Assembly (NCBI RefSeq): GCF_000341065.1
Contig: NZ_ANAX01000160.1
Span: forward strand, 1-36,410
DNA from: Nocardiopsis halotolerans DSM 44410
GTDB taxonomy: Bacteria; Actinomycetota; Actinomycetes; Streptosporangiales; Streptosporangiaceae
Length of the DNA stretch: 36,410 bases
Reading direction: 5' to 3'
Shown here: one piece after another, positions 1 to 36,410 of the stretch
How the letters are laid out: each line of letters starts with the position of its first letter
Position numbering within the stretch: the first letter of the stretch is position 1
The notes under the pieces: model-generated
What the model was told of the DNA's origin: nothing
What the model saw: only the letters and a program-made list of their open reading frames with translations
The model's database searches: none
Position numbers and translations under genes: made by a program

Positions 1-35
1 GGCGATGACGGGCCGAGGCAGAGCCCGCGTTCCGC

Positions 36-1331
36 CTACCGCACGGTGACGAAGTCCTCCGGGTCGCGCGGCGGCCTCTCCCCGGGCGCCTCGGCCGGGT
101 GGCCCACGGCCACCGCGCCCATCGGCCGCCAGTCCCCGGGTACCTCCAGCACCTCGCGCACCACGTCCGCGCAGAACATGGTCGAGGAGACCCAGGCCGA
201 CCCCAACCCCTCCACGGCCAGTGCCACCAGCAGGTTCTGCACCCCCGCGCCCATCGCCACCAGGAACATCGACCGCTCGGCGTCGGCCCGGCGCTCGTCC
301 GGGTAGGGGTGTGCGCCGTCGGCCACCAGGAACGGCACCACCAGGTACGGCGCGCCGCGCAGCACGTCCCCGCGCCTGGTGCGCCGGGCGATCTGCTCCT
401 CGGTGAACCCGTCACCGCGCAGGTCCGCCACCCACGCCTGGAGCATCGCGTCCAGCAGCCGCTTCCTCGTGCGCGCCGACTCCACCAGCACGAACCGCCA
501 CGGTGTGGTGTGGTGCGGCGCGGGCGCCGTCACCGCCGCGGCCACCGCGCGGCGTACGAGCTCCCCGTCCACCGGGTCGTCGGTGAACGACCGCACCGTG
601 CGCCGGGCCGGGACCACGTCCCGCGACCCGTAGCGGAACAGGTCGGCGTCGGCCGGGCGGACCAGTGCGGCGGCGCCCGGCCCGTCCTCCCCGGTGACCA
701 GTCCGTCCAGGCCGCTGACGACCGCGACCGGTACCCCGCTCGTCTTGCCCTTGACCAGTTCGCCCGCCCCGGCGATCTCGTCGGCCACCGCGTTGACGGT
801 CGCCTCCATGAGGTTGCCGTGGGCGTCGGTGGTGCCCCGCAGGTCCTGCACGGCGGACAGCCCGGCCACGCCGATGGCCACGTCGGTCTGCCCGACCCGC
901 CACGGCCGCCCGAAGGTGTCGGAGACGATCACCCCGACGTTCACGCCCAGGCGCTCGCGCAGCCCCGCGCGCAGTGCGCGCGCGGAGGCGTCGGAGTCCT
1001 CGGGCAGCAGCAGCACGGTTCCGGGTTCGACGTTGGAGGCGTCCACGCCGGCGGCGGCCATGACCAGTCCCTGCCGGTTCTGCACGATCCGCGTCCTGCC
1101 CGCCCGGGCCACCACCCGCACGGTCTCGGAGGCGACGGCCTCCTCTCGGTCCATGCGCCGGGCACGGCCCTCGGCCTTGCTGACGATCTTGGAGGTGACG
1201 ACGAGCACGTCGCCGTCGACCAGGGGGACTCCGGAGGCGGCCACGGCGTCGGCGACCAGGGAGGTCAGGTCGTCGCCCGAGCGCACCTCGGGAACGCCGT
1301 CGAGTCCGCGCACACGCAGTTCGGCGCTCAA
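36..1331 (-). CDS. fbiB: FbiB: coenzyme F420:L-glutamate ligase with C-terminal nitroreductase-fold domain
   Basis: This 431-aa protein adds the gamma-linked glutamate tail to F420-0. In two-domain actinobacterial FbiB the C-terminal FMN-binding nitroreductase-like domain also reduces dehydro-F420 (family knowledge). Residues 1 to about 240 form the CofE-like ligase, with [13 protein letters not shown] near residue 44 and [18 protein letters not shown] near residue 137. Residues about 245-431 form the nitroreductase part, starting around [21 protein letters not shown] and containing [10 protein letters not shown]. The length is normal for the fused form, as opposed to the roughly 250-aa archaeal CofE. 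The start is TTG, whose last two bases lie inside the TGA stop of fbiA (TTGA overlap), implying translational coupling. Gene order fbiA-fbiB is as in Mycobacterium. The 35 bases downstream to the window edge show no feature. Confidence 0.95.
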
Positions 1332-2317
1332 CCCCGCTCACCCCTCCGCTCCGCCAGTTCCACCGCCAGGTCCACGGCGGCCCGCGCGATCGCCTCGGTG
1401 GCGGCGGGGTCACTCATGTAGAGGGGGCGCGAACGCACCTCGACGCCCTCCACCTCGGTGCCCGCGTCGGCCTCGTCCACCAGCCAGCCGTCCAGCAGGT
1501 CGGCGCCCAGGTGCTCGGCGACCGGGCCCGCGCCGGTCTCCACCCCGATCGCGGTCAGGCAGGCGTCGGCCATGCCGCGTACGGGCGCGCCGCCGATGAT
1601 GGGGGAGACGCCCACGACGGTCCTGTCCACCATGGCCTCGCGGATGCCGGGGACGCCCAGGATGGAGCCCACGCTGACCACCGGGTTGGACGGGGGCAGG
1701 ATCACGGCGTCGGCCTCGGCGATCGCGTCCAGCACACCGGGGGCGGGTTCGGCCTTCTCGGCTCCGACGCCGACGATCTGTTCGGCGGGCAGGGCCGCCC
1801 GGTGTTTGATCCACCACTCCTGGAAGTGGATGGCCCGGCGGCCCTCGTCACCGTTGACGACCACGTGCGTCTCGACCTGGTCGTCGGTCATCGGCAGCAG
1901 CCGCACGCCCGGCCGCCAGCGGTCGCACAGCGCCTCGGTGACCGCGGAGAGGGGGTATCCGGCCGCGAGCATCTGCGTCCGCACGATGTGGGTGGCGGTG
2001 TCCCGGTCGCCCAGGCCGAACCAGGTGGGCTTCATCCCGTAGGCGAGGAGCTCCTCCTTGACGGTGAACCCCTCGTCGGTCCTGCCCCAGCCCTGTTCCT
2101 CGTTGATGCCTCCGCCCAGGGTGTACATCACCGTGTCCAGATCCGGACAGATCCGTAGTCCGAACAGGGTGATGTCGTCACCCGTGTTGCCGATGACGGT
2201 GATGCTGTGGTCCGTGGTCTGCTCTTCTGTGGCCGCCGTGCCGGTTCCGAGCGCAGCCCTCAGGCCGCGGAGGAACCGCGCGCCGCCGATACCGCCAGCC
2301 GGTACGACTATCCGCAT
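1328..2317 (-). CDS. fbiA: FbiA/CofD: 2-phospho-L-lactate (phosphoenolpyruvyl) transferase
   Basis: This 329-aa enzyme transfers the phospholactate/phosphoenolpyruvyl moiety from its guanosine-diphospho donor to the deazaflavin Fo, giving (dehydro)F420-0. Visible family features are the N-terminal [19 protein letters not shown] phosphate-binding glycine loop, [19 protein letters not shown] at about 48-66, and [20 protein letters not shown] past the middle. The open frame extends upstream to 2467, but those 50 residues look like translated noncoding DNA and the family starts at MRIVV, so the ATG at 2315-2317 is chosen. No strong ribosome binding site precedes it. It overlaps fbiB by 4 nt and is the first gene of a two-gene minus-strand operon divergent from the membrane protein at 2562. 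Confidence 0.95.
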
Positions 2318-2546
2318 GCGTCCAAGTCTGGCAGGCTGGGGGCGTGTATGGGTCGTCTGCCCCGCCGCGGGCGCGGCCCACACGTGACCGTTTCGGTACC
2401 GGGAGTCCGTGAACTCCGGTGCGTCGGTCGCCATCCCACACCTCGGCCCCGCCCGGTGTCCCCACACTCCGCCCCGGACGCGGCCGATTCACCTGACAGT
2501 CTGACGACATGCCGAGCCTCCGCCGAAGCGACGGCGAAGCAGCAGT

Positions 2547-2560
2547 AGAGGGGACCCTCT
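2547..2560 (+). promoter_or_regulatory. Ribosome binding site inside a small hairpin
   Basis: GAGGGGA (2548-2554) lies 7 nt before the TTG start at 2562 and is the only plausible Shine-Dalgarno. It sits inside AGAGG-GGAC-CCTCT, a 5-bp stem with a 4-nt loop ending 1 nt before the start codon. Together with the rare TTG start this could lower or regulate translation of the downstream gene. The stem is short, so it may be chance. Confidence 0.3.
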
Positions 2561-2561
2561 C

Positions 2562-3875
2562 TTGAAAAACGAAACTCTAGAGCGCCTGCGCCTCCCCGGG
2601 GCCTGGGTCCTGATCGGGGCGGTGGGCGCGTCCATGCTCTCCGGTCTGATCGGGCTGATCTCGGGGTCGAGCTACCCGGGTTCCTTCTCCTCGGCGATGA
2701 CCGGGGCGGGAGGCGACTTCTTCGGCCTCGGCGTCGTGGTGCCCCTGGCCGCGGCGGTGGCCCTGGTGCTGACCAGCGAGCGCACGCGCCCCTCGGCGCA
2801 GCCGGTCGTCCTCGTCGCCATGGTCATGAGCGGCGTGGGCCTGCTGTTCGCCCTGATCAACCTCATCACCGTGTTCGTGTGGGCGTCCGAGATCGACAGC
2901 ATGGGTTCGGGCTTCGCGGGCTTCGTGGACACGCTCGGCTCCGGCGCCGTGCTCGGGATCCTCGGCTTCGCCCTGCTGAAGGTCTTCACCGACCCCACCC
3001 TCATCCCCAGGGCCGCGCCCCAGCCGGGCGTCTACCCCCAGCAGTACCCGCCCGCCACCGGCGCCCAGCAGTCCTTCGCCCAGCCCGCCTACCCGGCGCA
3101 GGACGCCTACGGGCAGCCGGTGGTCGACCCGAACCAGACCGGTTCCGGTCAGCAGTACGGTGCGGACGCGGCGGCGCAGCAGCAGGCGGTCTACGGTCAG
3201 CAGGCCTACGACCCGTCGCAGCAGCAGTACGGCACGGGTGCCCAGCAGGCGTACGGGGCGACCTACGGGACGGACGCCGCCCAGCAGCAGTACGCGGACC
3301 CGAACCAGACCGGCTCTGGTCAGCAGTACGGTGCGGACGCGGCGGCGCAGCAGCAGGCGGTCTACGGTCAGCAGGCCTACGACCCGTCGCAGCAGCAGTA
3401 CGGCACGGGTGCCCAGCAGGCGTACGGGGCGACCTACGGGACGGACGCCGCCCAGCAGCAGTACGGCACCGGTGCCCAGCAGGGCTACGGCCAGCAGTAC
3501 GGCACCGACGCGTCCGGTCAGCAGGCCGCCTACGGCCAGCAGGGCGAGTACGCCTACGACCCCTCCCAGTACGCTCCGCAGGGCGCCGAGCAGCAGGTCG
3601 CCGGTGAGCAGGCGGCCCAGGACGCGATCCAGTACGGCTGGTACCAGGGTTCCGACCAGGGGCAGCAGGCCCAGCAGGCGCAGAACACCCCGTCCGAGAG
3701 CAATCTTGATCCTTTCTTTAACTCGGGCGAGAACACCGGTACCCAGACGCCCGGACAGGGTGGGGGAACCTACGGGGACCAGTACGGAACCGGTGCCGGA
3801 TACGGCTCTGACCAGCAGGGACAGGGCGGAACTGGTGGACAGCAGGGCTGGTACGGCAGTGAGGACCAGCGCTGA
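2562..3875 (+). CDS. Membrane protein with long Gln/Tyr/Gly-rich low-complexity tail
   Basis: This 437-aa protein is not assigned to a named family. Residues 1-145 hold about four hydrophobic segments (about 13-33, 52-70, 84-108 and 122-142), separated by short polar loops. From about residue 150 to the end the protein is low complexity and dominated by Q, Y, G, A and D, with recurrent YGQQ, QQYG and AYDPSQ units. A 57-residue block (about 189-245) is repeated immediately (about 246-302). The layout suggests a membrane anchor with a disordered cytoplasmic or exported tail; the composition resembles prion-like or FET-type domains that self-associate, which is analogy only. The start is TTG at 2562 with GAGGGGA 7 nt upstream. 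It lies between fbiA (divergent) and whiB, and no terminator is visible after it. Confidence 0.8.
   Translation: MKNETLERLRLPGAWVLIGAVGASMLSGLIGLISGSSYPGSFSSAMTGAGGDFFGLGVVVPLAAAVALVLTSERTRPSAQPVVLVAMVMSGVGLLFALINLITVFVWASEIDSMGSGFAGFVDTLGSGAVLGILGFALLKVFTDPTLIPRAAPQPGVYPQQYPPATGAQQSFAQPAYPAQDAYGQPVVDPNQTGSGQQYGADAAAQQQAVYGQQAYDPSQQQYGTGAQQAYGATYGTDAAQQQYADPNQTGSGQQYGADAAAQQQAVYGQQAYDPSQQQYGTGAQQAYGATYGTDAAQQQYGTGAQQGYGQQYGTDASGQQAAYGQQGEYAYDPSQYAPQGAEQQVAGEQAAQDAIQYGWYQGSDQGQQAQQAQNTPSESNLDPFFNSGENTGTQTPGQGGGTYGDQYGTGAGYGSDQQGQGGTGGQQGWYGSEDQR
3126..3467 (+). repeat. 171-bp in-frame tandem duplication
   Basis: Bases 3126-3296 and 3297-3467 are two adjacent copies of a 171-bp unit (57 codons), both beginning GACCCGAACCAGACCGG. 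Apart from the last few bases I see only two differences, both synonymous (GGTTCC in copy 1, GGCTCT in copy 2). This near identity indicates recent duplication or ongoing homogenisation, and the region is prone to assembly collapse or expansion. Confidence 0.95.
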
Positions 3876-3924
3876 TCCGGTTCCGGGAGCTCACGCTCTC
3901 CACCACCTTGGAAGGTCGTGAATT

Positions 3925-4001
3925 GCGTGGTAATCCACAGAACGGACATCACTGGACTGCCGTTGGCGGGCCGTCGCATGATATTCAGTGGATTACCACG
4001 C
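3925..4001. promoter_or_regulatory. Paired inverted-repeat operator candidates upstream of whiB
   Basis: GCGTGGTAATCCAC (3925-3938) and its exact reverse complement GTGGATTACCACGC (3988-4001) are separated by 49 bp; one more complementary pair (3924/4002) extends each arm to 15 bp. Each arm is itself a small dyad GTGG-N4-CCAC, and the two dyad centres are 61 bp apart, close to six helical turns. The right arm ends 7 bp before a possible -35 TTGACT (4009-4014); a weak -10 candidate is TGTCAT at 4034-4039. This looks like a two-site operator acting on whiB. The cognate regulator is unknown; it does not match the BldD or WhiA site patterns as I know them. Confidence 0.6.
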
Positions 4002-4114
4002 AGGGCGCTTGACTCTCAGCAAGCGACCCACGTGTCATTTCAAGGTGGGATTGCCTCCGGCCCGGGGGACGAAAAGGGCCGGGGAGCATCTATGGGGGGC
4101 AACAGGAGGTGCGC

Positions 4115-4402
4115 ATGAGCGAGGTCATCCCGCTGGCGCACGGCTCGGATGAGGATCTGGGCTGGCAGGAACGTGCCCTGTGCGCGCAGACCGACCCGGA
4201 GGCGTTCTTCCCCGAGAAGGGCGGCTCGACACGGGAGGCCAAGAAGGTCTGCCAGTCGTGCGAGGTACGTGCGGAGTGCCTGGAATACGCGCTTGAGCAC
4301 GATGAGCGCTTCGGTATCTGGGGGGGACTCTCCGAACGCGAGCGCCGGAGGCTGAAGAAAGCCGCCGGGGGGGATTTCGATTTCCTGGCGGAGATGCTCT
4401 AG
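4115..4402 (+). CDS. whiB: WhiB-family iron-sulfur developmental regulator (WhiB/WhiB2 type)
   Basis: This 95-aa Wbl protein binds a [4Fe-4S] cluster and, by family knowledge, partners the principal sigma factor and controls septation and cell division (WhiB in Streptomyces, WhiB2/WhmD in mycobacteria). The four cluster cysteines are C23, C46, C49 and C55 (C-X22-C-X2-C-X5-C). The GIWGG turn is at 67-71, followed by the basic stretch SERERRRLKK at 73-82. The sequence around GWQERALCAQTDPE and FFPEKGGSTREAKKVC is the WhiB/WhiB2 orthologue type. The start is ATG at 4115, with AGGAGGT (4104-4110) 4 nt upstream; a GTG two codons earlier overlaps that ribosome binding site and is rejected. Synteny with fbiA on one side and a glycosyltransferase on the other matches Mycobacterium and Streptomyces. 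Confidence 0.96.
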   Translation: MSEVIPLAHGSDEDLGWQERALCAQTDPEAFFPEKGGSTREAKKVCQSCEVRAECLEYALEHDERFGIWGGLSERERRRLKKAAGGDFDFLAEML

Positions 4403-4414
4403 GGCCGCGTGAGT

Positions 4415-4452
4415 ACGCGCGTCCGGGCCGAGGGCCCGGGCGCGCGTTTTTT
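4415..4452 (+). terminator. Intrinsic terminator of whiB
   Basis: A 15-bp stem (4415-4429 with 4433-4447, one G-T wobble) closes a 3-nt GAG loop. It is followed by an uninterrupted T run (4447-4452). This is a textbook factor-independent terminator starting 12 nt after the whiB stop, unusual in this window for having a clear T tract. Confidence 0.93.
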
Positions 4453-4702
4453 CGTGTCCGCCGTCCTTCCCGGACACGCGGTGATTGCGCCGGGCACGAT
4501 CGTGGTCGGGAATGCTCCGATATGGCCGGAGCACGTGACCTGTGACGAATAGGCACGCAATGGTGCCGGGTGGCGTATCGTGATGTCCCGCGCCCGCGAG
4601 CCGCACCGGCGCGCGGAAGGCGCCCTCCGGCCCCACGCGGCCGGACCCGCGGCGGACCCGAACGGGACCGCGCCCCTTTCCCGGAGAGAACCCACCACAG
4701 CC

Positions 4703-7700
4703 GTGCATGACCAGGATTTCGCCCGCCACGTCGTCACCGCGGTCATCGTGTCCCACGACGGCGCCCGCTGGCTTCCCGAGACGCTGGAGGCGCTCCGCGC
4801 CCAGTCCAGGCCCGTGCAGCGTGTGGTCGCCGCCGACACCGGAAGCACCGACGGCAGCGCCGACGTCCTGACCGGGTTCCTGCCCTCGGGGGCCGTCGTC
4901 GACCTGCCCGCGCGCACCGGGTACGGCGACGCCGTCCGCGCGGCCCTGGATCTGCCGCGCTCCACCAGCGCCGTACGCGGCTTCGACGAGGACGCCACCG
5001 AGTGGATCTGGCTGATCCACGACGACCTCACCCCCGAGCGGGACACCCTCTCCCACCTGCTGGCCGCCGCCGACCAGGATCCCAGGGCCGCGGTCCTGGG
5101 GCCCAAGCTGCGCGACTGGTTCGACCGGCGCCTCCTGGTGGAGGCGGGCGTGACCATCGACGGCGCGGGCCGCCGCGAGACCGGTCTGGAGCAGCGCGAG
5201 TTCGACCACGGCCAGCACGACGGCACCCGCCAGGTCCTCGCGGTGTCCAGCGCGGGCATGCTCGTCCGCCGCGACGTGTGGGACCGCCTCGGCGGCTTCG
5301 ACCACTCCCTGCCCCTGTTCCGCGACGACATCGACTTCTGCTGGCGGGTGGGCGGAGCCGGGCTGCGCGCCATCCTCGTCACCGACGCGGTCGCCTACCA
5401 CGCCGAGGCCTCCGCGCGACGCCGCCGCCCCATCACCGCCACCCGCAACCACCCGCGCCGCGTGGACCGCCGCCACGCCGTCTTCGTGCTGCTGGCCAAC
5501 CTGCCCCTGGGCGGCATGGTGGCCGCCCTGCTCCGCAACTCCGTGGCCTCGCTCCTGCGCGTGGTGATGTACCTGCTCATCAAGCAGCCCGCCAACGCCC
5601 TGGACGAGGCCGCCGCGATCACCCTGGTGTACCTGCGGCCCTTCCGGCTGGTGCGCGCCCGCTTCCGGCGCCGCCGTGACCGCCGCCGCACCTACAGCGC
5701 CATCCGGCCCTTCCTCGCGCGCGGCGTGGCCCTGCGCCAGTTCCACGACGCGGTCACCGGCGTCCTGTCCGGCGAACCCGTCGGCAACACCCCCGGCCGC
5801 CACCAGGCCGTCACCGCCCCTCCCACCACCGAGGACGACGAGGCACCCACCGACACCACGAGTTTCGTGCGCAGAGTGCTCCTCAAGCCCGGATCTCTCC
5901 TGGTCATCGGGTTGACCCTGGTCACCCTCGTCGCCGAGCGCTCCCTCCTCCTGGGCGACCTCCTCGCGGGCGGCGCCCTGCCCCCGGTCGCGGGCACCGC
6001 GGGGGACCTGTGGGACCTCTACCTCTCCGGCGGCCCCGACAACGGCCTGGGCTCCGCGGGGCCCGTCCCGCCCTACGTCGGCCTGCTCGCCCTGCTGTCC
6101 ACCGTCACCCTGGGCAAGCCCTGGCTGGCCGTCGCGATCGCCCTGCTGGGCTCCGTGCCCCTGTCCGGGCTGACCTCCTACCTGCTCGCACGCGAGGTGC
6201 TCGGCTTTCGCCCCGCGCGCCTGTGGATGGCCGCGACCTACGCCCTGCTCCCGGTGGCGACCGGCGCCATCGCCCAGGGGCGCCTGGGCACCGCCCTGGT
6301 CCACGTGCTGCTGCCGGTCATGGGACTGCTGCTGGTGCGGCTGGTGTCGATGCCGCCCAAGCCCTCCCGCAGGGCGGCCTGGGGGCTGGGGCTGGTCCTG
6401 GCGGTGACCACCGCGTTCGTTCCCATGGTGTGGTTGCTGTCCCTGGTCACCGGTCTGCTGGTGGCGGTGTCCTTCGGCCACCTGGGACGCCGGATCTACG
6501 TCAGCGTCACCCTGAGCCTGGCCGTCCCCGTCGTGCTCCTGATGCCGTGGACGCTCGAACTGCTCCTACACCCCAGCCTGTGGCTGCTGGAGGCCGGACT
6601 GCACCGCCCCGAACTGTCGGAGCCGGGCGCCACGGCACGCGAACTGCTCCTGCTCTCGCCGGGCGGCCCCGGGACCCCGCCCTTCTGGGTCACCGCCGGG
6701 TTCGCCGCCGCGGCCCTGTGCTCCCTGCTGCTCCTGCGCAACCGCATGTTGGCCGCCGCCGGATGGTCGCTCGCCCTGTTCGGCGTCCTCGTCGCCATTC
6801 TGACCAGCCGCGTCGTCATCGAGCCCTACTACGGGGGACCCCCGGCGCCGGTCTGGCCCGGCGCGGCCCTGGCCTTCGCCGCCACGGCGATCCTGCTGTC
6901 GGCGGCGACCGCCGCGCGCTCCTTCGGTGAGATGGTGCGGCTGGGAGGACTCCGGCGGATCTTCGCCCTGGCAGTGGGACTGCTCGCCCTGACCACCCCC
7001 GTCTGCGCCGCCGCCCTGTGGATGTGGAACGGCGTCCAGGGGCCCCTCACGGCCCACGCCGAGCCCGTCGTTCCCGGCGCGCTGACCGGGGCCAACGCGG
7101 ACGGGACACGGCCGCGCACCCTCGTCGTCACCTCCGACGGGGCTGGTGCCGTGGACTACCTGGTGGTACGTGGACGCGAGCCGCACCTGGGCGAGGAGCA
7201 CATCGTGTCCGAGCCCGGGATCCGGGAGGCGACGGATCGTGCCGTGGCCGAACTCTCCGCGGGCCAGGGCGGCGACCAGAGCCACGTCCTGGCCGACCTC
7301 GGCATCCAGTACGTGCTCTCCCCCCACCCGAACCTCAGCGGTCCCGCCGACGTCACCATGATCGACACCCTGGACGGCGCTCCGGGACTCGAACGGCAGT
7401 CGCTGTCGCGGCACTACGCCCTGTGGCGGCTGACCGTCCCGACCGGCGCCCTGCGCGTGGTCGCCGAGGACGGCGTCGACTCCGAGGCCCTCACGCTGGA
7501 GGGTTCCGGGGACGACATGACCGCCGAGCTCCCCGACGGCGACACCGGGCGGCGGCTCGCCCTGGCCGAGGCCGCCGACAACGGTTGGCGGGCCACCCTG
7601 GACGGCGTCGAGCTGCCCCCCGTCACCACCGAGACGGGCACCCAGGCCTGGACGCTGCCGGTGGACGGCGGCCAGCTGCGCGTCTGGCACACCGACCACG

Positions 7701-8098
7701 TCCGCGCGGCCTGGCTGCTCACACAGGGAGTCCTGCTCGCCGTGGTCGCCGTCCTGGCCGCCCCGGGGGTGCGCACCGAGGAGGAGGCGCGGCTGATCGG
7801 GTCCACGCCCGCGCCCCGGCCACGGCGTCCGGAGCGGCTGCGCGTCACCTCGCGGCGGGGTTCACGGGCCCCGACCCGCCGCTCCGGCGGCGACGGCCCG
7901 GACGAGGGCGGCGAGAGACCCGGGGAGGGCGGCGGCGGATCCGCCGCCGGGGTCGGGGACACCGGGGCCCTGCCCACCACCCGGGGCGGAGGCCGCCGCA
8001 GGGGTACGCGTGGTACGAGGCGCGCCCGGGGGCGGCGACGCGCGGACGGTGGGTCCGGCAGGGGCGCCGGGGCGTCCGGGAACGAGCGGGAGGACTAG
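4703..8098 (+). CDS. Large multi-pass family 2 glycosyltransferase
   Basis: This 1131-aa membrane protein has an N-terminal GT-A domain (HVVTAVIVSHDGARWLPETL from about residue 9; ADTGSTDGSADVL; a DD pair in WIWLIHDDLTPE; FRDDIDFCWRVGGAG as the acceptor-side acidic motif). More than ten hydrophobic segments follow from about residue 260 to 830, then a soluble, presumably extracytoplasmic stretch, a further hydrophobic segment (about 1005-1025) and a tail rich in Arg, Gly and Pro. Members next to whiB in actinomycetes are presumed to glycosylate a cell-wall or lipid-linked product; the substrate is unknown. The frame is open back to 4580, but those 41 residues look noncoding, and homologues as I recall start shortly before HVVTA, so GTG 4703 is preferred. 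The next gene begins 3 nt after the stop. Between the whiB terminator and the start, 4513-4533 holds a 7-bp hairpin (TGCTCCG/CGGAGCA). Confidence 0.85.
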   Translation: MHDQDFARHVVTAVIVSHDGARWLPETLEALRAQSRPVQRVVAADTGSTDGSADVLTGFLPSGAVVDLPARTGYGDAVRAALDLPRSTSAVRGFDEDATEWIWLIHDDLTPERDTLSHLLAAADQDPRAAVLGPKLRDWFDRRLLVEAGVTIDGAGRRETGLEQREFDHGQHDGTRQVLAVSSAGMLVRRDVWDRLGGFDHSLPLFRDDIDFCWRVGGAGLRAILVTDAVAYHAEASARRRRPITATRNHPRRVDRRHAVFVLLANLPLGGMVAALLRNSVASLLRVVMYLLIKQPANALDEAAAITLVYLRPFRLVRARFRRRRDRRRTYSAIRPFLARGVALRQFHDAVTGVLSGEPVGNTPGRHQAVTAPPTTEDDEAPTDTTSFVRRVLLKPGSLLVIGLTLVTLVAERSLLLGDLLAGGALPPVAGTAGDLWDLYLSGGPDNGLGSAGPVPPYVGLLALLSTVTLGKPWLAVAIALLGSVPLSGLTSYLLAREVLGFRPARLWMAATYALLPVATGAIAQGRLGTALVHVLLPVMGLLLVRLVSMPPKPSRRAAWGLGLVLAVTTAFVPMVWLLSLVTGLLVAVSFGHLGRRIYVSVTLSLAVPVVLLMPWTLELLLHPSLWLLEAGLHRPELSEPGATARELLLLSPGGPGTPPFWVTAGFAAAALCSLLLLRNRMLAAAGWSLALFGVLVAILTSRVVIEPYYGGPPAPVWPGAALAFAATAILLSAATAARSFGEMVRLGGLRRIFALAVGLLALTTPVCAAALWMWNGVQGPLTAHAEPVVPGALTGANADGTRPRTLVVTSDGAGAVDYLVVRGREPHLGEEHIVSEPGIREATDRAVAELSAGQGGDQSHVLADLGIQYVLSPHPNLSGPADVTMIDTLDGAPGLERQSLSRHYALWRLTVPTGALRVVAEDGVDSEALTLEGSGDDMTAELPDGDTGRRLALAEAADNGWRATLDGVELPPVTTETGTQAWTLPVDGGQLRVWHTDHVRAAWLLTQGVLLAVVAVLAAPGVRTEEEARLIGSTPAPRPRRPERLRVTSRRGSRAPTRRSGGDGPDEGGERPGEGGGGSAAGVGDTGALPTTRGGGRRRGTRGTRRARGRRRADGGSGRGAGASGNERED

Positions 8099-8101
8099 GC
8101 G

Positions 8102-9730
8102 GTGCGACTGATCGTGGAGAACCGGTTCGCCCTGTTCGGGCTCGTCTCGCTCGCCCTGGCCGCGCTGTTCGGCGTCGCCTTCGTGACCGGACCGGTCACC
8201 GCCGAACTGGGCGTCACCGAGCCGGGCACCGTGCGTCCCGACCACACGGTGCGGGTCTGTCCCGTCCCGCACGAGTCGGGGGAGAGTTCCGTGGCCGCGT
8301 TCGCCCCGAGGGTGAGTCGCGACGACGAGGGCGAGCTGTGGGCCGAGCCGGTTCCCCCGGTCCCGGGGGAGAGCGACACAGAGGAGGGCACGGAGGGGAG
8401 CACCGGGGCCGCGGAGGGCGGTGAGGACGGCACGGACACCGAGGACGGCGGGGCCGCGGAGGGCGGTGAGGCCGCCGAGGGGGAGGCCGTCGGAGAGGAC
8501 CTGACCGAACCGGGGCGCGTGTGGGGCGCCGACACCGACGGCGCCGACGAGCCCACCGCCATCCGCGCTCGGGGTTCCCTGGCCTCGGGTCTGGACGCCG
8601 CCCAGACCACCCTCTCGGACGGATCCGCCACCGAGGTGCGCTGCCTCGAACCCTCCATCGGAACCTGGTTCGCCCTGCCCGGTGGGGACGACACCGAGGG
8701 CATGCGGCTCGACTCGGTCACCGTCCACCTCACCAACCCCGAGGACTCCCGGGCCACCGTCAGCGTGGACGTCCACACCGAGGGCGGTCCCTCCCACTCC
8801 CCTGAGAGCCGGGGGATCTCCCTGCCCGCCGGGTCGTCCACCGAACTGGACCTGACCGAACTGGTCCGGGGTACGAGCGCCGTCGGGCTCCACGTACGCA
8901 CCAGCACCGGCCGCGTCGCGGCCTCCCTGCTCGCCGAGCACTCCTCGGGCTCCGCCGACTGGGTGCCCCCCACGGCCGGACCCGCCCGGGAACACGTGAT
9001 CCCCGGCGTCCCCGGCGGCGGGGGCCGCCGGAGGCTGTTCGTGACCGCTCCGGGCGACGCGCCCGTCGAGGTGCGCGTCCACACCGTCGCCTCCGTCCCC
9101 GAGGACGGTGAAGGAGAGGACGGCGAGGCCCGGGGAACGGCCGGGGACCCGGTGGCCCTCAACGTGCCCCCGGCGGCCTCGGCCTGGCTCACCCTGGAGA
9201 GCCTCCTGGGAGAGGAACCCGGCACGGTCGTGGTGGAGGCGGACGCGCCCGTGGTCGCCGGTGTCGCCGCGGAGGCGGTCGCCGGTGAGGGCGAGGACGT
9301 CGAGGTGGTCGAGACCGCCTACACGTCCGCCGTGCCGCCGCTCAGCTTCCCGCTGGACACCACGGCGGTCCTGCCCGACATCCCCGGGGGCGCCGACACC
9401 GAACTCCTGCTGGGCGCCGCCGGAGGAGACGCCACGCTGATGGCCACCAGGATCGGTGCCGACGGCACGCAGGGGGACGCCGTGCGCATGGAGGTCGCCG
9501 CGGGGACCACCGCCGTGGTCGGGGCCCGGGACGGGGGCTGGGGGGAGCCCCCGGGCAACGCCGAGGGCGGATACGCGGTCCGTCTGGAGATCCTGGACGG
9601 TTCCGCCCCCGTCCACGTCGCACGCGTGCTGCGCGACGGTGACGCGCTGAGCGTGCTGCCGGTGCGGCCCGCGCCGGTGCGGACCGCGCTCCCGGTGGTG
9701 CGCGACAGCATGGTCGGGGTGGTTCCCTGA
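8102..9730 (+). CDS. DUF5719-family exported protein
   Basis: This 542-aa protein has an N-terminal hydrophobic segment (about 9-30, ALFGLVSLALAALFGVAFV), suggesting a signal anchor with the remainder outside the membrane. Residues about 85-135 are an acidic Glu/Gly-rich linker. The rest is beta-rich with repeated short strands, including HLTNPEDSRATVSVDVHTEGG and ELDLTELVRGTSAVGLHVRTSTGRVAASLLAEHSSG, typical of DUF5719 proteins found after the whiB-linked glycosyltransferase. No catalytic motif is visible. The start is GTG at 8102 with GGGAGG (8088-8093) 8 nt upstream and inside the end of the glycosyltransferase gene. The two genes are almost certainly co-transcribed and probably act on the same envelope product. 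The gene converges on the minus-strand gene at 9787. Confidence 0.8.
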   Translation: MRLIVENRFALFGLVSLALAALFGVAFVTGPVTAELGVTEPGTVRPDHTVRVCPVPHESGESSVAAFAPRVSRDDEGELWAEPVPPVPGESDTEEGTEGSTGAAEGGEDGTDTEDGGAAEGGEAAEGEAVGEDLTEPGRVWGADTDGADEPTAIRARGSLASGLDAAQTTLSDGSATEVRCLEPSIGTWFALPGGDDTEGMRLDSVTVHLTNPEDSRATVSVDVHTEGGPSHSPESRGISLPAGSSTELDLTELVRGTSAVGLHVRTSTGRVAASLLAEHSSGSADWVPPTAGPAREHVIPGVPGGGGRRRLFVTAPGDAPVEVRVHTVASVPEDGEGEDGEARGTAGDPVALNVPPAASAWLTLESLLGEEPGTVVVEADAPVVAGVAAEAVAGEGEDVEVVETAYTSAVPPLSFPLDTTAVLPDIPGGADTELLLGAAGGDATLMATRIGADGTQGDAVRMEVAAGTTAVVGARDGGWGEPPGNAEGGYAVRLEILDGSAPVHVARVLRDGDALSVLPVRPAPVRTALPVVRDSMVGVVP

Positions 9731-9786
9731 GCAGCGTCGTCCGGCCGCCGGGCGTCACGGGCCGGGCGGGAGGGAGGAGCCGGCGG

Positions 9787-10221
9787 TCAGCCCTCGGGGT
9801 CGACCGACTCCGGTTCCACGCCGAGCAGGTTGGCGACCTCCTCGACCACCGTCTCGTGGACGAGGAGGGCCATCTCCTCGGGATCCTTCGTCCGGATCTC
9901 CACCGGACGCCGGTACACCACGATGCGGGCCCGGCCCGAGGGATCGTTCTCCAGCCGGGAGAACGGGATCGTCTCGGTCAGGGTCCCGTGGGGCGGGATC
10001 GGAGGAACGTCCTCCACGAGGAAGTCGACATTCGCCAGCTCGCGTGCCCACAGGCGTTCGAGGCGTTCGACGGCGTCCAGGACAAGGTCGTCGAAGGCCT
10101 GTGCCCGGCTGCGGAACACCGGCAGGTCAGAGGGCACGAGAGGACCGCGGATGCCTCGGCCGCGGCGGTCCCGGCGCCGCACTCGGTCTGGTTGGCCACT
10201 GGAAAGGCGCACTCGTCGCAC
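9787..10221 (-). CDS. Metallopeptidase-family (zincin-like) protein with degenerate active site
   Basis: This 144-aa protein matches the actinobacterial metallopeptidase family located here in mycobacteria (Rv3259) and Streptomyces. It carries a basic N-terminus (RRRDRRGRGIRGP), RAQAFDDLVLDAVERLERLW, VDFLVEDVPPIPP, ARIVVYRRPVEIR and a C-terminal LVHETVVEEVANLLGVEPESVDP. Family zincins carry HExxHH in this last helix; here only the first His-Glu remains (HETVVEE), so zinc proteolysis is doubtful. Similar HEVVVEQ forms occur in Streptomyces as I recall, so the loss may be shared by a subfamily. The start used is GTG 10219-10221; other GTG codons lie 3 and 13 codons downstream and no ribosome binding site decides between them. 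It is divergent from the DUF3499 gene. Confidence 0.8.
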   Translation of the reverse strand: MRRVRLSSGQPDRVRRRDRRGRGIRGPLVPSDLPVFRSRAQAFDDLVLDAVERLERLWARELANVDFLVEDVPPIPPHGTLTETIPFSRLENDPSGRARIVVYRRPVEIRTKDPEEMALLVHETVVEEVANLLGVEPESVDPEG

Positions 10222-10405
10222 ACTTCGAGACTAAGCCATCACGGGCCTCGCGCGTAGCCCCGGTGACGGGGAAAGCGCCCAGGGGGCCGACACGGCTCCC
10301 GCGGGGCCGCCGGGCGCCGGTGGCGGGACGGCACGCTGGGGACGCCGGAGGAGCACAAACGGACCAGCTCATGGAACGATGCTGGCGTGTCCCTCAGTAA
10401 AGGCA

Positions 10406-10411
10406 TACAGT
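10406..10411 (+). promoter_or_regulatory. Possible -10 element for leaderless DUF3499 transcript
   Basis: TACAGT (10406-10411, TAnnnT type) lies 8 nt before the GTG at 10420, where no ribosome binding site is seen. The spacing is that expected if transcription starts at the start codon, as is common in actinomycetes. A weak -35 (TGGCGT at 10383-10388, 17-nt spacer) precedes it. Confidence 0.4.
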
Positions 10412-10419
10412 CGAACGCT

Positions 10420-10815
10420 GTGAGCCCTGTTCGACGCTGCTCCCGTACCGCCTGTAGGCAGCCTGCCGTCTTCACGCTCACGTACGTCTACGCGGACTCA
10501 ACGGCCGTCCTCGGCCCACTCGCCGCCTACGTGGAACCGCACTGCTACGACCTCTGCGCCGTGCACGCCGACCGACTGACGGCACCGCGCGGTTGGGAGG
10601 TCGTCCGGCTCCCGGTCGAGACGGCGGGCGGCGGCCCGGGCAGCGACGACCTGGAGGCCCTCGCCGACGCCGTACGTGAGGCGGCCCGCCCGCCTGCCCG
10701 CCAGGACCCCTCCGAGGACGTCGGAGAGGGCACCGAGACACTGCGCCGCAAGCACCTGCGCGTGGTCAGGTCCGACCTGGGCGAGCAGCAGTCCCCCCGC
10801 CACCCCGGAGGCTAG
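10420..10815 (+). CDS. DUF3499-family protein
   Basis: This 131-aa protein begins VSPVRRCSRTACRQPAVFTL, followed by TYVYADSTAVLGPLAAYVEP and HCYDLCAVHADRLTAPRGWE, the strongly conserved DUF3499 core. Cysteines at about 7, 12, 48 and 52, plus His 47 and His 55, suggest a small zinc-ribbon fold. The C-terminal half is acidic and variable, ending with LRRKHLRVVR, which is also family-typical. The function is unknown. The open frame could begin at a GTG at 10387, but family members start at the (M/V)SPVRRCSR position, so GTG 10420 is chosen. It lies between the divergent metallopeptidase-like gene and manB, the same arrangement as in M. tuberculosis. Confidence 0.88.
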   Translation: MSPVRRCSRTACRQPAVFTLTYVYADSTAVLGPLAAYVEPHCYDLCAVHADRLTAPRGWEVVRLPVETAGGGPGSDDLEALADAVREAARPPARQDPSEDVGEGTETLRRKHLRVVRSDLGEQQSPRHPGG

Positions 10816-10938
10816 GCGGTGTCCTCGCCCTCCGGACGGGTGCCGGACCCCACGGGGACGGCTTGCTAGTTTTGTACCGCGCGCGGCCCGGCCGCGCGGG
10901 ACCGAACGTGGAGCAGGACCGATCTGGCCGGAGAAGAC

Positions 10939-12327
10939 GTGGCTGACCTCGCAAGCATCTTCAAGGCATACGACGTACGCGGAGTGATCCCCGACACCTT
11001 CAACGCGGACATCGCCCGGGCGATCGGGGCGGCCTTCGCCCGTGTGGTCGGCGGCGACGCCGTCGTGGTGGCCCACGACATGCGCCCCTCCTCACCCGAA
11101 CTGGCCACCGCCTTCGGCGAGGGCGTCACCAGCCAGGGCCTCGACGTGGTGTTCGCCGGACTCGGCTCCACCGACCTGCTCTACTACGGGTCGGGCCACC
11201 TGGACCTGCCCGGCGCGATGTTCACCGCCAGCCACAATCCGGCCGAATACAACGGCATCAAGATGTGCCGAGCCGGGGCGGCCCCCATCAGCGGCGACAC
11301 CGGCCTGGACGAGATCCGCCACCTGGCCGAGGAGAGCATGGCCGCCCCGGAGGCCCCCGGTGAGGCCGGTGGCCCGCTCGCCCACGACGGCCCCGCCGGG
11401 ACCGTCACGCGACGGGACCTCCTGCCCGGCTACGCGGACTACCTGCGCGAGCTGGTCGACCTGTCGGGCATCCGACCGCTCAGGGTGGCCGTGGACGCGG
11501 GCAACGGCATGGGCGGCCACACCGTCCCCGCCGTCCTGGACAAGGGCCTGCCGCTGGAGGTCGTCCCGCTCTACTTCGAGCTGGACGGCACCTTCCCCAA
11601 CCACCCGGCCAACCCCCTGGACCCCGACAACCTGGTCGACCTCCAGGCGAAGGTCCGCGAGACCGGCGCCGACATCGGTCTGGCCTTCGACGGCGACGCC
11701 GACCGCTGCTTCGTCGTGGACGAGAACGGCGACGCGGTCCCGCCCTCGGCCATCACCGCGCTGGTCGCCGCCCAGGAGCTGGAGCGCGAGCCGGGCGCCA
11801 CCGTCATCCACAACCTCATCACCTCCAAGGCCGTCGCCGAGATCGTGCGCGAGAAGGGCGGCGAGCCCGTGCGCACGCGCGTCGGCCACTCCTTCATCAA
11901 GGCCACCATGGCCGAGACCGGCGCGATCTTCGGCGGAGAGCACTCCGCCCACTACTACTTCCGCGACTTCTGGCGGGCCGACACCGGTATGCTCGCGGCG
12001 ATGCACGTCCTGCGGGTCCTGGGCACCGACGACCGGCCGCTCTCGCGGATCGCCGAGGCCTACTCGCGCTACGCCGGGTCCGGCGAGGTCAACTCCGAGG
12101 TCGCCGACGCCCCCGGGCGCATGGCCGCGGTACGCGAGGCGTTCGAGGGCCGGGACGGCGTCACCGTCGACGAACTCGACGGCCTGACCGTCTCCCTCTC
12201 CGACGGGGCGTGGTTCAACGTCCGCGCCTCCAACACCGAACCGCTGCTGCGGCTCAACGTCGAGGCCCCCGACGAGGCGTCCATGGCGGCTCTGCGCGAC
12301 GAGGTCCTGGCCATCGTCCGCGCCTGA
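10939..12327 (+). CDS. manB: Phosphomannomutase/phosphoglucomutase (ManB)
   Basis: This 462-aa alpha-D-phosphohexomutase interconverts mannose-6-phosphate and mannose-1-phosphate, feeding GDP-mannose for mannolipids and glycans. All four family signatures are visible: the phosphoserine loop TASHNPAEYNGIK (Ser98), the metal-binding DGDADRC (251-257), the sugar-specificity loop GGEHSAHYY (332-340), and the phosphate-binding RASNTEPLLRLNVEA near the C-terminus. The length is normal. The start is GTG 10939 with GGAG at 10930-10933. It is followed by a 13-bp hairpin and a Trm112-like gene. In Mycobacterium a SIS-isomerase gene and manA follow; here they are absent. Confidence 0.94.
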   Translation: MADLASIFKAYDVRGVIPDTFNADIARAIGAAFARVVGGDAVVVAHDMRPSSPELATAFGEGVTSQGLDVVFAGLGSTDLLYYGSGHLDLPGAMFTASHNPAEYNGIKMCRAGAAPISGDTGLDEIRHLAEESMAAPEAPGEAGGPLAHDGPAGTVTRRDLLPGYADYLRELVDLSGIRPLRVAVDAGNGMGGHTVPAVLDKGLPLEVVPLYFELDGTFPNHPANPLDPDNLVDLQAKVRETGADIGLAFDGDADRCFVVDENGDAVPPSAITALVAAQELEREPGATVIHNLITSKAVAEIVREKGGEPVRTRVGHSFIKATMAETGAIFGGEHSAHYYFRDFWRADTGMLAAMHVLRVLGTDDRPLSRIAEAYSRYAGSGEVNSEVADAPGRMAAVREAFEGRDGVTVDELDGLTVSLSDGAWFNVRASNTEPLLRLNVEAPDEASMAALRDEVLAIVRA

Positions 12328-12338
12328 CCGGGCATCAT

Positions 12339-12371
12339 GGGTGGGGGAGGGCCCGGCTCCCTCCCCCACCC
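12339..12371 (+). other. Perfect 13-bp hairpin between manB and the Trm112-like gene
   Basis: GGGTGGGGGAGGG (12339-12351) and CCCTCCCCCACCC (12359-12371) form a perfect stem with loop CCCGGCT. It starts 12 nt after the manB stop and ends 20 nt before the next start codon, with no T run. It may be a U-less terminator, an mRNA 3'-end stabiliser or a partial attenuator within the operon. Confidence 0.75.
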
Positions 12372-12391
12372 ACCACACGAGGAACGAGAAC

Positions 12392-12568
12392 ATGAGCACG
12401 AAGATCGAGGACTGGCTGCTGGAGATCCTGGCCTGCCCGCAGAGCCAGGCCCCGCTGCGCCACGACCCCGAGACCGACGAGCTGGTCTGCGACGAGAGCG
12501 GTCTGGCCTACCCGATCCGGGACGGCATCCCGGTCCTGCTGGTCGACGAGGCGCGGAAAATCGGATGA
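12392..12568 (+). CDS. Trm112-family small protein
   Basis: This 58-aa protein has LLEILACPQSQAPLRHDPETD followed by ELVCDESGLAYPIRDGIPVLLVDEARKI, the Trm112/YcaR fold. Eukaryotic Trm112 activates methyltransferases; bacterial members are uncharacterised or act as small partners. Only two cysteines (in ACPQ and VCDE) of the possible zinc set remain, so metal binding may be lost. The start is ATG 12392 with GAGGAA (12379-12384) 7 nt upstream; an in-frame GTG at 12341 falls inside the hairpin and is rejected. It is probably co-transcribed with manB, as in Streptomyces. Confidence 0.9.
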   Translation: MSTKIEDWLLEILACPQSQAPLRHDPETDELVCDESGLAYPIRDGIPVLLVDEARKIG

Positions 12569-12722
12569 GGCCGGAGGGAACGCCGCGGGCGTTCCATCAG
12601 TCATAACGATCGTGGCGGGGTGCGAGAGGTCCCCCGGGACGTGAGGGGACGCACCACCGCGTTCCCCGCAACCCGTACCCTGGTCATGCGCGCCCTCTCA
12701 CCCGACCTCCCGGAGGACACCG

Positions 12723-14081
12723 ATGCCCGGTCCCGAGACGCTACAGCCGAGCGACCCCTCCTCGTTCGGCGAGTACAGCGTGACAGGACGGCTGGGCAAG
12801 GGAGGCCAGGGCATCGTCTACCTGGCGGAGGACGCCGACGGCGAGCAGTACGCGGTCAAGGTCCTCAACGACCAGTGGTCACACGACAGTGACCTGCGCA
12901 GGCGCTTCGAGAAGGAGGTCCGCGCGGCGCAGAAGGTCGCCTCCTTCTGCACCGCCGCGATCATCGACGCCCAGCTCGACAACGACCCGCCCTACGTGGT
13001 CAGCGAGTTCGTGCAGGGCAAGGACCTCCAGGAGACCATCGCCAAGGGCAGCACGCAGAAGGGATCCACCCTCCAGCGGCTCGCGGTCTCCACCGCCACC
13101 GCCCTGGTCGCCATCCACAAGGCGGGCATCGTCCACCGCGACTTCAAACCCGGCAACGTGCTGCTCGGTCCGGACGGCCCCCGGGTCATCGACTTCGGTA
13201 TCGCCCGCATGGACGACGGCACCGCCACCATGACCAACTCGATCGTGGGCACGCCCTCCTACATGGCGCCCGAGCAGATCGAGGGCCGCGGGGTCACCGA
13301 CAAGTGCGACATCTTCGCCTGGGGTTGCGTCATCGCGTTCGCCTCCACCGGTCACGCCCCGTTCGGCGCCGACACCGTCCCGGCGGTGGTCCACCGCGTG
13401 GTCAGCGCGCCCCCGGAACTGACCGGCATGGACGAGACCCTGCGGCCGATCGTGGAGTCCTGCCTGGACAAGAACCCGGACAACCGGCCCAACGCCCAGA
13501 CGCTCCTCATGCGCCTCCTGGGCCACGACGGGCCGGACACCTCCGGGCCCTCCACCGACGACGCCGTCAAGCAGGGTGAGCAGATCGCCCAGACCGGCCT
13601 CGTCACCGGTGGCCAGATGCCCTTCCACCCCCAGCAGCCGCCCACGGGGCCGCAGGCGGGCGCCGGGTACATGCGGCCCAACGCCCCAACGCCCCCTCCC
13701 GGGATGCCCGGCCACCCGGTCAGCTCCGATCCCCGCCACGGGTTCGGCCACCCCGGTGTCTCCAACCCCAGGCCAGGGATGCCGGGCCACCCGGGCGTCT
13801 CGAACCCGCAGCCGGGCATGCCCGGCCATCCGGGCACCTCCAACCCGCGTCCGGGCGCGCCCGCGTATCCGCCCCCGCCCCCCGGCATGCCCCCCGGCCC
13901 CGGGAACCCCATGGCCACGGGGGGAATGAACCCGAACCAGACCTACGCCCGGCCGCAGCAGCCCATGCGGGGCCCGGCCCAGCAGGAATCGGTGCTCCAG
14001 CAGAGCTGGGTGATCCCGGCGGTGCTCATCACCATCGTGATCCTGCTGCTGGTGCTGCTCCTGCTCGCCCTGAGCAACTGA
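12723..14081 (+). CDS. Tail-anchored Ser/Thr protein kinase (PknB-like) with Pro-rich repeats
   Basis: This 452-aa kinase has residues 18 to about 275 as a complete Hanks-type domain. It shows the glycine loop GKGGQG (25-30), AVK with Lys46, the catalytic loop HRDFKPGNVLL (138-148), DFG (157-159), and an activation segment TATMTNSIVGTPSYMAPEQ with several phosphorylatable Thr/Ser. Residues about 300-425 are a Pro/Gly/Met-rich linker with three 13-residue repeats HPG(V/T)SNP(R/Q)PG(M/A)P(G/A) at 343-381. A single hydrophobic segment (about 429-449) ends three residues before the C-terminus, so there is no extracellular sensor such as PASTA. It should sit on the cytoplasmic face of the membrane. 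HRDFKP in place of HRDLKP is an unremarkable variant. The start is ATG 12723 after CCCGGAGGACACCG. The substrate is unknown. Confidence 0.92.
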   Translation: MPGPETLQPSDPSSFGEYSVTGRLGKGGQGIVYLAEDADGEQYAVKVLNDQWSHDSDLRRRFEKEVRAAQKVASFCTAAIIDAQLDNDPPYVVSEFVQGKDLQETIAKGSTQKGSTLQRLAVSTATALVAIHKAGIVHRDFKPGNVLLGPDGPRVIDFGIARMDDGTATMTNSIVGTPSYMAPEQIEGRGVTDKCDIFAWGCVIAFASTGHAPFGADTVPAVVHRVVSAPPELTGMDETLRPIVESCLDKNPDNRPNAQTLLMRLLGHDGPDTSGPSTDDAVKQGEQIAQTGLVTGGQMPFHPQQPPTGPQAGAGYMRPNAPTPPPGMPGHPVSSDPRHGFGHPGVSNPRPGMPGHPGVSNPQPGMPGHPGTSNPRPGAPAYPPPPPGMPPGPGNPMATGGMNPNQTYARPQQPMRGPAQQESVLQQSWVIPAVLITIVILLLVLLLLALSN

Positions 14082-14126
14082 CCGCCCCGAGCGACCGGCC
14101 CCCGCTCCTCGGCCGACCCCGGGCCC

Positions 14127-15275
14127 TCAGACCCGGGTGAGCGCGTTCATGGCGCGGGACACGGCCTCGTCCACCAGGTCGCGCACCTGCGGCCAGCGGT
14201 CGTCCACGCAGTCCGTGGGCATCACCGTCACGCTGTCGGTGCCGGACATGCCCAGCGGGTCGCTCACCCCCTCCGGGGTGGCCAGCCGCGCGTCCGCCGT
14301 GACCGCCAGCACGCCCGTCCGGGGGCGGCCCACCTCCTGCACCACCACGAACAGGCTCAGCGACGCGTCGCCGACCGTCAGTTCCAGCGCCGTCCACCAG
14401 TGCGCGGCACCCGGTGTGAGCAACGTTCCGGACACGGCGTCGGCCGTGGTGCCGGGCTCGGCGTCGTCCGATCCGCCCGAGTACACCGAGGTGCGCGCCT
14501 CCGGGTCCAGCGCCCTCAGGATGAGGGCGACCGAGTCCCGGCGCGAGCGCACGTAGTCCAGGACGCGGCGCCGTGTCACCGCGGCCAGCGGCGACACGGG
14601 GGAGCGGGGCTCGGGAACGTGCTCGGGGGTCCAGCTCAGCTCGTCGAGCAGGGCCCCGGTCACCAGTCTCGCGAAGTGGCGGACCACCCCGGCGAGGCGT
14701 TCCTCGGTGTCCCGGCCGGTCCACGGCGGCGGCGAGAGGGGATCGGGCAGCAGCGGGGGGAAGTCCGCACGCCGCAGTACCAGGGACGCCAGTACCCAGG
14801 GCAGCGCCCACGCGTGCGTGTCGGTGGTGCGGTCCGGATCCAGTTCGCCCAGCACCGCCACGCACTCGGCGTAGGTCTGCGCGGCGCGCACCACCGGGTG
14901 GGCGGGCACCGACGCGGCCCGCGCCAGCCGTAACGCCTGTTCGGAGCCGACACGGCGCTCGGGGGAGCGCGAGGGGGAGTCCGCGGGCAGGTTCCGGGCG
15001 CGCTCGGCCAGTTCCGAGACGAACGCGGCGGTGATCGGCTGACCGGAGGTCCCGTCCACCGCGGTGGACACCAGCAGCTCCTCCAGGGCGGGGCCGCCGC
15101 CCAGAACCCGGACACGGCGGCGCGTCAGCTCCCGGCGCGCCGCCGCGCGCGCCTCCCGGGGCTGGTTCTGGCGGTGCTGTGCCCAGATCACCCGCAGCCG
15201 GTCGACGTCCATGAGCTCCTCGCGTACCAGGGCCGGGAGCCGGTCCAGGTCCGCACCGCAACGTAGGGTATCCAC
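14127..15275 (-). CDS. Hypothetical protein, family not recognised
   Basis: This 382-aa protein matches nothing I recognise. It is soluble (no signal peptide or membrane segment), with an Arg-rich helical N-terminal half (REARAAARRELTRRRVRVLGGG at about 41-62) and a C-terminal half of alternating strands (WWTALELTVGDASLSLFVVVQE, TGVLAVTADARL, GTDSVTVMPTDCVDDRW) resembling an alpha/beta domain. There are no obvious catalytic motifs. The start is GTG 15273-15275 with GGAG 5 nt upstream on the minus strand, and codon use is normal, so the gene looks real. It converges on the kinase gene with 45 bp between stops, so it could be a partner or substrate of that kinase; that is only proximity. Confidence 0.7.
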   Translation of the reverse strand: MDTLRCGADLDRLPALVREELMDVDRLRVIWAQHRQNQPREARAAARRELTRRRVRVLGGGPALEELLVSTAVDGTSGQPITAAFVSELAERARNLPADSPSRSPERRVGSEQALRLARAASVPAHPVVRAAQTYAECVAVLGELDPDRTTDTHAWALPWVLASLVLRRADFPPLLPDPLSPPPWTGRDTEERLAGVVRHFARLVTGALLDELSWTPEHVPEPRSPVSPLAAVTRRRVLDYVRSRRDSVALILRALDPEARTSVYSGGSDDAEPGTTADAVSGTLLTPGAAHWWTALELTVGDASLSLFVVVQEVGRPRTGVLAVTADARLATPEGVSDPLGMSGTDSVTVMPTDCVDDRWPQVRDLVDEAVSRAMNALTRV

Positions 15276-15397
15276 GCTGTCTCCGTAGCCAGCGGACAGT
15301 TGGCCAAAACCTGTCGGGGGACCCGAAACCGTGGCCGCTCCCGGACGCGGCCGCGTGTGAACCCCGGGGCCCGTGCGGACCAGGCGGACCCCGGCGT

Positions 15398-15808
15398 TCA
15401 GGGACGGTGGCCGTGCAGCAGCCGCATCGCCTTCTCCTTCTCGAAGTCCAGCGCGCGCGTGGGCGCGGCGGCGAGCCTGCCCAGCCGTTCCCCGTGCGCG
15501 CGCACCCGGGCCAGGACCTCGGGCTCGGCCAGGACGCGCAGGGCGAAGGCCAGCGCCGCGGGCGGGATGTCGAACTCGCGCTCCAACTCCAGGCCCACCG
15601 CGATCGTGCGCAGGTCCTCCTCGGTGAACCGGCGGTGGCGGTGGCCGCGCCCGGTCGGCTGCTCCTGGGTGCGGGGCAGCAGGCCCAGCCCCTCGCGGTA
15701 GCGGAGCATCCGGGCGGTGGTGCCCACCCGTTCGGCGGCGGTGGAGATCGGTACGGGACCGCCCGTGGAACGTTCGGGCGTGGTCGGGGCGTCGTCGAGG
15801 GCGGCCAT
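15398..15808 (-). CDS. MerR-family transcriptional regulator
   Basis: This 136-aa protein has a winged helix-turn-helix at about residues 20-88: PISTAAERVGTTARMLRYREGLGLLP is the HTH and first strand, followed by RHRRFTEEDLRTIAVGLELE. A dimerisation helix follows (about 95-125, with heptad leucines), then LDFEKEKAMRLL. There is no extra effector domain and no metal-binding cysteine cluster, so the inducer is unknown. The start is ATG 15806-15808. There is no ribosome binding site, but a TAGGGT -10 sits 7 nt upstream, suggesting a leaderless mRNA. The gene is divergent from ahcY across a 128-bp region containing a MerR-like dyad, so it may control itself and possibly ahcY. Confidence 0.88.
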   Translation of the reverse strand: MAALDDAPTTPERSTGGPVPISTAAERVGTTARMLRYREGLGLLPRTQEQPTGRGHRHRRFTEEDLRTIAVGLELEREFDIPPAALAFALRVLAEPEVLARVRAHGERLGRLAAAPTRALDFEKEKAMRLLHGHRP

Positions 15809-15815
15809 GAACGCG

Positions 15816-15821
15816 ACCCTA
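15816..15821 (-). promoter_or_regulatory. -10 element for leaderless merR-type gene
   Basis: On the minus strand TAGGGT (15821 down to 15816) is followed by exactly 7 nt and then the ATG at 15808. The same hexamer and spacing occur before the SpoIIM-like gene at 19784, supporting leaderless initiation at both. Confidence 0.5.
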
Positions 15822-15850
15822 ACCGAACTCCGCCACCGATGAGGGCAAAC

Positions 15851-15868
15851 CTGACAATCGAATGTCAG
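15851..15868. promoter_or_regulatory. Dyad operator in the merR/ahcY divergent region
   Basis: CTGACA (15851-15856), six bases, then TGTCAG (15863-15868) form a perfect inverted repeat. Its form (TGACA-N-TGTCA) suits MerR-type dimers. It lies about 50 bp from the regulator start and just upstream of the ahcY promoter. In MerR-activated promoters the dyad usually lies between -35 and -10; relative to ahcY it is upstream, so repression or autoregulation of the regulator is at least as likely as activation of ahcY. Confidence 0.55.
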
Positions 15869-15896
15869 CTTCGTGCCGTGGCCGGGCCGGCGGCCC

Positions 15897-15902
15897 TAGA
15901 AT
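15897..15902 (+). promoter_or_regulatory. ahcY -10 element
   Basis: TAGAAT (15897-15902) is a close match to the vegetative -10 consensus. It predicts a start near 15909 and a leader of about 28 nt carrying GAGGAA (15928-15933). The -35 is poor (TGCCGT at 15874-15879). The short leader leaves no room for an S-adenosylhomocysteine riboswitch. Confidence 0.5.
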
Positions 15903-15936
15903 CGGGTGCGCCACGACCATCACGAGTGAGGAACGC

Positions 15937-17373
<1,437 letters not shown>

Positions 17374-17493
17374 ACGGTCCCTCCCCGGGGCTCCGTCCCC
17401 TCCGGGCGCCGACGGCTCTCCGTCCGCGCCCGGGCGGGGCCCGGTCCGGGGCTCCCACTCCACAAGGCATGACATGACGAATCCGGGTGGTAC

Positions 17494-18756
17494 ATGACAC
17501 TCCCCCCGCACGAGGTGGCGGACCTCGACCTCGCGAGGGCCGGGGTCCGCCGCGTGGACTGGGCCGAGCGCTCCATGCCGGTGCTGCGCAGCGTGCGCGA
17601 GCGCTTCGCCGCCGAACGCCCCCTGGACGGACTGCGCGTGGCCTCGTGCCTGCACGTGACCGCCGAGACCGCCAACCTGCTGCGGGTCCTGCGCGCGGGC
17701 GGGGCACGGGTGTGGCTGGCGGCGTCCAACCCGTTGTCCACCCAGGACGACACCGCCGCCGCCCTGGTCGCCGAGTACGGGGTCTCGGTCCACGCGTGGG
17801 CCGGAATGGACCCGGCCGCCTATGACCGGAACCTGGTCACGGTCCTGGAGTCGCGCCCGCACCTGCTGCTCGACGACGGGTGCGACCTGGTCAACACGGT
17901 CCACCTGGCCCGCCCCGACCTGCTCGACGGGGTGCTGGGCGGCTGCGAGCAGACCACCACCGGCGTGATCCGCCTGCGCCGGATGAGCGCCGAGGGCGAG
18001 CTGCGGCTGCCCATGGTCGCGGTCAACGACACCGCCACCAAGCGCATGTTCGACAACCGGTACGGCACCGGTCAGTCCACCATCGACGGCATCCTGCGGG
18101 CCACCAACGCGATGCTCGCCGGACGCACCGTCGTGGTCGCCGGGTTCGGCTACTGCGGGCGGGGCCTGGCCGAGCGCGCGCGTGGCATGGGCGCCCGCGT
18201 GGTCGTCACCGAGGTCGACCCGGTCAAGGCCCTGGACGCGGTCATGCAGGGCTACACCGTCACCACCATGGACGAGGCGGCCTCCGAGGGGGACGTGTTC
18301 GTCACCGTCACCGGCAACCGCGACGTCGTCCGCGCCGAACACCTCGACCGCATGAGGGACGGCGCGATCCTGGCCAACTCGGGCCACTTCGACCTGGAGA
18401 TCGACCTGAACGCCCTGGAGAGCCGGGCCGTGGAGGTCAACCGGGGCGTGCGCGAGCAGGCCGACGAGTACGTGTTCGCGGACGGGCGCCGCGTACTGCT
18501 GCTGGCGGAGGGGCGCCTGGTCAACCTGGGCGCCGCCGAGGGCCATCCGGCCGCGGTGATGGACATGTCGTTCGCCGTGCAGGCCCTGACCACGCGGTGG
18601 TTGGCCCTCCACGCGGCCGGTCTGGAACCGGGCGTGTTCGAGGTGCCCGCCGAGACCGACACCGAGGTGGCCCGGCTCGAACTGGCCGCCCTGGGGGTGC
18701 GCATCGACGCCCTGTCCCCCGAGCAGGAGGCCTACCTGAGCTCCTGGCACCTCTGA
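17494..18756 (+). CDS. Second S-adenosylhomocysteine hydrolase-like protein, short archaeal/Thermotoga type
   Basis: This 420-aa protein belongs to the same superfamily but another subfamily. It lacks the long-form insert and the C-terminal Lys/Tyr tail, ending QEAYLSSWHL, which resembles the short enzyme of Thermotoga and archaea. Its NAD loop is GFGYCGRG (217-224), close to the GYGWCGRG typical of that type. Catalytic positions are retained: His54 in SCLHVTAETA, LLLDDGCD (125-131), Glu152 in GCEQTTTG, and Lys183/Asp187 in NDTATKRMFDNRYG. It should therefore be active on S-adenosylhomocysteine or, like the Methanocaldococcus member, on S-inosylhomocysteine. The start is ATG 17494 with GGGTGG 3 nt upstream. 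It lies downstream of ahcY on the same strand, and converges on the RDD gene. Horizontal acquisition or an old paralogy are both possible. Confidence 0.88.
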   Translation: MTLPPHEVADLDLARAGVRRVDWAERSMPVLRSVRERFAAERPLDGLRVASCLHVTAETANLLRVLRAGGARVWLAASNPLSTQDDTAAALVAEYGVSVHAWAGMDPAAYDRNLVTVLESRPHLLLDDGCDLVNTVHLARPDLLDGVLGGCEQTTTGVIRLRRMSAEGELRLPMVAVNDTATKRMFDNRYGTGQSTIDGILRATNAMLAGRTVVVAGFGYCGRGLAERARGMGARVVVTEVDPVKALDAVMQGYTVTTMDEAASEGDVFVTVTGNRDVVRAEHLDRMRDGAILANSGHFDLEIDLNALESRAVEVNRGVREQADEYVFADGRRVLLLAEGRLVNLGAAEGHPAAVMDMSFAVQALTTRWLALHAAGLEPGVFEVPAETDTEVARLELAALGVRIDALSPEQEAYLSSWHL

Positions 18757-18804
18757 CGGAGGACGTCAGGCCGGTGCGCCCGGAGTGCCCACCGCCCTTC
18801 GGGC

Positions 18805-19692
18805 TCACTGCTGGGGAGGAGCGCCGTACCACCGCTGCTGCGCACCACCGTGGGGACGGTCCTGCTGGGACTGCTGCGCGGCGGCCTCGTGGCGGCGGCG
18901 CCGCTCGGCGAGCACCGCGGACAGGAAGTAGGGCGGAGTGGTGCCGGGCGGCGGGGGCGGGCTGACCTGCGCGGCCACCGCGTTGGCCAGCCGGATGCCC
19001 ATCTCGTGGCGGGTGTGCTCGGCCAGCTCCCCGTACCGGAGCACGTACTGTCGTGCCGCCGCCGCGTTCTCCGGGGACAGGCGCGACAGTTCGACGCCCG
19101 ACGCCCAACCGGCCAGCTGCGGGGGCATCGGGATGACCTCCTCGCGGGGCCTGCCGCCGCGCTCCTCCACGACCATGGTCCCCGCGACGAAGTCGCCCAC
19201 GCGGCGCCCGTCCCGGTTGATCATCGACGTGATCAGGGCGATCACGCCGCTCGTGGCCCAGATCTCCACGAACGCCGCCAGCGCCCTGCCCAGCGCCTGC
19301 CGGAACCTCTCCGGCGAGCCGTCGGTGCCGACCACGCGCAGACCCAGCGCCATCTTGCCCAGGGAGCGCCCGCGGGAGACGGTCTCGAAGACGGTCGGGT
19401 AGCCGACCAGGATCAGGATCGTGCTCGCCAGGGAGACGGCGGCGGTGAGCGCGGGGTCCAGCCCCCTGCCGATCCAGGTGACCAGGACGCCGAACGCGAT
19501 CGTGGCGATGATCTGGACGAGGGCGTCGATGGCCAGGGCCGCGGCCCTGGTGGCGAAACCGGCCGGACGCAGGTCGAGGACCACCGCGTCACCCGTGACC
19601 AGCGGTGTCGCGCCGTAGACGTCGGCGCGTGCGTCGCCGTTGCCGGGATAGGACACCAGCACTCGCTCCCTCGGGCTGTCTGAAACCGTCAT
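18805..19692 (-). CDS. RDD-family membrane protein
   Basis: This 295-aa protein has an RDD domain at about residues 42-178. It shows the signature Arg49/Asp56 in GFATRAAALAIDALVQ, three hydrophobic segments (about 51-74, 82-102 and 136-157), SRGRSLGKMALGLRVVG and GRRVGDFVAGTMVV. The C-terminal 115 residues are cytoplasmic and end with a Gln/Pro-rich tail. RDD proteins are proposed membrane transport or scaffold modules; the role is unproven. In Mycobacterium and Streptomyces it sits beside the SpoIIM-like/DUF58/MoxR genes, as here. ATG 19692 is preferred over a GTG six codons upstream because homologues start with a short polar N-terminus; neither has a good ribosome binding site. It is divergent from the SpoIIM-like gene. 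Confidence 0.9.
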   Translation of the reverse strand: MTVSDSPRERVLVSYPGNGDARADVYGATPLVTGDAVVLDLRPAGFATRAAALAIDALVQIIATIAFGVLVTWIGRGLDPALTAAVSLASTILILVGYPTVFETVSRGRSLGKMALGLRVVGTDGSPERFRQALGRALAAFVEIWATSGVIALITSMINRDGRRVGDFVAGTMVVEERGGRPREEVIPMPPQLAGWASGVELSRLSPENAAAARQYVLRYGELAEHTRHEMGIRLANAVAAQVSPPPPPGTTPPYFLSAVLAERRRRHEAAAQQSQQDRPHGGAQQRWYGAPPQQ

Positions 19693-19770
19693 CCCGACAT
19701 TACCCGGCACGTCGGGCGGGTGTTCGCGGAGTCCGAACCGAGCGCACGAACCGACCCCCGCGCGAAACGG

Positions 19771-19776
19771 TAGGGT
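19771..19776 (+). promoter_or_regulatory. -10 element for leaderless SpoIIM-like gene
   Basis: TAGGGT (19771-19776) is followed by 7 nt and GTG 19784, with no ribosome binding site. This is the same arrangement as before the MerR gene. No convincing -35 is seen. Confidence 0.5.
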
Positions 19777-19783
19777 CCCATGC

Positions 19784-20788
19784 GTGGATATCGACGTGTT
19801 CGCCGCGGTGCACGCCCCGGAGTGGAAACGGCTGGAAGAGCTGGCGCGCAGACGCCGTTCGCTGGACGGTGAGGAGATCGACGAACTCGTCGAGCTCTAC
19901 CAGCGGGTGTCCACCCACCTGTCGGTGGTGCGCTCCTCGGGCCAGGACCCGGTGCTGGTGGGCAGGCTGTCGGCGCTGGTGGCGCGGGCCCGCTCGGCGG
20001 TGACCGGCGCGCACGCGTCCGCGTGGCGCGACGTCGGCGGGTTCTTCACCCGGGTGTTCCCCGGAGTGCTGTACCGGCTGCGGTGGTGGTGGATCGGTAC
20101 CACCGCGGGCATGGTCGCGATCGCCGCGGTCACCGCCACCTGGATCGCGACCAGCCCCGACGTGCTGCACGCCCTGGGTACACCGGACTTCGTCGCGCAG
20201 TACGTCGACTACGAGTTCGCGAACTACTACATGGAGAACCCCCGGGGTTCGTTCGCCGCCCAGGTGTGGACCAACAACGCGTGGGTGTCGGCGCAGGCGA
20301 TCATCTACGGGGTGGCCCTGGGGCTGCCGACCCTGGCGGTGCTGCTGCTCAACGCGGTCAACGTGGGCGTCGGGGCCGGGATCATGTTCGCCCACGGCCG
20401 GGGCGACGTGTTCCTCGGCCTGATCCTGCCGCACGGCATGCTGGAGCTGACCGCCGTCTTCATCGCGGGCGGGGTGGGCCTCAAGATCGGCTGGACGATC
20501 ATCTCGCCCGGGGACCGCACCCGCATGCGTGCCCTGGGGGAGGAGGCGCGCGCGGCCATCGCGGTGGCCCTGGGGCTGGTGGTGGTGCTGTTCGTCTCCG
20601 GGCTCATCGAGGGGCTGGTGACCGGTAACGCGGCGGCCGGAGTCATCCCGATCCCGGTGGCGCTGGGCATCGGAGCGCTGGCGGAGGTGTTGTTCCTGGT
20701 CTACGTGTTCACGGTGGGGAGGAAGGCCTACCAGGAGGGCGAGACCGGAGACATCGAGAACGCCCCGGAGGCCGTGCCGGTGGCCTGA
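19784..20788 (+). CDS. Stage II sporulation protein M (SpoIIM)-like membrane protein
   Basis: This 334-aa protein has a soluble N-terminal helical region (MDIDVFAAVHAPEWKRLEELARRR, then VELYQRVSTHLSVVRSSGQDP). About six hydrophobic segments follow from residue 100 (WWWIGTTAGMVAIAAVTATWIA, ALGLPTLAVLLLNAVNVGVGA, LPHGMLELTAVFIAGGVGLKIGW, AIAVALGLVVVLFVSGLIEGL, ALGIGALAEVLFLVYVF). The HGMLELTAVFIAGGVGL segment is the family hallmark. Bacillus SpoIIM belongs to the engulfment hydrolase complex; the actinobacterial version accompanies RDD, DUF58 and MoxR genes and its role is not established. The start is GTG 19784, apparently leaderless. An orphan DUF397 gene follows 45 bp downstream, where a syntenic relative would continue the cluster. 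Confidence 0.9.
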   Translation: MDIDVFAAVHAPEWKRLEELARRRRSLDGEEIDELVELYQRVSTHLSVVRSSGQDPVLVGRLSALVARARSAVTGAHASAWRDVGGFFTRVFPGVLYRLRWWWIGTTAGMVAIAAVTATWIATSPDVLHALGTPDFVAQYVDYEFANYYMENPRGSFAAQVWTNNAWVSAQAIIYGVALGLPTLAVLLLNAVNVGVGAGIMFAHGRGDVFLGLILPHGMLELTAVFIAGGVGLKIGWTIISPGDRTRMRALGEEARAAIAVALGLVVVLFVSGLIEGLVTGNAAAGVIPIPVALGIGALAEVLFLVYVFTVGRKAYQEGETGDIENAPEAVPVA

Positions 20789-20833
20789 GGTCTCCGCCCC
20801 GGCCCGGCGCTTCTCCGTGGCATCATCCGGGAT

Positions 20834-21097
20834 ATGGAGACCGACACCCTCCGGTGGTTCAGGAGTTCCCACAGCGGCTTCGCATCCTACTGTCCGGAGG
20901 CCGCGTTCAGCCGCTCTGGCTGGTTCAAGAGCAGCCACAGCTCAGCGGAGAGCCACAACTGCCTGGAGGTGGCGTTCGAACGCACGGAGAACTGCGTGCG
21001 GGTGCGTGACTCCTTGGCGCCCCGGGCCGGGAACCTGGCGGTCAGCCGGGAAGAGTGGTCCTCTCTGATCCGGTCACTGAAGGCCGTGGTGGACTGA
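20834..21097 (+). CDS. DUF397-family protein with duplicated N-terminal half-motif
   Basis: This 87-aa protein has residues 30-87 as a complete DUF397 domain: WFKSSHSSAESHNCLEVAF, CVRVRDS and the closing LAVSREEWSSLIRSLKA. Residues 8-25, WFRSSHSG through CPEAAF, repeat the first third of that domain, an incomplete tandem copy. DUF397 proteins (BldB-like) are small actinobacterial regulators usually encoded beside an XRE-type helix-turn-helix partner and sometimes acting as antitoxins. No such partner is present here, so this is an orphan. The start is ATG 20834 without a clear ribosome binding site. Its nearest neighbours are the SpoIIM-like gene upstream and, converging on it, a STAND NTPase gene. 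Confidence 0.88.
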   Translation: METDTLRWFRSSHSGFASYCPEAAFSRSGWFKSSHSSAESHNCLEVAFERTENCVRVRDSLAPRAGNLAVSREEWSSLIRSLKAVVD

Positions 21098-21098
21098 C

Positions 21099-21112
21099 CC
21101 GTCCCGGGACGG
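21099..21112. repeat. 14-bp perfect palindrome after DUF397 gene
   Basis: CCGTCCCGGGACGG directly follows the DUF397 stop, in the 128-bp space between the convergent DUF397 and STAND genes. It has no loop and no T run, so it is a poor terminator; a protein-binding site is possible. Confidence 0.4.
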
Positions 21113-21225
21113 TTGCCGGGGCAGCACGAGATCAGCGGTCGTGCGGGACCCCCTTACTTCAACAATAGGTCGGGAAGAGCCGCCGACGGCAGTCCCTCTC
21201 GACCCCTGTGGAAAACCCGGGGCCG

Positions 21226-23280
21226 TCAGCGATCCGGCTGCTCGCCCCGCGCGGCCCGGTCCCGCCATTCCCGGGTGCGCTCGGTGTCGGGGTGGTCCCT
21301 GCCCAGCGCCTGCTCACGTACCTTCAGGCAGGCCTCGAACCAGCCCCGGGCGGCTTCGGGGTCGCCGCTCTCGAAAGCGGCTCGCCCCAGGTAGTAGTCG
21401 GCCTGGGCGGTCAACGGGTGCCGTTCTCCCATGGTGCGCGCCCGGATCGTCCGTACCTCGTGGAACTCCCGTCCGGCGCTGACCGGGTCCCCCCTGCGCA
21501 TCGCGGCGTATGCCAGGTTCTCCCACGCTGCCAGGGCTCTGGGGTCCTCCGGTCCGGACAGGTGGCGCCAGCGGTCGCGTACGGCACGGAACTCCTCCGA
21601 CGCGGTGTCCCAATCCTCGCGCCGGATCGCTATCAGGGCGAGCTGGAACCGCGAGTCCAGGGTGTTCTCGTGGTCGGGTCCGTGGTGGGTCTCGTTGAGT
21701 TCGAGGAGGGCCAGGTACTCGGCCTCGGCTTCATCGACGAGCCCCTGGTTCAACCGGGCCTCGGCACGGTGGTGTCTCGCCCTGAGGGTGAGCGGGTGTG
21801 CGGGCCCGTAGCTCTCCTCAGCCGCTCCCCACAGTTGCGTGGCCTGTTCGTGGGCCCACTCCGTGAACCCCAGATGGATGAGCTGGCGATTGATCCGCCC
21901 GGAGTTCTCCATGAGCGATCGCACCAAGGATCCGGCGTTGGCGTCGATCGTCGGGAGACCATCCGGGCGGAGCTGTGTGCGCACCCCCAGGATGTTGATG
22001 TGTGCGCCCACCTCGACCAGGGGGTCGTGGTCCTGTTGCCAGGTGAGCAGCTCCTCCGCCTCCTCCAGCAGCGGAAGGTCGGCGGTGGTGAACCCGGCGC
22101 GGACCGTCTCCGAGACCAGCGGGTGGATGCGCAGGGCGGTCTCCCCGTTGGCCGTCACCACCGTGACCAGGCCCTGCACGACGAGGGAGTTCACGGCGCG
22201 CGCCAGCTCCGCCTCTTCCGTGAAGCCGAGGGGATCACCGCCCATCCTGGACACGGGCAGCCGACGCAGGGGGATCTCCCGGCCGTCCCCGCTGAGGACC
22301 GACAGCAGTCGCAGCAGCGGCACGGCCCCGGGCTCGCGCTCCTCCACCAGGCGCAGGGACAGCTCCCACACCCCCGACAGCAGCCTGCGCTCGACGTCGC
22401 CACCGGTGACGAAGGGCGCCGCCAACGCGTCCAGCGCGCCGATGCCCCCGCCCAGCCTGTCCAGCAGCGCGTGCGCGTCCGGGAACAGTACCCGGTGCGT
22501 GGCCAGGATGCGCCCGGCCAGCGACAGCGCCAGCGGCACCCCGCCCAGCCTCCCGGCCAGCTCCTCCGCGCCCGCGAGCTCAGCGACCACGCCCGTTCCC
22601 GCGTGATCGGCCAGGGCCTCGGCCGCCGCCGGGCCCTCCAGCTCTCCGATCCGGTGCACCCGCGCGGGCGCCCACTGCGCGGTGTCGTCCACCCGGCTGG
22701 TCACCAGCACGAACCCGCCCGGACTCGCCCGCATCCACCCCAGCTGGTCCCCGGGCCGGTTCTCCGGGTCCAGCTCCTCGGGCCGGTCGGCGTTGTCGAT
22801 CACCAGCAGCCACGGCCGGGGAGCGGCGTCCAGGTGCCGCCACACCCACCGCGCCGCCTGGTGCCGCGTGCCCTTGACCTGCTCGGCCTCCTGACGGGAG
22901 CCGCCCAGCTCCACCGCGGCCTCGACCATGCTCGACGCCACGCTCCCGGGCCGCACCCAGAACACCGTCCACCCGTCGCGCCGCGCCCGCTCGGCCAGCG
23001 CCGCCGCCACCGTGGTCTTGCCGAACCCGCCCGGCCCGGTCAGCACGTACGGAACCGGCGCACCGGCCTCCATCGCCCCGCTGAGGGCCTCCAGGAGCTC
23101 CTCACGGCCGCGCACGGCGGTCGCCAGCCGGGGCGGGTCCAGGGACACGTCCGCGGGCGGGGGAGGCGCCGCCGGGGGCGCGTGGAGGGTCACGCCGCCG
23201 TGGATGTCGCGCACCTGGAGCAGCTGGCCGTGGACGGCACCGGAGGAGGTGTTGTCATGGGCGTCGGGGGGAGGGGCCAT
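21226..23280 (-). CDS. STAND-type (NB-ARC-like) NTPase with C-terminal TPR repeats
   Basis: This 684-aa protein begins with a short glycine/valine-rich motif (SSGAVHGQLLQVRDIHGGVTL, residues 12-32), seen in many actinobacterial STAND proteins. The NTPase follows: Walker A GPGGFGKTT (82-90), Walker B WLLVIDNAD (157-165), sensor VLVTSR (191-196), and GGVPLALSLAG (246-256), the GxP motif of NB-ARC ATPases. From about residue 430 to the end, helical TPR units recur (for example ENSGRINRQLIHLGFTEWA, HPLTLRARHHRAEARLNQGLVDEA, HPLTAQADYYLGRAAFESGDPEAA). Such proteins are thought to be signal-triggered oligomerising switches in regulation or anti-phage defence; no effector enzyme domain is visible here. 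The frame is open to 24003, but those residues are the out-of-frame DUF58 gene, so ATG 23280 is used. It is separated from the upstream operon by a strong hairpin. Confidence 0.9.
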   Translation of the reverse strand: MAPPPDAHDNTSSGAVHGQLLQVRDIHGGVTLHAPPAAPPPPADVSLDPPRLATAVRGREELLEALSGAMEAGAPVPYVLTGPGGFGKTTVAAALAERARRDGWTVFWVRPGSVASSMVEAAVELGGSRQEAEQVKGTRHQAARWVWRHLDAAPRPWLLVIDNADRPEELDPENRPGDQLGWMRASPGGFVLVTSRVDDTAQWAPARVHRIGELEGPAAAEALADHAGTGVVAELAGAEELAGRLGGVPLALSLAGRILATHRVLFPDAHALLDRLGGGIGALDALAAPFVTGGDVERRLLSGVWELSLRLVEEREPGAVPLLRLLSVLSGDGREIPLRRLPVSRMGGDPLGFTEEAELARAVNSLVVQGLVTVVTANGETALRIHPLVSETVRAGFTTADLPLLEEAEELLTWQQDHDPLVEVGAHINILGVRTQLRPDGLPTIDANAGSLVRSLMENSGRINRQLIHLGFTEWAHEQATQLWGAAEESYGPAHPLTLRARHHRAEARLNQGLVDEAEAEYLALLELNETHHGPDHENTLDSRFQLALIAIRREDWDTASEEFRAVRDRWRHLSGPEDPRALAAWENLAYAAMRRGDPVSAGREFHEVRTIRARTMGERHPLTAQADYYLGRAAFESGDPEAARGWFEACLKVREQALGRDHPDTERTREWRDRAARGEQPDR

Positions 23281-23321
23281 GTCCCCATACTGCACGACCG
23301 CGACGCCCCGCTGCCGAGGGA

Positions 23322-23357
23322 GGCCGGGGCCGTCCCGCCCACGGGACGGCCCCGGCC
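23322..23357 (-). terminator. 16-bp perfect hairpin ending the DUF58/MoxR operon
   Basis: Bases 23322-23337 and 23342-23357 form a perfect 16-bp GC stem with a 4-nt loop, starting 7 nt after the DUF58 stop and ending 42 nt before the STAND start. There is no T tract, as is common for actinobacterial terminators. It probably ends or strongly reduces transcription, isolating the STAND gene. Confidence 0.75.
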
Positions 23358-23363
23358 GCGTTC

Positions 23364-24665
23364 CTACAGCCGTCCCTGCGCCTTGAGGTTGATGTAGGCG
23401 TCCGCCAGCGCGGGCGCGATGTGCTCGGGGTCGGCGTCGACCACCTCCACACCCATCCGGCGCAGCTCGGCGGTCACCCGACGCCGTTCGCCCAGCGTCC
23501 GCTCCGCCGCGGCGGCCCGGTACAGCGCGTCCGCGCTGCCCCGCTCGGCGGCCATCCGGTCCACCGCCGGGTCGTTGACCGCCGCGACCATCAACAGGTG
23601 CCGGGAGGTCAGCGCGGGCAGCTTCGGCAGGAGCCCCTCCTCCAACGCGGTCGCGTTCAGATCGGTCAGCAGCACCACCAGCCGCCGGGCCCGCCCCTGC
23701 GTGCCCAGGATGGTCCCCACCAGCCCCGCCGGGTCGGACTCCACCAGCTCCGCCTCCAGCGGCGCCATGGCCTCCACGATCCGGTTCACCTGGCTGCCCT
23801 TGCCCGACGACCGCACCTGCGCGCGCGTGCGCCGGTCGTAGGCCATGAAGTCCACCCGGTCGCCCGCCCTGCCCGCCAGCGCGGCCAGCAGCAGGGCGGC
23901 GTCCATGGCGTGGTCCAGCCGCGGGGTGTCGCCCACCCGCCCGGCCGACGTGCGCCCGGTGTCCAGCACGATGAGGATGCGCCGGTCCCGTTCGGGCCGC
24001 CACGTCCGCACCACCACACCGTCGCCCCGCGCGGTGGCCCGCCAGTCGATCGACCGAACGTCGTCGCCGGGCACGTAGTCGCGCAGGGAGTCGAACTCGC
24101 TGCCCTGCCCGCGCACCATCGCCGTGTGCTGGCCCTCCAGCTCACGCAGCCGCGACAGCTTGCCCGGCAGGTGGCGCCTGCTGTGGAAGGGCGGCAGCGT
24201 GCGCACGGTCCACGGAGCGGGCAGCGTCCGCTGCCTGCCCGCCAGACCCATCGGCCCCACGCTGCGCACGGTCACCCCGGCGGCACGTGCGTCGCCACGC
24301 CGGGTCGGGGTCAGCGCGGTCGTCACCCGCCGCCGCTCCCCGGCCGGTACCCGCAGCGGCTGACCGCGCGGCACGGCGTGCGCGCTCGGCGGCCACGCGT
24401 CGCGCACCGATCCCCGCAGGCGCCGCCGCGTGGGGTTGGTGACGGTCACGTACACCGTCGCCGAGTCGCCCAGGCGCAGCGACGTGTCGCCGTCCCGGGA
24501 CAGGCGCATCGCCTTCGGGCTCGCCGCCAACACGATGTCCAGGGCGAGCAGCAGCACCAGCACGGTCAGGGCGACCGCGGTCGCCTCCGCGCCGACCAGG
24601 CCGGAGAGCGCCACCGCGACCGTCGCGACCAGGGCCAGCAGTACCGCCCGGCCGGTGACCACCAT
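23364..24665 (-). CDS. DUF58-family protein
   Basis: This 433-aa protein has two N-terminal hydrophobic segments (about 6-26 and 28-48), then an extracytoplasmic-type beta region (VYVTVTNPTRRRLRGSVRD), then the DUF58 signature SLRDYVPGDDVRSIDWRATAR. A VWA-like domain follows (RILIVLDTGRTSAGR, LVVLLTDLNA), although the first motif has DTGRTS where a perfect MIDAS would have DxSxS. Family members work with MoxR AAA+ ATPases, possibly in envelope protein assembly. ATG 24663-24665 shares one base with the moxR TGA, so the two are translationally coupled. It is the last gene of the minus-strand operon from 29016. Confidence 0.92.
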   Translation of the reverse strand: MVVTGRAVLLALVATVAVALSGLVGAEATAVALTVLVLLLALDIVLAASPKAMRLSRDGDTSLRLGDSATVYVTVTNPTRRRLRGSVRDAWPPSAHAVPRGQPLRVPAGERRRVTTALTPTRRGDARAAGVTVRSVGPMGLAGRQRTLPAPWTVRTLPPFHSRRHLPGKLSRLRELEGQHTAMVRGQGSEFDSLRDYVPGDDVRSIDWRATARGDGVVVRTWRPERDRRILIVLDTGRTSAGRVGDTPRLDHAMDAALLLAALAGRAGDRVDFMAYDRRTRAQVRSSGKGSQVNRIVEAMAPLEAELVESDPAGLVGTILGTQGRARRLVVLLTDLNATALEEGLLPKLPALTSRHLLMVAAVNDPAVDRMAAERGSADALYRAAAAERTLGERRRVTAELRRMGVEVVDADPEHIAPALADAYINLKAQGRL

Positions 24666-25648
24666 CAGCGCGGCACCGGGACGGAGGCGAGCACACCGTC
24701 CAGGATTCCGTCGGTGGTGGCCCCCTCCAGCTCGGCCTCGGGGCGCAGCCCGATCCGGTGCCGAAGCGTGCCCTTGGCCAGCGCCTTCACGTCATCGGGG
24801 GTGACGTAGTCGCGGCCCGACAGCCACGCCCACGCCCGGCTGGTGCGCAGCAGCGCCGTCGCACCGCGCGGAGAGGCGCCCAGCTGGAGGGACGGCGACT
24901 GCCGTGTGGCCCGGCACAGGTCCACGATGTAACCGAGGACCTCGGGGGCCACCCGCACCCCCTCCGCGGCCAGCCGCGCGGCGTGCAGCTCGGCGGCGCC
25001 CGCCACCGCGGTCACCCCGGCCGCCTCCAGGTCACCCGGGTCGAAACCGTCCGCGTGGCGTCCCAGCATCTCCACCTCGGCCGCGCGCTCGGGCAGCGGG
25101 ATGGTCACCTTGAGCAGGAACCGGTCCAGCTGCGCCTCGGGCAGCGGGTAGGTGCCCTCGTACTCCACCGGGTTCTGGGTGGCGGCCACCATGAAGGGGT
25201 CGGGCAGCGCGGTCGGCCTGCCCTCCACGGTCACCTGGCGCTCCTCCATGGCCTCCAACAGCGACGCCTGGGTCTTGGGCGGGGTCCGGTTGATCTCGTC
25301 CGCGAGCAGCAGGTTGGTGAAGACCGGCCCCTCCATGAACTCGAACTTCGCGGTGTGCTGGTCGTAGACCAGCGAACCGGTCACGTCACCCGGCATCAGG
25401 TCCGGGGTGAACTGCACCCGCTTGTGGTCCAGGGACAGCGCCGCCGACACCGTGCGCACCAGCAGTGTCTTGGCGACACCGGGCACGCCCTCCATCAGCA
25501 CGTGGCCACGGCACAGCAGCGCCACGACCATCGCGGTCACCGTCTCGTCCTGGCCCACGACCGCCTTGGCCACCTCGCGGCGCAGGGCGACCAACGCCGC
25601 GCGCGCCTCGTCGGCTGATGGCAGTGCCTCGGGTGTGAAGGCGCTCAC
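24665..25648 (-). CDS. MoxR-family AAA+ ATPase
   Basis: This 327-aa chaperone-like ATPase has Walker A GVPGVAKT (54-61), Walker B LLLADEIN (113-120), RTPPKTQASLLEAMEERQV, sensor 1 AATQNPVEYEGTYPLPEAQLDRF, and a C-terminal lid including SPRGATALLRTSRAWAWLSGRDYVTPDD. MoxR proteins act with VWA/DUF58 partners in maturation of complexes; the target here is unknown. The start is GTG 25646-25648 with AGAGAGG about 10 nt upstream on the minus strand. It is followed by overlapping DUF58, and preceded by DUF4350 with a 58-bp gap. Confidence 0.95.
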   Translation of the reverse strand: MSAFTPEALPSADEARAALVALRREVAKAVVGQDETVTAMVVALLCRGHVLMEGVPGVAKTLLVRTVSAALSLDHKRVQFTPDLMPGDVTGSLVYDQHTAKFEFMEGPVFTNLLLADEINRTPPKTQASLLEAMEERQVTVEGRPTALPDPFMVAATQNPVEYEGTYPLPEAQLDRFLLKVTIPLPERAAEVEMLGRHADGFDPGDLEAAGVTAVAGAAELHAARLAAEGVRVAPEVLGYIVDLCRATRQSPSLQLGASPRGATALLRTSRAWAWLSGRDYVTPDDVKALAKGTLRHRIGLRPEAELEGATTDGILDGVLASVPVPR

Positions 25649-25706
25649 GTGCCGTCTACCTCTCTCGATACCTCAGTGGTCGTTCGCTGGTCCGCGCGGA
25701 CCCGGT

Positions 25707-26927
25707 TCACCGGAGCCTCCGGGCGCGCTCGTCGAGTTCGTCGGCGAGCTTCACCAGCATGTCGTCGTTGCCCGCGTACGGGTCGGGGGGCTCAGGGTAG
25801 AGCAGACTCCGCAGGTGGGCGGGGTCGTCACCGGTCCGCTCCGCGACGGTCGCCACGACCGCTCCGGGCACGGCGTCCGCACTCAGCCCCAGTTTGGGCG
25901 TGACCCTGTCCAGGAACCCGGCGCGCAGTGCGGTCGCCGCCCGGTCCCGGGCCTTGCGCGACTGGTACAGCCCCGCACGGCCCTCGGTGGTCTCCGAGGC
26001 ACGCACCGCCACGGGCAGCGACTCGGGCACCAGGGCGCCCATCCGGCGCCCCCGCCACAGGGCCAGAAGCGCCAGCATGGCCACCAGCGGAACCAGCGAC
26101 CAGCGCAGGCCCAGCGGCAGCAGCTCCCAGAGCCCGGAGCTCCCCTCCTGCTGGGGCGGGTCCGGCCGCAGCCACACCACGTCCTCGGCGGCCAGGAGGT
26201 TCAGCGCCAGAGCCGCGTTGCCCCCGGAGTCGAGTTCGGCGTTGGTCAGCGGTCCGCCGGTGCCCAGCACGGTGGTGGTCGTCCCGTCGTCGTGCCGCAC
26301 CCGGACCAGGGCGTCGCCGCTGCCGCCGGGGTAGCAGCCCACGGCGTCGACGCCGGAGCCCGCCGTGTACAGTTCGCCGCCGACGTAGGCCTCGCCCGCG
26401 GCCTCGGCGGCGGACAGGTCGCATTCGGGGGAGTAGGCGACGTCCGGCTCGGGGAACCCCTCGGGTTCCTCCCGGCCGGTCATCTCGACGCCCGGTACGA
26501 ACGCCTCCAGCGACGGCGTGGACGGCCGCACCAGGACGGTGTCCACGTCGAGCGCCGCGAGGGACTCCAGCTCCTCGGGCAGCAGGCGGTGGTCCAGGAA
26601 GACCACCAGCACGGTGTCGTCCCCCGCCTCGGACACGGCCTCCTCGGCGGCGGGGGAGGAGCGCACCACGTGTACGTCGCGGTCCTCCTCCAGCACGTTC
26701 ACGAGGGCACGCGTGCCGTCCGGGGAGATGGAGCCAGGCTCCAGATGGCCGGTGGGGAACTGCTCCGTGCCGAGTGACAGCAGCACCACCACCGTGACGA
26801 ACGCGGTGATCAGGGCGGCCGGGACCCGGACCGAGCGCCACGCGCGAAGGGCGCGCGAACCCTCCTTCGGCGGCGTGCGGTGGGGCGCGGAGTCCCGGGG
26901 CGGCGCCGGGGGAGCGGCGGCGGTCAT
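25707..26927 (-). CDS. DUF4350-domain membrane protein
   Basis: This 406-aa protein has a Pro-rich N-terminus, a transmembrane segment (about 34-53), then SPDGTRALVNVLEEDRDVHVVRS and TVLVVFLDHRLLPEELESLAAL, the DUF4350 region, which resembles a GATase-like fold. A second hydrophobic segment is at about 275-293 (SLVPLVAMLALLALWRG), followed by a cytoplasmic helical C-terminus (RAGLYQSRKARDRAATALRAGFLDR). A Cys pair (CDLSAAEA and GCYPGG) in the external part could form a disulfide. The start is ATG 26925-26927, overlapping the DUF4129 stop by 4 nt and preceded by AGGAGG 7 nt upstream. It is a usual member of the MoxR/DUF58 operon. Confidence 0.9.
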   Translation of the reverse strand: MTAAAPPAPPRDSAPHRTPPKEGSRALRAWRSVRVPAALITAFVTVVVLLSLGTEQFPTGHLEPGSISPDGTRALVNVLEEDRDVHVVRSSPAAEEAVSEAGDDTVLVVFLDHRLLPEELESLAALDVDTVLVRPSTPSLEAFVPGVEMTGREEPEGFPEPDVAYSPECDLSAAEAAGEAYVGGELYTAGSGVDAVGCYPGGSGDALVRVRHDDGTTTTVLGTGGPLTNAELDSGGNAALALNLLAAEDVVWLRPDPPQQEGSSGLWELLPLGLRWSLVPLVAMLALLALWRGRRMGALVPESLPVAVRASETTEGRAGLYQSRKARDRAATALRAGFLDRVTPKLGLSADAVPGAVVATVAERTGDDPAHLRSLLYPEPPDPYAGNDDMLVKLADELDERARRLR

Positions 26928-27553
26928 CCCCCCACCTCCTCGGCGGGACGGGCGGCGCGCAGCCGGGTGTCCAGTTCGCGCAGGATCCGGGCGGAGTCGG
27001 CGGTCGCCTCGCGGTCGCCGTACACCACGTCGTTGAAGACCCGGGCGCCCTCACGCAGCCCCTCGGCCTCTCCAGGGAGCACGGTCGAGGCCTCCGCGGC
27101 CAGCTCTGTCGCGGTGCGCCCCGCGCGCGGCGTGATGATCGCCCGGTCCTCCAGGTCCACGCTGACGGCCCTCAGCCTCTCGGTGACGGCGGCGGCGAAC
27201 TCGCCCGCGGCCTCGTGCCGGTCGGCGGCGGCGCGGTGGTCGGTGGCGGACAGCGGCGTGCCCTCGTGCACGGGCGCACCGGCCGCGCGGCTCCGGGACG
27301 GTCGCAGCCAGACGATCAGCCAGACCACCAGGACCGCGACGATCACCAGCAGCGGTCCCAGGACGACCCAGCCGCTGAGGGCGTCCGGCGCGTTGGCCGT
27401 GAGTTCAGCGAGGAGTTCCTGGAGCCAGGTGAGGACGCGGTCGAGCAGGGAGGGCTCCTGGCTCCCGTAGAGGGGGTCGCTCAGTTCCTCGACGGCCCGT
27501 CTGCGCCCCTCGTCCTGGGTCACCTCGCCGACGGCCGCCAGGTGTGCGCTCAC
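26924..27553 (-). CDS. DUF4129-domain membrane protein
   Basis: This 209-aa protein has one central transmembrane segment (about 61-83, GWVVLGPLLVIVAVLVVWLIVWL) and the C-terminal DUF4129 domain (HRAAADRHEAAGEFAAAVTERLRAV, then IITPRAGRTATELAAEA and RVFNDVVYGDREATADSARIL). DUF4129 domains often cap transglutaminase proteins; here the domain stands alone, as usual for this operon. The start is GTG 27551-27553, overlapping the stop of the upstream gene by 4 nt (GTGA), and its own end overlaps DUF4350 by 4 nt, so the three genes are tightly coupled. Confidence 0.9.
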   Translation of the reverse strand: MSAHLAAVGEVTQDEGRRRAVEELSDPLYGSQEPSLLDRVLTWLQELLAELTANAPDALSGWVVLGPLLVIVAVLVVWLIVWLRPSRSRAAGAPVHEGTPLSATDHRAAADRHEAAGEFAAAVTERLRAVSVDLEDRAIITPRAGRTATELAAEASTVLPGEAEGLREGARVFNDVVYGDREATADSARILRELDTRLRAARPAEEVGG

Positions 27554-29016
27554 GTCCGCGGCTCCGGCAGGTAGATCTCCGGTCCCGCCTCGTGGCCCGC
27601 CTGGGCGGCCTCGTGCAGCCTCAGGTCGAGGCCCTCACGCCGCATCCTCAGGTCCACGTAGAGCAGCGTGGTCACGCCCACGGTGAAGGGGGCGGTGATC
27701 GCCGAGGCCAGGACAGTGCCTATGTAGATGATGGCCCCCGCCACGACGGCGGCCCAGACCGCTCCGGGGGCGAGGACGGTGGGGATGACCGAGAGGACGC
27801 TGAAGGGCGTGCTCAGCAGGCCGCTGACGAAGCTCATGAGGACGGTCGCCAGCAACGCGATGCCGAAGATCCGCCACCAACTGCCCTGGGTGAGGCGCCA
27901 GGAACGGGCCAGGGCCGCGCCCGGACCGAGGCGTTCGAGCACCACGATCGGCATGGCGAAGTAGATGCGGACGTAGATCCAGGCGCTCAGTACGAGGCCG
28001 CCGCCGAATCCCAGCACCACGGAGGCGATGGCGATGATCGTTCCGACGACCTGGTCGGCCGAGACGGCCACGAAGATGCCGACGAACAGGCCGACGAGCC
28101 CGATCACCATGATGACCAGGGTGAGGCCGAAGAAGATCAGCAGTTGCAGCAGAGCCAGGCCGATGACGGCCCCGATCCGTTCCCTGACGATGGCCCAGGC
28201 CTGCGACGGGCTGAGCTTGCGGCCCAGGGCGGCCATGCCGACCACGGCGGTGAGCAGGCCGGTGACGAGGATGATCCCGGCCTGGGAGAGGAGTCCGCCG
28301 CCGTAGAGGGCGATGAGCGACCAGGCGCTGAACGGCAGTGGGTCGCTGGCGTTGATGCTCGCCGGATCTGTCGCCACCTGGTCGAGGAACGTCCCGTAGT
28401 CGGACATGTATCCGCTGAAGCCGATCGAGCTGACGATGCTCGCGATCGCCATGACGATCAGTGAGAGCCCGACGGTGGTCTTCGGGTTGTGGCGGATGAG
28501 GCTGAACGCGCCGTTGAGGATGTCCCCGAGCGTCATCGGCCGGAGCGAGACGACACCGGGTTTGGGCGCGCGCGGCCCACCGGGCGGCATCGGAGCTCCG
28601 TAGCCCGGTTGTCCGCCGTACGGGGGCTGCTGGCCGTGTCCGGGAGGGGGACCCGGGGGAGTGCCGTACCCGGGCTGCCGCCACTGCGCCTGCTGGCCGT
28701 ACCCGGCGTCCGGCTGCTCCGGGGGCCGCGGCCCGTAGCCCGCTCCGGGCGGCTGCTGCCCGTGCTGCTGGGGATCCTGCCCTGGAGGCGCGAAACCCGG
28801 CTGCCCCTGCTCGGGCGGCGCGAACTCCGGCCGTCCTCCGGTCGGTGCGGCGGGGGCGGACGGGTCCTGTCCGGACCGGTCCCGCTCTGACGGATTCTGG
28901 CCGGGCGCGGCCCAGCCGCCGGACTCGGGCGGGGGACCGGCCTCGGGAGTCCCACCGTTGTCCGGCTCCCCCGGGGAATTCCCCGACGTGTCCCGGTGGT
29001 TGTCCTCCTGGGTCAT
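27550..29016 (-). CDS. Multi-pass membrane protein with Pro/Gly/Gln-rich N-terminus (glycerophosphodiester-phosphodiesterase membrane-domain type)
   Basis: This 488-aa protein has residues 1 to about 165 disordered and rich in P, G, Q and Y, with GYG and PPG repeats. From VVSLRPMTLGDILNGAFSLIRHNPKTTVGLSLIV onward about six hydrophobic segments follow. LGDILNGAFSLIRHNPK plus the later LARSWRLTQGSWWRIFGIALLA are typical of the membrane domain found in this actinobacterial gene. There is no phosphodiesterase catalytic domain, so the name should not imply activity. ATG 29014-29016 has GGAGGG 8 nt upstream; a longer frame to 29064 is rejected. It is the first gene of the minus-strand operon and divergent from mtrA. 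Confidence 0.85.
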   Translation of the reverse strand: MTQEDNHRDTSGNSPGEPDNGGTPEAGPPPESGGWAAPGQNPSERDRSGQDPSAPAAPTGGRPEFAPPEQGQPGFAPPGQDPQQHGQQPPGAGYGPRPPEQPDAGYGQQAQWRQPGYGTPPGPPPGHGQQPPYGGQPGYGAPMPPGGPRAPKPGVVSLRPMTLGDILNGAFSLIRHNPKTTVGLSLIVMAIASIVSSIGFSGYMSDYGTFLDQVATDPASINASDPLPFSAWSLIALYGGGLLSQAGIILVTGLLTAVVGMAALGRKLSPSQAWAIVRERIGAVIGLALLQLLIFFGLTLVIMVIGLVGLFVGIFVAVSADQVVGTIIAIASVVLGFGGGLVLSAWIYVRIYFAMPIVVLERLGPGAALARSWRLTQGSWWRIFGIALLATVLMSFVSGLLSTPFSVLSVIPTVLAPGAVWAAVVAGAIIYIGTVLASAITAPFTVGVTTLLYVDLRMRREGLDLRLHEAAQAGHEAGPEIYLPEPRT

Positions 29017-29431
29017 CTGCCACGCCCTCCATGGGGTTCGGTTACGCTGCGCGAGCGGGCTCACGCGATTCCCGTCGCCTGGTAAACCAACCTACCCGCC
29101 GGTTCCACCGCTGCCCGCGCCGTTCGAGGGTATGCAGGGGCAACCGACCCACTTCATTCCTTTTGTATGCTTTCTGTTACCAACGGGCCAAGTCGTGAAG
29201 GTTCGCGGGCCAGCTCAGCAGGGCCGACGCGCTGGTAGCCGAAAAGGCCCAGAGGCCGAAAAACACCGACCACACTCCCCGCCCCGCCCGAAGCTGGCAA
29301 GGTGGGGAGGACAAGCAGTTTTCCGCGTCTTGGCGCACCGAACGTTTATGCCGCCTGAGTGTTTCCAGAGAGAGGAGTAGGCGCCGCCGTACCCGCCCGC
29401 GCGGGTCCGACGCCCGGCGCCGGACACACCG
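29017..29431. promoter_or_regulatory. Divergent regulatory region between the MoxR-cluster operon and mtrA
   Basis: These 415 bp hold no gene. GTTACG (29041-29046) and GTTACC (29176-29181) are GTTAC/GTAAC-type elements like those reported for MtrA in actinobacteria. The second is within CTGTTACCAACG (29174-29185), a 12-mer repeated exactly at 34780-34791 upstream of hpf. A candidate mtrA promoter is CCGACC (29144-29149), 16 bp, TATGCT (29166-29171), which would place the start on the GTTACC element and give a leader of about 250 nt. A strong AGAGAGGAG (29369-29377) has no start codon at usable distance, and no good ribosome binding site precedes the mtrA ATG. A less GC-rich stretch (29150-29180) supports promoter location there. 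Confidence 0.45.
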
Positions 29432-30109
29432 ATGAAGGGACGTGTACTGGTCGTCGACGACGACCTCGCCCTCGCCGAGATGCTCGGCATCGTGCTTCGG
29501 GGTGAGGGGTTCGAGCCCTCGTTCGTGCATGACGGGGACAAGGCACTGGAGGCCTTCCGAGAGACCAAGCCCGACCTGGTCCTCCTCGACCTGATGCTGC
29601 CCGGAGCCGACGGAATCGACGTGTGCCGTCAGATCCGCGCCGAGTCCGGCGTGCCCATCGTGATGCTCACGGCCAAGAGCGACACCATCGACGTCGTCCT
29701 GGGACTGGAGTCCGGCGCCGACGACTACATCGTCAAGCCCTTCAAGCCCAAGGAGCTCGTGGCCCGCGTCCGCGTGCGGCTGCGCCGCACCGAGGAGCCC
29801 GCGCCCGAGGTCCTCCAGATCGGGGACATCACCATCGACGTCGCCGGGCACGCCGTGCGCCGCGACGGCGAGCAGATCAGCCTCACCCCGCTGGAGTTCG
29901 ACCTGCTGGTCGCCCTGGCCCGCAAGCCGCGCCAGGTCTTCACCCGCGAGGTCCTGCTGGAGCAGGTCTGGGGTTACCGGCACGCCGCCGACACCCGCCT
30001 GGTCAACGTCCACGTGCAGCGCCTGCGCGCCAAGATCGAGAAGGACCCGGAACACCCCGAGGTCGTCGTGACCGTCCGCGGCGTCGGCTACAAGGCCGGT
30101 ACCGCCTGA
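29432..30109 (+). CDS. mtrA: MtrA: OmpR-family response regulator
   Basis: This 225-aa regulator of cell-wall and cell-cycle genes has a receiver domain (3-115) with acidic pair D10/D11, phosphoacceptor D53 (LVLLDLMLP), T80 and K102 (IVKPFKPKELVARVRVRLRR). A winged-helix domain follows (about 128-225), with LTPLEFDLLVALARKPRQVFTREVLL and TRLVNVHVQRLRAKIEKDPEHP, and the closing VRGVGYKAG. Sequence and context (mtrB 16 nt downstream, then lpqB) give the name. The start ATG 29432 matches the family N-terminus. Autoregulation is plausible from the GTTACC element upstream. Confidence 0.97.
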   Translation: MKGRVLVVDDDLALAEMLGIVLRGEGFEPSFVHDGDKALEAFRETKPDLVLLDLMLPGADGIDVCRQIRAESGVPIVMLTAKSDTIDVVLGLESGADDYIVKPFKPKELVARVRVRLRRTEEPAPEVLQIGDITIDVAGHAVRRDGEQISLTPLEFDLLVALARKPRQVFTREVLLEQVWGYRHAADTRLVNVHVQRLRAKIEKDPEHPEVVVTVRGVGYKAGTA

Positions 30110-30125
30110 TTCCGTCGAGTCGCAC

Positions 30126-31943
30126 ATGACCGCAGCCACACCCGAGGAGGACCGGAAGGCCGCCTCCGAAACGGAGGGGCCGTCCTCCGGGCTTCCCGGA
30201 AACGCGAGGCGCTGGCGCGACGGCGGCACGGGGTTCACCCGTGCCTACCTGCTCGCCCAGCGCGCCGCCCGTGCCCTGGTGCGCGGCGTCCACACCAACT
30301 GGCGCCGCTCCCTGCACCTGCGCGTCATCTCCACCACCCTGGTGCTGTCACTGGTGGTGATGCTGGGCCTGGGATACGTGCTCATCTCCCAGGTCCGCAG
30401 CGGCCTGCTCGACGCCAAGATCACCACGGCCGTCACCGACCACCGCGCCGGGCTCAACTACGCGGTCGTCGAACTCCAGGAGAACCAGGCGGGCGACCGC
30501 AACCGCCTCCTGTCCAACCTCGCCAGCGAACTCACCAGCCGCAGCGGCGACACCGGTCTGTACAGCGTGGTCATCCTGCCCTCGGTGGGCGGTGAGGTCG
30601 GCTGGGCCACCGGTGGGGGCAAGGTCCCCAAGCGGCTCAGCGACCAGGTCAGCCAGGCCGAGGTGGAGGACCAGCAGTACCACACGTACACGCGCATCAC
30701 GACAGAGCAGGGCGAGCAGCCCGCACTGGTGGTCGGCGCCCAGCTCACGCACGCCTACGAGCTGTACTACGTCTTCCCCCTCCAGCACGAGCAGGAGATC
30801 CTGGACCTGGTCCAGAGCACGGTCATCCTGGTGGGCGTGCTGCTGGTCATCCTCCTCGGGCTGATCGCGTTCGTCGTCACCCGGCAGGTGGTCAGCCCGG
30901 TCAGGTCGGCGGCCCAGTCCGCCGAGCGGCTGTCCTCGGGCGACCTCAGCGAGCGCATGACCGTCCAGGGGGAGGACGACCTCGCCCGGCTGGCCCTGTC
31001 CTTCAACGACATGGCGGGCAACCTCCAGGAGAAGATCCAGGAACTGGAGGAGCTGTCCAAGCTCCAGCGGCAGTTCGTCTCCGACGTCTCCCACGAGCTG
31101 CGCACGCCGCTCACCACCATCAAGATGGCCGGTGACGTGCTCTTCGACGACCGCGAGGAGTTCGACCCCACCACACGCCGCTCGGTGGAGCTGTTGCAGA
31201 GCCAGGTGGACCGGTTCGAGGAGCTGCTCGGGGACCTGCTGGAGATCAGCCGCCACGACGCCGGGGCGGCCACCCTGGGCACCGAGTCGCTGGACATCCG
31301 CGACGCGGTGATGAAGGCCGTCGGCGACGCCGAGCAGATCGCCGAGCGGCGCGGCATCAAGGTCGTGCTGCGCCTGCCCACCGAGCCCTGCACCGCCGAG
31401 TACGACTCCCGCCGGATCAACCGCATCCTGCGCAACCTGGTGGTCAACGCCATCGAGCACAGCGAGGGCCGCGACGTGGTGGTCACCGCCGCGTGCGACC
31501 GCGACGCGGTCGCCGTGGCCGTGCGCGACTACGGTGTGGGCCTCAAGGAGGGCGAGGAGCACCTGTGCTTCGACCGCTTCTGGCGCGCCGACCCGGCCCG
31601 GGTGCGCACCACCGGCGGTACCGGCCTCGGGCTGTCCATCGCCAAGGAGGACGCCACCCTGCACGGAGGTTGGCTCCAGGCGTGGGGCCAGCCCGGCCAG
31701 GGTTCCCAGTTCCGACTGTCCCTCCCGCGCCGCTCCGGCAGTGAGCTGCGCGGCTCCCCCCTGCCACTGGTGCCGACGGAGTTCGCGCTGGGACGCACCT
31801 ACAACGCCTTCTCCGACAAGGGCGAGGGCGGCAACGGGGCCGCGCGCGCGGAGAGGGTCTCCGCCAGGGGCGGTGCCACGGAGTCCGCCGAGGAGGACAC
31901 CGCGACCGGAGAACAGCGCGAGGGTGAGGAGAAGCTGGCATGA
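30126..31943 (+). CDS. mtrB: MtrB: sensor histidine kinase
   Basis: This 605-aa membrane kinase pairs with MtrA. It has a basic N-terminal cytoplasmic region, TM1 (about 68-90, VISTTLVLSLVVMLGLGYVLI), an extracytoplasmic sensor (about 92-235), and TM2 (about 236-258, LVGVLLVILLGLIAFVV). HAMP follows (about 259-310), then HisKA with phosphoacceptor His323 in SDVSHELRTPLTTIK. The HATPase has an N box (RILRNLVVNAIEHSEGRDV), DYGVGL, FDRFWRADPARVRTTGGTGLGLSIAKED and HGGWLQAWG, the MtrB-specific ending. The C-terminal 60 residues are a variable acidic tail. It overlaps lpqB by 4 nt (ATGA). Confidence 0.97.
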   Translation: MTAATPEEDRKAASETEGPSSGLPGNARRWRDGGTGFTRAYLLAQRAARALVRGVHTNWRRSLHLRVISTTLVLSLVVMLGLGYVLISQVRSGLLDAKITTAVTDHRAGLNYAVVELQENQAGDRNRLLSNLASELTSRSGDTGLYSVVILPSVGGEVGWATGGGKVPKRLSDQVSQAEVEDQQYHTYTRITTEQGEQPALVVGAQLTHAYELYYVFPLQHEQEILDLVQSTVILVGVLLVILLGLIAFVVTRQVVSPVRSAAQSAERLSSGDLSERMTVQGEDDLARLALSFNDMAGNLQEKIQELEELSKLQRQFVSDVSHELRTPLTTIKMAGDVLFDDREEFDPTTRRSVELLQSQVDRFEELLGDLLEISRHDAGAATLGTESLDIRDAVMKAVGDAEQIAERRGIKVVLRLPTEPCTAEYDSRRINRILRNLVVNAIEHSEGRDVVVTAACDRDAVAVAVRDYGVGLKEGEEHLCFDRFWRADPARVRTTGGTGLGLSIAKEDATLHGGWLQAWGQPGQGSQFRLSLPRRSGSELRGSPLPLVPTEFALGRTYNAFSDKGEGGNGAARAERVSARGGATESAEEDTATGEQREGEEKLA

Positions 31944-33814
31944 GCGCACCGCACCGTTTCGGCCGTGGCACGCGCGCCCTCCTGGCCGCGGCCCTGGTGT
32001 GCGTGTCCCTGGCGGCCTGCGCGTCCGTCCCCACGACGGGGCCGATCGTGGCCAGCGACGGCAACGGCTCCGAGGAGGACCCCTACGACGGCTACGTGCG
32101 CCTGCTGCCCGCGGGTCCCCAGGAGGGCGTGGGCCCGGAGGGGCTGGTGAGCGGCTTCCTCCAGGACGTGGGCAGCTTCGAGCAGGACTACGAGGCCGCC
32201 CGCAGCTACATGCTGCCCCAGACGGACGAGGCGTGGTCCCCCGACGGCACGGTCAGGATCTTCCCGAGCCACGACACGGTCGCCCTGGAGACCGAGATCA
32301 GCGACGACGGGCTCACGGCCACCGTCCGGATGCGCAGTTCGCTGGTGGCCACGATCGACGAGGACGGCAGGTACGTCCCCGGCGACTCCGGTCGGTTGCT
32401 CAACGAGACCTTCGTCCTGGCCAGGGAGGGCGGCGACCCCGAGGGCGAGTGGCGCATCCAGAGCCTTCCCGACGAGCTCGTCCTCAGCCAGCTCGACGTG
32501 GAGCGCACCCACCGGCCGTTCAACCTGTACTACTTCAACCCGGCGGAGAGCTCCCTGGTCCCGGACCCGGTCTACCTGCCGGTGAGCAACGAGGACCTGT
32601 CCAAACGCCTGCTGAACAGGCTCATCGAGGGTCCCAGCGACTGGCTGGACCCCGCGGTCCACTCCTCCTTCTCCGAGGAGGCGGACCCCGAGGTGGAGGT
32701 GGACGAGGACCGGGTGACCGTCAGCGTGACCGGTACCGGGGAGGCCGACGAGTTCGGCATGGGCGCGCAGATCGCCTGGACCCTGCGCCAGCTGCCGGAG
32801 ATCCAGGAGTTCACCCTCCAGGTGAACGACACGGAGGTGGACTTCCCCGGGGCCGAGGGCGAGAGCGCCGACCGGCCGCGGCCGGGCAGCACCTACTGGT
32901 CCGACGTGAGCCCCGGCGCCTCCCCGGCCGACGTCAACGTCTACTACTCGCACGAGGGCCAGCTGTGGTCGGCCTCGGACTGGGACAACGAGACCTTCGG
33001 CGCGGGCGAGCCGGTCCCCGGCCCCCTGGGCGCGGGCGAGGTGCCGCTGGAACGGTTCGCGGTGTCCCTGGACGAGCGGACCATCGCCGGGATCACCACG
33101 GGCGGCGCGGAGGTCGTCACGAGCCAGGCCACGTCGGGCGCCGCGGTCCAACAGGTCCTGACGGACGGGGTCTTCACCGACCTGTCCTGGGACGTCGACG
33201 GCGACCTGTGGGTGGTCGAGGAGCTCCGCGAGGAGGACGACGCCGAGGACGAGGAGTCCGAGGAGGACGCCGACGGCGAGAGTCCGAACCTCAACGGTCC
33301 GCCCCCGTCCTCGGGGCCCACCGCCCTGTGGCTGCTGCGTGACGGACACGAGGTGGTCCGGGTGGACGTGTCCGGGCTGCGTGGCAGCCCGCTGGCGCAG
33401 TTCCAGATCTCCCGGGACGGCACCCGCGCCGCGGTGGTGACCGAGGTGGACGGGCGGCGTTCGCTCCAGGTGGGCCGTGTGGTGGAGAACGGTGAGGGGC
33501 AGGTCTCCGTGGAGTCGTTCGTCCCCCTGGCCAGCGAGCTGGAGGACGTCACCGACGTCTCCTGGCGCTCGGGCGACCAGCTGGTCGTGCTCGGCAGCCG
33601 CGAGGGGGGAACGAGCCAGGCACTCCTGGTGTCGTTGGTCGGCGGCACGCCGCCCGCCAGCGCGGGGACCCCGGTCGCGAGCATGGTGAGCGTCTCGGGC
33701 GCCCCCGGACAGCCACTGGTCGCCGGTTCCGACGACGGCAACATCTGGGTCTCCAGCGACCCGCTCAACTGGCAGAACGTGGTGGAGGGCGGCTCGCCCG
33801 CGTTCCCGGGCTAG
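31940..33814 (+). CDS. lpqB: LpqB: lipoprotein modulating MtrAB
   Basis: This 624-aa lipoprotein has signal peptide 1-26 with lipobox LAAC (Cys27), then SVPTTGPI, universal in LpqB. GerMN-like beta domains come before and around LSQLDVERTHRPFNLYYFNPAESSLVPDPVYLP. A C-terminal beta-propeller-like region follows (LAQFQISRDGTRAAVVTEVDGRRSLQVGRV, DVSWRSGDQLVVLGS). By family knowledge LpqB binds the MtrB sensor domain outside the membrane. Residues about 430-450 form a run of Glu/Asp (EELREEDDAEDEESEEDADG) before a Pro/Ser linker, a species-specific acidic insertion between propeller strands. ATG 31940 overlaps mtrB by 4 nt. Confidence 0.96.
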   Translation: MSAPHRFGRGTRALLAAALVCVSLAACASVPTTGPIVASDGNGSEEDPYDGYVRLLPAGPQEGVGPEGLVSGFLQDVGSFEQDYEAARSYMLPQTDEAWSPDGTVRIFPSHDTVALETEISDDGLTATVRMRSSLVATIDEDGRYVPGDSGRLLNETFVLAREGGDPEGEWRIQSLPDELVLSQLDVERTHRPFNLYYFNPAESSLVPDPVYLPVSNEDLSKRLLNRLIEGPSDWLDPAVHSSFSEEADPEVEVDEDRVTVSVTGTGEADEFGMGAQIAWTLRQLPEIQEFTLQVNDTEVDFPGAEGESADRPRPGSTYWSDVSPGASPADVNVYYSHEGQLWSASDWDNETFGAGEPVPGPLGAGEVPLERFAVSLDERTIAGITTGGAEVVTSQATSGAAVQQVLTDGVFTDLSWDVDGDLWVVEELREEDDAEDEESEEDADGESPNLNGPPPSSGPTALWLLRDGHEVVRVDVSGLRGSPLAQFQISRDGTRAAVVTEVDGRRSLQVGRVVENGEGQVSVESFVPLASELEDVTDVSWRSGDQLVVLGSREGGTSQALLVSLVGGTPPASAGTPVASMVSVSGAPGQPLVAGSDDGNIWVSSDPLNWQNVVEGGSPAFPG

Positions 33815-33826
33815 CTCCCCCGCCGG

Positions 33827-33872
33827 GGCCCGGCCACCGACCGCGTTCGGGGCCACGCGCGATGGCCGGGCC
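33827..33872 (+). terminator. 10-bp inverted repeat after lpqB
   Basis: GGCCCGGCCA (33827-33836) and TGGCCGGGCC (33863-33872) are perfectly complementary across a 26-nt loop, starting 12 nt after the lpqB stop. There is no T run. It may be a U-less terminator of mtrAB-lpqB. Just beyond it, TTGACG (33880-33885) could be a -35 for comFC, but no good -10 follows. Confidence 0.5.
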
Positions 33873-33955
33873 ACGGGCGTTGACGGGGTCCCGGGGTCGT
33901 CCACAGGTCCGGGAAGGGGCTGGCGGCGGCTGGCCCGGGCACTGATGCTGGACGT

Positions 33956-34744
33956 ATGGATGATCGGACACACCTCGCGGACGTGTTGCGAGGGGTACTC
34001 GGCGCGCTGCTCGACCTGCTCCTCCCGCAGCCCTGCGCGGGGTGTGAGGGCCCCTCGGGGCCGCTGTGTACGGACTGCCTCACCGCGCTGTGGTGTCGTC
34101 CCCACCGGTGCGCGCCGCGTCCTGGCTGTCCGCCCGTCTGGGCGGCCGGTCCCTACGCCGGGCGCCACCGCGGGATCCTGCTCGCCTACAAGGAGGGCGG
34201 TGCGGACGCCCTGGCGGCGCCCCTGGGCGGTCGGCTGGCCGCCGCCTACACCGCGTCGGGCCTGGCCTCCCCGGACACCCTGCTCGTCCCCGTGCCCGGA
34301 CGCGGACCGCCGCGTGATCCCCGGGCGCCGGTCACCCGGCTGGCACGCGCCTGTCTGGCGGAGGCGGGCGGCGCGAACGCCGGAAGGGTGGCGCCGCTGC
34401 TGCGCTACCGGGGGCGCCCCCGGCGCCAGGCCGGTCTGGGACGCGCCGCACGCCTGGCCAACCGGACGGGTGTCCTCGTCGCCGACCGCGCGCCCGCGGG
34501 GGTTCCCGGCACGGCGCGCGGAGCGGCGGTCGTGGTGGACGACGTCCTCACCACGGGAGCCACGGTGGCCGAGGCGACCCGGGCGCTGAGGGCCGGTGGG
34601 TTCGGGGTGGCGGGCGCGATCGTCCTCCTGGAGAGCCTTTCCGGAGGCGCCGCCACCCGGACGGCCGGTACCGGGGCGGCGGGTGCCGGACCACCGCGCA
34701 TCAGGGTGCCGAGCCGGGCAAGAAGGTTTTACGAACCCTCCTGA
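33956..34744 (+). CDS. comFC: ComFC/GntX-like phosphoribosyltransferase-fold protein
   Basis: This 262-aa protein has an N-terminal double CxxC zinc-binding motif (QPCAGCEGPSGPLCTDCL, about 25-42). AAGPYAGRHRGILLAYKEGG follows, then the PRPP-binding loop AAVVVDDVLTTGATVAEA (about 191-208), and a C-terminus in RRFYEPS. ComFC-family proteins assist DNA uptake in competent bacteria; in actinomycetes the function is untested, and the gene is conserved between lpqB and hpf. Members usually carry R.QaGL before the PRPP loop; here RPRRQAGLGRAARLAN is present. The start is ATG 33956 with only a weak ribosome binding site. It is followed by a 746-bp noncoding region. Confidence 0.9.
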   Translation: MDDRTHLADVLRGVLGALLDLLLPQPCAGCEGPSGPLCTDCLTALWCRPHRCAPRPGCPPVWAAGPYAGRHRGILLAYKEGGADALAAPLGGRLAAAYTASGLASPDTLLVPVPGRGPPRDPRAPVTRLARACLAEAGGANAGRVAPLLRYRGRPRRQAGLGRAARLANRTGVLVADRAPAGVPGTARGAAVVVDDVLTTGATVAEATRALRAGGFGVAGAIVLLESLSGGAATRTAGTGAAGAGPPRIRVPSRARRFYEPS

Positions 34745-34779
34745 ACAGGCGAAAAGTCCACGTGCGCAAGGATTTGCGA

Positions 34780-34841
34780 CTGTTACCAACGAGTTGGGAA
34801 GGTGGTCGCCACCTGACATCCTCGCCGGGACAGGTTACGGT
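34780..34841 (+). promoter_or_regulatory. Promoter with dyad and GTTAC elements upstream of the hpf leader
   Basis: CTGACA (34813-34818), a 17-bp spacer and TACGGT (34836-34841) form one of the best vegetative promoters in the window, predicting a start near 34849. AGGTGG-TCG-CCACCT (34800-34814) is a perfect dyad abutting the -35. GTTACC lies at 34782-34787 inside the 12-mer CTGTTACCAACG (shared with the mtrA upstream region), and a second GTTAC (34834-34838) overlaps the -10. Control by MtrA is a reasonable inference. Confidence 0.6.
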
Positions 34842-34848
34842 CACGGTA

Positions 34849-35490
34849 TGGCACCCGTCCGGGTCCGTGGTTGCGTCGGAGATTGTGAGCCCCCGGGAAC
34901 ACCGGGGCGCCGCTCCGGCAAGCCGATGCCAGGCGCAGGCGAAACGGCCCACGTAAGGCGACTTTTCGTCGACCGATCACGGTGCGCCTTAGAGGTAAGT
35001 CCTGCCCCGCGGAGGGTCCAGATGTCCCTCATGACAGGGAGAAGAGCAGTAGTCGCGGACAAGAGCGGCGACACTCTCAGCAGGCGGATGTGGGGACGAA
35101 GACCAGGTCGGCCGGACGGGTGGCATCCCATCGCCCGGGGGTCCGCCAACGGCGGACTCCCGGAGACGGCTCCCTCACACCCCGCCCGTGGGGGCCGCCA
35201 CACCGCGGTCCCGAGCGGCCGGTGGGTGCCCGAGGGATGCCTTGTCCCCATCGTTCCCGACGTCCTTTCCCCCAGTTCGGCGGCTGTCGGCAATCGTGCC
35301 CGTGGGGCGCGTGATGACACCGCTGCTGGTGGGTATACGCATCTCCAACCGAGCCGTGCCTCCGACAGGACGGGGGCACCAGCGGAAGGGGGCTAGCGCG
35401 CGACACCCCTTCCGCCCCCCTGGCGGCGGAAGGGACGCAGAGCCAGCCTGGCCGTCGCCTTCACGACGGCCACGCGATGAAGGGGGTCCT
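34849..35490 (+). ncRNA. Long structured leader upstream of hpf; candidate raiA-type RNA
   Basis: About 640 nt lie between the predicted start and the hpf ATG with no credible gene. Visible structure: a 13-bp stem with AAC loop at 35135-35163 (one G-T pair); alternative small stems around CCCTC at 35028-35032, which can pair with GAGGG just upstream or with AGGGA just downstream; competing hairpins at 35382-35434; and an 8-bp hairpin at 35449-35472. Bacterial raiA RNAs are structured noncoding RNAs reported upstream of raiA/hpf in Firmicutes and Actinobacteria, often after comFC, exactly this context. I cannot match the consensus from memory, so the class assignment rests on position and structure. 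The hpf frame is open back to 35188, but without a suitable start or ribosome binding site. Confidence 0.4.
35382..35434 (+). promoter_or_regulatory. Two mutually exclusive hairpins before hpf
   Basis: CCCTTCCGCC (35407-35416) is perfectly complementary over 10 nt to GGCGGAAGGG downstream (35425-35434). The overlapping CCCCTTCCGC (35406-35415) is perfectly complementary to GCGGAAGGGG upstream (35382-35391). Only one stem can form at a time. The hpf ribosome binding site AAGGGGG (35480-35486) is also complementary to the CCCCTT part. This resembles a switching expression platform acting on hpf translation or transcript processing. No T run follows, so simple intrinsic attenuation is less likely. 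Confidence 0.5.
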
Positions 35491-36159
35491 ATGGACATCA
35501 TCGTCAAGGGTCGACGCACCGGTGTGAGTGACAAGTTCCGACAGCACGTCGACGACAAGCTCGGCAGGCTCTCCAAGTGGGAGAAGAAGGGCATGACCGT
35601 CGACGTGGAGGTGTCCAGAGAGCGCAACCCCAAGCTCGCCGACGTCTGCGAGCGGGTTGAGCTGACCATCCGGACCAACGGCCCGGTCATCCGCAGCGAG
35701 GCCGCCTCCTCCGACCGGTACGGCGCCCTCGACATGGCGGTCGACAAGATCGAGGCCCGTCTCCGTAAGGCCGCGGACCGCCGTAAGGTCCACCGCGGCA
35801 ACCACGCTCCCGTCTCCGTCTCGGCCGCGACCGCCGACCTCCCCGGAGACCTGCCCCCGGTCGCCACCGCCACGCAGGCTCCCCCGGCCCAGCGCAGCGG
35901 AGAGGAGGTGAGCGGCGGCCCCGAGACGGTTGAGAGGTTCTCCGACGAGTTCGTCGAGCTCGACACGCAAGGGGACGTCCCCGTCATCGTCAGGGAGAAG
36001 TTCCACAGGGCCAAGCCCATGAGCATCGACCAGGCGCTGATGGAGATGGAACTCGTGGGCCACGACTTCTACCTCTTCCACGACGAGGTCAAGGACGCCC
36101 CGAGCGTCGTCTACCGGCGCAAGGGCTTCAACTACGGAGTCCTCCGGCTCGTCGACTAG
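35491..36159 (+). CDS. hpf: Long-form ribosome hibernation promoting factor (HPF/RaiA)
   Basis: This 222-aa protein inactivates ribosomes in stationary phase or stress by dimerising 70S into 100S particles. The N-terminal ribosome-binding domain (1 to about 105) starts MDIIVKGRRTGVSDKFRQHV and includes KLGRLSKWEKKG and DMAVDKIEARLRKAADRRK. A variable linker (about 110-160) is followed by the C-terminal dimerisation domain (VIVREKFHRAKPMSIDQALMEMELVGHDFYLFHD, then VVYRRKGFNYGVLRLVD), which defines the long form. ATG 35491 follows AAGGGGG (35480-35486) and an 8-bp hairpin (35449-35472). In relatives secA follows; the window ends before it. Confidence 0.96.
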   Translation: MDIIVKGRRTGVSDKFRQHVDDKLGRLSKWEKKGMTVDVEVSRERNPKLADVCERVELTIRTNGPVIRSEAASSDRYGALDMAVDKIEARLRKAADRRKVHRGNHAPVSVSAATADLPGDLPPVATATQAPPAQRSGEEVSGGPETVERFSDEFVELDTQGDVPVIVREKFHRAKPMSIDQALMEMELVGHDFYLFHDEVKDAPSVVYRRKGFNYGVLRLVD

Positions 36160-36410
36160 GTTCCGTTCCCCGCACGGACGGCCGCCGGGACGGGGCGTCG
36201 CCGACGGCGCGTGTGGGACCCGGGCCTCCTCCCCGCGCCCGGGACGCCCCGGAGGCGCCCCTCCCCGGGCTCCCGGGTCGGGGCCGACCACGTCCCGGGC
36301 CCCGTCGCACACGCGGCGGGAGCCGTGTCCCGGCGGTTTCGCGGGCCCTCTCCCACAGGCACGCCCCTCCGTCCGGCCACCACGGGCACGACGCTGCGGC
36401 GGGTCCCACG
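36160..36410. other. Intergenic region after hpf
   Basis: No gene is supported in these 251 bp. GACCCGGG (36217-36224) and CCCGGGTC (36272-36279) are complementary over 8 bp around a GC-rich interior that can also fold (CCTCC with GGAGG), a possible U-less terminator of hpf. No promoter could be assigned. Confidence 0.35.

Follow-up and report, generated by a model that had tools for sequence, protein, structure and literature searches.

The 746-bp gap between a comFC-like gene and hpf in Nocardiopsis halotolerans DSM 44410 contains a raiA RNA, and this RNA is very probably the product of a free-standing noncoding RNA gene that acts in trans, with hpf forming a separate unit. The gap lies in a 36,410-nt stretch of DNA (the window), to which all coordinates refer; all features described are on the forward (+) strand except the spacer, to which no strand was assigned. 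Three features of raiA favor the free RNA: a dedicated promoter, a hairpin at the 3' end, and the 370 nt that separate it from hpf. Within those 370 nt, hpf has a conserved promoter of its own, which favors this reading further. The earlier note, made from the letters of the sequence, had left three possibilities for the region: a free RNA, an hpf leader, or both. The first of these was strengthened by the dedicated hpf promoter, and the leader reading was not upheld.

The limits that had been proposed for the gap (34745-35490) were bracketed exactly by the ends of two open reading frames, a comFC-like phosphoribosyltransferase ORF upstream (33956-34744) and hpf downstream (35491-36159). The latter encodes a long ribosome hibernation promoting factor; PF02482 and PF16321 scored above their cut-offs, and both the Ribosomal_S30AE and S30AE_C domains are present. 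The upstream ORF was matched weakly by Pribosyltran (22.4 bits, under the cut-off of 26.3), so the name “comFC-like” rests partly on its location beside lpqB and raiA. The usual neighbors of raiA (comFC upstream and raiA/hpf downstream) were therefore found here, the former as this weakly matched ORF; according to figures quoted in PMC11706538, comFC is located upstream in 74% of cases and raiA/hpf downstream in 66%.

From the position of the gap, a raiA noncoding RNA had been guessed, and a covariance-model search had been suggested. An Rfam covariance-model scan identified raiA RNA (RF03072) at 34854-35120, with a score of 141.6 bits (E = 3.1e-35; gathering score, 101.3 bits) over the full length of the model (positions 1-209). 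The element is a raiA RNA and a secure addition to a known RNA family. It was the sole above-threshold Rfam match in the whole window, and the 6.26-Mb assembly has a single copy. Two other matches were rejected: 6C RNA (RF01066) at 35136-35203 scored 23.9 bits against a gathering score of 47, and a mir-1281 match downstream was also sub-threshold. raiA was found in all 40 genomes of the genus, in 195 of 201 from the family, and in 76 of the 297 in the class sample. Its length in the genus is 265-268 nt, and the majority of alignment columns are invariant. Some members of the class (L061-L064 and L070) featured a strong raiA match but no hpf match within 1.5 kb downstream.

Comparative folding, which had also been proposed, was carried out on an alignment of 62 diverse actinomycete raiA sequences, for which RNAalifold returned a structure of 73 pairs. 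Two-sided compensatory changes were present at 27 of these pairs, and 98.6% of cells were paired; the structure was derived from the same 62 sequences, which favors the paired percentage and, to a lesser degree, the two-sided changes. None of 500 shuffles reached any observed measure, and sliding the pairing partners by 1-3 columns lowered the paired cells to 28-45%. Covariation was thus well above both the shuffled and the slid controls, and it was strong in the P1 helix and in an extra hairpin at 34876-34918 (stem TCGGAG/CTCCGG, inner CCCCGG/CCGGGG). This actinomycete hairpin occupies the model's first variable stretch; all six of its alignment pairs had two-sided changes, and 89.7% of its cells were paired. 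It is probably the optional P2. A 7-bp helix formed by AGGCGCA (34931-34937) and TGCGCCT (34983-34989) was paired in 100% of cells in the 62 sequences, with one pair changed from C-G to G-C in 11 of them. Its length and place fit pk-1, which comprises seven consecutive pairs in the cryo-EM structure from C. acetobutylicum (PMC11751092); this mapping is our own, and the helix is best termed pk-1-like. The single-sequence fold of 34848-35165 had a z of -2.80.

These data also bear on whether the gap is mainly coding, i.e. whether it specifies a short unannotated protein. Two open frames, of 266 aa (+) and 159 aa (-), run through the gap, and one frame of raiA stays open in all 40 genus members; the latter is uninformative, because the DNA is GC-rich and the sequence is nearly invariant. 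The compensatory base pairing accounts for the changes observed, and the lengths of raiA among relatives differ by non-multiples of three. A coding role for the gap is therefore considered extremely improbable.

The promoter that had been placed at 34813-34841 was borne out by conservation. It consists of CTGACA (34813-34818), a 17-nt spacer, and TACGGT (34836-34841), and a promoter-type element with the same spacing was present in all 40 genus members and in 14 of 15 sister-clade loci. In most of the family the -10 element is TAGCGT, and the spacer was 17 nt wherever the element was found. A generic promoter-consensus scan did not flag 34813-34841, so the support for this promoter is its conservation, not the scan. 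The sequence suggests a sigma-70 (housekeeping) type. The motif AUGGCA (34848-34853) begins 7 nt past the -10 element in near-invariant columns; it would include the transcription start (at about 34848) and the 5' end of an extended P1, and the alignment of 62 sequences pairs positions 34852-34853 with the 3' side. A dyad had been noted ahead of the promoter. The repeat GGTGGTCGCCACC is indeed present at 34801-34813, but it is perfect in only 1 of 40 genus members; it was consequently rejected as an operator, and it probably arose by chance.

Upstream of hpf, a second promoter-type element was found at 35311-35336, composed of GTGATG (35311-35316), a 14-nt spacer, and GGGTAT (35331-35336). Among the 40 genus members, the -35 element was GTGATG in 33, GTGAGG in six, and GTGAGT in one, and the -10 element was GGGTAT in all; the location of the element is conserved as well. 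For comparisons beyond the genus, a clade was defined as the 55 loci with an hpf at least 64% identical to that of the window (L071, at 64.2%, was counted inside). GGGTAT was located within the raiA-hpf gap in all 55 clade loci; it was found in none of the 80 loci outside the clade, in which both the gap and raiA itself were searched. The element has the features used to designate the SigB type (a GGGTAT -10, a G-led -35 at 12-14 nt, and conservation), with a looser -35 beyond the genus, and it may be read by a SigB homologue. A genome search for further GTGA-N15-17-GGGTAT sites yielded 10, compared to one in the control. In a 70-row tree of HPF proteins, rooted at the midpoint, the hpf promoter fit a single change with a support of 100/100, and its gain in the window's clade is likelier.

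The leader that would begin at this promoter has conserved features of its own. A Shine-Dalgarno-like purine box, GGAAGGGGG (35384-35392), is not followed by a start codon; 54 of 55 clade loci have at least 8 consecutive purines in the corresponding part of the leader. A hairpin directly ahead of the ribosome-binding site (35449-35472) was also found in 54 of 55 loci, with 24 distinct stems across the clade; the half-swap control for this hairpin was moderate, as 56 of 272 swaps scored equally well. The ribosome-binding site itself is GAAGGGGG (35479-35486), and AAGGGGG is invariant in the genus alignment. In the window and its close relatives, three arms in 35380-35438 (GCGGAAGGGG, CCCCTTCCGC, and GGCGGAAGG) could form two mutually exclusive hairpins. 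This three-armed switch was rejected and is not claimed, because the RNAalifold consensus of 40 leaders contained only one two-sided pair.

Between raiA and the hpf promoter are a hairpin and a poorly conserved spacer (35165-35308) that has few conserved columns in the genus alignment. The 13-bp stem noted previously at 35135-35163 proved exact, and a strong hairpin begins 6-18 nt past the end of raiA in all 40 genus members (median, -31.7 kcal/mol). The stems differ widely; because of their differing sizes a MAFFT alignment was unusable, and the hairpins were compared by single folds. The mean z in the genus was -3.05 at the hairpin window vs. -0.19 in the spacer. When hairpin halves were swapped across species, the mean energy rose from -34.8 to -28.4 kcal/mol, and 8.5% of the swaps matched the mean. 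Such hairpins are less regular beyond the genus (mean z of -0.86 in 15 sister-clade loci). The GC-rich hairpin in the window is a putative U-less terminator or 3' stabilizer. No U-tract follows 35135-35163 and the terminator scan found no terminator; termination here is thus proposed for a hairpin lacking that tract, and read-through from raiA into hpf could occur. On this basis, a discrete raiA RNA could coexist with some read-through into a long hpf 5' UTR, the SigB-type promoter adding stress induction. The closeness of raiA and hpf in relatives is consistent with this arrangement, as are the short and long isoforms of ModT, the raiA RNA of C. difficile, the longer of which ends at a downstream terminator (PMC11706538). 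Set against it is the dedicated hpf promoter element, kept in every clade locus, and we regard the combination as a rather doubtful, if real, possibility.

The separation of the two genes was found to differ sharply between the clade and its relatives. The raiA-hpf distance is 122-501 nt in the clade (median, 366), compared to 30-340 nt outside it (median, 54), where it is mostly 30-200 nt and at least 250 nt in one locus. Gaps of 340 nt (L096) and 157-220 nt (L039, L044, L058, L059, L124, and L128) outside the clade were devoid of GGGTAY. In 44 of the 80 outside relatives, raiA is located no more than 60 nt ahead of hpf with no GGGTAY element between, so raiA is probably within the hpf 5' UTR in these loci, and a cis role could persist there. 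This close spacing is the type of evidence expected if raiA were a cis-acting, riboswitch-like leader that senses a signal and controls hpf read-through or translation. The strand and order of the two genes, which are the same in all clade loci and in most relatives, are in keeping with such a leader, and Rfam classes RF03072 as cis-regulatory/riboswitch. In the clade, however, raiA and hpf are kept apart by a long spacer that lacks conservation and by a promoter dedicated to hpf, to which the genus adds the hairpin. These intervening elements are not what an expression platform for hpf would present, and a non-exhaustive search turned up no conserved structure in which raiA would instead pair with the hpf ribosome-binding site. 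Published gene neighbors also vary; modT in C. difficile is not followed by raiA/hpf (PMC11706538). Further, PMC11751092, which reports the raiA structure, cites the missing expression platform as an argument against a riboswitch. A cis-acting leader is accordingly judged unlikely in the window. raiA is conserved both at 30-60 nt from hpf and at 300-500 nt from it behind a terminator-like hairpin; this conservation despite separation is an argument for a function other than the control of hpf.

Under the free-standing reading, the region would comprise two adjacent transcription units, raiA (ModT) and then hpf. Transcription of raiA would begin at about 34848 from the housekeeping-type promoter, the RNA would adopt the raiA fold with its pseudoknot (34854-35120), and the transcript would stop at or just past the hairpin at 35135-35163. 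hpf would be transcribed from the SigB-type promoter, with a 5' UTR of about 150 nt as a separate leader, and could in this way be induced separately under stress. raiA is accordingly most likely a stable structured RNA that functions in trans, as in clostridia, and not a switch for hpf.

The upstream regions of raiA in the relatives were also searched for BldD boxes (consensus TNAC-N5-GTNA; PMC4151990). A box starting 74-77 nt ahead of raiA was present in 45 of 59 family loci outside the clade (e.g. L036, L047, and L050) vs. 0.4 expected, although these relatives are non-independent samples; the box lies about 62-65 bp before the putative start site. No box was found upstream of raiA in the 40 genus, 15 sister, or 21 other-class loci. 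As a positive control, the same search located a box upstream of bldD in 46 of 46 genomes (1.5 expected); bldD was identified by PF21179, having been sought beside efp/nusB and not found there. A different regulator with a similar site is a possible source of these boxes. We tentatively propose, at a little under even confidence, that BldD, the master regulator of development activated by c-di-GMP, directly targets raiA in many actinomycetes of the family, and that the box was lost from, or never present in, the window's clade, whose SigB-type promoter and long spacer would free hpf from raiA.

In clostridia, raiA is very abundant, at levels reported to rival rRNA (PMC11706538), and ModT is a very abundant RNA in C. 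difficile. The reported clostridial effects concern c-di-GMP, sporulation, and the passage of cells into stationary phase (PMC11706538), and ModT affects the first two of these in C. difficile. PMC11706538 and PMC11751092 describe an abundant discrete transcript in clostridia, the loss of which affects sporulation or aggregation. If the BldD proposal is correct, raiA/ModT, c-di-GMP, and sporulation would be linked in a second phylum. raiA is widespread and its structure has been solved, and the RNA in the window, taken by itself, is ordinary. Its comparison with relatives opens the cis/trans and actinomycete c-di-GMP questions to testing, as a single family offers a natural experiment: raiA is near hpf in most genera and promoter-separated in one clade, and the RNA is conserved.

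The raiA of the window shares with known raiA/ModT RNAs (RF03072) a full-length model match, a comFC-like upstream and an hpf downstream neighbor, P1, the 7-bp pk-1-like helix, and an invariant core. It departs from them in its extra covarying hairpin, in its length (267 nt, compared to 209 model positions), and in its separation from hpf, as the 3' hairpin, the spacer, and the SigB-type promoter lie between the two. The hpf element GTGATG-N14-GGGTAT has the same spacing and -10 type as SigB-type promoters of S. coelicolor, such as SCO7446p (GTGATG-N14-GGGTAG; PMC8346170). The exact BldD consensus precedes raiA in relatives, whereas the window's clade is without it (0 of 55 loci).

Follow-up and report, generated by a model that had tools for sequence, protein, structure and literature searches.

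The raiA RNA, or ModT (RF03072), carries the Rfam label 'Cis-reg; riboswitch'; in C. difficile it works in trans, and cis action has been excluded there (PMC11706538). The 5′ leader of Synechocystis lrtA, a homologue of hpf, keeps the transcript stable in the dark and impedes translation (PMC4956104). Promoters of the SigB homologue have been measured in S. coelicolor, among them SCO7446p with the layout GTGATG-N14-GGGTAG (PMC8346170). Furthermore, the raiA-hairpin (RF03059) is located just upstream of hpf in Actinomycetota, and switches that sequester the ribosome binding site, translational riboswitches included, consist of two exclusive helices sharing a strand upstream of a gene.

To our knowledge, the control of the level of the hibernation factor, the silencer of idle ribosomes, is poorly known in actinomycetes. 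Here, the hpf locus of Nocardiopsis halotolerans DSM 44410 was analyzed within a window comprising the whole 36,410-nt stretch of contig NZ_ANAX01000160.1. For comparison, a sample of 69 leaders was used, from 40 genomes of the genus and 29 other genomes of the family sharing the hpf promoter. Homologues of hpf were present in 40 of 40 Nocardiopsis-type genus genomes and in 197 of 200 family genomes. In the window, a comFC-like gene at 33956–34744 (phosphoribosyltransferase motif VDDVLTTGAT) is followed by raiA RNA and then by hpf, which is the known gene order around raiA RNA. The features are as follows:

34854–35120, forward strand: raiA RNA (RF03072), 141.6 bits as compared to a gathering threshold of 101.3, full model (1–209 of 209)
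35137–35161, forward strand: strong hairpin after raiA RNA, −22.1 kcal/mol, z −4.2, no U tract
35311–35336, forward strand: SigB-type hpf promoter, GTGATG (−35, 35311–35316), N14, GGGTAT (−10, 35331–35336)
35356–35379, forward strand: hairpin P1 close to the leader 5′ end, 35356–35364 with 35371–35379
35382–35392, forward strand: strand A, purine-rich and Shine-Dalgarno (SD)-like, GCGGAAGGGGG; 5′ arm of the alternative hairpin A:B
35406–35416, forward strand: strand B, the pyrimidine-rich shared strand, CCCCTTCCGCC
35425–35434, forward strand: strand C, GGCGGAAGGG; 3′ arm of hairpin P2 (B:C)
35446–35475, forward strand: hairpin P3, 35449–35457 with 35464–35472, outer pairs 35446–35447 with 35474–35475
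35480–35486, forward strand: SD of hpf, AAGGGGG; AAGGGGGTC nearly invariant in 50 aligned leaders
35491–36159, forward strand: hpf (raiA) coding sequence, an ORF for long-form hibernation promoting factor, MDIIVKGRRTGV...

The reading we favour, with a probability of roughly 0.55, is that hpf possesses a structured leader with its own SigB-type stress promoter, separate from raiA RNA, in which P1, P2 and P3 form the resting fold, the SD is open and strand A may serve as a dock for the 30S subunit. Transcription from this promoter, with a start site predicted from the sequence near 35343, would yield a 5′ UTR of about 148 nt. In its resting fold, with P1 and the constitutive hairpins P2 (B:C) and P3 formed, the SD AAGGGGG would be left open and strand A would be single-stranded enough for non-productive docking of 30S subunits, as a standby site or decoy. 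The locus looks like an ordinary structured leader driven by a stress promoter rather than a proven switch. The leader is new, and Synechocystis lrtA, which likewise has a long structured 5′ UTR, provides a precedent for an hpf-family gene whose structured leader modulates expression; however, the lrtA leader comprises 312 nt, the portion of that source used here reports no arrangement of the A/B/C kind, and a relation at the sequence level is not expected (PMC4956104). A stress promoter combined with a conserved structured leader and a non-initiating SD-like block represents a concrete candidate for a post-transcriptional input for hpf.

The promoter supports this reading, as it does not vary within the genus and occurs only once in the genome. 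GTGATG-N14-GGGTAT is in accordance with the criterion for SigB-type promoters, namely a G-rich −10 GGGTAT, a GNNT/GTTT/GTGA-like −35 and a spacer of 12–15, and it shares the layout of the Streptomyces SigB-homologue promoters (PMC8346170), although start site and sigma factor in Nocardiopsis are assigned from the layout of the sequence. GTGA-N16-GGGTATAC has a single exact match in the whole 6.26 Mb genome. GGGTATAC was found at all 40 genus hpf loci and is invariant across the 69 leaders, a set selected by GGGTATAC[AG], and GTGA of the −35 does not vary among the 40 genus leaders. In family genomes lacking this promoter (e.g., L084, L095–L103), raiA RNA abuts hpf.

P3 is the best supported element of the leader as judged from sequence comparison. 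It ends 4 nt 5′ of the SD and folds at −19.4 kcal/mol (z −5.0). In 50 leaders, two-sided changes were observed in 6 of the 9 main-stem pairs, in 37 cells as compared to 6.0 in shuffles, and the hairpin was significant in 38 of 40 genus leaders and 25 of 29 others. A covariance model built on P3 matched, at E < 1e-14, the hpf leaders of those family genera that bear the promoter, with part of the match strength stemming from the SD and gene start that the model includes. In its own genome the model gave one strong match, that to hpf; a weak second match to P3/SD was seen on contig C47:2336–2394 (−) at E 5e-4. P1, near the leader 5′ end, folds at −16.8 kcal/mol (z −4.3; 0 of 200 shuffles equal it) and, judged by eye only, is conserved in relatives.

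The first-pass annotation had described a central block able to pair perfectly with an upstream or a downstream partner, with its CCCCTT portion also complementing the SD. All three pairings are indeed present in the sequence, with the block shifted by one base. A:B is a perfect helix of 10 bp between GCGGAAGGGG (35382–35391) and CCCCTTCCGC (35406–35415), and B:C is a perfect helix of 10 bp between CCCTTCCGCC (35407–35416) and GGCGGAAGGG (35425–35434). Folded alone, the A:B hairpin reaches −21.0 kcal/mol (z −3.2; equalled by 1 of 200 shuffles) and the B:C hairpin −23.3 kcal/mol (z −4.7; equalled by 0 of 200), and with either one forced, the B:C fold lies 5.1 kcal/mol below the A:B fold. The strength of two partners around one strand exceeded that in 100 of 100 dinucleotide shuffles of this sequence; this statistic exaggerates, since any strong hairpin raises it, and it was superseded by tests with swapped and shuffled A.

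With regard to relatives, all 40 Nocardiopsis-type genus leaders possess B:C, whereas about two thirds of them retain A:B, with a few compensatory changes. In the 26 distinct leaders with a CCUUCC-type B, 97.6% of cells are paired in A:B and 96.8% in B:C, with 3 and 2 two-sided pair changes, respectively, against 0.7 each in shuffles. That A:B is kept there as well as B:C, including three two-sided changes, speaks against the favoured reading, as a passive leader needs none. The same values, about 97% pairing and two-sided changes in both helices, are an argument for a true three-strand switch, which we regard as unlikely: here, temperature, ribosome occupancy, a protein or a ligand would regulate A:B versus B:C, and the A:B state would lower hpf translation, for instance by means of the freed C run 35415–35420 pairing with the SD. 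This pairing does occur in the forced A:B fold of the present sequence and would make a logical off state; moreover, in roughly one leader out of four the forced A:B and B:C folds are at most 2 kcal/mol apart, and in L030 a change in A restores a Watson-Crick pair with its own B. Over the 40 leaders, the difference between the forced folds ranges from −5.4 to +11.7 kcal/mol, most favouring B:C, which is in line with P2 as part of the resting fold.

The switch is opposed by the fate of A:B elsewhere in the genus and beyond. One clade, comprising about 12 leaders (L012–L040-type), has a B that became CCCUCCC or similar and a C that changed along with it, while A is mostly unchanged; A:B is reduced to 6–9 bp there, mostly with a mismatch or bulge. 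Mismatches in A:B were also found in L027/L029/L033/L034 and in L002. Counted by eye along the tree, changes in A that restore pairing and changes that disrupt it are about equally frequent: the former comprise an A-U/G-C exchange at the first A:B pair, L015 and L030, the latter L002, L027/L029/L034, L033 and L038. Nor is the C run kept in basal or L012-type leaders, which led to its rejection as a loop anti-SD, and a known aptamer is missing. In other genera, A:B pairing was no better than with swapped or shuffled A, the median fraction of shuffled A equalling the pairing of the leader's own A with B being 0.75 outside the genus and 0.05 within. The A:B values of L045 and L050 from other genera are unreliable in this test, since the automatic choice of P2 took an A:B-like hairpin there. 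By eye, upstream alternative partners for the 5′ arm of P2 can be seen in L044/L046, L045, L048 and L050/L051, with wholly different sequence, e.g., GCGGAG / CUCCGC / GCGGAG. As B:C is present in all 40 genus leaders, while A:B is lost in a clade and unmatched outside, A:B is genus-limited and dispensable. The mutually exclusive hairpins proposed in the first-pass annotation therefore hold in part: both are kept in about two thirds of the leaders, whereas A:B is degraded in a whole clade and unmatched outside the genus. The annotation had named conservation of a single pairing in relatives as a finding that would refute it, and this is largely what the comparison revealed, with B:C in 40 of 40 leaders and A:B degraded by clade.

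Translational riboswitches share the two exclusive helices with this locus but differ from it in three respects: this leader is without a known aptamer, its SD lies outside both helices and one of its helices is kept in only some of the relatives. The position of the SD bears directly on the earlier claim that the hairpins control access to the ribosome binding site, which is not supported. The SD belongs to neither A:B nor B:C, and its predicted openness is about equal in all leaders. The pairing of B with the SD (−13.6 kcal/mol) was at chance level, 37 of 100 shuffled B being equally good, so that the SD was discarded as a third partner of B, and forcing B:SD in this sequence yields a fold 9.4 kcal/mol above the best alternative. 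This corrects the earlier interpretation in that conservation concerns P3, P2 and the SD-like block, and not SD-covering hairpins; across the family, it extends to the SigB-type promoter, strand A and P3. A terminator/antiterminator arrangement was rejected as well, with no U tract or terminator-like site in 34750–35520.

Strand A is the lead worth testing. It is a purine block resembling an SD, GGAAGGGGG in the genus and GGAGAGGAGG in other genera; in the window it contains, at 35386–35392, a second copy of AAGGGGG besides that of the SD at 35480–35486. In 67 of 69 leaders, the block starts between −94 and −114 relative to the start codon, a position that is set regardless of the sequence of strand B. 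Its anti-SD pairing is mostly −14 to −17 kcal/mol as compared to about −12.7 for the real SD, which it surpasses in nearly all leaders. The distance from promoter to A varies from 44 to 97 nt (by eye), whereas that from A to the start codon is almost fixed, which argues for a role at the level of RNA or translation; an RNA-level role is thus likely from the sequence comparison. The block may be a ribosome standby site or decoy, and it could also be a target of a protein or RNase. An upstream ORF behind the block was rejected, as there is usually no start codon within the next 24 nt. A class-wide check for an upstream SD-like block gave mixed results, 54 of 76 loci being better than a control stretch; the block is strong in Streptomyces-, Kutzneria- and Actinoplanes-type loci and weak where raiA RNA abuts hpf. 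Contrary to the docking of 30S assumed in the favoured reading, the predicted openness of the block is only about 0.29 in the genus; in other genera it is 0.49.

The near invariance of A also underlies another explanation, which we consider rather improbable, namely that A:B is a functionless by-product. Here, A would be kept for its likeness to an SD while C would be purine-rich through its pairing with B, so that A resembles C and A:B comes free. It is in line with this that A stays nearly invariant whatever the sequence of B, that B:C covaries while A stays, and that genera in which A and B are unable to pair have an A that is just as SD-like. Contrarily, B could have drifted from A in those clades where such drift is absent, and the replacement of G-C by A-U in the first A:B pair as well as the change in L030 are not accounted for.

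Within the favoured reading of a structured leader, A:B may still arise transiently. Since B is transcribed before C, A:B is possible before B:C, and the nascent RNA of most Nocardiopsis may form A:B first, with a later rearrangement to B:C; the part masked by A:B would be block A and not the real SD. The bistability of A:B and B:C is in silico, and any effect of A:B on translation is putative. As a long shot, the hpf leader might be a sensor of idle 30S subunits, in which the non-initiating block A docks free 30S and A:B/B:C hides or exposes the dock in Nocardiopsis; if so, the hibernation factor would be made in proportion to unoccupied ribosomes.

Among known families, the raiA-hairpin offers a parallel in layout. 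An Rfam scan detected RF03059 at 66–71 bits in Streptomyces-type loci, and in L199, L206 and L207 it is flanked by a purine SD-like block, some 110 nt ahead of the start codon, and by a second hairpin in front of the gene, a layout matching that of the Nocardiopsis leader. However, P2 and P3 of Nocardiopsis differ from it by sequence, and RF03059 was not found in the 196-nt leader region (35325–35520), even at E 10. No known Rfam family scored above threshold inside this region, and leader matches to 6C, mir-1281 and similar families were rejected as far below threshold.

That a dimeric transcription factor reads the inverted repeats as DNA operators located past the transcription start is very improbable: GCGGAAGGG does occur in three copies of alternating orientation, but in relatives the arms change from CCUUCC to CCCUCCC with complementarity retained, a pattern that fits RNA and does not fit a DNA site read by a protein.

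Regarding raiA RNA, the first-pass annotation had seen no known riboswitch aptamer upstream, which is contradicted by the match to RF03072 at 34854–35120 (141.6 bits). By means of a landmark at its 3′ end, raiA RNA was located ahead of hpf in 68 of 69 leaders, 97–356 nt before the −10. The hairpin at 35137–35161, of which similar sequences follow raiA RNA in relatives, is the probable 3′ end of its transcript, and raiA RNA is probably on a transcript separate from that of hpf. As a large separate ncRNA, it differs from the competing hairpins, which lie 261 nt past its end and beyond the promoter. Because of the hairpin, the variable gap of 97–356 nt and the promoter in between, raiA RNA is unlikely to be the aptamer of the leader. 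The weakest explanation, that the leader is the expression platform of a raiA RNA riboswitch in cis, would profit from the finding that nearly all relatives have raiA RNA ahead of hpf and from its Rfam filing as a cis-regulatory riboswitch, but in view of the intervening promoter, that gap with its hairpin and the action in trans of the C. difficile homologue (PMC11706538) it is very improbable.

Some minor observations concern the surroundings. Two adjacent C-rich hairpins at 35136–35203 are weakly 6C RNA-like (23.9 bits, threshold 47). One further record, L108 (NYMS01000012.1), is titled Glycomyces fuscus and carries a Nocardiopsis-type hpf locus with 88% identity; it is probably misnamed. 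Finally, a weak start-codon hairpin over the SD and start codon is possible at 35476–35505 (GAUGA..UCAUC, GUCC-UAU-GGAC); its z is only −1.2 and its sequence is near-invariant across genera, which may be caused by coding constraint.
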